A stretch of DNA of 64,000 nt from an uncultured beta proteobacterium (GTDB lineage: Bacteria; Pseudomonadota; Gammaproteobacteria; Burkholderiales; Burkholderiaceae_C), in the NCBI GenBank assembly GCA_903822435.1, contig CAIJPE010000039.1, forward strand, positions 1 through 64,000, given 5' to 3'. Both the position numbers and the translations under genes were made by a program. The notes under the pieces are model-generated. The model was given only the letters and a program-made list of their open reading frames with translations. It searched no databases and was not told the DNA's origin. This document shows, in pieces, positions 1-64,000 of this stretch (the stretch's first letter is position 1; the number at the start of each line of letters is the position of its first letter).

Positions 1-391
1 AGCGCTTGGTGTCGAACGAGGCGAGCTTGGCATCCCGGCCCTTGTGCTCGGTGTGGCAGCTGCGGCATTGCGGCTGCGTCTCGCGCTTGCCGTGAAAGCC
101 ATTGTGCAGTCGGATGTCTTCGCCCACGTCCTTGTGGCAGCTGGTGCACAGCTTGTCTTGCGCGTTGCGGTCGAAGCGGGAGTGGCAGGCCTTGCAGTCA
201 CTCTCCGTCTTGACATGGCCCTGAATTACCGGCCCCGGGGCCAGTACCGACTCCAGCGACTGAGCCTGCACGGGACGCAGTCCCGCCAGGCACAACAGGC
301 ACAGCAAGGCCAGACCCAGATGGCGCACAAACGTCATCGCGGTGGCCGTGGCCACCCGCCGGAACCCGCCATGGCGCGAATCAATATGCAT
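1..391 (-). CDS. Multiheme c-type cytochrome (cytochrome c3-like), C-terminus cut by left window edge
   Basis: Reverse complement reads MHIDSRHGGFRRVATATAMTFVRHLGLALLCLLCLAGLRPVQAQS... (signal peptide), then CKACH, CTSCH and CRSCH haem motifs; open at position 1. Confidence 0.85.
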   Translation of the reverse strand, partial: MHIDSRHGGFRRVATATAMTFVRHLGLALLCLLCLAGLRPVQAQSLESVLAPGPVIQGHVKTESDCKACHSRFDRNAQDKLCTSCHKDVGEDIRLHNGFHGKRETQPQCRSCHTEHKGRDAKLASFDTKR

Positions 392-1307
392 GCACCGCGA
401 TGACGTGGACGACGGCGCTGATGACGAGGATGTAGACGAAGGGCACATGCGCGACGTGCCACCACGAGAACAGCCGCTCCCATGCACTGAAGAGGGCCAC
501 GCGCTGCGCCCCCACCAGGTACTTGTCCACCATCAACCGGGCCCCGCGGACGCGCCCCTCCAGCGTGCGTCGCGACCAGCCCTCGGTGTGGGCCACCGCG
601 ACCAGGCGGCGGCGCAGTTCGGCATGGCATGCCCGCTGCGCGCGCCAGCGCATCCAGGGCATGACGAAGACGACGCGCACCACCTCCAGGCCCGTCATGG
701 CGCGGCGGTTCAGCGCCCAGCTCTCGAATTCGCGGCAGATCTCCACGACCTTGGGCGCGAATCGCAGCCGCGCCGCTGCAGACTCGCTCGCGTCCAGGCT
801 GCTGCGCATCTGGCCCAGCGTCAGCTTCTCGCCGTTCAGGTTGCGATGCAATTGCAGATAGAGAAAGCGCCCGATCACGCCGCTGGCAGCCACGGCCACC
901 ATGGAATAGAAGGCCACGCCGGCGTTCAACGAGCCAATCTTGAAACCCGAATGCAGCAGGATCAGCAAGGGCCCCGCGACCCCCAGCACCATGTGCCCGA
1001 TGAACCAGCCCTTGGCGGGCCCCAGGCCGTGCATGAAGCGCAGATGCTTGCGCATCGGGTAGCCCAGCAGCAGCAGCATGCCCACGCCCCCCGCCACGCC
1101 GAGCCAGTAGGCGACATCGGACTTGCTGTCATACAGGCCCAGCCGCGTGAAGCCCCAGGCGCCCAGCACCAGCGCCGTCAGCAACAGGTACAGCCAGCCC
1201 TCGCTGCGCGCGCTGCCGGCGACCTTGGCCGCGGCGCGTGCGTCGGCCCGCGGCTCGTCGCCGATGGCTTGCGCAGAGGGGTCCTCGATGGCAACTGTGT
1301 TGGGCAT
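381..1307 (-). CDS. b-type cytochrome-like integral membrane protein
   Basis: Several hydrophobic helices with conserved His (HMVLGVAGPLLILLHSGF, WWHVAHVPFVYILVISAVVHVIAVHAY). Overlaps the multiheme cytochrome start by about 11 nt. ORF track start is 1337; Met at 1307 looks likelier. Confidence 0.7.
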   Translation of the reverse strand: MPNTVAIEDPSAQAIGDEPRADARAAAKVAGSARSEGWLYLLLTALVLGAWGFTRLGLYDSKSDVAYWLGVAGGVGMLLLLGYPMRKHLRFMHGLGPAKGWFIGHMVLGVAGPLLILLHSGFKIGSLNAGVAFYSMVAVAASGVIGRFLYLQLHRNLNGEKLTLGQMRSSLDASESAAARLRFAPKVVEICREFESWALNRRAMTGLEVVRVVFVMPWMRWRAQRACHAELRRRLVAVAHTEGWSRRTLEGRVRGARLMVDKYLVGAQRVALFSAWERLFSWWHVAHVPFVYILVISAVVHVIAVHAY

Positions 1308-1501
1308 ATTTCTCGATTTCGTGCGATTCGTTCGCACCGCTGTCCAAACGGTACTTTCGGCCGATTTGCAGCCGACTTGACTCAGTTTAGACAGGCCATT
1401 GACCGCTCTCTTAAGAAGTTAATCAGCCTTGCGAGAGCATTACAGTCGCTCACCAATCAGGTACGACTATCGCGCCGCCAAGCGCATTACAGTTTGTGGA
1501 A

Positions 1502-2812
1502 ATGGAATCGAATCAATACCTTTTTCTGTACGCCAGCATCGCGGCGGCATTCGTGGGCTGGCACGTGGTCCGGCGCGAGCGCCGCCAGAAGGTCGAGGTC
1601 GCACAGCTGAAGCAGGCCGAGGTCGCCGGGCTCAACGAGCCGGCTTCACTGCATCCCGTGGTGGACCCCGACCGATGCCTGGGTTCCGGAGCCTGCGCGC
1701 GAGCCTGTCCCGAACAGGCACTCGGCGTGGTCAATGGAAAGGCCACGCTCATCAACGCCTCGGCGTGCATCGGTCATGGCGCCTGCTTCAACGCCTGCCC
1801 CGTGCAGGCGCTCACGCTGGTGTTCGGCACCGAGAAGCGCGGCATGGACATCCCGCACATCAGCGCCGATTTCGAGACCAACGTGCCTGGCGTGTTCATC
1901 GCCGGTGAACTGGGTGGAATGGGGCTGATCCGCAAGACGGCCGAGCAAGGGCGGCAGGCGATGGCTGCCATCCGCAAGCGCAGCGGCGACCACAAGGCCC
2001 CGCTCGACGTGGTCATCGTCGGCGCGGGCCCCGCAGGCATTTCGGCCGGCTTGAGCGCCATCGCCCACAAGCTGCGCTACAAGATCATCGAGCAGGAGGA
2101 TTCACTGGGGGGCTCGGTCTACCACTATCCGCGCAACAAGCTGGCCATGACCGCGCCTGTGCAGCTGGACCTCATCGGCACCGTGCGGTTGGGCACCGAG
2201 GTGCAGAAGGAAAAGCTGCTCGAATTCTGGAACGACGTGGCCTCCAAGACCCAGCTGGCCATGAGCTTCAACGAACGCTTCGAGGGCCTGGACAAGCATC
2301 CCGACGGCACCTATCAGGTCCGCACCTCCCGGAGCTCGTACCACACGCGTTCGGTGCTGCTGGCGCTGGGGCGCCGCGGCACGCCACGCAAGCTGGGCGT
2401 GCCTGGCGAGGAACTTCCGAAGGTCGTCTACCGCCTCGTCGATCCCGAGCAGTACGCCGGCCGACCGGTGCTGGTTGTGGGTGGCGGCGATAGCGCACTG
2501 GAGGCCGCCATCGCCCTGGCGGAGCAACCCGGCACCGAAGTCGCCCTGTCGTACCGGGGCGAGGCTTTCGCGCGGGTCAAGGAGAAGAACCGCCTGCGCC
2601 TGGACGAGCATGTGCGCGCCGGCCGCATCCAGTGCCTGCTGAAATCGCAGGTGCTGAGCATCGATCCCGACAGCGTGCAGGTCTCGCGCCAAGGCGATCC
2701 GGTGCTGACCCTGCGCAACCACCACGTCGTGGTCTGCGCGGGTGGCGAACTGCCCACGCCGCTGCTGCGTTCGATCGGCATCCGGTTCGAGACCAAGTTC
2801 GGCAAGGCCTGA
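1502..2812 (+). CDS. NAD(P)/FAD-binding oxidoreductase with N-terminal ferredoxin-like Fe-S domain
   Basis: N-terminal membrane anchor; CLGSGACARACP and CIGHGACFNACP Fe-S motifs; FAD/NAD GXGXXG motifs (VVIVGAGPAGISAG, VLVVGGGDSALEAA). GTG at 1496 is an alternative start. Confidence 0.85.
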   Translation: MESNQYLFLYASIAAAFVGWHVVRRERRQKVEVAQLKQAEVAGLNEPASLHPVVDPDRCLGSGACARACPEQALGVVNGKATLINASACIGHGACFNACPVQALTLVFGTEKRGMDIPHISADFETNVPGVFIAGELGGMGLIRKTAEQGRQAMAAIRKRSGDHKAPLDVVIVGAGPAGISAGLSAIAHKLRYKIIEQEDSLGGSVYHYPRNKLAMTAPVQLDLIGTVRLGTEVQKEKLLEFWNDVASKTQLAMSFNERFEGLDKHPDGTYQVRTSRSSYHTRSVLLALGRRGTPRKLGVPGEELPKVVYRLVDPEQYAGRPVLVVGGGDSALEAAIALAEQPGTEVALSYRGEAFARVKEKNRLRLDEHVRAGRIQCLLKSQVLSIDPDSVQVSRQGDPVLTLRNHHVVVCAGGELPTPLLRSIGIRFETKFGKA

Positions 2813-2842
2813 AGGCCGGGCGTGCGGCGTAGGGCCGCAGGG

Positions 2843-4213
2843 TCACGGGAAGTGGAGTTCCAGGTGCAGGCCGCCCAGGGGCGACGTGCTCAGCCGGATG
2901 GTGGCGCCGTGCGCGTCGGCCACGGACTTCACGATCGACAACCCGAGCCCGCAGCCCTGGCGCTCAACCCCCTGGCCGCGGTAGAAGCGCTCGAAGATTC
3001 GGGGCTGCTCGTCGACCGGCACGCCGGCCCCATCGTCCTCCACCCACACCACGGTGCCGGACCCTTCGGCGCGGGAGCCCACCACCACCTCGCCACCTTC
3101 GCGGGCGTGTGCCACGGCGTTGTGCAGCAGGTTGCGGAGCATCGCTCGCAGCCCGAATTCCGACCCCTGGATCGCTTCCACCCCCAACAGCGTGGTGATC
3201 CGCAAGCGCCGCTGGGTGGCCTCGGCGCCGACATCGTCCAGCAGCCGCTCGAAAAGTGACCCCAGGTCCACCTGGCCACGCTCTCGTGAAAGTCCCAGCG
3301 GGTCGCTGGCCAGCGAGTCGGTGCGGGCCAGATCGAGCAACTGCGTCACCAGGTGCGCGGCCTGGTCCACGCCGTCCTGCAGCGATAGCAAGGCCTGCCG
3401 ACGGGCCGGCTCGGCCATGCCGGTCCGCAGCAGCAGCTGCGCCTGGGCATGCAGGGCGGCCAGCGGCGAGCGCAGTTCGTGCGCGGCTGCGGCCGTGAAG
3501 GAGCGCTCGCTCCGCAACGCCGCCTCGACGCGGCGCATCAGTTGATTGATGCCACCCACCACGGGCGTCAGCTCGGCTGGCAATCCGTCCATCGGCAACG
3601 GGCTGAGATCGGCCGGTCCGCGCCGTGCCAGGTGCCTGGCCGCCGGCTGCAGCGGCGACAGGGCCAGCCGCAGCAACGCCGATGCGAGCAGGCCCAGGGC
3701 TGTTGCCGACACGCCGACGCCGATGGCCAGAGGGCCGCCGAAGACGTCGGCAAGGTTCAGCCGTAGGGAAATGGGTTCGGCCACCTGGATCAGGTTCGTG
3801 CCTGCGGGTTCGCGCAGGGCAATGACGCGAAGCGACTGGCCCGCCACGGTGCGCGTGGTCCAGCCCAGCGGGCCCAGCGGCGCCAAGGGCTGATCGCGCG
3901 GCGCATTCGGGCTGCTGACCAGCAAGCGACCGTCTTGCGACCAGATCTGGTAGCGATAACGTAGGCTCGCCGGCCCATCCTGGTCGACCGGATCCAGGCT
4001 GTCGCCCTCGCGGGCGACCTCTCGGATCTCATGGTCTGCAAAGACCGCCAAGGTCTGGGCCAGATCTTCCAGGCGGGCATCGAAGAGCATCGCGTCCTGC
4101 CGCTGCACGACGGTATAGATGGCCACGGCACCGGCCACCCAGGCCGACACGCAGACGACGCCGACCAGGCTGAGCATCCGCCCGTGCAGTGACCAGGGGC
4201 GCCGTGCCTGCAT
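2843..4213 (-). CDS. Two-component sensor histidine kinase (QseC/TctE-like)
   Basis: H-box AAAHELRSPLAALHAQAQLLL; N box LLHNAVAHA; G boxes VEDDGAGVP and GCGLGLSIVKSVADAHGA. Confidence 0.9.
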   Translation of the reverse strand: MQARRPWSLHGRMLSLVGVVCVSAWVAGAVAIYTVVQRQDAMLFDARLEDLAQTLAVFADHEIREVAREGDSLDPVDQDGPASLRYRYQIWSQDGRLLVSSPNAPRDQPLAPLGPLGWTTRTVAGQSLRVIALREPAGTNLIQVAEPISLRLNLADVFGGPLAIGVGVSATALGLLASALLRLALSPLQPAARHLARRGPADLSPLPMDGLPAELTPVVGGINQLMRRVEAALRSERSFTAAAAHELRSPLAALHAQAQLLLRTGMAEPARRQALLSLQDGVDQAAHLVTQLLDLARTDSLASDPLGLSRERGQVDLGSLFERLLDDVGAEATQRRLRITTLLGVEAIQGSEFGLRAMLRNLLHNAVAHAREGGEVVVGSRAEGSGTVVWVEDDGAGVPVDEQPRIFERFYRGQGVERQGCGLGLSIVKSVADAHGATIRLSTSPLGGLHLELHFP

Positions 4214-4216
4214 GCC

Positions 4217-4900
4217 TCAACGTTCGGCGTACAGGGCGTAGCCGCGTCCGCGCACGGTCTTGATGAGTGCGGGGCCGAGCTTGCGCCGCAGGTGATGCAC
4301 ATGCACTTCCACGGCGTTGCCGCAGAGTTCGTCGGGCCCGGCGCCCGAGGTGGCCTCGGCCAGTTCTTCGCGGCTCAGGACCTGGCCCTTCCGGCGGATG
4401 AGCGCCTCCAGCAACCAGAACTCCCGGTTGGTCAGTTTCAGGTAGCGGCCGTCACAGGACACGGTGCGGCTGGCTGGCATCAGTCGCAAAGGGCCGTGAC
4501 GCAACACGGTCTCGAGGGGCCCGGCCATGCCCCGCCGCCGCTGGACGGCCCGCAGGCGGGCCGAGAGCTCGTCCAGGTGCACGGGCTTGACCAGGAAGTC
4601 GTCGGCGCCCAGATCGAGCAGCCGCACCCGGTCCTGCACCTGCTCGCGCGCCGTCACCACGATCACCGGCAAGTCGAAGTCGGCCGCTCGCAGGCTCTTC
4701 AGCGCGTCTTCGCCCGGCATGTCCGGCAGGCCGAGATCCAGCACCATGCAGTCGAAGCGTCCCGAGCGCAACGTCGGCTCGATCTCGCGGCCCGTGGCGA
4801 TCCATTCCACGTGCACGCCCTCGAGCCCCATCCAGGACCTCAAGGCACCCGCCAGGCGGGCGTCGTCCTCGGCCAGCAGCAGCCGCTTGAGACCGCTCAT
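4217..4900 (-). CDS. OmpR-family response regulator
   Basis: Receiver domain (LLAEDDARLAG, DCMVLDLGLPDMPG) and winged-helix C-terminus (HVHHLRRKLGPALIKTVRGRGYAL). Confidence 0.92.
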   Translation of the reverse strand: MSGLKRLLLAEDDARLAGALRSWMGLEGVHVEWIATGREIEPTLRSGRFDCMVLDLGLPDMPGEDALKSLRAADFDLPVIVVTAREQVQDRVRLLDLGADDFLVKPVHLDELSARLRAVQRRRGMAGPLETVLRHGPLRLMPASRTVSCDGRYLKLTNREFWLLEALIRRKGQVLSREELAEATSGAGPDELCGNAVEVHVHHLRRKLGPALIKTVRGRGYALYAER

Positions 4901-6174
4901 CAGCGTACCGGTTCGGCGATCTCGAGTTGCAGGTTGCGGCTGCCCACCGCCACCGGCGCGGACAGGGTCTGCCAGTCCCCGGGCGCTGGCATCGCGTTGC
5001 CGCTCTTGCTCACCCGAGCCCCGACCACCACCATCGGTGCGGAAGACAGCTTGGCCGCAGGGCTCATGGCCAGGCTGTCGTCGAGTTTGAAGTCCAGTGG
5101 CAAATCGCTCACCTTCTTGCGCAGGATCGCCAGCGGCATCTTCGATCCGCTGGGGGCCCGTGCGAAGATGAACACCACATCGTCTGCCGAGACACCCTGC
5201 AGCCCGGGCTTCAGGCTGACCCGGCCGGTCACCACGGCTGCTTCACCGCTGGCGGAGGGTGAGCCGGGTGCGGCTGGTGCGGCTGGTGCCGCGGCGGCGG
5301 CCTCCGCGCCCGGTGCCGCCGCCGGCGCTGCCAGACCCGCCAACGCATCCGCTGCAGGCATTCCCGCTCTCTGGCGGGCTTCGTTCAGCGCGCCGGCGAG
5401 CTGCTTGGTGAAGTCGCTGGCCGGATCGGCATTGCGCACGGCGCTTTCCCAGTGCGAGACCGCCTGCGCGTAGTTCCCCTGGTTGAAGGCGATGGTTCCC
5501 GCCAGCGCGAGCGCCTTGACGTTGTTCGGGTCCAGCTTGACGGCCTGCATCACCAGCCGAGTGGGCTCTCCGTCGAGCGAACGGTTGTTCGAGACTGCCA
5601 GCGCGTCGGCATAGTCGGCAATCGACTGCGCGTCCTGCGGCCGCAGATCCATGGCCTTCTTGTAGGCCTGCAAGGCCTCGGCCGGCTTGTTCTGGGTCGT
5701 GTAGGAGCGCCCCAGCATGGCCCAGCCTTCGGCGTCGTCGGGTTTTTCCTTCAATCGCTCGGCCAGCCGCGCGATCATCGCCTCGATCTGCGCGGCATCG
5801 CTGGAATGGGGGGCCCCTTCGGCGGCCGGGCCGGCCTGGCCCGGGGACACGTTCCAGCCCCCCGGGTTGCCCAGCCAGGCATAGCCCGCGGCGGCGAAGA
5901 CGACGACGAAGCCGGCCAGTCCTGCCACCAGGCGGCGAGAAGGCCGGCTGGCGGGGGCCGTCTCCGGGGCCGGCACGGGCGCAGGCATGGCGGGCGCTGC
6001 AGCCGGAGGCATGCCAAGTTCAGCCCCACTGAGCACCAGGGCCACGATCTGCTGCTCGAGCGACTCTCGTGCACTGCGGGCTGCCTCCCCGGTCAGCACG
6101 CCTTCGGCGCCGAGCGCCTCCAGTTGCGCGAGCTGTCGCTTGAGCTTATCGAGAGATGCCGCGGTCGCTTCCAT
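4900..6174 (-). CDS. ccmI: c-type cytochrome biogenesis protein CcmI (TPR)
   Basis: TPR region (EGWAMLGRSYTTQNKPAEALQAYKKAMDLRPQ), CcmI-like C-terminal domain, position after ccmH. ORF track start is 6201. Confidence 0.85.
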   Translation of the reverse strand: MEATAASLDKLKRQLAQLEALGAEGVLTGEAARSARESLEQQIVALVLSGAELGMPPAAAPAMPAPVPAPETAPASRPSRRLVAGLAGFVVVFAAAGYAWLGNPGGWNVSPGQAGPAAEGAPHSSDAAQIEAMIARLAERLKEKPDDAEGWAMLGRSYTTQNKPAEALQAYKKAMDLRPQDAQSIADYADALAVSNNRSLDGEPTRLVMQAVKLDPNNVKALALAGTIAFNQGNYAQAVSHWESAVRNADPASDFTKQLAGALNEARQRAGMPAADALAGLAAPAAAPGAEAAAAAPAAPAAPGSPSASGEAAVVTGRVSLKPGLQGVSADDVVFIFARAPSGSKMPLAILRKKVSDLPLDFKLDDSLAMSPAAKLSSAPMVVVGARVSKSGNAMPAPGDWQTLSAPVAVGSRNLQLEIAEPVR

Positions 6175-6607
6175 CTTCGGGTGTGTCGGGGTCGAAGTCA
6201 TCGGGATCGGCTTGCAGGCGCCGCTTGAGCACGAGGATCAACCCGCCCACTGCGGCGGCCAGCAGCAAGGGCGGGCCGACCCACAAGAGGGCCGTGGTGG
6301 CCTTGAAGGGTGGCTTGTAGAGCACGAAATCGCCATAGCGATCGGTCATGTAGCGGCGGATCTCGTCCTCGCTGCGGCCCTGGCCCAGCTGCTCGCGGAT
6401 CTGTTGGCGAAGGTCGGCGGCCAGGTCGGAATGGGAATCGGCGATGGTCTGGTTCTGGCACACCAGGCAGCGCAATTCGCTGGCCAGCAGCATCATCCGC
6501 GCTTCCTGCTCGGGGTTTGCGGCCACCTCCGCAGCTTCCTTCGAATACGCAAGCGGTGCGACCAGCAGCCAGGCGGCCAGCACCAGCAGGATCAGGCGAT
6601 CAGCCAT
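6146..6607 (-). CDS. ccmH: Cytochrome c maturation protein CcmH
   Basis: Hallmark LRCLVCQNQTIADSHSDLAADLR motif and C-terminal TM; ccm context. Confidence 0.93.
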   Translation of the reverse strand: MADRLILLVLAAWLLVAPLAYSKEAAEVAANPEQEARMMLLASELRCLVCQNQTIADSHSDLAADLRQQIREQLGQGRSEDEIRRYMTDRYGDFVLYKPPFKATTALLWVGPPLLLAAAVGGLILVLKRRLQADPDDFDPDTPEDGSDRGISR

Positions 6608-7124
6608 TGAGCTTCTTCAGCAAGGGTTCGATCTTGTCGTGCAGCACTTCCGGGGTCATGGGCCCCACGTGCTTGTAGCGTACGACGCCGGTCCGGTCGA
6701 TCACGAAGGTCTCTGGCACGCCGTACACGCCATAGTCGATGCCGATGCGTCCGTCCGGGTCGGTGAGTGATTCGGTGTACGGGTTGCCCAATTGGCGCAG
6801 CCAACTCAGGCCTGCAGCCGCATTGTCCTTGTAATTCAGGCCGTAGATGGGCACCGGCGAGCGGGGTGCGAATTGCACCCACACAGGGTGTTCGTCGCGG
6901 CACGGCCCACACCAGGAGGCCCAGACGTTGAGGATCCAGGGCTTGCCCACGAGATCGTCACGGCTGATGTTCTGCCCGGGTCGCGCCAGCAGGCTGGCGC
7001 GAAAGGCCGGCGCCGGCTTGTCGATCAGCGGGCTGGGCACCTCGTGGGGATCGAGCTTCAGGCCGAAGGCCAGAAACCCCGCCAGCACCAGAAAGGCTGC
7101 CAGCGGCAGAAGGTACCGGTTCAC
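6600..7124 (-). CDS. ccmG: Thiol:disulfide interchange protein DsbE/CcmG
   Basis: NVWASWCGPCRDEHPV thioredoxin-like active site; N-terminal TM from Met at 7124 ([26 protein letters not shown]). Confidence 0.93.
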   Translation of the reverse strand: MNRYLLPLAAFLVLAGFLAFGLKLDPHEVPSPLIDKPAPAFRASLLARPGQNISRDDLVGKPWILNVWASWCGPCRDEHPVWVQFAPRSPVPIYGLNYKDNAAAGLSWLRQLGNPYTESLTDPDGRIGIDYGVYGVPETFVIDRTGVVRYKHVGPMTPEVLHDKIEPLLKKLNG

Positions 7125-9100
7125 GCAGCCGCCTCCTGCGCAGGCGAGGCCGAGACCGAGCGTTGCGGCACGCGATAACGGCGGTCGCTCAAGGCCAGCA
7201 CGCCGCCGGCCATCATCATCAGGCAGCCGCCCCAGATCCAGACGATGAAGGGCTTGTGCTGCACGCGGACGATCCATTCGCCGCTCGGCAACTGTTCACC
7301 CATCGAGATGTAGAGGTCGCGCAGCGGGTTGCTGTCGACCGCCGCCTCTGTCATCGGGTTCTGCTGCACCCGGTAGATCCGCTTTTCGGGCAACAGTGTG
7401 GCGCGCAGGCGATCGCCGCTGTAGACCTCGATGCGGCCCTGGGTCGCCACGTAGTTGGGCCCTTGGACGTCGCGCAGGCCCGTCATCTTGAAGGTGTAGC
7501 CGCCGACTTCGGTGCTGTCTCCAGGGCCCATCTTCACGTCGCGTTCGGTCTCGTAGGTCTTCACCATGGACACACCGAAGGCGAAGGCTGCCACGCCCAG
7601 GTGGGCCGCCAGCATGCCCCACATCGCGAGCGGCAGCTGCCGGGCGCGATGGACCACTTGCGCGGCGCGGGCTCCCGGCGGCAGCAGGCGTTCCTTCAGG
7701 TCCAGGCCCAGGCTGGCGACGATCCAGAATGCCATCAACAGGCCACCGGTGGTCAGCACGCCGAAGCGTCCTGCAACGGCCTGAACGGCCAGCGCGGCGG
7801 CCAGCGCAACCACCAGCACCCAGCGCAGCCGACGCACCATGGGGCCGGCCTCGTCCTGCTTCCAGCGGGTGAGGGGGCCGATGCCCATCACCACGACCAG
7901 CGGCGCCATGAGCAGCCCGAAGACGGTGTCGAAGTAGGGCGGCCCGACGCTGATCTTGCCCAGGCCCAGCGCATCCAGGAACAGCGGGTAAAGCGTGCCC
8001 AGGAGCACCGCGCCGCAGGCCACCGCCAGCATCATGTTGTTGACCAGCAGGAGGGACTCGCGCGAAAACAGGCCGAAGCGCTGCCCGAGGCCGACCTTGG
8101 GTGCTCGCCATGCGAAGAGCGCCAGCGAGCCGCCGATCACGATCACCAGGAAGGCCAGGATGAACAGGCCGCGGCGCGGGTCGGTGGCAAAGGCGTGGAC
8201 CGAGCTGAGCACGCCCGAGCGGACCAGGAAGGTGCCCAGCAGCGACAGGGAAAAGGCCACGATGGCCAGCCAGACGGTCCAGACCTTGAAGGTGCCGCGC
8301 TTCTCGGTGACGGCCAGGGAATGGATGAGCGCGGTGCCGGCCAGCCAGGGCATGAACGAGGCGTTTTCAACCGGGTCCCAGAACCACCAGCCGCCCCAGC
8401 CCAGCTCGTTGTAGGCCCACCAACTGCCCAGGCCGATGCCGAAGGTGAGAAACACCCAGGCGGCCGTCGTCCAGGGCCGAGTCCACCGCGCCCAGGCAGC
8501 GTCCAGGTTGCCGCCGAGCAATGCCGCGATGGCAAAGGCGAACGCGACGCTGAAGCCCACGTAGCCCATGTACAGCATGGGTGGGTGGATGACCATGCCC
8601 GGATCCTGCAGCAACGGGTTCAGGTCGCGCCCGTCCTGTGCCGCCGGGATCAGGCGGTCGAAGGGATTGGAGGTGAGCAGCATGAAGAGCAGGAAGCCCA
8701 CCGCCACCAGACCCATCACGGACAGGATGCGGGCCTGGAACGGGCGCGGAATCCGGTCGCTGAAGCTGGCCACCGCCACCGTCCAGACGTTGAGCATCAG
8801 CATCCACAGCAGCAGCGAACCTTCGTGCCCGCCCCATACGGCCGCAAAGCGGTAGTACAGGGGCAGCGCCGAATTCGAGTTGGATGCGACGTAGAGCACC
8901 GAGAAGTCGTTGCGCAGGAAGCTGGCTGCCAGGGCCGCGAAGGCCAGCACCACGAAGACGGCCTGCCAGCGCGCGAGCGGCTTGCCCAAGGCCATCCAGT
9001 CTTCGCGGCCGCGCTGGGCACCGACCATCGGCAACACGCCTTGCGCCAAGGCCAGGCCCAGGGCGAAGAACAGGCACAGGTGTCCGAGCTCGGGAATCAT
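7121..9100 (-). CDS. ccmF: Haem lyase CcmF
   Basis: 659 aa multi-TM protein with the tryptophan-rich motif [27 protein letters not shown]. Confidence 0.96.
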
Positions 9101-9570
9101 TTGGCGGCTCCGGCTTCGCCCTGTGCCAGCGTCGCTGCCATGCGATTGCGCATCTTGTCGGCGCGCTGGAGCGCGTCGGCTGCCTCGGGGGGCATGTAGT
9201 TCTCGTCGTGCTTGGCCAGCACTTCGCGCGCGGTGAACACGCCGTCGGTACCGAGCTGGCCCTGCGCGACCACGCCCTTGCCTTCCTTGAACAGGTCGGG
9301 CAGCACGCCTTCGTAGCGCACAGGGACGGTCTTTGCGGTGTCGGTGACGGTGAAACGAACCGTCACACCTTCGCGCACCACGGTGCCCGCCTGCACCAGC
9401 CCGCCGATTCGAAAGGTCCGGCCCTGGGGCGCTTCCTTCGAGGCAATCTGGCTGGGCGTGTAGAAGAAGACGAGGTTGCTGTTGAAGGCGTTCAGCACCA
9501 GCCCGGCGGCCACACCCAATGCCAGCAAGGCGCCCCCGATGATCGCCGCTCGCTTTTGACGTGGCTTCAT
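9097..9570 (-). CDS. ccmE: Haem chaperone CcmE
   Basis: [40 protein letters not shown]...; C-terminal [15 protein letters not shown] haem-binding motif. Confidence 0.95.
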
Positions 9571-9731
9571 GACTGTGCTCCGTGTTCGAGTTGTGCCAGC
9601 GCGGCCCGGCGACGATGAGAGGCCAGCAACGGCTCGATCACCATGATCGCCAGCGTCATGCCGTAGGAACCCCACACATACAGGCCGTAGCCGCCCATGT
9701 GCAGGAAGTCGTCGAATGAGTTCCAGTGCAT
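9567..9731 (-). CDS. ccmD: Haem exporter protein CcmD
   Basis: [42 protein letters not shown]; typical size and context. Confidence 0.9.
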
Positions 9732-9735
9732 CGCG

Positions 9736-10500
9736 TTATGTCCTCGGCGCCGCTTGCTGGCCACTTGCCAGCCGGCGCACCCAATCGGTCTGGTCTTCCT
9801 GCTCGAGCACGATGGCCCGGGCCCTGGTGAAGACTACGGCGAAACTGTAGGCCCAGAAGCTGAAGGTCATCAGCAACATGGCCACCAGCATGGTGCTGGC
9901 CATTTTCGGAGCGGCGGTCATGCTGATAGAGGAGCCCTGGTGCAATGTGTTCCACCAACGCACCGAAAAATAGATGACCGGCACGTTGACGGCGCCCACC
10001 AGCGCCAGCAAGGCCCCGGCGTGCGCCGCCCGGCGCACATCATCGATGGCGGCGACCAGAGCCATGTAACCAATGTAGAGAAGCAACAGGATGAATTCAG
10101 AGGTCAGACGGGCGTCCCAGACCCACCAGGTGCCCCAGGTCGGCTTGCCCCAGAACGAACCCGTCCACAACGCAATGACGGTGAACAGCGCACCGGTGGG
10201 GGCCAGCGCCTGGGCGTACATCGAGGCCAGGCGGGCATTCATGATCCAGCCCCACGCGGCCCAGAACGCCAGAATCAGGTAGATCAGCATCGACATCCAC
10301 GCGGCCGGTACGTGGATGAAGATGATCCGGTAGGCGTCGCCCTGCTGGAAATCGGTGGGCGCGATGCCGAAGCCGACCCACAGACCGGCCAGTCCCAGGG
10401 CGATGGCCAGCGCCCAGAACCACGGCACCAGCGTGCCCGCGAGTGCATAGAAGCGGGAAGGCGCGGCGAAGGTCGACCATCGAAGGGCAGGGGCGTTCAC
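9736..10500 (-). CDS. ccmC: Haem exporter permease CcmC
   Basis: FIHVPAAWMSMLIY and TWGTWWVWDARLTSEFILLLLYIGYMAL motifs. Confidence 0.95.
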   Translation of the reverse strand: MNAPALRWSTFAAPSRFYALAGTLVPWFWALAIALGLAGLWVGFGIAPTDFQQGDAYRIIFIHVPAAWMSMLIYLILAFWAAWGWIMNARLASMYAQALAPTGALFTVIALWTGSFWGKPTWGTWWVWDARLTSEFILLLLYIGYMALVAAIDDVRRAAHAGALLALVGAVNVPVIYFSVRWWNTLHQGSSISMTAAPKMASTMLVAMLLMTFSFWAYSFAVVFTRARAIVLEQEDQTDWVRRLASGQQAAPRT

Positions 10501-10503
10501 GGT

Positions 10504-11172
10504 TCAGTCCATTGAAATGCGCAAGGCCGCCGCGGTGGCCAGGGGTGCCCCGAGGACGGACAGGATCAGCAAGGCACCCAGCAGCGAGAAGTGGGCCCCT
10601 GGCGACAGGCCCCCGTCGACGGCGCCGACGGCGCCAGTGCCGAAGATCAGCGCCGGTATGGTCAGCGGCAGGACCAGCAGGAAGACGAGCGCCGCACCGC
10701 TGCGCAGGCCCAGCGTCAAGGCCGCTCCCACGGCGCCGAGCAGGCTCAGCACGGGCGTGCCCAGCAGCAGCCCCAGCATCAGCGTGCCGATGGACTCCAT
10801 CCGCATGCCGAAGAGCACGCCGAAGAGCGGTGCCGCCACGACCAGCGGCACGCCGGTGGTCAGCCAATGGGCCAGCACCTTGCCGACCACCAGCAAGAGC
10901 AACGGCTGTGGCGAGAGCAGCATCTGCTCGAGAGAGCCGTCCGCGGCGTCACCGGCAAACATCTGGCTGACCGAGAGCATGGCGGCAAGCAACGCGCAAA
11001 CCCACACGACACCTGGGGCAATCTGGCGAAGCGTCTGAGCTTCAGGACCCACGCCCAAGGGAAACAACCCCACTGCGACCGTGAAGAACCCCAGCGGCAG
11101 CATCACTTCGACTCTTCGGCGACTGGCCAACAACAGGTCACGCTTGGCGATGGCCAGCACGACGGCCGTCAT
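10504..11172 (-). CDS. ccmB: Haem exporter permease CcmB
   Basis: Six-TM CcmB-like protein starting MTAVVLAIAKRDLLLASRRRVEVMLPLGFF; FAGDAADGSLEQMLLSPQPL motif. The ORF track call to 11814 is an upstream extension. Confidence 0.93.
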   Translation of the reverse strand: MTAVVLAIAKRDLLLASRRRVEVMLPLGFFTVAVGLFPLGVGPEAQTLRQIAPGVVWVCALLAAMLSVSQMFAGDAADGSLEQMLLSPQPLLLLVVGKVLAHWLTTGVPLVVAAPLFGVLFGMRMESIGTLMLGLLLGTPVLSLLGAVGAALTLGLRSGAALVFLLVLPLTIPALIFGTGAVGAVDGGLSPGAHFSLLGALLILSVLGAPLATAAALRISMD

Positions 11173-11252
11173 GCTGGGCCGCAAGGCAGATGCATTCGGA
11201 TATCTTGCATGCGTGCCGCCATTGTAAGGGTGGCACGCGCGGGGATTGGTCC

Positions 11253-11840
11253 TTACTCGTCGGGGTCGCGGTACTCCTTGGGCAGGTGGTGTGCGATGCC
11301 TTTGTGGCAATCGATGCAGGTCTTGCCTTCCTGCTGGGCGCCCATGTGCTTCTTGTAGATGCTCTGCTTCTGCTTCTCCGAACTCATGGCGTCGAAGTTG
11401 TGGCAGTTGCGGCATTCGCGCGAGCCGGTGGCCGACATGCGCGCCCATTCGTGCGTGGCCAGTTCCATCCGCTTGGCCTCGAATTTTTCCGGGGTGTCGA
11501 TGGTGCCGATCAGTTTGCCCCAGACTTCGCCGCTGGCCTGGATCTTCCGGGCCATCTTGTGCGTCCAGTCCTTGGGCACATGGCAATCGCTGCAGATGGC
11601 CCGCACGCCGGTGCGGTTTTTGAAGTGGATGGTTTCCTGGTATTCCACGTACACGGTGTCGCGCATCTCGTGGCAACCGGTGCAGAAGGCCAGCGTGTTG
11701 GTGGCCTCCATGCCCGTGTTGAAGGCCCCCCAGAACAGGATGCCGCCCACGAAGCCCAGCACCAGCAGGGTCAGGAGGCCGTACTTTGCGCTCGGCCGGC
11801 GCAGGAACTGCCACGCGCGCTTGATTTTTCCGTCGCTCAT
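11253..11840 (-). CDS. NapC/NirT family tetraheme cytochrome c (CymA-like quinol dehydrogenase/reductase)
   Basis: MSDGKIKRAWQFLRRPSAKYG..., N-terminal TM anchor, FCTGCHEM, CSDCH, CRNCH and CIDCH (4 haems). 4-nt overlap with the upstream MtrB-like gene. Confidence 0.92.
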   Translation of the reverse strand: MSDGKIKRAWQFLRRPSAKYGLLTLLVLGFVGGILFWGAFNTGMEATNTLAFCTGCHEMRDTVYVEYQETIHFKNRTGVRAICSDCHVPKDWTHKMARKIQASGEVWGKLIGTIDTPEKFEAKRMELATHEWARMSATGSRECRNCHNFDAMSSEKQKQSIYKKHMGAQQEGKTCIDCHKGIAHHLPKEYRDPDE

Positions 11841-14521
11841 TGGAAGCTGACCAGGTAGGAAACGGTTACGGTGTGCACCGTGAAGCTGGGTGCCTGCTCG
11901 AAAGTGGGCAGCACGCCCGCCAGTCCGCCGGCCTGCAGGCCGTCGTAGGCCCAATCGGTGGCCTGCATGTGCTGGTAGAGGTAGCCCACGCGCACGGCGC
12001 GGCTGTCGTCGAGTCGCCAGCGCAGCCCGGCCCGCAACTCCACCGTGCGGGTGGTGATGTCGGGCAGCGGCGTGGCGGCAATGTAGTAGGCCGCCACGGT
12101 GCCGGCCGCCGCACCGGTGACCGCCAGCGGGTTGTTGGCATAGTTGCCGCCGGCCGTGTCGTTGGCGGTGCGCGCCGAGGTGTACGACAGGCCGCCGCTC
12201 AGATCGAGCTTGCCGCCGGCCAGGTTCTTCTGCGTGCCCGCGATGCCCAGTGTGCTGACGCGGTCGCGGTTGTCGGCCTTCCAGTCCAGGCAGGGGTCGA
12301 TCTTGTTGTTGGCGTTGCGCAGCGCGATGGTGGCGAAGCAGCCGCCCGAGATCGCCGTGAAGCCGTTGACGTTGACGGCCGTGCTGTTGGCCGTGTAGCT
12401 GTTGCCGGCGCTGGTGGTGTGCTGGTCCTCGAAGGTGACATAAGCCGCGAGACTGGTGTTTTCGCTCGGCGCCCAGCTGCCGTCCAGGTTGGCCGTCCAG
12501 CCGCGCGCCTTCTGCAGGCCGTAGACCGAGTGCGTGTAGTCGTCGCCATTGAGGTCCAGGCCCGCCTGCAGGCTGACGGTGTCGCTGGCCTGCCAGGTCA
12601 GGGCCGACCGCAGCTTGTCGCGCTTGCGGTCGGCCATGTCGTAGCGGCGCATGCCCGGCAACTCGCTGATGCGGTTCTGGTTGGCATACAGGCTGTTGGA
12701 CAGTGCGTTGTTGTTGGCGAAGAAGAACGCAGCGGGGCTGCCGGCGGCCGGCAGGGGGTTCAGGCCCAGCGCCGGCCCGTAGCCGGTCACGCCCAACTGG
12801 GTCATGGTGCCGTAGGCAGTGCTGCCGCCGGGCGCCCCGGTGGGCGACACATTGGCCATCGGCACCAGGGCCAGGAAGGCGTTTTCGTTGTAGTCCACCG
12901 TGCGTTCGGCGTGGGTCAACCCGACCCGGCCGCTCAAGGAATCGGTGGCGTTGAACAGCAGTTCCAGCCGTACCGTGTCTTCGTCGGTCTTGTTGGCGTC
13001 CGCGCAGGCGATCCAGCTGCCGTTGCACCAGTGGTCGACCTTCTGCTTCTGGTAGCCCACCCGCACGGTCTGGCCCGGGGCCAGCCTGTAGTCGCCGTCC
13101 AGGTCCACCTGGTGCAGCTTGCGGCTGTAGGCCCGGTTGGCGTTGATGTTCGCATTGGAGCCCAGGCCCAGCGTGGGGTAGGCGCCGTTGAATACCGAAC
13201 TGCCGGCGTTGCCGCTGCGCAATTCGCTTGCGTCATAGAAGGCGTAGTTGTTCACGGGCGTCTGGTTGTCGCGCTCGTCGAACTTGTAGGCCGCGGACAG
13301 GTTTAGCCCCGCGATCGGCCTCGAGGCCAGGCGCAGGTGCAGTGCACGGTTGACCACCAGGGCCTGCGCCGAGCCCTGCGGCACCAGCACCGTGCTGATG
13401 TCGGTGACGAAGGGCGCGTTCTGGGTGCTGCGGCCAAAGCTCACGCCGCCCGACAGCCGCGTGCTGCTGCCCAGGCGGTACTGGGCATTGACGCCGAGCT
13501 GGTGCAACTCGTTGCTGGGCGCCGAACTCATGGTCTGCGAGTTGGGCGCTGATCCCGGCGTGGCCCAGTTGGCCCAGGTCATCGAGGGCACGTTGTTGGT
13601 CAGCGTCGACAGCAGGTAGTGGCTCTGAACCACCAACCGGTCGCCCGTGTAGTTCAGGCCCAGCGTGATCTGCTCGTGGCTCTGGTCGATCAGGTCGGGG
13701 ATGATGGTGGAAATGTCGCCGCCGGTGAAGCGCGTGATGGTGCCCATGGCCTTCAGGCCGTTGCGGTCTTCGTGGCGCAGGTTGGCCGTGAGGTCCCAGC
13801 GGCTGTCGAGATTGAGCAGTGCGTTGAACTCCAGCCTCTTGCGCTGGGTGCCCAGGCGTACCGTCTGGAAGGCCGGCAGGTCGGCCGACTGGATGGCCGA
13901 GGCCGTGGCCAGCTGGGCCGCCGTGGGCGCCGTGTACACACCGCTGACCAACCCGTTGGAGGCCGTCACGTCGCTGGACAGGCCGCGGGCGTTGGCCCCC
14001 GTGGCGCTGACCCGGGGCACCAGCGGCACCAGCCAGTTGGAGGGCAGGGTCAGGACGTGGGTGCCGGCGCCCAGCAGGGGCGTCTGGTAGGTGTCGGAGC
14101 GGTTGCGCTGCAACTCGTCGTACGTGACGCTGAAGCGCCCCTGGCCCTGTTGCGAGGCCTCGGCCCCCAGGCTGCGTGAATCGGTGCCCAGCTGCAGGCC
14201 CCAGACGCGCCAGCGCGACGCATCGTCGCTGTCCCAGCGGCCGCCGCCGCGCAGGTCGAAGGCACCCACGCCGAAGGTGCCCTTGCGCTTGATGCCGTCG
14301 TATTCGTGGGCCTTGGCCGACGCATCGCTGGTGTTGCCGATGCCCACCTCCACCGTGGACGTGGGTTGGGTCAATGCCGCCGTGGCGGCGTCTTCGGCCA
14401 GCGCCATGCGGGGGGTGCAGACGGTGCCGGCCGCCCCCATGGCCAGCAGGGCGCCCCGCAGAGCGGCCACCGAAGGCCGCAACGCGCAGGCACGGGGAAT
14501 GGGGAGGTGCAGAAGGGACAT
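11837..14521 (-). CDS. MtrB/PioB family decaheme-associated outer-membrane beta-barrel
   Basis: 894 aa, signal peptide, alternating beta-strand pattern throughout, ends VTVSYLVSFQ (C-terminal aromatic), directly downstream of the decaheme gene. Confidence 0.88.
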   Translation of the reverse strand: MSLLHLPIPRACALRPSVAALRGALLAMGAAGTVCTPRMALAEDAATAALTQPTSTVEVGIGNTSDASAKAHEYDGIKRKGTFGVGAFDLRGGGRWDSDDASRWRVWGLQLGTDSRSLGAEASQQGQGRFSVTYDELQRNRSDTYQTPLLGAGTHVLTLPSNWLVPLVPRVSATGANARGLSSDVTASNGLVSGVYTAPTAAQLATASAIQSADLPAFQTVRLGTQRKRLEFNALLNLDSRWDLTANLRHEDRNGLKAMGTITRFTGGDISTIIPDLIDQSHEQITLGLNYTGDRLVVQSHYLLSTLTNNVPSMTWANWATPGSAPNSQTMSSAPSNELHQLGVNAQYRLGSSTRLSGGVSFGRSTQNAPFVTDISTVLVPQGSAQALVVNRALHLRLASRPIAGLNLSAAYKFDERDNQTPVNNYAFYDASELRSGNAGSSVFNGAYPTLGLGSNANINANRAYSRKLHQVDLDGDYRLAPGQTVRVGYQKQKVDHWCNGSWIACADANKTDEDTVRLELLFNATDSLSGRVGLTHAERTVDYNENAFLALVPMANVSPTGAPGGSTAYGTMTQLGVTGYGPALGLNPLPAAGSPAAFFFANNNALSNSLYANQNRISELPGMRRYDMADRKRDKLRSALTWQASDTVSLQAGLDLNGDDYTHSVYGLQKARGWTANLDGSWAPSENTSLAAYVTFEDQHTTSAGNSYTANSTAVNVNGFTAISGGCFATIALRNANNKIDPCLDWKADNRDRVSTLGIAGTQKNLAGGKLDLSGGLSYTSARTANDTAGGNYANNPLAVTGAAAGTVAAYYIAATPLPDITTRTVELRAGLRWRLDDSRAVRVGYLYQHMQATDWAYDGLQAGGLAGVLPTFEQAPSFTVHTVTVSYLVSFQ

Positions 14522-14548
14522 GAGTGTCTCCTTGAAGGGGTGCCGTGG

Positions 14549-15541
14549 TCAGCGCTGGAACTTCGCGCCGGCGGGGTGGTTGGAGCCGTGGACCAGCACG
14601 TGGCAGTTCAGGCAGGCCCTTCCGACCAACTGGGCACGCGCCGCGGCGTTGGCCAGCGGGTTGATGCCATTGACCGTGGTCAGGTTGCCCCCGGCGAGGT
14701 TCGCGCCGCTGTTGGCCTGTGCGCCGTGGTCTCCGCTGTGGCACTGCTGGCACAGCATCGGCGGCCGGGCCTTCAGCAAAGGCGCGTTGGTCGAGCCGTG
14801 CGGCGTGTGGCAGGTGGTGCAATCTTCGGCCACCGGGGCGTGCTCCCACAGGAAGGGGCCGCGCTTCTCGGCGTGGCAGCTGGTGCAGGTGGCGTTGACC
14901 GAGTCCTTGGCCAGCAGCTTGGGCCCGGTCGTGCCGTGCGGGTTGTGGCAGTCGCTGCAGGCCATCTTGCCGGCGGCCAGCGGGTGGGTGGAGATGCGGT
15001 GCGTCTGCGCGCGCTCGGTCTTGTGGCAGGCAAAGCACACCTCGGGCTGCGTGGCCTTGGTCAGCACCGGGTCGGTCTTGCGGTGCACCGAGTGGCAGGC
15101 TGCGCAGGGCACGTTGCGCGACTCGTGTGCGCTGCCGTCCCAGTGCATGCGCAGCCCGCCCTTGTGGCAGGCGATGCAGGTCTCGCTCTGGATGCGCGGG
15201 TCGCTGGCATGGTTGACCGTCGTGTCGGTCTTGTAGACGACTTCGGGCGCCGGTCGGCTGGCGTTGCCCAGGCCCTTGCCGCCCGCCACGTGCTCGTTGC
15301 TCTTGCCGTGGCAGGACTGGCAACTCGGCGTGCGGCTGTCTGCCTTCACGCCGTGCCGTGTTTGGTAGATCGAGAAAATCGGCTTGTTGTCGGTCTCGTC
15401 GTGGCACTTGGTGCACACGGCGTCCTGCGCCAACGCTTCCACCAGCCTCGGCGTCGGGCTCGGGGCCTCGGCCGCCAGTGCCGGGGTACCCATCAGGCAG
15501 GCGAGCGCCAGCCCGACGCACAACCGCGTCATCCAGACCAT
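14549..15541 (-). CDS. DmsE/MtrA-type decaheme c-type cytochrome
   Basis: Signal peptide plus ten CXXCH motifs (CTKCH, CQSCH, CIACH, CAACH, CFACH, CSDCH, CTSCH, CTTCH, CQQCH, CLNCH); HGSNHPAG C-terminus. Confidence 0.95.
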   Translation of the reverse strand: MVWMTRLCVGLALACLMGTPALAAEAPSPTPRLVEALAQDAVCTKCHDETDNKPIFSIYQTRHGVKADSRTPSCQSCHGKSNEHVAGGKGLGNASRPAPEVVYKTDTTVNHASDPRIQSETCIACHKGGLRMHWDGSAHESRNVPCAACHSVHRKTDPVLTKATQPEVCFACHKTERAQTHRISTHPLAAGKMACSDCHNPHGTTGPKLLAKDSVNATCTSCHAEKRGPFLWEHAPVAEDCTTCHTPHGSTNAPLLKARPPMLCQQCHSGDHGAQANSGANLAGGNLTTVNGINPLANAAARAQLVGRACLNCHVLVHGSNHPAGAKFQR

Positions 15542-15602
15542 CTTCGTCTCCTTGCAGGGCAGCCCGGGGGCGCGGCTCAGGCCGCGGGGGGCCGCGGGGG
15601 GC

Positions 15603-15965
15603 TCAGCGCGACAGGATCCAGCCGATGAGGTTCTTCAACTCGGCGGGGTCCTTGACCTTGACGATCTTGTGTTCCTCTTCGTGTCCGTCGGGGAACTTGG
15701 CCTTCTCACCGGTGGTGAGATGCGTCGTCAAGCGGGCCTCGGCGTCGGCCTTGCCCTTGTATTTCGCTGCTACCTCCTGGTAGGAGGGACCGTCCTTCTT
15801 CTTTTCCACCCCGTGGCACTTGAAGCAGTTGTTCTGCCTCGCGGTGGCCTCTGCCGCCGCCGCGTCCACGGCCATCGCGGATCCGGTGCCGGTGGCCAGG
15901 CACAGGGCCAGGCCAAGGGACTTGCCAAAATTCCGGATCGATTGCCTTGTCGGTTTGTTCGTCAT
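15603..15965 (-). CDS. Small monoheme c-type cytochrome (positional MtoD counterpart)
   Basis: Signal peptide, single NCFKCHG haem motif, 120 aa, first gene of the EET module. Confidence 0.85.
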   Translation of the reverse strand: MTNKPTRQSIRNFGKSLGLALCLATGTGSAMAVDAAAAEATARQNNCFKCHGVEKKKDGPSYQEVAAKYKGKADAEARLTTHLTTGEKAKFPDGHEEEHKIVKVKDPAELKNLIGWILSR

Positions 15966-16093
15966 GTGCGCTCCGTTCGCTTCAGGTTGTCTGGCCTTCG
16001 AGGGCCGTGCGCCAGGACTTCAGCGCATTCTTTTTGTTCAGGTTGCCAAGGTACGCCTTTGCGGGCGCGTCGGGGGTCTTGATTCACCGATCC

Positions 16094-16107
16094 TTGATGC
16101 GAATCAA
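16094..16107. promoter_or_regulatory. FNR/ANR-type binding box upstream of the EET module
   Basis: ttgatgcgaatcaa is a perfect match to TTGAT-N4-ATCAA. Confidence 0.6.
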
Positions 16108-16131
16108 TCCTGGTCCGCGCTTGGGCCGAAC

Positions 16132-16143
16132 CTTGACGTCAAG
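16132..16143. promoter_or_regulatory. 12-bp perfect palindrome, candidate operator
   Basis: cttgacgtcaag is self-complementary and lies in the intergenic region upstream of the cytochrome operon. Confidence 0.35.
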
Positions 16144-16176
16144 CGGCCCTGTCATCCGTTCGTTGGCGAACATAGC

Positions 16177-16198
16177 GAGGCGCCGGGCGCCTCTTTTT
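16177..16198 (+). terminator. Intrinsic terminator oriented for plus-strand transcription
   Basis: GAGGCGC-CGG-GCGCCTC stem-loop followed by TTTTT; no U-tract on the minus side. Confidence 0.6.
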
Positions 16199-16209
16199 CA
16201 TTGCCGGCG

Positions 16210-16899
16210 TCAGCGTGCGGGTTTGCCCGAGGGGGCGCCCAGCATGTGCTCGCGCAGGCCTGCCAGTGGCACGCTCTGGTGGCTGGTCAGCAGCACGGCG
16301 CCGCCGCGCCGGCCCTGTGCCGAGATCAACTCCGACAAGGTCTGCACGCTGGCCGTGTCGAGCGAGTCGTAGGGCTCGTCCAGGATCCAGGTTCGCGGTG
16401 CATCGTCCAGCGCCAGCCGCGCCAGGGCGCCGCGCCGACGCTGACCCTGCGAGAGCGTGCGGACGGCCGCGTTGCGGTGGGCCGACAGGCCGGCGCGCTC
16501 CACCGCGGCGCGGGCCCGTTCGGCCGCATCGGGCAGGCCCGCCAGGCGGGCCAGGAAGCTCAACGATTCGAGCAGGCTCAGGTCGTCCTTCAAGGCATTG
16601 GCATGCCCGATGTAGACCACCCCCGTGCCGGCTTGCGCCCGGGCCTTGCGCAGCGGCTGGCCGTTCCAGGTGACCACGCCCGCTGCCGGCTCCGACAGGC
16701 CACAGAGCATGCGCATCAGGCTGGTCTTTCCGCTGCCGTTGGTGCCGCGCAGCCATGTCAGCGAGCCCGGCGGCAGGGCGATGTCGAGTTGCTCGAACAG
16801 GAGGCGCCGGCCGCGACGGCAACTGAGCCCGCAGCCTTCCAGCAGCCCGGTCGGCTCGGCGGGTGCGGTGGCGGTGGTGGTGGCGGTGGCGGTGGGCAT
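16210..16899 (-). CDS. ccmA: Haem exporter ATP-binding protein CcmA
   Basis: LRGTNGSGKTSLMRMLCGL Walker A; LSQGQRRRGALARL signature; CRRGRRLLFEQLDIALPPG N-terminus typical of CcmA. Confidence 0.92.
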   Translation of the reverse strand: MPTATATTTATAPAEPTGLLEGCGLSCRRGRRLLFEQLDIALPPGSLTWLRGTNGSGKTSLMRMLCGLSEPAAGVVTWNGQPLRKARAQAGTGVVYIGHANALKDDLSLLESLSFLARLAGLPDAAERARAAVERAGLSAHRNAAVRTLSQGQRRRGALARLALDDAPRTWILDEPYDSLDTASVQTLSELISAQGRRGGAVLLTSHQSVPLAGLREHMLGAPSGKPAR

Positions 16900-17051
16900 C
16901 GGTGCGATGATCGGCGCCCGGACTCTAGCCGAGCGCGGCGCCCCCCGCGGCCCGGCCCCGGCCCGATGCCCCGGACCGGGCTGCGGCGCAGCAACGCTGG
17001 CGTTACGTTGCGGGCCGACAGTGCCGGGTGCAACCCGAGGCGCAACCGCTC

Positions 17052-18356
17052 ATGAAGGCTACCCCGTTGGCAAGAAACCGGCCGCCCTGGTGGGCCGCGC
17101 TGAGCCTCGCATCAAGCCTGTGCCTGTGCCTGGGCCTGGAGGGCTGCGCCACGCCCGAGGCCGGCTCGCACCGCGCCGAGGCGCCGCCGACGGCCCTCGA
17201 GGCGGCCGCCCTGCGGCAGTTTGCCGCCCAGGGCTATGCGGCACTGGAACACCATGCCGTGGACACCCGCACTCAGGAGTGGATCGTGGCGGGCCAGCCG
17301 GTGGCGCTGGCATGGACCGCGCCGTTGGACGCGCCGCCGGCCGACGGCTGGCCGGTGGTGATCTACCTGCCGGGCCTGGGTGAATCCAGCATGGCCGGGA
17401 TGGCGTGGCGGCAGGCCTGGGCCGAGGCCGGGTACGCAGTGTTTTCGGTGCAGGCGCTGCCCGAAGACGCCCACGCGTGGCAGTCGGAACTGGCCCGAAT
17501 GGGCGAGTTCAAGGCGCTCGGCCGCCAGCGCTACGGCGGTGCTGCCCTGGCCGAGCGCGTGCGCCGGCTGGACGCCGTGCTGTCCCAGGCCCGGGCGGCC
17601 GCAGCGGCGACGAACCCGGCCGGTCGGACCTGGCCCGCTCCCGACTGGCGCCGCACGGTGCTCGCCGGCTTCGACCTGGGGGCCTACACCGCGATGGCCC
17701 TGGTGGGCGAGCAGGTCCGCGGCGCCGACCTGGGGCCAGCGCCCCTCGGCGGCGTGACGGTGCGGGCGGCCATCGCCCTGAGTCCGTACGCCGACCTCAC
17801 CGCGGGCGGCATCGACACCCGCTATGCCCAGGTCCGCACGCCCGTGCTGTGCATCACCAGCGATGCCGACGGCGATGCCCTGGGCCTGGTCACCAGCCCG
17901 GCGCTGCGGCAGGCGCCCTATGAAGGCATGCCGCCTTCGGGCAAGGCCTTGCTCACCGTGCAGGGCTTGAGCCACGCCCGGCTGGCAGGGTCGGCGGCGG
18001 CCGGGACCGCTGGCCGTGACGATGGCCCGGCCGCTCCACGCGAGCCCGGCGCCCAGGCCACGCGCCCGGAAGGGCCGGACCGCGACCGCGGTGGCAGCGC
18101 CGGCACGGCCAACCCCGGCGGACGGCGGCGGGGCGCGGCTGGCGAGCTGGCGGCGGCGCGCACCCGCAGCCCCGCCAGCGCGGAGCCGGCGGCCGGGTTG
18201 TCGGCCAGCGTTCAACAGATGCGGCTGATCGTGGCGCAGGACGTGAGCACCGCCTTTCTGGATGCGCACGTCAAGAACGACGAATTGGCTCGCAATTGGT
18301 TGGCCTCCGGTGCCAGCCGCTGGCTCGCGGCCGGTGCGGCCTTGCGCCAGAAGTAG
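17052..18356 (+). CDS. Putative lipoprotein alpha/beta hydrolase
   Basis: Lipobox-like LGLEGCATPEAG; WPVVIYLPGLGESS and LAGFDLGAYTAMAL hydrolase motifs; unusual Arg/Gly/Pro/Ala-rich stretch near the C-terminus. Confidence 0.55.
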   Translation: MKATPLARNRPPWWAALSLASSLCLCLGLEGCATPEAGSHRAEAPPTALEAAALRQFAAQGYAALEHHAVDTRTQEWIVAGQPVALAWTAPLDAPPADGWPVVIYLPGLGESSMAGMAWRQAWAEAGYAVFSVQALPEDAHAWQSELARMGEFKALGRQRYGGAALAERVRRLDAVLSQARAAAAATNPAGRTWPAPDWRRTVLAGFDLGAYTAMALVGEQVRGADLGPAPLGGVTVRAAIALSPYADLTAGGIDTRYAQVRTPVLCITSDADGDALGLVTSPALRQAPYEGMPPSGKALLTVQGLSHARLAGSAAAGTAGRDDGPAAPREPGAQATRPEGPDRDRGGSAGTANPGGRRRGAAGELAAARTRSPASAEPAAGLSASVQQMRLIVAQDVSTAFLDAHVKNDELARNWLASGASRWLAAGAALRQK

Positions 18357-18397
18357 GCCGTTGTCCCTGCATGGGCAGGGGCGCACCAAGCCGGGGC

Positions 18398-18413
18398 TGG
18401 CATGTTGCGTGCA
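18398..18413 (+). promoter_or_regulatory. Candidate sigma54 (-24/-12) promoter of the ABC transporter operon
   Basis: TGGCATGTTGCGTGCA versus TGGCAYRNNNNTTGCW (one mismatch); GG/GC spacing correct; predicted start about 28 nt upstream of ATG 18452. Confidence 0.5.
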
Positions 18414-18451
18414 AGTGCATGGGCTGTTGTATTCCAATCGGAGTCCCATCC

Positions 18452-20074
18452 ATGTCCTTTGCCTGCCCGAGCCGTGCCCCCCGGCTCATCCACCGGCTGA
18501 TCGCCGCCGGCCTGATCCTGGCCGCCACGGTCGGCGCCCGGGCCGAGACCGTGGCCCGCTACGGCATCTCCATGGCCGATATTCCGCTGACCACGGGCCA
18601 GCCCGACCGGGGCGCCGGGGCCTACCAGTTCACCGGCCACACCATCTATGACCCGCTCATCGCCTGGGAGGCCAATATCGGCACCCGGCCCGGCAAGCTC
18701 GTGCCGGGCCTGGCCACCGAGTGGAAGGTCGATCCCAAGGACCAGAAGGTCTGGCGCTTCACCCTGCGCAAGGGCGTCAAGTTCCACGATGGTTCCGACT
18801 TCACGGCCGACGCCGTGGTGTGGAACCTCGAGAAGGTGCTCAACGACAAGAGCCCGCAGTTCGACGCCAAGCAGGCGGCGCAGGTGCGGCCGCGCATCCC
18901 CTCCATCGCGAGCTTTCGCAAGATCGACGACCACACGGTGGAGATCACGACCAAGGACGTCGACGCCCTGTTCCCTTACCAGCTGCCCTGGTTCCTGATC
19001 GGCAGCCCCGTGCAGTGGGAGAAGTTGGGCCGTGATTGGGCCAAGGTGGCGCTTCAGCCCTCGGGCACCGGGCCTTTCAAGCTCGACAAGCTGGTGCCGC
19101 GCGAGCGTGCCGACCTGGTCAAGAACGCCAGCTACTGGGACAAGACGCGCATCGCCAAGACCGATCGCATCGTGCTGCTGCCCATCCCCGACGCCCTGAC
19201 GCGGGCCAACGCCCTGCTCAACGGCCAGGTCGACCTGATCGAGACGCCGCCGCCCGATGTGCTGCCCCAGCTCAAGGCCTCAGGCTTCAGGGTGGTGCAG
19301 AACGTCACCCCGCATGTGTGGCCGTATCACTTCAGCACGCAGCCCGGTTCGCCCTGGCTGGACGTCCGCGTGCGCAAGGCCGTGAACCTGGCGATCGACC
19401 GCGACGCCATCGTCAAGCTCCTGGGCGGCCAAGCCGTGCCGGCCAAGGGCCAGCTCGACCCCACCAGCCCGTGGTTCGGCAAGCCCAGCTTCGACATCAA
19501 GTACGACCTGCCTGCCGCCCGCGCGCTGATGGCGCAGGCCGGCATCACCAAGGCCAACCCGCTGAAGGCCAAGGTCATCATCGCCCAGGGCGGTACGGGG
19601 CAGATGCTGTCGCTGCCGATGAACGAGTTCATCCAGCAGAGCCTGGCCGAGATCGGCATCCAGATCGAGTTCGAGGTGGTCGAGCTCGAGAACCTCTACC
19701 TGCACTGGCGCTCGGGGGCCAAGGCCGACATGAACGCCGGCAAGGGCATCACCGCGATCAACCTGGGCTATGTCACGGCCGACCCCTTCTACGCCCTGAC
19801 GCGCTTCGCCTATGGCCGCTATGTGGCGCCCAACGGCGTGAACTGGGGCGGCTACGACAACCCGAAGGTCAACGAAGCGATCGACAAGATCCGTGTGAGC
19901 TTCGACACCAAGGTGCAGGACCAGTTGCTCGCCTTCGTGCACCAGCAGATGGTGGACGACGCCCTGATGCTGTGGGTGGTGCATGACACCAACCCGCACG
20001 CCCTGTCGCCCAAGGTCAAGCAGTTCGTGCAGGCGCAGCACTGGTTCCAGGATCTGACCACCATCGGCATGTAA
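18452..20074 (+). CDS. ABC transporter substrate-binding protein, peptide/opine family (SBP_bac_5)
   Basis: Signal peptide; YDPLIAWEANIGTRPGKLVPGLATEWKVDPKDQKVWRFTLRKGVKFHDGSDFTADAVVWNLEKV. Confidence 0.93.
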   Translation: MSFACPSRAPRLIHRLIAAGLILAATVGARAETVARYGISMADIPLTTGQPDRGAGAYQFTGHTIYDPLIAWEANIGTRPGKLVPGLATEWKVDPKDQKVWRFTLRKGVKFHDGSDFTADAVVWNLEKVLNDKSPQFDAKQAAQVRPRIPSIASFRKIDDHTVEITTKDVDALFPYQLPWFLIGSPVQWEKLGRDWAKVALQPSGTGPFKLDKLVPRERADLVKNASYWDKTRIAKTDRIVLLPIPDALTRANALLNGQVDLIETPPPDVLPQLKASGFRVVQNVTPHVWPYHFSTQPGSPWLDVRVRKAVNLAIDRDAIVKLLGGQAVPAKGQLDPTSPWFGKPSFDIKYDLPAARALMAQAGITKANPLKAKVIIAQGGTGQMLSLPMNEFIQQSLAEIGIQIEFEVVELENLYLHWRSGAKADMNAGKGITAINLGYVTADPFYALTRFAYGRYVAPNGVNWGGYDNPKVNEAIDKIRVSFDTKVQDQLLAFVHQQMVDDALMLWVVHDTNPHALSPKVKQFVQAQHWFQDLTTIGM

Positions 20075-20108
20075 GCAGCCGCCCCTTGCCCACTTCCGAC
20101 TCCTGACC

Positions 20109-21062
20109 ATGCTGGGTTACCTGCTCAAGCGCCTGCTGTATGCGCTGCCCACGGCGCTGGGCGTGACCATCGTGTCCTTCCTGCTGGTGTACATCGCACC
20201 GGGCGACGCGCTGAACGCCGTGGCACCCGCCGATGCGCCGGCCGAGGTCATCGAGGCCTTGAAGGTCACCTATGGACTGGACCGCCCGCTGCCCGTGCGC
20301 TACGGGTTGTGGCTGGCGCGGGCGTTGCACGGCGACCTGGGTGCGTCCATCGCCACGGGCCGAGCCGTGGCTTCCGAGGTCGTCAGCGCGGTGGGCAACA
20401 CGCTGCTGCTGGCCGCCGCCGCGGCGCTGGTGGGCGTGAGCCTGGGCTGCGTGCTGGGTGCGCTGGCGGGCTACCGCGCGGGCAGCTGGGTCGACAGGCT
20501 GGCCAGTGCCTTGTCGGTGGTGGGCGTGAGCATCCCGCACTACTGGCTGGGGCTGGTGTTGACCATCGTGTTCTCGATCAAGCTCGGCTGGCTGCCGGCC
20601 ATGGGGGCCAGTCCGGGTGGATCGGGCGTCTGGGAATGGGACGTGGCACACCTGCGCCACCTGCTTCTGCCGGCGGCCACCCTGTGCGTCATCCCCATGG
20701 GCATCGTCACGCGCACCGTGCGGGCCCTGGTGGCCGAGACACTGAACCAGGAATTCGTCGTGGCGCTGCGGGCGCGGGGCCTCGGGCCCTCGGCGATCTT
20801 CGTGCACGTCGCGCGCAACGCCCTGCCCACGGTGCTGGCGGTGGCCGGGCTGCAGGTTGGCTACCTGATGGGTGGCTCCATCCTCGTCGAAACGGTCTTT
20901 GCCTGGCCGGGCACGGGCTTCCTGTTGAACACGGCCATCTTCCAGCGCGACCTGCCGCTGCTGCAGGGCACGATCCTCGTGCTGTGCCTGTTCTTCGTCG
21001 TGCTGAACCTGCTGGTGGACATGCTGCAGCCGCTGATCGATCCGCGCATCGCCCGCGCCTGA
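20109..21062 (+). CDS. ABC transporter permease (DppB-like)
   Basis: MLGYLLKRLLYALPTALGVTIVSFLLVYIAPGD; LRARGLGPSAIFVHVARNALPTVL. Confidence 0.94.
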   Translation: MLGYLLKRLLYALPTALGVTIVSFLLVYIAPGDALNAVAPADAPAEVIEALKVTYGLDRPLPVRYGLWLARALHGDLGASIATGRAVASEVVSAVGNTLLLAAAAALVGVSLGCVLGALAGYRAGSWVDRLASALSVVGVSIPHYWLGLVLTIVFSIKLGWLPAMGASPGGSGVWEWDVAHLRHLLLPAATLCVIPMGIVTRTVRALVAETLNQEFVVALRARGLGPSAIFVHVARNALPTVLAVAGLQVGYLMGGSILVETVFAWPGTGFLLNTAIFQRDLPLLQGTILVLCLFFVVLNLLVDMLQPLIDPRIARA

Positions 21063-21069
21063 AGCCGAG

Positions 21070-21978
21070 ATGACCGCCATGATCCAGACAGGGCCGCGCA
21101 CCCCGGCCGAAGCCAGCGTGACGGCGCCTCGGGTGGTGCGCGGGGGTTACTGGGCCGGTGTGCTGCGCCGAATGGGCCGCGATCGCGTGGCCATGGCCAG
21201 TGCGGCCGTGCTCGCGCTCATCGTGCTGGGCGCCCTGTTGGCGCCCTGGGTGGTGCCGGCCGACCCCTACAAGGCCAGCATGCTGCGCCGCCTGCTGCCC
21301 ATCGGCAGCACGGGCTACTTGCTGGGCAGCGACGAGCTCGGGCGCGACATGCTCTCGCGGCTGATCTACGGCGGCCGCCTGTCGCTGCTGATGGGCGTGC
21401 TGCCGGTGGGCCTGGCCTTCGTGATCGGCACCACCGTGGGCCTGATCGCCGGCTACGTGGGCGGCCGTACCAACATGCTGGTGATGCGCACCCTGGACAT
21501 CTTCTACGCCTTCCCGTCGGTGCTGCTGGCGGTGGCGGTGGCCGGCGCGCTGGGGCCCGGCATGAGCAACAGCCTGATTGCGCTGACGCTGGTTTTCGTA
21601 CCCCAGGTGGTGCGCGTGGCCGAAAGCGTCACCACGCAGGTGCGTCGGCTGGACTACGTCGATGCGGCCCGCCTGAGCGGCGCCGGCGTGCTGTCGATCA
21701 TCCGCGTGCACGTCATGCCCAACGTGCTGGGGCCGGTGTTCGTGTACGCCACGGGCCTGGTGAGCGTGAGCATGATCCTCGCCTCGGGCCTGTCGTTCCT
21801 GGGGCTGGGCGTGCGCCCGCCCGAGCCCGAGTGGGGCCTGATGCTCAATACCCTGCGGTCGGCCATCTACCTGAACCCCGGCGTGGCGGCGCTGCCGGGC
21901 GTGATGATCTTCATCACCTCGATGGCCTTCAACCTGCTGGCCGACGGCGCCCGCTCGGCCATGGACCTGCGCCGATGA
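21070..21978 (+). CDS. ABC transporter permease (DppC-like)
   Basis: Follows the DppB-like gene; LLGSDELGRDMLSRLIYGGRLSLLMGV and DAARLSGAGVLSIIRVHVMPNVLGPV. Confidence 0.94.
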   Translation: MTAMIQTGPRTPAEASVTAPRVVRGGYWAGVLRRMGRDRVAMASAAVLALIVLGALLAPWVVPADPYKASMLRRLLPIGSTGYLLGSDELGRDMLSRLIYGGRLSLLMGVLPVGLAFVIGTTVGLIAGYVGGRTNMLVMRTLDIFYAFPSVLLAVAVAGALGPGMSNSLIALTLVFVPQVVRVAESVTTQVRRLDYVDAARLSGAGVLSIIRVHVMPNVLGPVFVYATGLVSVSMILASGLSFLGLGVRPPEPEWGLMLNTLRSAIYLNPGVAALPGVMIFITSMAFNLLADGARSAMDLRR

Positions 21979-23015
21979 CATCCGCCTCCGACCCCTCGCT
22001 CGACCGCGGCGGCCCCGCGCAGCCGCTCCTGCGCGTGCAGGGCCTGAAGAAGCACTTCGCCATCCGCAGCGGGCCTTTCGAGCGCGGCGGCAAGACGCTC
22101 CGCGCGGTGGACGGCGTGAGTTTCGAGGTGGCCAAGGGCCAGACTTTGGGCATCGTGGGCGAGTCGGGCTGCGGCAAGAGCACCACCGCGCGGCTCATCG
22201 CCCGGTTGCTGCCGGCCGATGGCGGTGAACTCGTCTTCGACGGTGAAGGCGTGGCCGAGTTCGGCGGCCTGGCGCTGAAGGACTTCCGCCGCCAGTTGCA
22301 GATGGTGTTCCAGGATTCGCAGGCCTCGCTGAACCCGCGGCTGACGGTGCTGGATGCCGTGGCCTACGGGCCGCAGGTGCACGGCGTGCCCAAGGCGCAG
22401 GCGCTGGAGCGCTCGCGCTCGCTGCTGCAGCGCGTGGGGCTGGCGCCGGCGCAGTTCGGCGGGCGTTACCCGCACGAGCTGTCGGGCGGGCAGCGCCAGC
22501 GCGTGAACATCGCCCGCGCCCTGGCCTTCGAGCCGCGCCTGCTGATCCTGGACGAGGCCGTGGCCGCGCTGGACAAGTCGGTGCAGGCGCAGGTGCTCAA
22601 CCTGCTGCAGGAGCTCAAGGCCGAGCAGGGCCTGACCTACGTCTTCATCTCGCACGATCTGCACGTGGTGCAGTACCTGGCCGACCGGGTGCTGGTGATG
22701 TATCTGGGGCAGGTGGTGGAAACGGGCCCGGTGGAAGCGCTGTATGCCGCCCCGATGCACCCGTACACGCGGGCGCTGCTGGCGGCTTCGCCGTCGATGG
22801 ACCCGGCCCGCCGCACGCTGTCGGCCCCGCTGTCCGGCGACCCGCCCAACCCCATCGATCCGCCCAGCGGCTGCCGCTTCCGCGACCGCTGCCCCCAGGC
22901 CCATGCGGTCTGCGCTTCGGCCGCGCCGCCGCTGCGCGAAGCCGGCGCAGGGCATTGGGTGGCCTGCCACATCGGTGACGCTGCCGCCGGGCACCCGGGG
23001 GCCCTTCCGGCATGA
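21975..23015 (+). CDS. ABC transporter ATP-binding protein (DppF/OppF-like)
   Basis: GESGCGKSTTARLI Walker A; LSGGQRQRVNIARAL signature; CRFRDRCPQA oligopeptide-type C-terminus. Confidence 0.95.
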   Translation: MTSASDPSLDRGGPAQPLLRVQGLKKHFAIRSGPFERGGKTLRAVDGVSFEVAKGQTLGIVGESGCGKSTTARLIARLLPADGGELVFDGEGVAEFGGLALKDFRRQLQMVFQDSQASLNPRLTVLDAVAYGPQVHGVPKAQALERSRSLLQRVGLAPAQFGGRYPHELSGGQRQRVNIARALAFEPRLLILDEAVAALDKSVQAQVLNLLQELKAEQGLTYVFISHDLHVVQYLADRVLVMYLGQVVETGPVEALYAAPMHPYTRALLAASPSMDPARRTLSAPLSGDPPNPIDPPSGCRFRDRCPQAHAVCASAAPPLREAGAGHWVACHIGDAAAGHPGALPA

Positions 23016-24001
23016 GCGAGAACCTGCTGTCGGTGCGCGACTTGTGCGTGCACTTCACCGGTGCCCGCGAGACCGCGGCCGTCCGCGGACTGAGCTTCGA
23101 CGTGGCCCCGGGCGAGGTGCTCGCGCTGCTGGGTGAGTCCGGCTCCGGCAAGAGCGTGACGCTGCGGGCCCTTTTGCGGCTGCACGAGCCGCGGCACACG
23201 CGCATCACGGGCCAGGTGATGGTGGCCGGGCAGGACGTCCTGGCGATGGACGCAGCGGCCCTGCGGCGCCTGCGGGGTGGCATGGTGTCGATGGTGTTCC
23301 AGGAGCCGGGCCTGGCTTTCGATCCGGTCTACTCCATCGGCCGGCAGATCGCCGAGGCCGTGCGGGCACATGAGGGCATCGGCGCCGATGCCGCCCGGCA
23401 GCGCGCCCTGCAGATGCTCGACCGGGTGCAGATGCCGCAGGCGCGACGCCGCCTGGACGCCTTTCCGCACGAGCTGTCGGGCGGCATGCGCCAGCGCGCG
23501 ATGATCGCCCTGGCTCTGGCCTGCAGCCCGCGCCTGCTGCTGGCCGACGAGCCCACCACCGCCCTGGACGCCACGGTGCAGATCCAGATCCTGCTGCTGC
23601 TGCGCGAACTGCAGCGGGAGACCGGCATGGCGGTGATCTTCGTCACCCACGACATCGGCGCGGCCGTCGAGGTGGCCGATCGGATCGCGGTGATGTATGC
23701 CGGCCGCTTCGTCGAAGAAGGGCCCGTGGCCCCCATCGTGCAGCAGCCGCGCCACCCGTACACGGCCGGCTTGCTGGCGGCCAGTGCCGTGCAGGCCCAC
23801 CGCGGCCGACCGCTGCCAGCCATTCCCGGCGCCCCGCCCGACCTGTCCGCGCTACCGCCAGGCTGTGCCTTCGCACCGCGCTGCGCATCGGCCAGCGCCG
23901 ACTGTGCGCAGGCGCCGGCCCTGCACTGGGCGCCCGGGCCGCAGGGCTCGCGCGCCCTGGCCTGCTGGCACCCGTTGCAGCCGGCCCCGGCGAACGCCTG
24001 A
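23012..24001 (+). CDS. ABC transporter ATP-binding protein (DppD/OppD-like)
   Basis: GESGSGKSVTLRAL Walker A; LSGGMRQRAMIALAL signature; CAFAPRC C-terminal motif. Confidence 0.95.
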   Translation: MSENLLSVRDLCVHFTGARETAAVRGLSFDVAPGEVLALLGESGSGKSVTLRALLRLHEPRHTRITGQVMVAGQDVLAMDAAALRRLRGGMVSMVFQEPGLAFDPVYSIGRQIAEAVRAHEGIGADAARQRALQMLDRVQMPQARRRLDAFPHELSGGMRQRAMIALALACSPRLLLADEPTTALDATVQIQILLLLRELQRETGMAVIFVTHDIGAAVEVADRIAVMYAGRFVEEGPVAPIVQQPRHPYTAGLLAASAVQAHRGRPLPAIPGAPPDLSALPPGCAFAPRCASASADCAQAPALHWAPGPQGSRALACWHPLQPAPANA

Positions 24002-24071
24002 AACCCGTCTGCGGCCCGGGCCGCCCTTTACTTCGCTGTGATAGGGTTGTCCGAAACACCCGGAGTGACCC

Positions 24072-25361
24072 ATGGCCGAAGGCACCTCATTCGATGGATC
24101 GTTCACCCAGTCCAGCACCAGCTCGGTCTCGACGCTGATCGACGCGGCCGCACATGCCGTCGAAGCCAGGGTCATCGCCTGGCGCCGCGACCTGCACGCC
24201 AACCCCGAGCTCGGCAACCGTGAGTTCCGGACCGCGGCCATCGTGGCCGAGCACCTGCGAGCACTCGGTTTCGACGAGGTGCGCACCGAAGTGGCCCACA
24301 CGGGCGTGGTGGGCCTGCTCAAGGGCGCCCTGCCGGGCCCCGTGGTGGCGCTGCGCGCCGACATGGACGGACTGCCCGTCACCGAAGTGGTGGACCTGCC
24401 CTTTGCCTCGAAGGTGAAGACGCAGTGGAACGGCGAGACCGTGGGCGTCATGCACGCCTGCGGCCACGATTGCCACGTGTCGATCCTCATGGGCGTGGCC
24501 GAAGTGCTGGCCGGCGTGCGCGGGCAGCTGCGCGGATCGGTGAAGTTCATCTTCCAGCCCGCCGAGGAGATGCCGCCCGAGGGCGAAGACGGCGGCGCCA
24601 AGATGATGATCGAGCAGGGCGCCCTGCAGAACCCCTTGCCGCAGGCCATCTTCGGCCTGCACGTGACCTCGCGCCTGCCCCTGGGCGTGGTGGGCTACCG
24701 CCCCGGCCCCACCATGGCCAGCTCCGACAAGCTCAAGATCACCGTGCACGGCCGGCAGACCCACGGCGCCGCGCCCTGGCTGGGCGTGGACCCCATCGTC
24801 ACGGCGGCGCAGGTGGTGCTGGGCCTGCAGACCGTGGTCAGCCGCGGCCTGGACCTGACGCACGAGCCCGCGGTGGTCACCATCGGTGCGATCAAGGGCG
24901 GCGTGCGCGAGAACATCATCCCCGACAGCGTGGAGATGCGCGGCACCATCCGCACCTTCGACGAAGCCATGCGCGACGATGTCCACGAGCGTGTCACCAC
25001 GATGGCCGAGGCCATCAGCCGCGGCTCGCGCGCCACCTGCACGGTCTGCATCAACAAGAACTACCCCGTCACCATCAACGACCCGGCGCTCACGCACGCC
25101 ATGGTGCCCACGCTGCAGCGCGTGGCCGGGCCCGAAGGGCTGATGCTGGTCAACAAGGTCACCGGTTCGGAAGATTTCTCGTTCTTCCAGCGCCTGGTGC
25201 CGGGCCTGTTCTTCTTCATCGGCGTCACGCCCCCGGGCACCGACCCCGCCAAGGCGCCGTCCAACCATTCGCCGCGCTTCTACGCCGATGAGCGGGCGCT
25301 GATCCTGGGCGTGCGTGCGCTGGCCCACGTGGCCTGCGATTACCTCGAATCGGCCCGCTGA
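24072..25361 (+). CDS. M20 family amidohydrolase/metallopeptidase (hippurate hydrolase-like)
   Basis: RRDLHANPELGNREFRTAAIV; ALRADMDGLPV; MHACGHDCHVSILMGVAEVL; FQPAEE; GSEDFSFF. Confidence 0.93.
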   Translation: MAEGTSFDGSFTQSSTSSVSTLIDAAAHAVEARVIAWRRDLHANPELGNREFRTAAIVAEHLRALGFDEVRTEVAHTGVVGLLKGALPGPVVALRADMDGLPVTEVVDLPFASKVKTQWNGETVGVMHACGHDCHVSILMGVAEVLAGVRGQLRGSVKFIFQPAEEMPPEGEDGGAKMMIEQGALQNPLPQAIFGLHVTSRLPLGVVGYRPGPTMASSDKLKITVHGRQTHGAAPWLGVDPIVTAAQVVLGLQTVVSRGLDLTHEPAVVTIGAIKGGVRENIIPDSVEMRGTIRTFDEAMRDDVHERVTTMAEAISRGSRATCTVCINKNYPVTINDPALTHAMVPTLQRVAGPEGLMLVNKVTGSEDFSFFQRLVPGLFFFIGVTPPGTDPAKAPSNHSPRFYADERALILGVRALAHVACDYLESAR

Positions 25362-26573
25362 ATGGAACACACCGTCCAGGTGCCCGACGAGGCGCAGGCA
25401 ACCCACGTCGTGCCGGGTGAAGAGTGCGTGCTGGTGCTGCAGGGCGGCGGGGCGTTGGGCGCCTACCAGGCCGGCGTGTTCGAGGCCCTGGCAGCCGCCT
25501 ACCGTGAGCCCACCTGGGTGGCGGGCATCTCCATCGGCGCCATCAACGCCGCACTGATCGTGGGCAACCCCCCTGAGCTTCGGGTGGCCCGCCTGCGCGA
25601 GTTCTGGGAACTGGTCAGTTCGTCCGTGCCGTCCCACTCGCAGGCCTTTGCCGCGCCGGCCTTCGGCCATGCGCTGTCGCCGGCCCGCGAGGCGCTGAAC
25701 GAGGCCAGTGCCACGCAGGCCCTGCTTTTCGGGGTGCCGGGTTTCTTCAAGCCCCGCTTCCCGCCCGCGCCGCTGCAGCCGCCCGGCACCCTGCCGGCCA
25801 TCAGTTACTACGACACCGAGCCGCTGAAGGCCACGCTGGAACGCCTGGTGGACTTCGACCGCATCAACCACGGCCACGTGCGCTTGTCGGTCGGTGCGGT
25901 GAATGTGCGAACGGGCAACTTCACCTACTTCGACACCGGCAAGCCGCACCACCACATCGACGCCCGCCACATCATGGCCAGCGGTGCACTGCCCCCGGGC
26001 TTCGCACCCGTGGAGATCGACGGCCAGTTCTACTGGGATGGCGGCCTGGTCTCCAACACCCCGCTGCAGTACGTGCTGGACCAGCCCGGCCACCCCGAGC
26101 GGCAACGGCGATTGATCTTCCAGGTCGACCTGTTCTCGGCCCGCGGCGAAATGCCGGTCAACCTGGGCGAGGTGACCGAGCGCGAGAAGGACATCCGCTT
26201 CTCCAGCCGCACGCGGCTGAACACCAGCATGGAGCTCGACCGCGAGGTCATCGCGCAGGCCGCCGCGCGCCTGCTGGGCAAGCTGCCGCCCGAGCTTCGC
26301 GACGACCCCGATGCCCAGGCCCTGGCACGGCTGCGGCATTGCCAGCATGCGGTGGACGTGGTGCACCTGATCTACCGCAGCAAGCACTACGAGACGCAGT
26401 CCAAGGACTACGAGTTCTCGCGCCAGTCGATGCTGGAGCACTGGCACACCGGCTTGGACGACATGGGCAGGAGCCTGAGCGATTCGCGCTGGGTGTCGCA
26501 TCGCCACGATGGAACCGGCGTGCACGTCTTCGACCTGACCCGCAAGCGGTCCGAGGAGGGATCTTCGACATGA
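25362..26573 (+). CDS. Patatin-like phospholipase family protein
   Basis: [18 protein letters not shown] oxyanion motif, GISIGAINA (GXSXG), DGG at [12 protein letters not shown]. Confidence 0.93.
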
Positions 26574-27331
26574 AGGCCGACGACGTCCGCAAGACCGCCT
26601 TTGCGATGCCGCTCACCAGCCCGGCCTTCCCACCCGGGCCGTACCGCTTCATCAACCGCGAATTCCTCATCATCGCGTACCGCACCGACCCCGACGCCCT
26701 GCGCGCGGTGGTGCCCGAGCCCCTGCAGGTGGGTGAGCCCATCGTCAAGTACGAGTTCATCCGCATGCCCGATTCCACGGGCTTCGGCGACTACACCGAG
26801 TCGGGTCAGGTCATCCCCGTGACCTTCGAGGGCCAGGCCGGCGGGTATGTGCATTCGATGTACCTGAACGACGAAGGCCCGATCGCCGGCGGGCGTGAGC
26901 TGTGGGGCTTCCCCAAGAAGCTGGCCGCGCCGAAGCTGACGGTGGAAGTGGACACCCTGCTGGGCACCCTGGACTACGGCCCGGTGCGCGTGGCCACCGC
27001 CACCATGGGCTACAAGCACCGCCGGCTCGACCCCGCCGCGGTGCTGGCGGCGCTGAGCGCCCCGAACTACCTGCTCAAGATCATCCCCCACGTGGACGGC
27101 AGCGTGCGCATCTGCGAGCTGGTGCGCTATTACCTGGAAGACATCACGGTCAAGGGCGCCTGGACGGGCCCGGCCGCCCTGGAGCTGGCGCACCACGCGC
27201 TGGCGCCTGTGGCCCAGTTGCCGGTGCTGGAGATCCTTTCCTGCAGCCACATCCTCACCGACATGACGCTCGGCCTGGGCTCGGTCGTCCACGATTACAT
27301 GGCCCACCCATCAACTGGAGTCACCGCATGA
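26570..27331 (+). CDS. Acetoacetate decarboxylase
   Basis: [68 protein letters not shown] overlap with the patatin gene. Confidence 0.93.
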
Positions 27332-28110
27332 AACTCAAGGACAAAGTCTGCATCGTCACTGGCGCCGCCAGCGGCATCGGCAAGGAAATCGCGCTGACCT
27401 ATGCCCGTGAAGGCGGCAAAGTGGTCATTGCCGACATGAACAAGCCCGCGGCCCAGGCCACGGCCGATGAGATCAACGCCGGCGGCGGCACCGCCATGGC
27501 CGTGGCCATGGACGTGACCAGCGAAGAGCAGGTCAACGCCGCGGTGGCCGAGGTCGTGGCGGCATACGGTGGCGTGGACGTGCTGGTGAGCAATGCAGGC
27601 ATCCAGATCGTGCACCCGGTGGAAGAGTTTCCCTTCGCCGACTGGAAGAAGATGCTGGCCATCCACCTGGACGGCGCCTTCCTCACCACCAAGGCCTGCG
27701 TGCCGCACATGAAGGCTTCCGGCAAGGGTGGCACCATCATCTACATGGGCTCGGTGCATTCCAAGGAAGCCTCGGTGCTCAAGAGCGCCTACGTCACGGC
27801 CAAGCACGGGTTGATCGGCCTGTGCAAGACGGTCTCCAAGGAAGGCGGCAAGTTCGGCATCCGCGCCAACGTCATCTGCCCGGGCTTCGTGCGCACGCCG
27901 CTGGTGGACAAGCAGATCCCCGAGCAGGCTGCCGCACTGGGCATCAGCGAAGACGACGTGATCAAGAAGGTCATGCTCAAGGAAACCGTGGATGGCGAGT
28001 TCACCACCGTGCAGGACGTGGCCGAGGTGGCCCTGCTCTTTGCCGGGTTCAACTCCAATGCCCTCACGGGCCAGTCGCTCATCGTCAGCCACGGCTGGAA
28101 CATGCAGTAA
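27328..28110 (+). CDS. 3-hydroxybutyrate dehydrogenase (SDR family)
   Basis: [41 protein letters not shown] (YxxxK); C-terminal [13 protein letters not shown]. Confidence 0.92.
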
Positions 28111-28144
28111 CTTTGCTGCACTGCGGGAATGCTTCGTGCATGGC

Positions 28145-28162
28145 GTCAGGGTAAGCCCTGAC
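28145..28162. repeat. Perfect inverted repeat (7-bp stem, 4-nt loop)
   Basis: gtcaggg-taag-ccctgac in the bdh-cupin intergenic gap. Confidence 0.6.
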
Positions 28163-28186
28163 CCCCCCACGCCGAAGGAGCCTTCC

Positions 28187-28624
28187 ATGACCGATGCCGT
28201 TGCACCCCCCACGGACACCGCGTTCTCGCATTGCAAACCCCGGGACACCGTCTATCGCAGCGACGGTCTGCGCGACTTCTTCCTCTACCGCGACCTGGGC
28301 GTGGCCGAAGCCACCAAAGGCAAGGTGCTGGCGCAACTGGTCATCGCGCACAACGCACCCGAGAAGGGCACCGGATGGCACCGGCACGAGGCGGACTTCC
28401 ACATCGTGATCATGCTGCGCGGCTGGGCCCGCTTCATGTACGAAGACCAGGAGACGCTCGTCAGCGCCGGTGACTGCGTGCACCAGCGCCCGGGTGTGAA
28501 GCACTACCTGTTCGACTATTCGCCCGACATGGAGTACCTGGAAGTCGTCGGGCCGGCCGACTTCACGACGGTGGAGGTGGCGCCGGTGTGCGACATCCCG
28601 CCGGTGGAAGGCTGGGCCCTCTGA
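28187..28624 (+). CDS. Cupin domain-containing protein
   Basis: GTGWHRHEADFHIVIMLRGWARFMYEDQ...AGDCVHQRPGVKH cupin motifs. Confidence 0.88.
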   Translation: MTDAVAPPTDTAFSHCKPRDTVYRSDGLRDFFLYRDLGVAEATKGKVLAQLVIAHNAPEKGTGWHRHEADFHIVIMLRGWARFMYEDQETLVSAGDCVHQRPGVKHYLFDYSPDMEYLEVVGPADFTTVEVAPVCDIPPVEGWAL

Positions 28625-28657
28625 GGCCGCTCCCGGCGCAGCGCCGGACGGCCGCCG

Positions 28658-29317
28658 CTAGAACTCGACCTCGAGTTCGTCGATGGCCTCAGGCTCCAGC
28701 AGCGCCGCAGCCGTCCATTCCTGCATCTCGGGCATGGCCATGATGGCGCGGCAATAGGCGGCGCAGGCGGCGTCTTCGACCGTCACGTCGTAGGTGATCA
28801 GCCGCGTCACGACGGGTGCGTACATCGCATCGGCCATGGTGCGGTGCGCGCCGTACAGGTAAGGCCCGCCGTGTGCATCCAGGCAAGTCTTCCAGATCTC
28901 CAGCACGCGGGCGATGTCGGTCTGCGCGCGGCTCCAGACCTTGTAGCCCGGGAAGTGGCCCTTCAGGTTCATGGGCAGGGCCGAACGCAGGCTGGTGAAG
29001 CCGGAATGCATCTCGCCGCAGATGGCTCGGCAGTGCGCGCGGGCCGCGCGAGCGTCCGGCAGCAACCCGGCCTTGGGTTTGATTTCGTTCAGGTATTCGG
29101 CGATGGCCAGGGTGTCCCAGACCGTGACGCCACTGTGCCGCAGGCAAGGCACCAGCATCGAAGGCGCCAGCAGCAGCATCTCGGCCTTGGCGTCGGCGTC
29201 GTCGGGGGCCAGCATCAGCTCTTCGAAGTCGAGCCCTGCGAAGCGGGCCAGCAGCCAGCCACGCAAGGACCACGACGAATAGTTCTTGCTGCTGAGGGTC
29301 AGCGTGGTGCGGGCCAT
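28658..29317 (-). CDS. Glutathione S-transferase family protein
   Basis: SSKNYSSWSLRGWLLARFAGLDFEE N-terminus; VPCLRHSGVTVWDTLAIAEYLNEI. Confidence 0.92.
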   Translation of the reverse strand: MARTTLTLSSKNYSSWSLRGWLLARFAGLDFEELMLAPDDADAKAEMLLLAPSMLVPCLRHSGVTVWDTLAIAEYLNEIKPKAGLLPDARAARAHCRAICGEMHSGFTSLRSALPMNLKGHFPGYKVWSRAQTDIARVLEIWKTCLDAHGGPYLYGAHRTMADAMYAPVVTRLITYDVTVEDAACAAYCRAIMAMPEMQEWTAAALLEPEAIDELEVEF

Positions 29318-29347
29318 CGTTTGTCTCCTGTTCGCACCCTGCCATGG

Positions 29348-29363
29348 TGCAAGCCACATGCCA
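29348..29363 (-). promoter_or_regulatory. Candidate sigma54 (-24/-12) promoter of the GST gene
   Basis: Minus strand TGGCATGTGGCTTGCA matches TGGCAYRNNNNTTGCW at every specified position; predicted start about 20 nt before ATG with AGGAGA ribosome-binding site. Confidence 0.6.
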
Positions 29364-29405
29364 ATCCCGTGGCTGGATCAAAAAATGGGCCTTCGGCGCC
29401 GTGAC

Positions 29406-29421
29406 TGGTCCGTAACTTGCC
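29406..29421 (+). promoter_or_regulatory. Weak candidate sigma54 promoter of the PHB depolymerase gene
   Basis: TGGTCCGTAACTTGCC keeps GG and GC with correct spacing and TTGC, but has three consensus mismatches. Confidence 0.3.
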
Positions 29422-29467
29422 TGTTTCCCGGCCTCTGCCACCGCATTTGCCAGGCGCTCCCGACCCG

Positions 29468-30715
29468 ATGCTCTATTCTGTATTCCAGGCCTTCCAGGAC
29501 GGCATCGGCCCGTGGCAGTTCTCGGCCGCCTGGTCGGCCCAATGGATGGGGTTCGGCCTGCAACAACTGGGTGAATGGCCTGCGCCGCCCCTCTCGCGCG
29601 AGATGGCGGCAGCTTCCGAGGTCTTCTCGCGCCTGAGGCTCACGCACGCGCGGCCCAGTTTCCACATCGACAGCGTGCGCGTGGGGGGCCCTGGCCTGGA
29701 GCACGACGTGCCCGTGGTGCAGACAGCCGTGCAGGTGCGGGCCTTCGGCACCCTGCTGCACTTCCAGCGCGCCGACGCCGACCCGGCCAACCCGCTGCCG
29801 CGCGTGCTGATCGTGGCACCGCTGTCGGGGCACTTCGCCACGCTGCTGGCCGACACCGCGCGCACCATGCTCGAAGACCACGACGTGTACATCACCGACT
29901 GGCACAACGCGCGCATGGTGCCGCTGTCCGCCGGCCGTTTCGGCCTGACGGAGTACGTCGAGCACGTCATCGGCTTCATCGACGCGCTCGGGCCGCACAC
30001 GCACCTGGTGGCGGTGTGCCAGCCTTGCGTGCCGGTGCTGGCCGCCGTGGCCCTGATGGCGCAACAGGATCACCCCGCGCAGCCGCGCAGCATGACGCTA
30101 ATGGCCGGGCCCATCGATTGCCGCATCAACCCCACGCAGGTGAACCTGCTGGCCACCAGCAAGCCCATCGAATGGTTCGAGCGCAACCTGGTGCAGACGG
30201 TGCCCTGGCGCTATCCCGGTGCCCACCGCCGCGTGTACCCGGGCTTCCTGCAACTGACCGCGTTCATGGCCATGAACCCCGAGCGCCACAAGAAGGCCTT
30301 CATCGACCTGTACGGCCACCTGCTCAAGGGCGAGACCGAAGCCGCGGAGGCCACCATTCGCTTCTACGACGAGTACTTTGCGGTGAACGACCTGCCGGCC
30401 GAGTTCTACCTGGAGACCGTGGCCGAGGTCTTCCAGCAATACACCCTGGCCAAGGGCGAGTTCAAGGTGCAGGGTCAATTGGTGGACACGCGCGCCATCC
30501 GGCGCACGGCGCTGTTCACGGTGGAAGGCGAGCGCGACGACATCTGCAGCATCGGCCAGACCGTGGCCGCGCACGACCTGTGCAGCGCCATCAAGCCCTA
30601 CATGAAGAACCACCACGTGCAGCTGGGCGTGGGCCATTACGGGGTGTTCAGCGGCCGGCGCTGGCGGCAGCAGATCTACCCGCGGGTGCGGGAGATGATC
30701 CACATGGTCAACTGA
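29468..30715 (+). CDS. phaZ: Intracellular polyhydroxyalkanoate (PHB) depolymerase
   Basis: MLYSVFQAFQDGIGPWQFSA...; VAVCQPCVPVLAAVALMA (catalytic Cys motif); TLMAGPIDCRINPTQVN; HHVQLGVGHYGVFSGRRWR. Confidence 0.94.
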   Translation: MLYSVFQAFQDGIGPWQFSAAWSAQWMGFGLQQLGEWPAPPLSREMAAASEVFSRLRLTHARPSFHIDSVRVGGPGLEHDVPVVQTAVQVRAFGTLLHFQRADADPANPLPRVLIVAPLSGHFATLLADTARTMLEDHDVYITDWHNARMVPLSAGRFGLTEYVEHVIGFIDALGPHTHLVAVCQPCVPVLAAVALMAQQDHPAQPRSMTLMAGPIDCRINPTQVNLLATSKPIEWFERNLVQTVPWRYPGAHRRVYPGFLQLTAFMAMNPERHKKAFIDLYGHLLKGETEAAEATIRFYDEYFAVNDLPAEFYLETVAEVFQQYTLAKGEFKVQGQLVDTRAIRRTALFTVEGERDDICSIGQTVAAHDLCSAIKPYMKNHHVQLGVGHYGVFSGRRWRQQIYPRVREMIHMVN

Positions 30716-30716
30716 C

Positions 30717-31058
30717 TCATTTGCCGATGTTGTCGATGGCGCGATCCATCATCCTGTCGCGCATGGAGGTCTCTTCCTGGGGGGCCAGAAGTTCGCGCAC
30801 ATTCGGCACCGAAGCCGCCCGTGCCGCGGCCCGCGGGCCCGGCACCACCGTCACTGCACCGGCCGTGACGGCCTGAGGCCGGCTGCCGGCGGGGCAGGCG
30901 CCGTCGGTGTAGAGCACCTGCGCGCCCTGCACGCATTTGTGCAACCCGGCTGCCGGGCCCGCCGCGCGGTCGCGATGGAGATAGACCCAGGCTGCCGTCG
31001 TGCCGGCGGCTACCACCACGGCCAGCCCGACCATCGGACCTGTCGGCCTGCTGCTCAT
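30717..31058 (-). CDS. Small membrane-anchored hypothetical protein (DUF4124-like)
   Basis: N-terminal TM; HKCVQGAQVLYTDGACPAGSRPQAV resembles DUF4124. Confidence 0.6.
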   Translation of the reverse strand: MSSRPTGPMVGLAVVVAAGTTAAWVYLHRDRAAGPAAGLHKCVQGAQVLYTDGACPAGSRPQAVTAGAVTVVPGPRAAARAASVPNVRELLAPQEETSMRDRMMDRAIDNIGK

Positions 31059-31076
31059 CGGACTTGGTCGACCCGG

Positions 31077-31616
31077 TCAATCGGCAAAGGCCACCGTGTC
31101 GGCCGGCACGGCCTGCACCCGCGGGCCGAAGCTCTGGATGTTGGACAGCGTGGCGTTGTGGTGGGCGCGGATGAGCGCGGCGCTGGCGTGCGCGGCGTCG
31201 TGGGTGGTGTGCGCGTCCGACGCCAGCGTGACCGGAAAGCCCTGCGCCAGGGCGCGCCGCGTGGTGGTGTCCACGCAGTATTCGGTGGCATAGCCGCAGA
31301 TCACCAGGCGGTCGCAGCCCCATTGCGCCAGGTGCTCGGCCAGCGGCGTGCGCAGGAATGAGTCGGGCGTGGTCTTGTGCAGCACCGTGTCGCCGGGCTG
31401 CACGTCCAGGCTGAGCTCGAGCTGCCAGTCCTGCGAGCCCTCGGTCAGGAAGCCGCCCTTGCCCTGGTGCTGGACGTAGACCACCGGCGCACCGGCCCGC
31501 CGCGCCCGCGCGACCAGCCCGCGGATGCGGCCCAGGACCGCATCGGCCTCGAAGGGGCGGGGCTGCGGCTCGAACAGGCCCCGCTGCACGTCGATCACGA
31601 GGAGGGCGGGCTTCAC
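31077..31616 (-). CDS. Isochorismatase-family cysteine hydrolase
   Basis: ALLVIDVQRGLFE; HKTTPDSFLRTPL; LVICGYATEYCVDTTTRRAL. Probable GTG start at 31616. Confidence 0.85.
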   Translation of the reverse strand: MKPALLVIDVQRGLFEPQPRPFEADAVLGRIRGLVARARRAGAPVVYVQHQGKGGFLTEGSQDWQLELSLDVQPGDTVLHKTTPDSFLRTPLAEHLAQWGCDRLVICGYATEYCVDTTTRRALAQGFPVTLASDAHTTHDAAHASAALIRAHHNATLSNIQSFGPRVQAVPADTVAFAD

Positions 31617-31632
31617 GGCTGGATCGTGCGCG

Positions 31633-32091
31633 TCACTTGGCCGGCGCAGCGACCTGGGCGAAGAAGCTGTAGATGCCGTCGTCGCCCATCTTGCGGGCGT
31701 CGGCCAGTTCGCCGGCGCGGGTGGCGTAGACCACCTTCCCCTCATCGGACAACACGGCCACGGCCGGGATGCCGTTCTTCAGGGGCACGCCGTAGCCCTC
31801 GGCAATCTCGACGTTCCTGTCGAAGCGGCCCACGTTGACCTTGACCACCTTGAAGTGCTGCTCGATCAGGTTCGCGCTGCGGCCGCTCTTGAAGGCCAGG
31901 TCGAGCACCTTGCAGTCACCGCACCAGTTGGCGCCGAAGACCACCAGCACGGGCTGATGGGCCGGGCGGGCCGCGCCCAGGGCGGCCTGGATGTCGGCGC
32001 GGGCATCGGCGGCTTCGTCGTACACGGCCGTCGGGGCCGCGGCGGCGAGCCCCGTGACGACCATCATCAAGGCGGCAAGGCGTCGGCGCAT
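31633..32091 (-). CDS. Thioredoxin-family protein
   Basis: Signal peptide; VVFGANWCGDCKVLDLAFKSG active site. Confidence 0.87.
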   Translation of the reverse strand: MRRRLAALMMVVTGLAAAAPTAVYDEAADARADIQAALGAARPAHQPVLVVFGANWCGDCKVLDLAFKSGRSANLIEQHFKVVKVNVGRFDRNVEIAEGYGVPLKNGIPAVAVLSDEGKVVYATRAGELADARKMGDDGIYSFFAQVAAPAK

Positions 32092-32232
32092 GGGTTCGGG
32101 TCCTCGTGGGCGCTGGGGCGGTACAGGAAGGTGAGTCGCGCGGCCGCGCCTGTCGCGGCTGCACCGGGTGAAGCATACTCAATGCCGCGGACAGTTCCGC
32201 TGGCCCAGCGCAACCAGCCCGAGTGCCACCCC

Positions 32233-32709
32233 ATGAATGATTTCCTTCCCCCGCCTGGCGACGAAAGCGGCGCCGGCCACGCTTATGCCGCGCTGTACAA
32301 CGTGGTGTATTGCAGCCGTGCCAGCGCCGGCGTGGGCGAGGCAGACGTACAGCGCATCGTGGCCACCGCGCAGCGCTGGAACCCCGAACACGGCATCACC
32401 GGGATGCTGGTGTTCGGCAGCGGCATCTTCTTCCAGTGGCTGGAAGGCCCGCGCGACAACATCCGGGCTCTCATGGGCCGCCTGCGCGCCGACGCGCGCC
32501 ACGGCGACATCGTGGAACTCAGCGAGGTCGAGGAAGTCCGGGAGCGGCTGTTCCCCGACTGGGCCATGGAACTCGTCACGGCCGACCATATCCGCGAGGT
32601 GCTGCGGGACGCCCGCGACAACGCGAGCGACGCGAACCACGAGCGTGCCCTCGACCGGTTGCTGGAGCACCTGGACTCGGGCGCGCTGAGCGGACTGACG
32701 CCGGCCTGA
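32233..32709 (+). CDS. BLUF-domain blue-light photoreceptor
   Basis: NVVYCSRASAG (flavin Tyr), RWNPEHGITGMLVFGSGIFFQWLEGP (Asn and Gln), DARHGDIVEL, FPDWAMEL. Confidence 0.88.
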   Translation: MNDFLPPPGDESGAGHAYAALYNVVYCSRASAGVGEADVQRIVATAQRWNPEHGITGMLVFGSGIFFQWLEGPRDNIRALMGRLRADARHGDIVELSEVEEVRERLFPDWAMELVTADHIREVLRDARDNASDANHERALDRLLEHLDSGALSGLTPA

Positions 32710-32731
32710 GCCGGCGCCCGCGCCTGCAGGC

Positions 32732-33376
32732 TCAGACCTCGGTGATGAATTCCGAGCGCGGCCGGCGGACCTTCTTCAGGTTGACAAGCCAATCGCCTTC
32801 GGCCGCGCGGTAGCCCACGGGCATGATGGCCACGCTGCGCAGGCCCCGCGCCGGCAGGCCCAGGATCTCGTCGAGCGCCTTGGGGTCGAAGCCTTCCATG
32901 GGCGTGCTGTCCACATCCTCGAAGGCCGCTCCCATCAAGGCTGCCGACAGCCCGATGTAGGCCTGCCGGGCGGCGTGCTGGAAGTTGACTTCCGCCGGGC
33001 GCTGCGGGTAGCTGGACAGCAGCATCTGGCGATAGTTCTCCCAGCCTTCGTTCTTGAAGCCCCGCAGTTCGTTGGTCAGGTCGAACATGTGGTTGATGCG
33101 TTCGGCGGTGTAGTTGTCCCAGGCCGCGAAGACCAGCAGGTGCGAGCTGTCGGTGACCTGCGCCTGGTTCCAGGCGATGGGCTTGATGCGCTCGCGCACC
33201 TCGGCGCTGGTGACGACCACGATCTCATACGGCTGCAGGCCGCTGGAGGTCGGTGCCAGTCGGGCGGCTTCGAGGATCCGTTCCAGCTTGTCGGCCGGCA
33301 CCTTGCGGGTGGGGTCCATCTTCTTGGTGGCGTAGCGCCAGTTCAGTCGGTCGATCAGGGGGGAGGACTGCGTCAT
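32732..33376 (-). CDS. NAD(P)H-dependent nitroreductase-family oxidoreductase
   Basis: LNWRYATKKMDPTRKVPADKLERILEAARLAPTSSGLQPYEIVVVTS. Confidence 0.9.
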   Translation of the reverse strand: MTQSSPLIDRLNWRYATKKMDPTRKVPADKLERILEAARLAPTSSGLQPYEIVVVTSAEVRERIKPIAWNQAQVTDSSHLLVFAAWDNYTAERINHMFDLTNELRGFKNEGWENYRQMLLSSYPQRPAEVNFQHAARQAYIGLSAALMGAAFEDVDSTPMEGFDPKALDEILGLPARGLRSVAIMPVGYRAAEGDWLVNLKKVRRPRSEFITEV

Positions 33377-33585
33377 GAAAGGGCTTCCGTGAGGGTTCTT
33401 CGGGGGGTGCGCAAACGGCGCGGATACTACGGGAATATACGGACAGTCGGCCGGCGTCGGTCGTTCCGATCCAGGACTGCTGCGTTGACGCAAAACGCAA
33501 CAATGGCGCCGGGCACCCGCCTGAAGCCGCACCGCCCTGTCCGCCGGCGCGGAACAGCCGGGACAGGGCCCCTGAGAATGTCCGG

Positions 33586-36039
33586 ATGTCCACACCCGCT
33601 GTCCCGCCTGCGCTGCCGTCTGCGCACGCCACGGCCTTCCAACCCCGTCTGACGCTGCAGACCCTCACCCGTGGCGACGGCCTGCTGGGCCTGCGCGCGG
33701 TGCCCGGCTTCGGGCCGAGAGGTGGCCAGCTCACGGTGGCGCGGGTGGATTGGACCTACCGCCGGGCCGAGGGCCCGCCCTGGAGCACCCCCGCGCCGGC
33801 CAGCGTGCTGCAGTCCCGCCCCTGGCCGGTGCCCGCCGGCCGCGACCTGGCCGCGGAGGCCGACGCCCGCGACCGGCTCGGGTCGACCGCGCTCCGGCCC
33901 TTGCCGCCGCAAGCGGTGCAGTGGCGCAGCCCCGAGGCGGCCGTCGGCCGTGAAGACCTCTGGTGCCTGCCCGAGGAGAGCCACTACGCCGACTTCTGGG
34001 CCGATGAGGTGCCGCGCCTGCAGGCCGCGGGCTGGCAGGTGCTGGTGGCGCCGGGCTTTGCGCACTTCAGCGTGCCGGTGTCGCGCTGGCGCGTGGCCTT
34101 CGATCCCGCCAGCGGCCAGGAGCTGGGCCGCGAGCCGTTGGCGCGCGACCCGGACGCGCAGCCGCTGGCGGCCCTGCGCCAGCCGCCCGGCCAGGGCTCG
34201 TGGCTGCTCAGCCTGGGCGTGGAAGTGGACGGCGAATGGCTCGACCTGGTGCCGATGCTGGCCGATCTGCTCAGGCGCGACGGCCGCTGGCTGAAGACGC
34301 AGGAGCTCGCGCTGGTCCACGACGCGGCCGTCGTGGTGCTGCGCGCGCCCGGCGGGCGTCGCATCGAGGCCCCGGCCGGCCCGCTGAAGGCCATCGTCGG
34401 CGCCATGCTCGACCTGTTGACCGATCCGCGCCGCAAGGAAGGCGTTCTGAGCCTGTCGGCCTGGCAGGCGCAGCAGCTGCAGGGCCTGGTGGACGACCAC
34501 AGCCTGGCCGCCCGGGCCGGGCCCCAGGGTGCCTGGCAGGTGCAGGGCGACGAAGGCCTGCGCGACCTGGTGCAACGCCTGCGGCAGGCGGGCAGCCCGC
34601 CGGCCGTGCCCATGCCGCAGGGCCTGGGCCTGGCCCTGCGGCCTTACCAGCAGGAGGGCGTGGCCTGGTTGCAGACCCTGCGCCGGCACGACCTGGCCGG
34701 CATCCTGGCCGACGACATGGGCCTGGGCAAGACCGCGCAGGTGCTGGCCCATCTGCTGATCGAGCAGCAGGCCGGCCGGCTGGACCTGCCGGCGCTGGTG
34801 GTGCTGCCCACGTCGCTGATTGCCAACTGGCAGGCCGAGGCCGCGCGCATCGCCCCGGCCCTGCGCGTGCTGGTGCTGCAGGGCGCCGGCCGCGCCGCCG
34901 ATTTCGCGTCCATACCCGGGCACGACGTGGTCTTCACCACCTACCCGCTGCTGTGGCGCGATGCCGAGGTCCTGCAGGAGCAGGCCTGGCACTTGCTGAT
35001 CCTGGACGAGGCCCAGATGGCCAAGAACTCCGGCAGCCGCACCGCCCGGGCCTTGCGCGGACTGCGTGCCCGGCACCGCCTGTGCGTGACCGGCACGCCG
35101 CTGGAAAACCACCTGGGCGAGCTGTGGGCGCACTTCGACCTGTTGATGCCGGGCTTCCTGGGCGATGCGCGCACCTTCGCCCGCCTGTGGCGCAAGCCCA
35201 TCGAGGAGAACGGCCACACCGCGCGCGCCGCCGTGCTGGCCGGCCGGGTGCGCCCCTTCATCCTGCGCCGGCGCAAGCAGGACGTGGCCACCGAGCTGCC
35301 GCCCCGCACCGAGTCCATCCGCCACGTGCAGCTCCGGGGCCAGCAGCGTGCGCTGTATGAAAGCGTGCGCCTGGCGGTGGACGAACGCATGCGCCGCGTG
35401 CTGCAGAAGACCGGCTTCAAGGGCGCGCAGATCGCGATGCTGGATGCCCTCTTGAAACTGCGGCAGGTGTGCTGCGACCCGGGACTGGTCAAGGGACCGA
35501 AGCTGCCGGCCGGCATGGAGCGCGCCAAGATGGGCCTGCTGCTGGACATGCTGCCCGCGCTGGCGGCCGAAGGCCGCTGCGTGCTCGTGTATTCGCAGTT
35601 CACCGAGATGCTGGATCTGGTGCGGGTCGAGCTGGACGCCATCGGCATGCCCACCCTGAGCCTGACCGGCGACACCCCGCCTGCCCGACGCGGGGCCGTC
35701 GTGCGCGACTTCCAGGCGCGCACGGTACCGGTGATGCTGGTGAGCCTGAAGGCCGGTGGCGTGGGCCTCAACCTCACCGCAGCCGACACCGTCATCCACC
35801 TGGACCCTTGGTGGAATCCGGCCGTGGAAGAACAGGCCACCGCAAGGGCCCATCGCATCGGGCAGAACCAGCCGGTCTTCGTCTACAAGATCGTCGTGCA
35901 GGGCAGCATCGAGGACCGCATGCTGGCCCTGCAGGCGCGCAAGAGCGCGCTGGCCGCGAGTGTGCTGGGCCACGATGCCGAAGGCGCGGCCAAGTTCAGC
36001 CTGGAAGACCTGCAGGGCCTGCTGGCCCCGCTCGATTGA
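33586..36039 (+). CDS. SNF2-family DEAD/DEAH helicase
   Basis: ADDMGLGKTAQVLAHLL; LILDEAQMAKN; VTGTPLENHLGELWAHFDLLMPG; LVYSQFTEMLD; HRIGQNQPVFVYK. Confidence 0.95.
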   Translation: MSTPAVPPALPSAHATAFQPRLTLQTLTRGDGLLGLRAVPGFGPRGGQLTVARVDWTYRRAEGPPWSTPAPASVLQSRPWPVPAGRDLAAEADARDRLGSTALRPLPPQAVQWRSPEAAVGREDLWCLPEESHYADFWADEVPRLQAAGWQVLVAPGFAHFSVPVSRWRVAFDPASGQELGREPLARDPDAQPLAALRQPPGQGSWLLSLGVEVDGEWLDLVPMLADLLRRDGRWLKTQELALVHDAAVVVLRAPGGRRIEAPAGPLKAIVGAMLDLLTDPRRKEGVLSLSAWQAQQLQGLVDDHSLAARAGPQGAWQVQGDEGLRDLVQRLRQAGSPPAVPMPQGLGLALRPYQQEGVAWLQTLRRHDLAGILADDMGLGKTAQVLAHLLIEQQAGRLDLPALVVLPTSLIANWQAEAARIAPALRVLVLQGAGRAADFASIPGHDVVFTTYPLLWRDAEVLQEQAWHLLILDEAQMAKNSGSRTARALRGLRARHRLCVTGTPLENHLGELWAHFDLLMPGFLGDARTFARLWRKPIEENGHTARAAVLAGRVRPFILRRRKQDVATELPPRTESIRHVQLRGQQRALYESVRLAVDERMRRVLQKTGFKGAQIAMLDALLKLRQVCCDPGLVKGPKLPAGMERAKMGLLLDMLPALAAEGRCVLVYSQFTEMLDLVRVELDAIGMPTLSLTGDTPPARRGAVVRDFQARTVPVMLVSLKAGGVGLNLTAADTVIHLDPWWNPAVEEQATARAHRIGQNQPVFVYKIVVQGSIEDRMLALQARKSALAASVLGHDAEGAAKFSLEDLQGLLAPLD

Positions 36040-36049
36040 AAGAACGCCC

Positions 36050-36415
36050 ATGCCCTCCATGCGCAAGCCGGCCGCCGGCGGCCTCGTGTATTCCACCGAC
36101 AGCGGCCGCATGTGCCCCACCTGCCGCCAGGCCGTGGCCGACTGCCGCTGCGGCCAGCCGGCAGCGCCCCAGGGCGACGGCACGGTGCGCGTAAGCCGCG
36201 AGACCCAGGGCCGCGGGGGCAAGGCCGTGACCCTGGTGCGCGGCGTGCCGCTGCAGGGCGAGATGCTGGCCGCCCTGGGCAAGCGCCTGCGCGCGGCCTG
36301 CGGCGCGGGTGGCACGCTGAAGGACGGCGTGCTGGAGATCCAGGGCGAGCACCGCGACCGGGTGGTGGAGCTGCTCCTGAAGGAAGGCTTCAAGGTCAAG
36401 AAGGCGGGGGGATGA
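36050..36415 (+). CDS. SUI1/YciH-family translation factor
   Basis: TVRVSRETQGRGGKAVTLVRGVPL...LKDGVLEIQGEHRDRVVELLLKEGFKVKKAGG; N-terminal CPTCRQAVADCRCG. Confidence 0.9.
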   Translation: MPSMRKPAAGGLVYSTDSGRMCPTCRQAVADCRCGQPAAPQGDGTVRVSRETQGRGGKAVTLVRGVPLQGEMLAALGKRLRAACGAGGTLKDGVLEIQGEHRDRVVELLLKEGFKVKKAGG

Positions 36416-36468
36416 CGCCCGGTGGACGGCATGCGATACTGGATATCCATACAGATCATCGCCCGCCC

Positions 36469-36981
36469 ATGCACGCCCAGACGATCGACGCCGATCAAGC
36501 CACCCAAGCCACCGAAGTCCCCGAAACCCTGCACGAGCCGCGCCTGTGGCGCGACCAGGGCTGGACGGCCCGCGTGGTCAAGAACAACGACGACGAAGGC
36601 TGGGCCGTGGAAATGATCAAGGCCGGCGAGCCCGAGCCGGCGCTGGTGGGGCCGTGGACCATGGGCCGCGACAAGAAGAACCCCAAGCCGCTGGACACCA
36701 ACGCCTTCAACACCCTGGTCAAGACCGCCAACGAGGTGCTGCGCCGCTCCGAGCAGGCCCTGCAGGATCGCCTGCACAAGGAATTGCGGCTGGACACGCC
36801 CGAAGGCCGCATCACGGTCACCCTGGACATCGTGCCCGACGACGACAACCCGCACGCCCTGCTGGCCGCCCGCGATGCCCAGGGCGGCCTGCTGGGCCAG
36901 CAGCGCGTGGGGGCCGATTTCAAGCTGGGCGCCACCAGCGCCGCGGCCTGGGTCGAAGGCGGCTGCCTGCGGCTGGACTGA
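36469..36981 (+). CDS. Conserved hypothetical protein
   Basis: ORF of about 170 aa (VVKNNDDEGWAVEMIKAGEPEPALVGPWTMGRDKKNPKPL) with good codon context; family not recognised. Confidence 0.75.
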   Translation: MHAQTIDADQATQATEVPETLHEPRLWRDQGWTARVVKNNDDEGWAVEMIKAGEPEPALVGPWTMGRDKKNPKPLDTNAFNTLVKTANEVLRRSEQALQDRLHKELRLDTPEGRITVTLDIVPDDDNPHALLAARDAQGGLLGQQRVGADFKLGATSAAAWVEGGCLRLD

Positions 36982-37001
36982 GCCGCCGCCTTCCACCGGG
37001 C

Positions 37002-37508
37002 TCAGGCGGGTGAGGGCGGGGGGCCGGCCTCGGTCTCCAGCGCCGTCAGCCACAGCCGGGTGTCGAACTCCAGCTGGTGGTAGTCGGGCTCCATGTGCTG
37101 GCACAAGGCATAGAAAGGCTTGTCGTGCTCGCGCTCCTTCAGGTGCGCCAGTTCATGCACGACGATCATCTTCAGGAAGGGTTCGGGGGCATCCTTGAAC
37201 AGGCTGGCGATGCGGATCTCCCGCTTGGCCTTGAGCTGCCCGCCCTGCACCCGCGATACCGCCGTGTGCGTGCCCAGGGCGTTGCGCACCACGTGCAGCT
37301 TGGGGTCCCAGGCCACCTTGGCCAGGGGCGGGGCGCTCTTCATGAACCGGGCCTTCAGGCCGCCCACGTAGTCCACCAGGGCGCGCTCGTTGCGCACGGC
37401 GTGGGCCTGCGGGTAGCGCTGCAGCACGTGGGCCATCAGTCGGCGCTCCTGCACCAGCGGCTCCAGCCGGGCCAGCAACTCGGGCGGGTAGCCCTGCAGG
37501 TACTTCAC
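37002..37508 (-). CDS. YgjP-like metal-dependent hydrolase (DUF45/SprT-like)
   Basis: VVHELAHLKEREHDKPFYALCQHMEPDYHQ zinc motif; GTG start overlapping the upstream stop (GTGA). Confidence 0.85.
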   Translation of the reverse strand: MKYLQGYPPELLARLEPLVQERRLMAHVLQRYPQAHAVRNERALVDYVGGLKARFMKSAPPLAKVAWDPKLHVVRNALGTHTAVSRVQGGQLKAKREIRIASLFKDAPEPFLKMIVVHELAHLKEREHDKPFYALCQHMEPDYHQLEFDTRLWLTALETEAGPPPSPA

Positions 37509-38143
37509 GGGCCGGCGGCTGCCGTCGGCTCGCGCTCCAGCACCAGCAGCAGGTTGTTGGCCGGCAGTTGCAGCCGCTCGCGCAGGCGCAGCCCGGCATG
37601 GCGGGCTTCTTCCAGCACCGCCGCCAGCGGCCGCAGGCCCCAGGCCGGGTCGCGGCGCTTCAGGTCGGCATCGAAAGCCAGGTTGCTCGGCGCGGTGGGC
37701 ACGCCTTCGACGATGAAGGGGCCGTAGAGCAGCAGCAGGCCCTGCGGCTTCAGGTGGCGCGCGGCGCCGCGCATCAGCCCCGATGTGACGGCCCAGGGCG
37801 CGATGTGCAGCAGGTTGGCGCTGTAGACGACGTCCACCTCGGGGGGCATGCCTTCCCAAGGGTTGGCGGTGGCGTCCAGGCGCAAGGTCGGCCTCACGTT
37901 GGGCAGGTGCCGGCAGCGCGCGGCAATGGCGGGCAGGGCGGTGGCTTCGGCTTCCGTGGGTTGCCATTGCCAGGCGGGCAGCGCCGCCGCGAAGTGGGCC
38001 GCATGCTGGCCGGTGCCGCTGGCCAGTTCCAGGGCCAGGCCCCGGGCTGGCAGCAGCCGTTCCAGCTCGGACAGGATGGGCGGTGCGTTGCGCTCTGCGG
38101 CCGGGCTGAAGGGCAGGTTGTCGGGGCTCATGGTGTTGCTCAT
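37505..38143 (-). CDS. DUF938-family SAM-dependent methyltransferase-like protein
   Basis: LALELASGTGQHAAHFAAALP; SANLLHIAPW; GLLLLYGPF. Confidence 0.88.
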   Translation of the reverse strand: MSNTMSPDNLPFSPAAERNAPPILSELERLLPARGLALELASGTGQHAAHFAAALPAWQWQPTEAEATALPAIAARCRHLPNVRPTLRLDATANPWEGMPPEVDVVYSANLLHIAPWAVTSGLMRGAARHLKPQGLLLLYGPFIVEGVPTAPSNLAFDADLKRRDPAWGLRPLAAVLEEARHAGLRLRERLQLPANNLLLVLEREPTAAAGP

Positions 38144-38979
38144 CCTGCCCGCAGGCGCCGCGCTGCTTCGTCTTCCCGGGCATCGTCGATCTCGCGCATC
38201 ACGCTGCTCAGGTCCACGGCGCCCGCTTTGCGCTCGTAGCGGCCGGTCAGCGGAGAGTCCGGGTGCAGGAGGCCGCGCTGGTAGAGGTCCCAGATCTCGG
38301 CCCCGTAGGCCGTGCCGCGCAACTCGGGGGCGTCGCGGCCGAAGAAGTCGCGCAGGTTGGCCACGTCGCGCATCAGCATGCGCGGCGCGTGGTTGTTGCC
38401 CGCTGCGTCCACCGCCTGGGGCAGGTCGATGATGACCGGGCCGTCGGCTGCCAGCAGGATGTTGAATTCCGAAAGGTCGCCGTGCACGATGCCCGCGCAC
38501 AGCATGCGCACCACCTCGCGCAACAACGCGGCATGGTGTTCGCGCGCCTGCTCGGGCGTGAAGGCCACGTCGTTCAGGCGGGGTGCTGCATCGCCGTGTT
38601 CATCGGCCACCAGCTCCATGAGCAGAACGCCATCGTGGAAGTTGTAGGGCTGGGGCACCCGCACGCCAGCCGCGGCCAGCTTGTACAGCGCATCCACCTC
38701 GGCGCTCTGCCAGGCGGCTTCCTGCATCTGGCGGCCGTACTTCGTGCCCTTGGCCATGGCGCGGGCCTGGCGGCTGTTCTTGACCTTGCGGTTCTCGGTG
38801 TAGTCCACGGCCTGGCGGAAGCTGCGCTGGTTGGCTTCCTTGTAGACCTTGGCGATGCGGGTGTCCTCGCCGCAGCGCACCACGAAGACGTTGGCTTCCT
38901 TGCCGCTCATGAGCTGGCGCTGCACGTCGTCGATCAGGCCTTCGTCGATCAGCGGCTGCAGGCGTTCGGGAGCTTTCAT
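38140..38979 (-). CDS. RIO1-like serine kinase
   Basis: LMSGKEANVFVV; RIAKVYKE; GIVHGDLSEFNILLAADGPVIIDLPQAVD. The upstream ORF extension to 40734 is rejected. Confidence 0.93.
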   Translation of the reverse strand: MKAPERLQPLIDEGLIDDVQRQLMSGKEANVFVVRCGEDTRIAKVYKEANQRSFRQAVDYTENRKVKNSRQARAMAKGTKYGRQMQEAAWQSAEVDALYKLAAAGVRVPQPYNFHDGVLLMELVADEHGDAAPRLNDVAFTPEQAREHHAALLREVVRMLCAGIVHGDLSEFNILLAADGPVIIDLPQAVDAAGNNHAPRMLMRDVANLRDFFGRDAPELRGTAYGAEIWDLYQRGLLHPDSPLTGRYERKAGAVDLSSVMREIDDAREDEAARRLRAG

Positions 38980-39014
38980 TGGCGGATTTTGCGCCAGCGG
39001 CTGCCGTGGGGCTT

Positions 39015-41351
<2,337 letters not shown>

Positions 41352-41384
41352 GAACCTCCGATTCTGGGGCCTTGATAATCACCC

Positions 41385-42821
41385 ATGACCGACGCGCCCG
41401 AATCCGACATTGCAGCCCCCGTGGCCGAAACCCCGGCGAGCCCGCTGGATTTCAGCCGGCTGCCCCTTCCGCCCCACACCCTGGCCAACCTGCAGCGGCT
41501 GGGTTATGACCAGATGACGCCCATCCAGGCGGCCAGCCTGCCCCTGGCGTTGGCCGGGCACGACCTCATCGCCCAGGCCAAGACCGGCAGCGGCAAGACC
41601 GCCGCATTCGCCCTGGCTCTGCTGGCCAACCTGAACACGCGACGCTTTGCCGTGCAGGCACTGGTGCTGTGCCCCACGCGGGAACTGGCCGAGCAGGTGA
41701 CGCAGGAGGTGCGCCGCCTGGCCGCGGCCGAGGACAACATCAAGGTGCTGACCCTGTGCGGCGGCGCCACCATGCGCCCGCAGCTGGCCAGCCTGGAGCA
41801 CGGCGCACACATCGTGGTGGGCACGCCCGGCCGCATCATGGACCACCTGGAGCGCGGCAGCCTGCGCCTGGAGGCCCTGAACACGCTGGTGCTGGACGAG
41901 GCCGACCGCATGCTGGACATGGGCTTCTTCGACGACATCGCCACGGTGGCCAAGCAGTGCCCCAGGCAGCGCCAGACGCTGCTGTTCTCGGCCACCTACC
42001 CCGAGGGCATCGCCAAGCTCAGCGCCTCGTTCATGCGCGAGCCCAAGCAAGTCAAGCTGCTGCAGGCCCATGCCGGCAGCAAGATCCGCCAGCGCTTCTA
42101 CGAGGTGCGCGAAGAAGAGCGGCTGCACGCCGTGGGCCTGCTGCTCGATCACTTCCGGCCCGTCAGCACGCTGGCCTTCTGCAACACCAAGCAGCAGTGC
42201 CGCGACCTGCTGGAGGTGCTCAAGGCCCAGGGCTTGGCGGCGCTGGAACTGCACGGCGACCTGGACCAGCGCGACCGCGACCAGGTGCTGGTGCGCTTTG
42301 CCAACCGCAGCGCCAGCGTCCTGGTGGCCACCGATATCGCGGCCCGCGGCCTGGACATCGCGCAACTGGAAGCCGTGATCAACGTCGACATCACTCCCGA
42401 TGCCGACACCCACACCCACCGCATCGGCCGCACCGGCCGCGTGGATGCCGAGGGTTGGGCCTTCAGCCTGGCCAGCCTGGACGAAATGGGCCGCGTGGGT
42501 GCCATCGAAAAGGCACTGGGCTTCACCTCCGACTGGCATCCGCTGTCCGAGCTGACGCCCGGCGGGCCTGGCCCGCTGCGCCCGCCGATGTGCACCATCC
42601 AGATCCTGGGTGGGCGCAAGGAAAAGATCCGCCCGGGCGACGTGCTGGGTGCCCTGACCAAGGACATGGGATTCGCCGGGGCGCAGATCGGCAAGATCAA
42701 CGTCAACGAGTTCTCGACCTACGTGGCCGTGGCGCAGGACATCGCGCCGCAGGTGCTGCGCAAGCTGGCCGCGGGCAAGGTCAAGGGCCGTGCGGTCAAG
42801 GTGCGGATGCTGGAAGACTGA
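41385..42821 (+). CDS. dbpA: ATP-dependent RNA helicase DbpA
   Basis: DEAD-box motifs (AKTGSGKTAAFAL, LVLDEADRMLDMGF, HRIGRTGR) and DbpA-type RNA-binding C-terminus (TIQILGGRKEKIRPGDVLGALTKDMGFAGAQIGKI). Confidence 0.95.
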   Translation: MTDAPESDIAAPVAETPASPLDFSRLPLPPHTLANLQRLGYDQMTPIQAASLPLALAGHDLIAQAKTGSGKTAAFALALLANLNTRRFAVQALVLCPTRELAEQVTQEVRRLAAAEDNIKVLTLCGGATMRPQLASLEHGAHIVVGTPGRIMDHLERGSLRLEALNTLVLDEADRMLDMGFFDDIATVAKQCPRQRQTLLFSATYPEGIAKLSASFMREPKQVKLLQAHAGSKIRQRFYEVREEERLHAVGLLLDHFRPVSTLAFCNTKQQCRDLLEVLKAQGLAALELHGDLDQRDRDQVLVRFANRSASVLVATDIAARGLDIAQLEAVINVDITPDADTHTHRIGRTGRVDAEGWAFSLASLDEMGRVGAIEKALGFTSDWHPLSELTPGGPGPLRPPMCTIQILGGRKEKIRPGDVLGALTKDMGFAGAQIGKINVNEFSTYVAVAQDIAPQVLRKLAAGKVKGRAVKVRMLED

Positions 42822-42834
42822 GCGGGGGAACGCC

Positions 42835-43677
42835 ATGAATCCACACTGCACGCCGGGCTGGGCCGCCGCATCGATGCGGGTGCTGGGCCTGGCCCTAGCC
42901 CTAGGCCTAGCCCTAGCGCTCGCTGTCGCGGGCTGTGCCCAGGCGCCGGCCACCGGCCCGACTGAATTGCAATTGCGCCAGCCCATCACCTTGCTGGGCG
43001 AGGTGCACGACAACGCCGCGCAGCACGCCCTGCGCCTGCAGGCGCTGCAGGCCTGGCTGGCCACCGGCGCGCGGCCAGCCCTGGTGATGGAGCAGTTCGA
43101 CCGCGACCGCCAGGCCACGCTCGACCGCCTGCGGCTCCAACAGCCGCCGCCCGATGCCGATGCGCTCATCAAGGCTGCCGGGGCCCCGGGCTGGAACTGG
43201 GCCTTCTACCGGCCTTATGTCGATCTGGCCCTGCGCTACGGCCTGCCGGTCGTGGCGGCGAATGTGTCGCGCGAGGAGGCCCGCCAGGTCATGCGCGAGG
43301 GCCTGAAGGCCACCGGCTTCGACCCGGCCGTGCCGCCGGAGATCGTCCAGACCCTGTCGGACAGCATCCGCGAAAGCCACTGCGGCATGCTGGACGCGCC
43401 CACCGCGCAGCGCATGGCGCTGGCCCAGGTGGCGCGCGACCAGAGCATTGCCCGCGCCGTGGAAGCCCAGGCCGCGCGGGGCGTGGTGCTGCTGGCCGGC
43501 AATGGCCACGTGCGCACCGATACCGGGGCCCCGCGCTGGCTGACACCCGCCACCAGGGCCCGCAGCGAGTCCATCGGCGTGCTGGAGGAAGGCGTTGACG
43601 ATGGCGGACGCTACGACCGCAGCGTGCGCACGGTGGTGCAAGAGCGCGGTGACCCATGCGAAGGGATGAAGCGCTGA
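42835..43677 (+). CDS. ChaN-like haem-binding lipoprotein
   Basis: Lipobox VAGCAQ; LLGEVHDNAAQHALRLQAL; VMEQFDRDRQATLD; VLLAGNGHVRTDTGAPRWL. Confidence 0.85.
   Translation: MNPHCTPGWAAASMRVLGLALALGLALALAVAGCAQAPATGPTELQLRQPITLLGEVHDNAAQHALRLQALQAWLATGARPALVMEQFDRDRQATLDRLRLQQPPPDADALIKAAGAPGWNWAFYRPYVDLALRYGLPVVAANVSREEARQVMREGLKATGFDPAVPPEIVQTLSDSIRESHCGMLDAPTAQRMALAQVARDQSIARAVEAQAARGVVLLAGNGHVRTDTGAPRWLTPATRARSESIGVLEEGVDDGGRYDRSVRTVVQERGDPCEGMKR
42893..42916 (+). repeat. Hexanucleotide tandem repeat (CCCTAG-type, four units) in signal peptide coding region
   Basis: CCCTAG CCCTAG GCCTAG CCCTAG. Confidence 0.85.
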
Positions 43678-43710
43678 CTTGAAGCGGCCGAGCCGCTCTT
43701 GAACGGCCGG

Positions 43711-45879
43711 TCAGGCCTCAGCCGAAAGCGCCAGCAGGGCTTCAGGCGTCAGCGGCAAATGTCGCGCACGCAGGCCCAGGGCGTTGTCCAAGGCATTGGC
43801 GATGGCGGCGGCCGTCGGGCCCGCGGCGCACTCCCCGACGCCCAGCGGTGGCCGGTCGGGCTGCTGCATCAGCTCGACATGCACCGCGGCCGGTACCTCG
43901 TCGAAGCCCAGTATCGGGTAATCGGCCCAGCTGCCCAGCTGGACGCCCGCGGTGGTCCAGGGCACCGATTCCTTCAGTGTCCAGCTGGACGCCTGGATGA
44001 CACCGCCTTCGATCTGGTTGACCAACCCGTCCGGGTTGATGACCTCGCCGGCATCCACGGCCACCCACACCTCTTCCAGCACGATGCGGTCGGTGACCTC
44101 GATGTCCACGACCAGGGCGCAGTAGGCCCCGCTGTTCTTGTAGCGCGCCAGGGCCAGGCCTCGGCCGCGTGCGGCACCGGCCCTTCGCGCGGGTACGGGG
44201 GCCTCATGCCAACGCGAGGCGCGCGCAGCGGCCTGCAGCACCGCCGCGGCGCGTTCATCGGCCAGGTGGGCCAGGCGGAAAGCCAGCGCATCCTGGCCCG
44301 CCAGGGCGGCCAGTTCGTCCATGGCGCTCTCGATGGCGAAGACGTTGGCAAAGGCGCCCAGCGCGCGCAGCGCCGAACTGCGCAGCGGCGGGTTTCGCAC
44401 CAGGTGGTAGCCGATGTGCCGGGCCGGCAAGGCATAGATCGGCACCGCATTTCGCTGGCCCCCGCCGGCCGGCAGTGGAAAGTCGCGCAGCGGGGGCAGC
44501 GCTGCGCCGGGGTCGCGCAGGCGCGCGGCCAGGCAATTCAGGGCGGGCGCCAGGCCTGGCCGCTGCACATGCACCGGGCTCCAGGTCTCGTGCTGCCAAT
44601 GCGCGATGCGGCCCTGCCGGTCCAGCGCAGCCGCGATCCGCACCGACATGGCTGGGCCGACAGGCGACCAGCTCAGTTCATCTTCGCGTGACCACTGCAG
44701 CCGAACCGGCCGGCCGGCGGCGCGCGCCAGCAACGCGGCATCCACAGCGGCATCGTCGGCGCCGTTGTGGCCGTAGCAGCCGGCGCCGTCCGCGTGGGTC
44801 ACGGTGACATGCGCTGCATCGACGCCGAAGAAGGTGGCGAGCTCTCGGCGCAGCGGGTAGACGCCTTGCGTGTGCGTGCAGACGGTCAAGGTGTCGCCCG
44901 CCCACCGGGCGAGCGCGCAGGACGGACCGATGGAGGCGTGAGCGAGGTAGGGCTTCGAGTAGTCGGCCTCCAAGCGATGCGCGACGTCCGAGGCGGGGGG
45001 GTGGTCCCCCACGGCGTCGACCGTGGTGTCCTCGACGGCCAACCCGCGCAGCCAGGCCTGGGTCTGCAGGCTGCCCTGGGCCGCCTCGGCCAGGGTCTGC
45101 GGCGATTCCCACTGCAGGCCCGCGCGCAAGGCCGCGGCGGCGGCCACGGCCTGTTCTTCGCGCTCTGCCGCCACTGCGACATAGCGGCCTTCGATGCACA
45201 GTGCCCGCACGCCCGCCATCGCCAGCACCGACTGCCGAAGCACCGCGTCCGCCGGGCCCGGGCGGCACGCCAGCGAGGGTGGCCGCACCACTCGCCCGTG
45301 CAGCATGCCGGGCCATTCGATGTCGTGGATGAAGCCCGCGCCGGACAGCTTGCGCGGCAGGTCGGCTCTAGGCAGCGAGCGGCCGGCCACCCTGCGGGCG
45401 GCAGCCTGCTTCGCGGGCACGTCGCCGCGGGCGGCCTGGTCGAGATCGACCTGGGCGCACAACTCGCCATAACTGAATGTGGCCAGGCTGCCGTCCGCTG
45501 AAAAGCGGCCGTCGGCGACCCGCACGGCCTCGACGCCCACGCCCAGCCGCTGCGCCGCCGCTTGCGCGAACCGGTGCCGCACTTCGGCGCAGACCTGGCG
45601 CAGGGCCATGGCCCCCAGTTCGATGGAGAGGCTGCCGGCCGTGAGGCCCTGGTCCGGGCAGCGGGCCGTGTCGCCCAGGCTCAGGCGCAGGCGGGTCGGC
45701 GCGATGTCGAGTTCGTCGGCGGCGACCTGCAGCAGCGCGGTGGCTACCCCCTGGCCCAATTCGACCTTGCCGGCGTAGACCTCCACCGTGCCATCGGGCG
45801 CCATCCGCACCCACTGCGAGAGCCGCGGGTTGTTGGCCGTGTCGGCCAGCAGGCGGTTCAGCGGCGGGCTAGCGCTCAT
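43711..45879 (-). CDS. Xanthine dehydrogenase-family molybdopterin-binding subunit (IorB-like)
   Basis: APDGTVEVYAGKVELGQGVATALLQVAADEL; QVHRF-type Mo-hydroxylase architecture; GVGECAAGPTAAAIANAL near C-terminus; adjacent 2Fe-2S subunit. Confidence 0.9.
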   Translation of the reverse strand: MSASPPLNRLLADTANNPRLSQWVRMAPDGTVEVYAGKVELGQGVATALLQVAADELDIAPTRLRLSLGDTARCPDQGLTAGSLSIELGAMALRQVCAEVRHRFAQAAAQRLGVGVEAVRVADGRFSADGSLATFSYGELCAQVDLDQAARGDVPAKQAAARRVAGRSLPRADLPRKLSGAGFIHDIEWPGMLHGRVVRPPSLACRPGPADAVLRQSVLAMAGVRALCIEGRYVAVAAEREEQAVAAAAALRAGLQWESPQTLAEAAQGSLQTQAWLRGLAVEDTTVDAVGDHPPASDVAHRLEADYSKPYLAHASIGPSCALARWAGDTLTVCTHTQGVYPLRRELATFFGVDAAHVTVTHADGAGCYGHNGADDAAVDAALLARAAGRPVRLQWSREDELSWSPVGPAMSVRIAAALDRQGRIAHWQHETWSPVHVQRPGLAPALNCLAARLRDPGAALPPLRDFPLPAGGGQRNAVPIYALPARHIGYHLVRNPPLRSSALRALGAFANVFAIESAMDELAALAGQDALAFRLAHLADERAAAVLQAAARASRWHEAPVPARRAGAARGRGLALARYKNSGAYCALVVDIEVTDRIVLEEVWVAVDAGEVINPDGLVNQIEGGVIQASSWTLKESVPWTTAGVQLGSWADYPILGFDEVPAAVHVELMQQPDRPPLGVGECAAGPTAAAIANALDNALGLRARHLPLTPEALLALSAEA

Positions 45880-46355
45880 GCGGCGGGCGCGGCCAGGTCG
45901 AGCGCCCTTCGCGCGGCCCGCACGATGCGCAGGTGCGCGCCGCAACGGCACAGGTGCCGCGCCAGCGCGGCTTGCAGGGCGGCTTCGCTCGGGGGTTCTG
46001 CCTCGGCTTTCAGGGCCGCCACCGACAGCATGATGCCGTTGATGCAGTAGCCGCATTGCGCCGCCTGCAGGTCGAGGAAAGCCTGCTGAACCGGGTGCGC
46101 GCATGCCGGGGTGCCCAAGCCTTCGATGGTCGTGACCTCATGCCCCTGGACGGACCACAAGGGCGTCTCGCAGCTGTTCACCGCGCGGCCATCCAGCAGC
46201 ACGGTGCAGCTTCCGCAGGCGCCCGCACCGCAGCCGAAGCGCGTGCCCTTGAGCTGCAGGTCGTTGCGCAGCACGTCGAGCAGCAGCGTGTCTTCGCTCA
46301 CGGTCGCCTGGACCGGGTTGCCATTGACGCGAAATCGGATCGGCGTCGCGCTCAT
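45876..46355 (-). CDS. (2Fe-2S)-binding subunit of molybdenum hydroxylase
   Basis: FGCGAGACGSCTVLLDGRAVNSC and AAQCGYCINGIMLS...HLCRCGAHLRIVRA. Confidence 0.95.
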   Translation of the reverse strand: MSATPIRFRVNGNPVQATVSEDTLLLDVLRNDLQLKGTRFGCGAGACGSCTVLLDGRAVNSCETPLWSVQGHEVTTIEGLGTPACAHPVQQAFLDLQAAQCGYCINGIMLSVAALKAEAEPPSEAALQAALARHLCRCGAHLRIVRAARRALDLAAPAA

Positions 46356-46386
46356 GGTGCCGCACCAACAGGGTCCGGGCCCATCC

Positions 46387-47529
46387 TCAGGTCTTGCCTG
46401 CCGCGCGGCGGCGGGAGATCTTCAGCAGCCGTGCAGCAGTGCCACCCAGGATGCGCTCGCGCTCGGCCTCGTCGATGCCGCGCAGCGCTTGCACGAAGCC
46501 CACCGGATCGTCCTCGCCCATGTCGTAAGGGTAGTCACTGCCCAGCATCACCTGCTTGGCGCCCACGCGCTCGATCAGGTTCTCGAGCAGGCCGGTGTCG
46601 AAGGTGATGGTGTCGTAGAAGAAGCGCTTGAGGTAGCTCGAGGGCTTCTTCTTCAGCACGGTACGGGCATCGGGACGCGCTTTCCAGCCGTGGTCCATGC
46701 GGGCGTGGTAATGGGCCAGGAAGCCGCCGCCGTGGGCCACGCAGAACTTCAGCCTGGGGTGGCGGTCGAGCACACCGCCAAAGATCAGGTGGCTGACAGC
46801 CAGCGTGGATTCCAGAGGGTTGCCGATGATGTTGTTGAAGTAGTGCTCGGTCATGCGGTCGCCCTGGGTGAAGCCCATGGGGTGCATGAACAGCACCACA
46901 TCGAGCTCCTGTGCCTTGGCGAAGAACCGATCGAGCTTCAGGCGCGGGTCGGCCAGGTCCAGGCCGTTGACGTTCGTGCCGATCTCCAGGCCGCGAAAGC
47001 CCAGCTTCCTGACGCAGCGTTCCAGCTCACGCACAGCCAGCTTGGGGTCCTGCAGCGGCACCGAACCCAGGCCGACGAAGCGATCCGGGTGGCCAGCGGC
47101 AATCTCGGCGATACGGTCGTTGATGCCGCGCGCCAGCTCCAGCCCGAACGAGGGGTCGGCGTAGTAGTAGTACTGCGCCGGTGCTGGCGAGATGGCCTGC
47201 ACGTCGATGCCCATGCGGTCCATGTCCTTCAGGCGCGTGGCCACGTCCGACAGCTTGGGGCCGCGGTCCTTCATCTGCTGCACATTGACCTGGCGCGTCA
47301 GTGGCGTGGCGTGGACGATGGAAGGTTCCTTCTCGAAGGGCTTGAGCACCGCGGCCTTGGCGCCCACCTCGTTGTTCTGGTAGTGGCAGTGGAAGTCCAC
47401 CCGCAGGCCGCGGCGGGCCGGCCGGGGCTTGGGGGCCACGGCCGGGCCGGTGTCCATGTGGACGATGTCGTCCTGGGCTGGGCCGTGGGTGCAGTGCTCG
47501 TGGCTGGCTGCCATGCAGTGGAAGAACAT
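46387..47529 (-). CDS. Amidohydrolase-2 family (ACMSD-like) hydrolase/decarboxylase
   Basis: RVDFHCHYQ metal motif; AHGGGFL; MLGSDYPYDMGEDDPVGFV. Confidence 0.9.
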   Translation of the reverse strand: MFFHCMAASHEHCTHGPAQDDIVHMDTGPAVAPKPRPARRGLRVDFHCHYQNNEVGAKAAVLKPFEKEPSIVHATPLTRQVNVQQMKDRGPKLSDVATRLKDMDRMGIDVQAISPAPAQYYYYADPSFGLELARGINDRIAEIAAGHPDRFVGLGSVPLQDPKLAVRELERCVRKLGFRGLEIGTNVNGLDLADPRLKLDRFFAKAQELDVVLFMHPMGFTQGDRMTEHYFNNIIGNPLESTLAVSHLIFGGVLDRHPRLKFCVAHGGGFLAHYHARMDHGWKARPDARTVLKKKPSSYLKRFFYDTITFDTGLLENLIERVGAKQVMLGSDYPYDMGEDDPVGFVQALRGIDEAERERILGGTAARLLKISRRRAAGKT

Positions 47530-47566
47530 CGGGTCGCTCCGTTCGGGGGTGTGCGCCGCAAGGCCT

Positions 47567-49015
47567 TCAGGCCGTTGCCGGTGCAGGCGGGGGTGTCGGT
47601 GTCGGTGTCGGGGGCCGGCGGCGGTGCCATTCGGTGTCGCGCTGGAAGGCGTCTGCAGCTTTCAGCAGAGGGCTTTCTGCAAACGGCCGGGCGACCAGCT
47701 GGAAGGCCAGCGGCAATCCCGCCTGCGAAAAGCCGGTCGGCACGCTGATGGCAGGCAGACCCAGATAGTTGATGCCGCGGGTCGCGTGGGTGACGCGGCC
47801 GATGGCCTGCATCACCGCCGCGGCGTCGCCCTCGGTCGTGGCGGCGAGGGTCGGCGTCGTCACGGGCAAGGTCGGCAGGTGCACCACATCGCACCGGGCC
47901 AGGCACTGGTCCACCCAGCCCTGCGTGATCCGCGTGCGCAAGGCCAGCGCCTCCGCGTAGCGCACGGCCGGGTAGGCAAAGCCGGGATCGATGCGCCGAA
48001 GCACCTGCTCGGCATAGTCCTGCGGACGCCCCACCACCCAGCGCCCATGCAGCGCCGCCGCTTCCACACCCATCACCAGCTGTGCCAGGGCGTTGACCAG
48101 TGCCATGTCCGGCACGGCTACCGCCACCAGCGTGGCGCCGCGGCCGGTCAGCACATCCAGGCTTCCTTGCAAGGCGGCCGCCACCTCGGGGTCCAGATCG
48201 TCACGGTAGTAGGCCTGGGGCACGCCGATGCGCATACCGCGAAGGTCGCCGTCCAGGCCGGCTTCATAGTCTTCAGCGCGGCGCTGGGTGCACAGGCCGT
48301 CTTGTGCATTGGGGTGCGCCATGAGCGTCAGCAGGCGGGCGCAGTCGCGGGCACTTTGGGCCATGGGGCCCGGGCAGTCGAGCGAAGCCGACAGGGGCCA
48401 CACGCCAGCCACGCTGACCCGGCGCCAGGTGGGCTTCAGCCCTGTGATCCCGCACATCGCGGCGGGGTGGCGTATCGAGCCGCCCGTGTCGGTGCCCAGC
48501 GAACCGAACACCAACCGGGCCGCGACCGCGATGCCCGAGCCGCTGGACGAACCGCCACAGGCATAGGCCGCGTTCCAGGGGTTGAGCCCGTGGCCGTAGT
48601 GTCCGTTGAAGCCGGTGGGGCTGAGCGCAAATTCGGCCATGTGCAGCGACCCCAGGTTGACCTGGCCGGCGGTGTCCAGTTGCTGCAGGGCCCATGCCGT
48701 GCGTGGTGCGATGTGCCCGCGCAGGATCAGCGAGCCCGCATGGCATTCTTGGCCCGCCACGCCGAACAGGTCTTTGTGCGCCAGTGGCACGCCATGCAAA
48801 GGGCCCGTTGTCTGGCCCGAACAGGCCTGCTGCTCGTCGAGGGCAGCGGCACGTGCGAGCGCCTGCTCGGCATCGATGCGGAACACGGCGTTGAGCTGCC
48901 GGCCGGTGGTCTGCAGCCGCTGCAGGGCCCAGACGGTGGCTTCTCGCGCGCTGAGCTGCCGGCTGGCGATTGCATCGGCGACGCCGACCAGATCGAGCGA
49001 TTCCAGGCCGTTCAT
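47567..49015 (-). CDS. Amidase-signature family hydrolase (AtzE-like)
   Basis: LAHKDLFGVAG; CGGSSSGSGIAVAARLVFGSLGTDTGGSIRHPAAMCGITGLKPT. Confidence 0.93.
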   Translation of the reverse strand: MNGLESLDLVGVADAIASRQLSAREATVWALQRLQTTGRQLNAVFRIDAEQALARAAALDEQQACSGQTTGPLHGVPLAHKDLFGVAGQECHAGSLILRGHIAPRTAWALQQLDTAGQVNLGSLHMAEFALSPTGFNGHYGHGLNPWNAAYACGGSSSGSGIAVAARLVFGSLGTDTGGSIRHPAAMCGITGLKPTWRRVSVAGVWPLSASLDCPGPMAQSARDCARLLTLMAHPNAQDGLCTQRRAEDYEAGLDGDLRGMRIGVPQAYYRDDLDPEVAAALQGSLDVLTGRGATLVAVAVPDMALVNALAQLVMGVEAAALHGRWVVGRPQDYAEQVLRRIDPGFAYPAVRYAEALALRTRITQGWVDQCLARCDVVHLPTLPVTTPTLAATTEGDAAAVMQAIGRVTHATRGINYLGLPAISVPTGFSQAGLPLAFQLVARPFAESPLLKAADAFQRDTEWHRRRPPTPTPTPPPAPATA

Positions 49016-49224
49016 CGCGCGCCGCCGGGCTCGGCATCGGCCGCCGCGTGCTGGTCGCACCAGGCGGCGAAGGCGGCCGCGTGGTCATCGGGCGTCAACT
49101 GCGTGGCCGCGTCGGCCACACGCTGCGCAGCCGCTGTGGCGGTGGCCATTGCGGCGGCCCTGCGGTCCGAGGGCCAGTCCAAGGGTTCGAGGTCCACCAG
49201 GGCCTGGGCTTGTGCGTGGGTCAT
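49012..49224 (-). CDS. Small protein preceding the amidase, possible AtzG/GatC-like partner
   Basis: 70 aa, 4-nt overlap with the amidase start; position and size resemble AtzG next to AtzE. Confidence 0.5.
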   Translation of the reverse strand: MTHAQAQALVDLEPLDWPSDRRAAAMATATAAAQRVADAATQLTPDDHAAAFAAWCDQHAAADAEPGGAR

Positions 49225-49240
49225 GGTCCTTCTCGGCGGC

Positions 49241-49942
49241 TCAATGAATGCCGAGGAAACGTTCCAGCACGTCTTGCCGGGCCTTCAGTTCGTCCGGGGT
49301 GCCTTCCCAGACCACGCGGCCCGTTTCGAAGATGCACACACGGTCGGCCACCGCGAGCGCGCTGTACAGGTTCTGCTCGACCAGCAGCACGCCCAGACCT
49401 TCTTGTCGCAACGTGCCCAGGATGGCCTCCACCGCTTCCACCATCACCGGGGCCAACCCTTCGGTGGGTTCGTCCATCAGCACGATGCGCGGCCCCGTCA
49501 TCAGGGCGCGGCCGATGGCCAGCATCTGGCGTTCACCGCCCGACAGCTGGTTGCCGCGGTGGCCTTGGCGTTCCGCCAGGCGCGGGAAGGCCTCGAAGAC
49601 ACGCCGCACACTCCATGCGCCGGTCCGACCGCGGTCCAGCATCTGCAGGTGTTCCAGCACCGTGAGCGAAGCGAACAGGCGCCGCCCCTGCGGCACGTAG
49701 CCGATGCGGCGGTTGGCGATGCGGTTGGGGCGCAGGCCGACCAGTTGGGTGTCGTCGAGCTTGATGCTGCCGGCCGTGACCCGGGGCGACCCCAGGCCCA
49801 TGACCGCCCGCACCAGCGAGGTCTTGCCCATGCCGTTGCGCCCCAGCAGCGCCACGATCTCTCCTTCGCGCACGCGCATCGACACCTCGTTGAGCACGCG
49901 CGCTTCGCCATAGGCCGCGCAGACCCCGGCGATCTCAAGCAT
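49241..49942 (-). CDS. Branched-chain amino acid-type ABC transporter ATP-binding protein (LivF-like)
   Basis: LLGRNGMGKTSLVRAVMGL; NQLSGGERQMLAIGRALMTGPRIVLMDEPTEGLAPVMVE. Confidence 0.95.
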   Translation of the reverse strand: MLEIAGVCAAYGEARVLNEVSMRVREGEIVALLGRNGMGKTSLVRAVMGLGSPRVTAGSIKLDDTQLVGLRPNRIANRRIGYVPQGRRLFASLTVLEHLQMLDRGRTGAWSVRRVFEAFPRLAERQGHRGNQLSGGERQMLAIGRALMTGPRIVLMDEPTEGLAPVMVEAVEAILGTLRQEGLGVLLVEQNLYSALAVADRVCIFETGRVVWEGTPDELKARQDVLERFLGIH

Positions 49943-50699
49943 GGCGCGGCCTTCCCAGGTAGATCGCCTGCACCTGTTCATTGCCGCGGATCTCGTCAGG
50001 GCGGCCTTCCAGCAGCACGGTGCCCTGCACCATGCAGACCACCCGGTCCACCAGGCCCAGGGCGAGGTCGATGTCGTGCTCGATGAGCACCAGCGCCAGG
50101 GTGCGCGGCAGGCCCCGGATCACCTCGGCCATCAGCACACGCTCTGCCGGCGAAAGGCCGGCCGCGGGCTCGTCCAGCAGCAGCAACCGCGGCTCACTGG
50201 TCAGTGACATGGCCAGTTCCAGTTGGCGCTGCTCGCCATACGAGATGTCCTTGACGGGCAAGTGGCGCTTGGCCAGCAACTGGCAGCGCGTGAGCGCGGA
50301 TTCCACCGTGTCGCGCTCGCTGCCTTGAGCACCGCCGTCGCGCCAGAAGGCGAAGCGGCTGCGCGCCGTGCCGCGTGCAGCCAGCAGCAGGTTGTCTTCC
50401 ACCGTCAGGCCGAAGAACAGGTTGGTGATCTGGAAGGTGCGGGCGATGCCGCGGTGGGCCCGCGCATCCGGCGTGGCGCGGGTGATGTCGGCGCCGTCGA
50501 ACAGCACGCTGCCGCTGGTGGCCGGCGTCAGTCCGGTGATCGCGTTGAACAGCGTGGTCTTGCCCGCGCCGTTGGGCCCGAGGATGGCCACGCGCTCGCC
50601 CGCCGCCAACTGCAGCGTGACGCCGTCGACGGCCTTCAGTGCGCCGAAGTGGATGCTGACGCCCTGCAGTTGCAGCAGCGGCGCGCCGGACGTGGACAT
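49935..50699 (-). CDS. ABC transporter ATP-binding protein (LivG-like)
   Basis: LGPNGAGKTTLFNAITGLTPATSGSVLFDG; ISYGEQRQLELAMSL; LDEPAAGLSPAE. Confidence 0.95.
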   Translation of the reverse strand: MSTSGAPLLQLQGVSIHFGALKAVDGVTLQLAAGERVAILGPNGAGKTTLFNAITGLTPATSGSVLFDGADITRATPDARAHRGIARTFQITNLFFGLTVEDNLLLAARGTARSRFAFWRDGGAQGSERDTVESALTRCQLLAKRHLPVKDISYGEQRQLELAMSLTSEPRLLLLDEPAAGLSPAERVLMAEVIRGLPRTLALVLIEHDIDLALGLVDRVVCMVQGTVLLEGRPDEIRGNEQVQAIYLGRPRHA

Positions 50700-50709
50700 C
50701 GGCAGGGGC

Positions 50710-51969
50710 TCAGGTCTTCTTGATGCCCTGGAAGGTGCGCGAATACGAGGGCTGCTTGAGGTACTCCTCGGGCTTGTAGGTCCAGAACTGCGACACGCCC
50801 GGGTAGGTCTCGATGGGCTTGTTCCAGTAGGTGCCGTCACCGCGCTTGACGACGTCGCGGATGAACGCGTCGTAGATCGGGTTGCCGTAGTCATCCAGGT
50901 GCACCGGCCGGCCCAGCGGCGAGCCGGTGAGGGTGGTCTTGCGCACGGCTTCCAGGAACTTGGGGCGGTCCTCGATGTTGCCGTTGATGCTCTTGATGGC
51001 CTCGGCCAGCCACATCGCGGCCGAGTAGTGCGAGAAGCCGTAGATCGACGGCAGCTTCTTGAACGCGGCCTCGTACTCGGCCACGAACTTCTTGGTGGCG
51101 GGCGCGTCGTTGCCTTCTGCGAAGTGGGCGGCGCTGATGATGCCTTCGGCCTCGGCGCCCAGCGTGCGGATCACCGACTGGTCGGTGGCGTTCTGCGCGC
51201 CCAGCAGCCTGATCTTTCCCTTCACGCCGAAGCTGGACCATTGCTGGATGAACCGGGTGGCGTCGGCGCCGGTCTCCATCGCGAACACCGCATCGGGCGC
51301 TGCCGACTGGATCTGGGCGATGTAGGGGCTGAAGTCCTGCGTGTTCAGCGGGTTCCAGTGCTGCGCGACGATGGTGCCACCGAGTTCGGTGAACACCTGC
51401 GAGAAGCCGCCGCACTGTTCGTGGCCGAAGGTGTAGTCCTGCGAGATGGTGACGATCTTGCGCAGCCCCAGCTTCTTGAAGGCGTAGTCGGCCAGCGGGC
51501 GCGACATCTGGCTGGCGGTGTAGCCGGCCACGCGGATGACGTTGGGGATGCGCTTGCGCTGAGTGAGGTCGTCCGCGGCGATGACGGGTATGAAGTACGG
51601 GATGCCGTTGGTCTTGGCGTATTCGGCCACGGCCAGGCCGGTGTTGGCCAACAGGTCGCCCACGAGGAAGTCGACCTTGGTCTGCTCGGTCAGCTTGCGC
51701 GCCTTCTGCAGCGCGATGTCGGGGTTGGAGCCGTCGTCCTCGATGACGATCTCGACGGCCCGGTTGCCGGCCTTGCGGCCGACCTGGTCCCAGTAAAGGT
51801 TGAAGCCCTCGGCGATCTCCTTGCCGCCCGAGGCGACGACGCCGGTCAGCGGCGTCAGCAGGCCGATCCTGATCGGCCCCGTGCCCTGTGCACGCACACC
51901 CGTGAAGGTGCCGAAGGTGGCCAGGCCGCCGAGCGCGGTGGAAGACTTGACGAAGGTTCTGCGGTCCAT
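50710..51969 (-). CDS. ABC transporter substrate-binding protein (LivK-like)
   Basis: MDRRTFVKSSTALGGLATF signal; GPIRIGLLTPLTGVVASGGKEIAEGFNLYWDQVG; LivK-like fold. Confidence 0.94.
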   Translation of the reverse strand: MDRRTFVKSSTALGGLATFGTFTGVRAQGTGPIRIGLLTPLTGVVASGGKEIAEGFNLYWDQVGRKAGNRAVEIVIEDDGSNPDIALQKARKLTEQTKVDFLVGDLLANTGLAVAEYAKTNGIPYFIPVIAADDLTQRKRIPNVIRVAGYTASQMSRPLADYAFKKLGLRKIVTISQDYTFGHEQCGGFSQVFTELGGTIVAQHWNPLNTQDFSPYIAQIQSAAPDAVFAMETGADATRFIQQWSSFGVKGKIRLLGAQNATDQSVIRTLGAEAEGIISAAHFAEGNDAPATKKFVAEYEAAFKKLPSIYGFSHYSAAMWLAEAIKSINGNIEDRPKFLEAVRKTTLTGSPLGRPVHLDDYGNPIYDAFIRDVVKRGDGTYWNKPIETYPGVSQFWTYKPEEYLKQPSYSRTFQGIKKT

Positions 51970-51993
51970 GGGGTTCTCCGGGGAGTGGTGTGA

Positions 51994-52929
51994 TCAGGGT
52001 GCGCCCGAACGGCGCTTGGCGAGGTGGGCGCGGAGCTTGCCGAGGATCCCCTCGGGGGCGAAGATCATCGTCAGCACGAAGAGGGCGCCGAGCACCATCG
52101 ACCAGCGCTCGGTGAAGGACGAGGCCACGTTTTCCAGCGTGACGATGACGGCGGCACCCACCCATCCGCCGAACAAGGTGCCCACGCCGCCGACGATGAC
52201 CATCAGCAGGCCCTTGACCGACTGGGCCAGGGCCACGTTGGCCGGGCTGACGAAGCTGTTGAACCAGGCGTAGAGCACGCCGGCCAAGCCCGCCATCAGG
52301 CCCGAGAAGAGGAACCCCAGCAACAGGTGCTGCGTGGTGTTGTAGCCCAGGCTGCGCATGCGGGTTTCGCTCTCGCGGATGCCCTTCAGCGCCAGGCCGA
52401 AGGGCGAACGCACGAAGCGCCACATCAGGCCCGAGGCGGCCAGGCCGACGGCCAGCACGAACCAATAGAAGACCGCGGGGTCGGCCAGCAGCATCGGGCG
52501 TGCGTTGCCCCGCAGGCCGTTTTCGCCGCCGGTGACCGATGTCCAGCGCTGGCACACCCCCCAGACGATCATGCCCAGCGCCAGCGTCAGCAGCAGGAAG
52601 TACACGCCGCTGGTGCGCACGGCCAGTGCCGCGAATACCGCGGCCACCGCCAGCGCCGCCAACAGGCCCAGCGGCAACGCCAGCCAGGGGTTCCCGCCAG
52701 CCGTGGTGACGAAGTACATGACGACGTAGGCGGCGCTGCCGAAGATGGCGCCGTGGCACAGCGGCGTTCGCCCGGTGTAGCCGGCCAGCAGGTCGACCGA
52801 CATGGCCAGCAGCGCGTAGATCAGGGTCAGCGTCGCAAGGCTGGTCGAATAGCCCGGCAGCACGGCCGGCACCAGGGCCAGGGCACCCACCACGGCAGCC
52901 GTGGCGATGACTCGGTGTCGCTGGTTCAT
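51994..52929 (-). CDS. ABC transporter permease (LivM-like)
   Basis: LIYALLAMSVDLLAGYTGRTPLCHGAIFGSAAY; LKGIRESETRMRSLGYNT. Confidence 0.94.
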   Translation of the reverse strand: MNQRHRVIATAAVVGALALVPAVLPGYSTSLATLTLIYALLAMSVDLLAGYTGRTPLCHGAIFGSAAYVVMYFVTTAGGNPWLALPLGLLAALAVAAVFAALAVRTSGVYFLLLTLALGMIVWGVCQRWTSVTGGENGLRGNARPMLLADPAVFYWFVLAVGLAASGLMWRFVRSPFGLALKGIRESETRMRSLGYNTTQHLLLGFLFSGLMAGLAGVLYAWFNSFVSPANVALAQSVKGLLMVIVGGVGTLFGGWVGAAVIVTLENVASSFTERWSMVLGALFVLTMIFAPEGILGKLRAHLAKRRSGAP

Positions 52930-52939
52930 GCCGGGGCCC

Positions 52940-53794
52940 TCATGTTGCACGCCCGAACAGACCGAGCGGACGGAATGCCAGCAACAAGGCCATCGGCCCG
53001 AAGATGACGAAGTAGCTGAGCTCCGGGAACCACACCTGCCCGAAGGTGGACAGCATCGCCACCGTCAGGCTTCCGATCGCGGCACCGCCCAGGCTTCCGC
53101 GCCCGCCGATGATGACCACCGCCAGGCTGTAGACCAGGATCTCGGAGTCGGCCGTGGGGTAGAGCGACAGGAAGGCGCCCCCCAGGGCGCCCGCGATGCC
53201 CGCCAGAGCCATGCCCAGCATGAATGTGGCGACGAAGACCATGCGGATGTTGATGCCCATGGCTTCGACCGTTTCCGCGTCATCGACGCCCGCGCGGATC
53301 AGCGCCCCCAGCCGCGTGCGGTTCATCAGGAGCCACAGCCCGACCAGCACCAGGACACCCACCGCCAGCACGAAGAGCCGATACCGCGGATAGAAGATGC
53401 CGAGGAAGCTCACCGCGCCGCGCAAACCCTCGGGCGTGGGCACGCTGAAGGTGTCGCCGCCGAAGAGCACCAGCGCCGCGTCGTTCAGCATCAGTGCCAG
53501 GCCCAGCGTCAGCAGAACCTGGCGCAATTCGTGGCCCTTGACGAAGCGCAGCAGGCCCTGCTCCACCAGGCCCAGGCCGGCCACCGCGACCACGGCGGCC
53601 AACAGCCCGAGCAGGAAGCTGCCGGAAGCCGTGGCTGCGGCATAGGCCACATACCCGCCCATCAGGTACATGGCGCCATGCGCCAGGTTGACGATGCGCA
53701 TCAGCCCGAAGATCAGGGTGAAGCCGCTGGCCACCAGGAACAGCAGGGCCGCGAAGGTCAGGCCGTTGAAGAACTGCAGCAGCACGAAGGACAT
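52940..53794 (-). CDS. ABC transporter permease (LivH-like)
   Basis: LLFLVASGFTLIFGLMRIVNLAHGAMYLMGGYVAY; GLMLND-type region; internal start Met at 53794. Confidence 0.94.
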   Translation of the reverse strand: MSFVLLQFFNGLTFAALLFLVASGFTLIFGLMRIVNLAHGAMYLMGGYVAYAAATASGSFLLGLLAAVVAVAGLGLVEQGLLRFVKGHELRQVLLTLGLALMLNDAALVLFGGDTFSVPTPEGLRGAVSFLGIFYPRYRLFVLAVGVLVLVGLWLLMNRTRLGALIRAGVDDAETVEAMGINIRMVFVATFMLGMALAGIAGALGGAFLSLYPTADSEILVYSLAVVIIGGRGSLGGAAIGSLTVAMLSTFGQVWFPELSYFVIFGPMALLLAFRPLGLFGRAT

Positions 53795-53899
53795 CGGATC
53801 AGGGCCGGGCAGGCGTGGACGGCGAAGCTCGCCCGGTGGACGCACGAAACGTGCCGATGCGGCCCCGCTCATGCCCATGGACCGCCATCCCCAAGGGGT

Positions 53900-54802
53900 T
53901 CACGCCTTCACGGCCTTCGACTGCTGGTACCAGTCCAGGATCTGTGCGCCGTTCCAGTGCAGCACGCCGATGTGCCGGTTGATGTGCTCGTAGACCTTTT
54001 CCAGGTAGCCGATGCGAAACGGCTGCCCGCTGATGTAGGGGTGGATGGCGATGGCCATGATCTTCGGCCGTCCCGGCACCCCCGGCTGGTCCTGCGCCTC
54101 CTGGTAGTAGCGGTCGAAGGTGTCGCAACACTTCTGTGTCCAGTAGCCCGCTTCGTGGTGCTGCACGATCATCATCGGGATGTCGTTGTTCTCCACCGTG
54201 TACGGAAGCGTCACCAGGGGCCCGTGCGCCGTTCGGATTTCGGTCGGCTCGTCGTCGTAAGGGTAGTCGCCGATGTACTTCACGCCGGCAGCGGCCAGCA
54301 GGTCGGGGGTCTCGTAGGTCTGGGTCAGGCCGGGCCCGAGCCAGCCCACGGGGCGCTTGCCGCAGAATTTCTCGAGCGTGTCCATCGAGCGCTCGATCAT
54401 GGCCTTCTGGTCGTCGACCTTGTGGATGGGCATCTGCTCGTAGGCATGCCCCATGAATTCCCAGCCGGCGTCCAGGCAGGCTTGCGCCACCCGGGGGTAG
54501 TCGACCGTGACGCGCGCGTTGATCGACAACGTGGGCTTGATGCCCAGCGCGTCGTAGAGCTTCTTGAAGCGCCAGAAGCCCACGCGCATGCCGTACTCAT
54601 GCCAGGCCCAGTTGGGCACGTCGGGCAGCAGGGGCACGCCCGTCGGGGCGGGCAACACCTGGCGCGCCATGGGCCGCGCGATGTCCCAGACCTCCAGGTT
54701 GACGATCGTCCAGACGATGACCTTGGCGTTGCCGGGCAGCTTCAGCGGCGGGCGGTCGACGATGGCGGAGAAGTCGGCGCGTTCGCGCGGCAGCAGCGTC
54801 AT
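53900..54802 (-). CDS. Polysaccharide deacetylase-family hydrolase (PuuE-like)
   Basis: RVGFWRFKKLYDALGIKPTLSINARVTVDYPRVAQACLDAGWEFMGHAYEQMP; AIHPYISGQPFRIGYLEKV. Confidence 0.9.
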   Translation of the reverse strand: MTLLPRERADFSAIVDRPPLKLPGNAKVIVWTIVNLEVWDIARPMARQVLPAPTGVPLLPDVPNWAWHEYGMRVGFWRFKKLYDALGIKPTLSINARVTVDYPRVAQACLDAGWEFMGHAYEQMPIHKVDDQKAMIERSMDTLEKFCGKRPVGWLGPGLTQTYETPDLLAAAGVKYIGDYPYDDEPTEIRTAHGPLVTLPYTVENNDIPMMIVQHHEAGYWTQKCCDTFDRYYQEAQDQPGVPGRPKIMAIAIHPYISGQPFRIGYLEKVYEHINRHIGVLHWNGAQILDWYQQSKAVKA

Positions 54803-54815
54803 GGGTGGGGCTTTC

Positions 54816-55544
54816 TCATTGCGGGTGTTCGGGTGGCGCGGCCACCGCCTTGGCCATCGGCGCGTAGCCTGCTTTCAAGATCTGTTCCAGGGTGCCGTAG
54901 AGAAACTGCGCACCCCGCTGCGACCAGTGCGCGGCAGTGTCGGCCTGGGCGGGAAGGCCCCAGGCACGGCCTTGCTGCTGCAGCGCTGCGACCACGCTGT
55001 CCACGGCCGCTGCCAGTTCGGGACGCGTCGTGTCACCGGCAAAGCCCAGGCTGTGCGACAGGTCGTTCGGGCCGATCAGGAAGCCATCCACGCTGCGGCA
55101 GGCCGCCAAAGCCGCCACCTGGGCGACCGCGGGTGCCGATTCAATCTGCGCCACGGCAAACACGCGTTCGCGCTGGCCGCGCGTCACGTACCGCACCACC
55201 TCGCCGATGGCATCGAGCTCGGCCACGGTCTCGGTGTGCGGCACCACGATGCCGTCGATGCCGCGGTCCAGGTAGCGCACCAGGATCTCGGGCTGCGCGG
55301 ATTCGCTGCGCAGGATCGCTGCCATGCCGTGGCTGTGCGCGCACCGCACGAGCGCCGTCACGCTTTCGATGTGTACCGCCGTGCGTTCGCAATCGATGAA
55401 GAGGCAGCGCGCGCCGGCCCGGGCCAGCAGGTCGACGACATCCAATGAAGCACCACCCGCGTTCACGGCCCACACCGCAGCGCCTTGGCCGAGCAGCGCC
55501 GCGAAGCGCGACGTGGCGGGGCGTTCCGTGGCCGTGAGGGACAT
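54816..55544 (-). CDS. HpcH/HpaI-family aldolase
   Basis: CLFIDCERTAVHIESVTALVRCAHSHGMAAILR; GIDGIVVPHTETVAE; GFLIGPNDLSHSLGF. Confidence 0.9.
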   Translation of the reverse strand: MSLTATERPATSRFAALLGQGAAVWAVNAGGASLDVVDLLARAGARCLFIDCERTAVHIESVTALVRCAHSHGMAAILRSESAQPEILVRYLDRGIDGIVVPHTETVAELDAIGEVVRYVTRGQRERVFAVAQIESAPAVAQVAALAACRSVDGFLIGPNDLSHSLGFAGDTTRPELAAAVDSVVAALQQQGRAWGLPAQADTAAHWSQRGAQFLYGTLEQILKAGYAPMAKAVAAPPEHPQ

Positions 55545-56182
55545 CAGCGGGCCTGCAATTCAGGCAGCGCCATGACCTCGCGTGCAGTCATCACGAAGCC
55601 GAAGGCGGTGCGGATGCACAGCAGTGCGGCATCGTGCAGGGCCGGATCGTCCATGGTATCGACGCAGTCGCTGGGCACGATCACGGCGTAGTCCATCGAG
55701 CACGCGGCGGTCACCGTGGACAGGATGCAGCTGTTGGTGTTGACACCCGTGACGATCAGGGTGTTGATGCCGTGCGCGCGCAGCAGCAGATCCAGGTCGG
55801 TGGCGACGAAGCAGTTGTAGCGCTTCTTGGTGTCCACCACCCAATCGCGATCGCGATCGCGCAGGCCCGGCATCACCTCGCCGCCGGGCATGCCGATGAG
55901 GTTGTGGCGCATGACGTTCTTGCGCGGATTGTTCGGATCTTCGGCGCGTGTGCGCCAGAAGGCGTTCAGGCGGATCTCGTCGGCATCACGGTACTGCGTG
56001 ATGCAATGGATGACCGGGATCGCCTGCGTGCGCGCCCAGTCGAAGAGCCCCCGGTTGGCAGCCACCACGCGCTGCGCGATCTCGGGCGTGGCCGGCATGG
56101 TGGCCACCGCCATGTCCAGGTGGCCGCGGTGCAGGTCGATGCCGACCACCGCGGCCCGCACCTTGTCGACGCCGAAGTTCAT
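55544..56182 (-). CDS. Isochorismatase-family cysteine hydrolase
   Basis: VVGIDLHRGHLD; VDTKKRYNCF; LIVTGVNTNSCILSTVTAACSMDYAVIVPSDCV. Confidence 0.92.
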   Translation of the reverse strand: MNFGVDKVRAAVVGIDLHRGHLDMAVATMPATPEIAQRVVAANRGLFDWARTQAIPVIHCITQYRDADEIRLNAFWRTRAEDPNNPRKNVMRHNLIGMPGGEVMPGLRDRDRDWVVDTKKRYNCFVATDLDLLLRAHGINTLIVTGVNTNSCILSTVTAACSMDYAVIVPSDCVDTMDDPALHDAALLCIRTAFGFVMTAREVMALPELQAR

Positions 56183-56204
56183 GGGTATCTGCCTTCCGTC
56201 GGGT

Positions 56205-57455
56205 TCAGATCAGGGGGTTGGCGGACGTCTTCAGCAGCGCGGCCTGATCGATGCCGAAGCGGTCGGCCAGCCAGTCGGACAGGATCTCCTGCCCGATGGT
56301 CGGGTTGTCGTGCTGGCAATGCTCGGCGCCGGTTTCTTCGGCATCCAGCAGGCGCAGCGTGCAGTCCACGCCCTTGGCCATGCCGTAGTCGTACACCTTC
56401 CTTGCCTGCGACACCGTCAGCACATCGTGCCCGCCATGCATCACCAGGTACGGGCAGCGCATGTGCTCCAGATGTCCTTCCAGGGTGAATGCGCGTGCCT
56501 TTTCCATGGCGCTCTTCATGCTGGGCCGGCCGAAGACCCATTTGATGTGGGTCGCCAGGCCGTGGTCTTCACCGGCGGTGCCCCACATATCAGTGATGGC
56601 GAAGACGGCACCGTGCGAGATGCACGCCGCCAGGCGGTGCTCATGGCAGCCGGCGCGGGCCGCGTAGTAGCCCCCCAGGCTGGAGCCGCAGACGGCGATG
56701 CGCCGGGCGTCGACGTCGTCCCGCGTCTCGAGATAGTCGATGCAGTAGCCGATCGGCACTTCCGTGTCGGGCCGGTTGACCAGGCCCTGCCGGCGCAGCG
56801 CCCCCCCTTGGCCCGGCCCGTCGATCATCAGCACCGATATGCCGCGCTGCAGGCAGCCGTGGGCCTGCATGAACCACATCTCGTCCTTGATCGAGTCCAG
56901 GCCGCCCATGCAGATCAGCACCGGCTGCCTGGGCACGGGGAAGGGCGCGCGCACGAAGTAGGCGGGCAGCGTGGCGCCGTTCTCGTAGGGGATTTCCAGC
57001 ACTTCGCCGGCCGGGCTGAGGTGGCGCAGGTAAGCGTGGCTGCACAGCTCCATCAGCGTGAAAGTGGCCAGGCGGCGCGGGTCTTCGGGTTGCAGGAAGA
57101 ACTCGGCCTGGCGGAAGTAGTCGGTGGCCCGCAGGTAGCAGTTCATCGCGGTGCGCACGTGGCCTGCCGCTTCCTCGGTCCGAGCCCTGGAGAAGTTGCG
57201 GTCAGCGATGCGCTTCCATTCGACGTGCCAGCTCTCTTCGCTGGTGGGGTCGATGCGCGAGGCCGCCTGGAAGACCTCGCTGACGGCGCCGCCGCCTTCC
57301 TGCGTTTCTCCCAGCCCGCGCCTGAACTGGTATGAGAACCACGGCGACTGGGGCCAGTGATGCCACCCGAACGGTTCGAAGTGAGCGGCCCGGTTCTCGG
57401 TGATGCGCTCGATCGCGTTGTCGTCGCCGGTGTCGACTGCTGAGTCTGGTGTCAT
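56205..57455 (-). CDS. Alpha/beta hydrolase (FrsA/2,6-dihydroxypseudooxynicotine hydrolase-like)
   Basis: VLICMGGLDSIKDEMWFMQAHGCLQRGISVLMIDGPGQGG; IAVCGSSLGGYYAARAG; YLVMHGGHDVLT. Confidence 0.88.
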   Translation of the reverse strand: MTPDSAVDTGDDNAIERITENRAAHFEPFGWHHWPQSPWFSYQFRRGLGETQEGGGAVSEVFQAASRIDPTSEESWHVEWKRIADRNFSRARTEEAAGHVRTAMNCYLRATDYFRQAEFFLQPEDPRRLATFTLMELCSHAYLRHLSPAGEVLEIPYENGATLPAYFVRAPFPVPRQPVLICMGGLDSIKDEMWFMQAHGCLQRGISVLMIDGPGQGGALRRQGLVNRPDTEVPIGYCIDYLETRDDVDARRIAVCGSSLGGYYAARAGCHEHRLAACISHGAVFAITDMWGTAGEDHGLATHIKWVFGRPSMKSAMEKARAFTLEGHLEHMRCPYLVMHGGHDVLTVSQARKVYDYGMAKGVDCTLRLLDAEETGAEHCQHDNPTIGQEILSDWLADRFGIDQAALLKTSANPLI

Positions 57456-57515
57456 GGCTGGGGTTGCGCAGGGCAGGCGGGGAAATGCCGCGATCCGGTT
57501 CGTTCCTCTCCGATC

Positions 57516-57545
57516 AATGTACGGCGCCGCGCGGGCCAATGTCAA
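57516..57545 (-). promoter_or_regulatory. Candidate sigma70 promoter for the catabolic operon
   Basis: Minus strand TTGACA (57545-57540), 18-nt spacer, TACATT (57521-57516), upstream of the alpha/beta hydrolase start. Confidence 0.55.
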
Positions 57546-57549
57546 CAGC

Positions 57550-57561
57550 TTTGTATCCAAA
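57550..57561. promoter_or_regulatory. Candidate GntR operator site 1
   Basis: TTTGTATCCAAA (TTTG-N4-CAAA dyad), next to the -35 of the minus-strand promoter. Confidence 0.6.
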
Positions 57562-57612
57562 GTACTGAGTCTTCTCGCTTTAATGGAGGGAAGACCCTTG
57601 CATACGGCTGTT

Positions 57613-57624
57613 TTTGTATCCAAA
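57613..57624. promoter_or_regulatory. Candidate GntR operator site 2
   Basis: Identical TTTGTATCCAAA 63 bp away, just upstream of the gntR start. Confidence 0.6.
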
Positions 57625-57632
57625 CTGCGGCC

Positions 57633-58379
57633 ATGAACAAACAGGCAGCCGACCGAAAGAAGGGGCTCGAAGGCCCGCCGGAGGTGCGCGCCTTCGAAGC
57701 GTCGGGGGGGCCGAATGCGCCTCCCCTGACGCTGGCGCAGACGGTGACCGAGCGCTTGCGGGGGGCGCTGCTCGAAGGTCGATTCGCTCCCGAAGAGAAG
57801 CTGAACGAAGCCGCCCTTTCTGCGCTGCTGGCTGTCTCGCGGACGCCGCTGCGGGCGGCCTTGAACCGCCTGGCTGCAGAAGGGCTTCTCGACTACGTCC
57901 CGAACCGCGGCTACAGCGTGCGCGGCGTCGATGTCGACGGCCTGGGCTCGCTCTTCGAAGTGCGTGGTGCGCTGGAGGGCCTGGCGGCGCGCAACGCGGC
58001 CGAGCGCGGCCTCTCGGATGCCTTGCAGGAGGCCTACCGCCAAGCGCTGGCCGAAGGTGACCGGGTGATGGCCAAGGGCCGACTGCTGCCCGCGGACCGA
58101 TCGGTGTTCAGCGACGTCAACTCACGCATCCACGCCGCCATCCTGCAGGGCGCCGACAACCGCATGCTGCAGGACATGATCCGGCTTTGCCACAACATCC
58201 CGGCGTCGTCCGAGCGCAATGTGCTGTGGGACGACTACCACTGGCTGCGCCGCAGCCATGACGATCACCACCGCCTGCTGGAGGCCATCCTGCTGCGGGA
58301 TGCACCGCGCGCCGAGCAACTCATGCGGGAGCACATCCACACGGTCAAGCTCAAGCGCGGACTGCGGGTGATGCGGTAG
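57633..58379 (+). CDS. GntR-family transcriptional regulator with FCD domain
   Basis: LTLAQTVTERLRGALLEGRFAPEEKLNEAALSALLAVSRTPLRAALNRLAAEGLLDYVPNRGYSV; FCD-like C-terminus. Confidence 0.94.
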   Translation: MNKQAADRKKGLEGPPEVRAFEASGGPNAPPLTLAQTVTERLRGALLEGRFAPEEKLNEAALSALLAVSRTPLRAALNRLAAEGLLDYVPNRGYSVRGVDVDGLGSLFEVRGALEGLAARNAAERGLSDALQEAYRQALAEGDRVMAKGRLLPADRSVFSDVNSRIHAAILQGADNRMLQDMIRLCHNIPASSERNVLWDDYHWLRRSHDDHHRLLEAILLRDAPRAEQLMREHIHTVKLKRGLRVMR

Positions 58380-58390
58380 CAGCCCTTTGG

Positions 58391-60310
58391 TCAGCCCGGG
58401 GCCGACAGCGCCTGCTCGATGCGGCGCTTGTGCACCTTGGCCTTGGGCACCGGCATGTCAAACCAGCTGCGCACGTCGGCGTCCAGGCCGACGCCGTGCA
58501 TGTAGTTGTAAAGCGCCTTCTTCAGGCCCACGCCGAGGGCGTCGTGGTCGGTGCCGGTGGGGTCGATGAAGCCGACGTCGTTGCGCGCGAAGCGGCCCGC
58601 GGGCAGCGCCTCCAGCGTCACGCCGTAGGCCGCCGGGTCCAGCCCCACGGGTGAATGCACGGTGCACGCAAAGCGGTGCCAGAAGCCCGACTGGATGCAG
58701 CCGGCCGCGAAGAGCTGGCGCACGAGTTCCAGGGCGTCCACGGTGTCCTGCACGGTCTGCGTCGGAAAGCCGTACATCAGGTAGGCGTGCACCAGGATGC
58801 CGGCGTCGGCGAAGCCCTTGGTGACGCGAGCCACCTGGTCCACCGAGACGCCCTTGTTCATCAGCGCCAGCAGCCGGTCGGAGGCCACCTCCAGCCCCCC
58901 CGAGATGGCGATGCAGCCGCTGTCGGCCAGTGCCAGGCACAGCCCGGGCGTGAAGGTCTTCTCGAAGCGGATGTTGCCCCACCAGCTGATGGCCAGTTGG
59001 CGCCGCTGCAGTTCGGCCGCCAGGGCCTTGAGCGACTTGGGTGGCGCGGCTTCATCGACGAAGTGAAAGCCCGTCTGCCCGGTCTCGGCGACGATGGCCT
59101 CGATGCGGTCGCACAAGGTCTGCGCCGTGGCCGCGTCGTAGCGGCCGATGTAGTCCAGGCTGACGTCGCAGAAGCTGCACTTCTTCCAGTAGCAGCCGTG
59201 AGCGACAGTCAGCTTGTTCCAGCGCCCGTCGCTCCACAGCCGGTGCATGGGGTTGAGCATGTCCAGCAACGACAGGTAGCGGTCCAGCGGCAGGCCGTCC
59301 CAGGTGGGGGTGCCCACGTCGTCGAAGGGCACGTCGGGCTCGACCAGGTTCACGTAACGCACGTCCTGCGTGCCGCGGGGGCGCAGGAAGGTGCGCACCA
59401 GGCGGCTGGCCGAGCGCTGGCCGGCCAGGTGTTCCAGCAGGGCCAGCAGAACCCGCTCGCCGGCGTCCAGGGTGACGTAGTCGAAGTGGTCGAAGACGCG
59501 GGGCTCGGCCAGCTCGCGCAGTTCGGTGTTGACATAGCCACCGCCCAGCACGGTGACGATGTCGGGCCGGTGCGCCTTGATCGCCTGCGCCATGCGGAAG
59601 GCCGCGTACACCGCCCCCGGGAATGGCACCGAGACCAGCACCACCGTGGGCGCATGCCGGTCGATGGCCTGCAGTGTCAGGGCCTGCAGCATGCGCTCGA
59701 TCAGGTTGGGCGGCTCGGCCAGCGCCTGCGCCAGCGCGTCGAAGCTGGCTTGGCTGCGGGCCAGGCTTTCGCCGTAGCGGACGAATTCGAAGCGCGGGTC
59801 GATGGCTTCGCGTAGCAGGTCCGCCAGGTCGTTGAGGTACAGGGTCGCCAGGTGCCGGGCGCGGTCCTGCACGCCCAGCGCCCCGAAGGCCCAGGCCATG
59901 GGGTCGCCGCCGCCTTCGTCGTCGGGGTCGACGTAGGCGTCCAGCGAGGCGAAGCGCGGGCCCTCGGGCAGGAAGGCGCGGCTGCAGATGCGGTGCGCCA
60001 GGGTGGCATCGCGCCCCTGCAGGAAGGCGATGACCGGGCCGATGATGGCGGCGTGCCGCTTGAAGTCGGCACAGAAGGCCTCGGCCCGCGGCGTGCGTGG
60101 CGCGGGCCGGGCTTCGATCTCGTCGCACACGGCCTGAAGCCCCTGGGGCGACAGCAGCTGCAGGATCAGGCCCAGTGCCAGGTCTTCCTGCGCTGCATGC
60201 ACCCCGCGCGAGCGCAGGAAACCGGTGAGGTAGGCAGTTGACGGATAGGGCGTGTTGAGCTGCGTCATCGGCGGGATGAGGCTCAGCACGCGGGCGGTGG
60301 GCGCGCCCAT
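58391..60310 (-). CDS. B12-binding domain-containing radical SAM protein
   Basis: N-terminal B12-type domain (APTVVLVSVPFPGAVYAAFRMAQAIKAHRPDIVTVLGGGYVNTELRELAEPRVFDHFDYVTLDAGE); HGCYWKKCSFCDVSLDYIGRYD cluster motif. Confidence 0.88.
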   Translation of the reverse strand: MGAPTARVLSLIPPMTQLNTPYPSTAYLTGFLRSRGVHAAQEDLALGLILQLLSPQGLQAVCDEIEARPAPRTPRAEAFCADFKRHAAIIGPVIAFLQGRDATLAHRICSRAFLPEGPRFASLDAYVDPDDEGGGDPMAWAFGALGVQDRARHLATLYLNDLADLLREAIDPRFEFVRYGESLARSQASFDALAQALAEPPNLIERMLQALTLQAIDRHAPTVVLVSVPFPGAVYAAFRMAQAIKAHRPDIVTVLGGGYVNTELRELAEPRVFDHFDYVTLDAGERVLLALLEHLAGQRSASRLVRTFLRPRGTQDVRYVNLVEPDVPFDDVGTPTWDGLPLDRYLSLLDMLNPMHRLWSDGRWNKLTVAHGCYWKKCSFCDVSLDYIGRYDAATAQTLCDRIEAIVAETGQTGFHFVDEAAPPKSLKALAAELQRRQLAISWWGNIRFEKTFTPGLCLALADSGCIAISGGLEVASDRLLALMNKGVSVDQVARVTKGFADAGILVHAYLMYGFPTQTVQDTVDALELVRQLFAAGCIQSGFWHRFACTVHSPVGLDPAAYGVTLEALPAGRFARNDVGFIDPTGTDHDALGVGLKKALYNYMHGVGLDADVRSWFDMPVPKAKVHKRRIEQALSAPG

Positions 60311-60976
60311 TCAGAACAGCCCGGCAGCGATGTTGATGGTCAGGGCCAGAACCGTGGTGTTGAAGAAGAACGCCAGGATGCAGTGCAGCGCGCCGACGGG
60401 GCGCAGTGCCGACCCGTTGAACGACACGTCGGCGGTCTGGCCCGAGGTGCCGATGATGCAGGAAAAGTACAGGAAGTCCCCGTAGTCGGGCTCGGCGGTG
60501 CCCGGGAAGGTCAGCGGCTCGGGCTGGCCGCCGGTGCGCAGGAGGTAGTAGCCGTGGGCGTAGTGCAAGGCAAAGAGCGTTTGCGTGAACAGCCACGAGG
60601 TGACCAGCGTCAAGGCAGCCAGGGCCACGTGTGCGGAGCGCATGGCGCCGGTCATCTCCTTGACCACCGCGAGCTGGGAGCCGATGGCCACCAGCACGGC
60701 CACCGACGACGCCACGACCAGGCTGAGCACCAGCGCCCGCCCCTCGGTCTGCCCGAGCGCGCGGCGCTGCATGCCGATGGGGTCGTCGTCGCGGATCATG
60801 TGCGCAGCCAGCGCCAGGTACAGCAGCGCGCCGGCATTCCACGCCACCAGGCCGCGTGCCTGGAGGTACGGGGATTGCACGAAAGGCAGCAGCCAGAACA
60901 CCACCACGCCGAACAGCACCGAAAACCACAGCCGGGGCCGTGTGGTGACCACCAGCGACAGCCGGCGAATCGGGTG
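60311..60976 (-). CDS. DUF1345 domain-containing membrane protein
   Basis: RPRLWFSVLFGVVVFWLLP; FALHYAHGYYLLRTGG; YGDFLYFSCIIGTSGQTADVSFNGSALRPVGALHCILAFFFNTTVLALTIN. Longer ORF start at 61018. Confidence 0.9.
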   Translation of the reverse strand, partial: HPIRRLSLVVTTRPRLWFSVLFGVVVFWLLPFVQSPYLQARGLVAWNAGALLYLALAAHMIRDDDPIGMQRRALGQTEGRALVLSLVVASSVAVLVAIGSQLAVVKEMTGAMRSAHVALAALTLVTSWLFTQTLFALHYAHGYYLLRTGGQPEPLTFPGTAEPDYGDFLYFSCIIGTSGQTADVSFNGSALRPVGALHCILAFFFNTTVLALTINIAAGLF

Positions 60977-61030
60977 CATCGGCACTCTGGCGCGCGCGCG
61001 GGCTTGGGCGTGTCTCATGCTTGCACGCCC

Positions 61031-61960
61031 TCAGGTCTCCAGGCCGCGGCCGGCCGCGATCCAGGCGTCGACCCCGCCGGCCAGGGGGCGCACATTGCGG
61101 AAGCCCTTTTCCAGCAGCTTGCGCGCGGCCACCACGGCCGAGGCATCGTTGGGGCAGGCGCAATACACCACCACCATCATGTCCTTGGGATGGGCCAGCA
61201 GTTCAGGCGGCAGGTGGTCGCCCGTGGATGGAATGGCCCCGGGGATGCGGCCTTCCTCGCGGGCCAGGTCGGACCGCACGTCCACGATCAGCGGGCCTTG
61301 GCCGCCGTCGATCAGGCCGGCCAGCGAGTCGACCGAGACCCGGTCCATGCGCAGCTGCCGGTTGAAGCGGTAGCGCTGCCACCACTTGCTGGCCACGTAC
61401 AGGGCGATGCCGCTCACGATCAGCATCAGGCCCCAGCGGCCGAGCTGGCCCAGCGTGGCCAGGATGTCGTCGATGGCGCTGGAGAAAAGCCAGCCCAGCC
61501 CCAGCCCCACGCCCGCCCACAGCAGCGAGCCGATGAAGTCGAAGACCAGGAAAGAGAGGGGCGCGATGCGGATGGCGCCTGCCAATGCCGTGGCCATGGA
61601 GGCGAAGCCTGGGATGAACTTGGCCACCGTGAGCGATGGCGCCCCGAATCGCGTGAAGATGGATTCGGTCTGGCGCACGCAGCTGTCGGGTGACAGCGAG
61701 ATCTTGCACAGCAGCTTCAGCACCTTGCGCCCGCTGCGCCGGCCGATGGCGTACCAGACGTGGTCGGCAATCAGGCAGGCCAGCACGGAGGTGCCCAGCA
61801 GCCCGACGATCGACAGCTGCCCGCGCGCGGCCAGGGCGCCGGTGACCATGAGCATGCCGTAGCCTGGAAAGGGCATGCCGAGCTGCTCGGCCAGGATGCA
61901 GGCGAACACGACCACCAGGCCGTATTGCGTGATCAGGTGAAGGACGGTTTCCAACTTCAC
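61031..61960 (-). CDS. DedA/VTT membrane protein fused to C-terminal rhodanese domain
   Basis: FVFACILAEQLGMPFPGYGMLMVTGALAARG; VAKFIPGFASMATALAGA; then PLIVDVRSDLAREEGRIPGAI and VVYCACPNDASAVVAA. Confidence 0.9.
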   Translation of the reverse strand: MKLETVLHLITQYGLVVVFACILAEQLGMPFPGYGMLMVTGALAARGQLSIVGLLGTSVLACLIADHVWYAIGRRSGRKVLKLLCKISLSPDSCVRQTESIFTRFGAPSLTVAKFIPGFASMATALAGAIRIAPLSFLVFDFIGSLLWAGVGLGLGWLFSSAIDDILATLGQLGRWGLMLIVSGIALYVASKWWQRYRFNRQLRMDRVSVDSLAGLIDGGQGPLIVDVRSDLAREEGRIPGAIPSTGDHLPPELLAHPKDMMVVVYCACPNDASAVVAARKLLEKGFRNVRPLAGGVDAWIAAGRGLET

Positions 61961-61984
61961 GCCACCCGGTTCAGCCGAGCGCCT

Positions 61985-64000
<2,016 letters not shown>

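Follow-up and report, generated by a model that had tools for sequence, protein, structure and literature searches.

Organization of the locus

The locus lies in a 64-kb window (the whole stretch of DNA analyzed, 64,000 nucleotides), and its genes and features are listed in Table 1. On the minus strand the gene order is ccmA, the gap containing an FNR/ANR-type box, mtoD, mtoA, mtoB, cymA, ccmB, ccmC, ccmE, ccmF, a gene for a thioredoxin-like protein and CycH. A complete set for a Mto conduit is present: MtoD, the decaheme MtoA, the MtoB barrel and a NapC/NirT cytochrome. The initial annotation had spoken of an electron-transfer module behind the box. Such a module is indeed there, and its nature, which had not been recognized, is that of a Mto cassette embedded in a phototroph's ccm operon. 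Since ccmB is a single-copy gene and the mto genes lie between ccmA and ccmB, the cassette splits the only ccm operon of this genome.

The best PDB match of the mtoD product is 4xxl (E 8.8e-41), which we take to be the MtoD of Sideroxydans (PMC4412085). MtoA consists of 330 aa, with the first of its heme motifs near residue 43; the N-terminal extension of the PioA type (about 200 aa before the hemes) is absent from it. It is the one MtrA-type decaheme above the family cut-off in the genome. The cymA-like gene was missing from the plain list of open reading frames because it lies concealed within the last part of a longer open frame. A scan for CXXCH found no gene for an extracellular MtrC-type multiheme cytochrome in the cluster. 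The -10-like element in front of ccmB has counterparts, TACAAT or TAGAAT, at the same gene of five congeners, of which two lack the cassette. A further open frame with three CXXCH motifs occupies positions 1-532 of the minus strand and runs off the contig start; it lies about 4.4 kb past the end of the ccm genes, with a two-component system (2843-4900) between them.

Table 1. Genes and sequence features of the split ccm operon (positions within the window)
Feature	Position	Strand	Remarks
ccmA	16210..16899	-	upstream of the box; parted from ccmB by the cassette
Hairpin followed by T5	16177..16198	+	terminator-like on the + strand only; weak
FNR/ANR-type box TTGATGCGAATCAA	16094..16107		centre 16100.5; exact TTGAT-N4-ATCAA, conserved in congeners
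Extra half-site ATCAA	16079..16083	-	15 bases downstream of the right half of the box
-10-like hexamer TACCTT	16053-16048	-	starts 48 bases past the box centre (downstream); geometry class I-like
Predicted transcription start region	16039..16041	-	7-9 nt after the hexamer; inferred
mtoD	15603..15965	-	monoheme cytochrome c of 120 aa, signal peptide present; first gene past the box
mtoA	14549..15541	-	decaheme (10 CXXCH), DmsE/MtrA family; TIGR03508, 6r2q
mtoB	11837..14521	-	MtrB/PioB outer-membrane beta-barrel; PF11854, TIGR03509
cymA-like NapC/NirT tetraheme quinol-cytochrome gene	11253..11840	-	ATG overlaps the mtoB stop (ATGA)
-10-like element TACAAT	11221..11226	-	just upstream of ccmB
ccmB	10504..11172	-	sole copy in the genome
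ccmC, ccmE, ccmF, thioredoxin-like (CcmG), CycH	downstream of ccmB to about 4900	-	

The FNR/ANR-type box

The initial annotation had claimed a perfect TTGAT-N4-ATCAA in a gap of about 245 bp between ccmA and the first cytochrome gene. Both the sequence and the coordinates of the box proved to be correct, and the gap measures 244 bp (15966-16209). The two genes that border it, ccmA and mtoD, are both on the minus strand; read on the strand of the operon, the box is TTGATTCGCATCAA.

This is the single occurrence of the pattern with 0 mismatches in the window, where the runner-up has 2 mismatches. The whole 6.07-Mb genome contains three exact sites including this one; the other two are located within a gene for a PhoB-type response regulator and 5′ of a gene for a 142-aa monoheme cytochrome c. 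When the 260 bp upstream of mtoD were dinucleotide-shuffled 2000 times, the relaxed pattern YTGAY-N4-RTCAA did not appear once. With one mismatch allowed, about 80 sites (82) were found in the genome, compared with 9 for the pattern read backwards. This excess was dropped as a proof of the box: most of the extra sites examined fall inside ORFs and reflect codon use.

Two further elements were noted in the gap. Conservation of the extra ATCAA half-site was not seen among the aligned congeners. The hairpin is perfect and GC-rich, and no gene is evident there on the + strand; it is considered weak because 0.7 chance occurrences are expected in the stretch scanned. A + strand transcript ending at this hairpin was rejected, given that expectation and the fact that neither a promoter nor a gene for it was found.

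FNR proteins and their candidate sites in the genome

The initial annotation had made its reading depend on an FNR-family gene being present. Five Crp-family proteins are encoded in the genome, and two of them (L004 and L006) contain the iron-sulfur cysteines of FNR, namely C-x2-C-x5-C and a further cysteine matching Cys122 of E. coli FNR, together with an E-x-x-S-R recognition helix. L004 shares 40% identity with E. coli FNR, scores above the NCBIfam Fnr cut-off and has solved FNRs as its best structure matches. The other three proteins (L005, L007 and L008) do not have the FNR cysteines.

Pattern searches of the genome, on which all regulon counts given here rest, identified 16 exact TTGAY-N4-RTCAA sites. 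Such sites precede ccoN, a hemN-family gene and two usp (universal stress protein) genes; others lie 5′ of the gene for the 142-aa cytochrome c, of a gene whose 481-aa product has one CXXCH and of one for an ion-channel-like protein, and the remaining ones are intragenic. At several of these genes a -10-like hexamer puts the box exactly at -41.5: TAAGGT (hemN), AACAAT (ccoN), TAGTCT (cytochrome) and TAGGCT (channel). Sites of the ccoN/hemN type serve as internal positive controls, and FNR in this organism therefore most likely uses this consensus.

The site in front of the 481-aa protein gene (L136) is an FNR-type box, TTGATTCACGTCAA, on contig C196 (13018-13031), about 64 bp upstream of the gene. 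The protein, whose single CXXCH is N-terminal (NRQTGQNCVACHAGGQFPELTPYGRLFKMTGYT), has no Pfam or NCBIfam match; it may resemble the Cyc2-type fused cytochrome-porins.

The box could also be bound by another regulator of the CRP/FNR family (FixK, DNR/NNR or other), in which case the signal may be nitric oxide, redox state or a phosphorelay instead of oxygen itself. FixK recognizes TTGA-N6-TCAA (PMC3050613), and the three Crp-family proteins without FNR cysteines would be available for such a role. We nevertheless regard this as improbable, since two FNR proteins with the full set of cysteines and the E-x-x-S-R helix are encoded and the motif marks ccoN and hemN, which are classical targets of FNR/ANR.

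Promoter geometry and its conservation

The initial annotation had seen no clear sigma70 -10 at class II spacing, and this is right. The hexamer at that position is GACGCG, which scores -6.0 (the background median being -1.6), whereas the controls from the same genome score from 0.3 to 4.3. A class II FNR promoter, with the box at about -41.5, was rejected on these grounds. The hexamer TACCTT further downstream matches TATAAT in three of six positions, and no clear -35 accompanies it. With the predicted start, the box would be centred at about -59.5 to -61.5, that is, in a class I-like layout. To reach -61.5, the spacing lacks about 2 bp unless transcription starts 9 nt past the hexamer; in the class I layout of E. 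coli lac (-61.5) the distance from hexamer to box is 2 bp longer than here.

Close congeners were retrieved by searching with ccmA and mtoD. The gene order of G317, ccmA-mtoD-mtoA-mtoB-cymA-ccmB, is that of the window. In G323 (locus L163) mtoAB is lacking and the order is ccmA-mtoD-cymA-ccmB; G322 (L167), G340 (L207) and G341 (L179) are arranged likewise, with a similar promoter. That these genomes retain mtoD-cymA behind such a promoter in the absence of mtoAB suggests that this pair has a role of its own. An FNR-type box is present in all six cassette-bearing ccmA-ccmB gaps, the window included, and in none of the 15 congeners in which ccmA directly adjoins ccmB. It was also found at mtoD in both G319 and G368, where the stretches read around mtoD contain no ccm genes.

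Overall, an FNR-type box is located upstream of mtoD in eight out of eight promoters compared (the window and seven congeners), although these promoters are not independent: the genomes are related, and G322, G340 and G341 are close to each other. Seven of the eight have a TAnnnT starting 48 or 49 bases from the box centre, and in each of these it is the sole TAnnnT between positions 1 and 82 from the centre, the background in these loci being 0.0007 per position. The hexamer is TACCTT in the window, TATCTT in three promoters and TAAGGT in three. When the sequences were compared in fixed register, identity averaged 84% over the ten specified positions of the box and 49% over the hexamer, against 26-35% in the surrounding blocks; three congeners have CTGAY in place of TTGAY. 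As the flanks have diverged to 31-35% identity, we argue that the box and the hexamer have been kept by selection. In G319 (L175), a genome without pufLM, mtoD-mtoA-mtoB is preceded by a perfect box, TTGATCGCAATCAA, and there is no TAnnnT at position 48; its promoter geometry may differ.

Whether the box serves activation or repression had been left open in the initial annotation; the conserved class I-like -10 now favors activation under low oxygen. As a repressor site, the box would instead overlap a promoter with its left half TTGATT as the -35 and AATCAA, 17 bp further on, as a poor -10, which FNR would block under anoxia. Among sigma70-like candidates on the gap's minus strand, this pair ranks first (score 7.1). 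Its agreement with the consensus is limited to 7 of 12 positions, however, a strict scan yields no promoter, and the arrangement was not seen in the aligned congeners, which do have the -10 at position 48. Repression of this kind appears very unlikely. That the box is a chance match without a role, with the cassette transcribed from the ccmA promoter, is hardly credible: one-mismatch sites are numerous in the genome (most of those examined being inside ORFs), but here position and spacing are conserved in diverged DNA and the box co-occurs with the cassette.

Proposed control of the operon

We consider it likely that the box is an oxygen-sensing FNR site at a class I-like promoter that activates mtoD-mtoA-mtoB-cymA when oxygen is low. 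Oxygen-responsive control of the conduit, as proposed in the initial annotation, is supported by the conservation of the box, its co-occurrence with the cassette, the FNR genes and the presence of the motif at expected targets. The comparison also extends that proposal: in this genus, every mtoD cassette located within the ccm operon is preceded by both the box and a class I-like -10. Because the box and the promoter element are preserved at the same place in photosynthetic relatives, the conduit is probably made mainly when oxygen is scarce.

From these sequence features we infer FNR binding, activation, the extent of the transcript and the oxygen response of the mto operon as follows. In the absence of oxygen, a dimer of [4Fe-4S] FNR would bind the box about 60 bp upstream of the start, contact RNA polymerase from upstream and recruit it to the TAnnnT -10 (TACCTT). 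The mRNA for mtoD-mtoA-mtoB-cymA would start there and could read through into ccmB-H, for which a separate TACAAT promoter would also be available. The conduit and part of the cytochrome-maturation machinery would then rise jointly as oxygen falls, together with the cbb3 oxidase (ccoN) and hemN. Strict dependence of ccmB-H on FNR is unlikely, as this is the sole ccmB in the genome and has its own TACAAT element. Given the TACAAT/TAGAAT-like element next to ccmB, cytochrome maturation at a basal level could proceed independently of the FNR promoter.

Physiological setting

The genome contains pufL and pufM, RuBisCO and, adjacent to pufLM, a frame with four CXXCH motifs that is probably pufC. 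RuBisCO is present in all seven congeners compared and pufLM in five of the seven. The organism is accordingly a purple phototroph, probably a Rubrivivax or a close relative. In view of pufLM and RuBisCO, the cassette probably encodes a conduit through which a purple betaproteobacterium takes up electrons and which low oxygen switches on. Uptake of electrons, for example from Fe(II), in anoxic light or under micro-oxic conditions is plausible because the cluster has no gene for a surface MtrC-type cytochrome; that the conduit works in this direction, for photosynthesis or micro-oxic respiration, is less certain than its control. MtoD of Sideroxydans is reported to lack an interaction with MtoA and ImoA and might pass electrons to a high-potential acceptor (PMC13390432); one could speculate that the reaction center or the cbb3 oxidase is that acceptor here. 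Rubrivivax is among the genera rich in pio/mto components (PMC10654088), and the form of PioA with a long N-terminal extension is the one conserved in phototrophs (PMC6831781). We tentatively propose, as a possibility rather than an expectation, that Rubrivivax-like purple betaproteobacteria have an oxygen-gated, ccm-embedded system of extracellular electron uptake with a short MtoA in place of PioA, switched on by FNR in class I-like manner, as a candidate route of phototrophic iron oxidation.

If the proposed control is right, it tells when the conduit is made, that is, at low oxygen, and pinpoints the promoter bases. It would also point to electron uptake, possibly phototrophic oxidation of Fe(II), by purple betaproteobacteria whose decaheme is of the short MtoA type. 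Natural controls exist within the genus, namely the promoter with mtoAB (window and G317), the promoter without mtoAB (G323, G322, G340 and G341) and the 15 cassette-free congeners.

Comparison with known systems

The closest known case of a conduit operon with a CRP/FNR-family box is pioABC of Rhodopseudomonas palustris TIE-1, which FixK activates from a box at -44.5, with a second box at -137.5 (PMC3050613). In both cases a box of this family stands before an MtrA/MtrB-type conduit in a purple phototroph, and expression of pioABC is anaerobic. The two differ in that pioABC combines FixK with a class II box and a second one, whereas here there is a single box with class I-like spacing; pioABC encodes a PioA with a long N-terminus, whereas here we find a short MtoA, FNR with Fe-S cysteines and a location inside the ccm operon. 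The ccoN and hemN promoters of the same genome share the motif, and probably the regulator, with the mto box, but their -10-like hexamers put the box at -41.5 (class II) while the mto -10 is near class I distance.

The gene set, MtoD, MtoA, MtoB and a NapC/NirT quinol cytochrome (CymA/ImoA), is like that of the Mto pathway of Sideroxydans lithotrophicus ES-1 (PMC4412085, PMC13390432). Unlike in ES-1, mtoD comes first here and the cassette is flanked by ccmA and ccmB. Searching the text of PMC13390432 for FNR or regulation gave no hit. Linkage of conduit genes to cytochrome c maturation genes is known from betaproteobacterial mtr clusters, which adjoin complete ccmA-I operons (PMC8805035). There the conduit is beside a complete ccm operon, whereas here the cassette separates ccmA from ccmB and the FNR-type promoter is at the junction. 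What appears to be new is an FNR promoter of class I-like layout, its location within the ccm operon and a decaheme of the short MtoA type in a phototroph. An FNR class I-like promoter at a split-ccm junction was not described in the open-access papers that we found and searched, which is weak evidence of novelty.

Occurrence of the box at other conduits

A first set of homologues, with MtoA about 50% identical, contained no box. We compared 76 conduit relatives, from named genomes of many taxa, with upstream regions in the same loci as controls. An exact TTGAY-N4-RTCAA was located at most 350 bp upstream of the first gene in 9 of 76 conduits, as opposed to 17 of the 1299 controls (p = 4e-6, Fisher test); dinucleotide shuffles agree, and the Fisher figure should be read alongside them because some control regions overlap coding DNA. 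The box thus appears to be a recurring yet minority feature of such conduits. As most of the more distant conduits are without it, this control seems to be lineage-specific. Two FNR-type boxes each were observed 5′ of the conduits of a Rhodoferax sp. OV413 MAG (L126; TTGACACAGATCAA and TTGACATCAATCAA) and of a Burkholderiales MAG (L116; TTGACCAGGATCAA and TTGATCTATATCAA).
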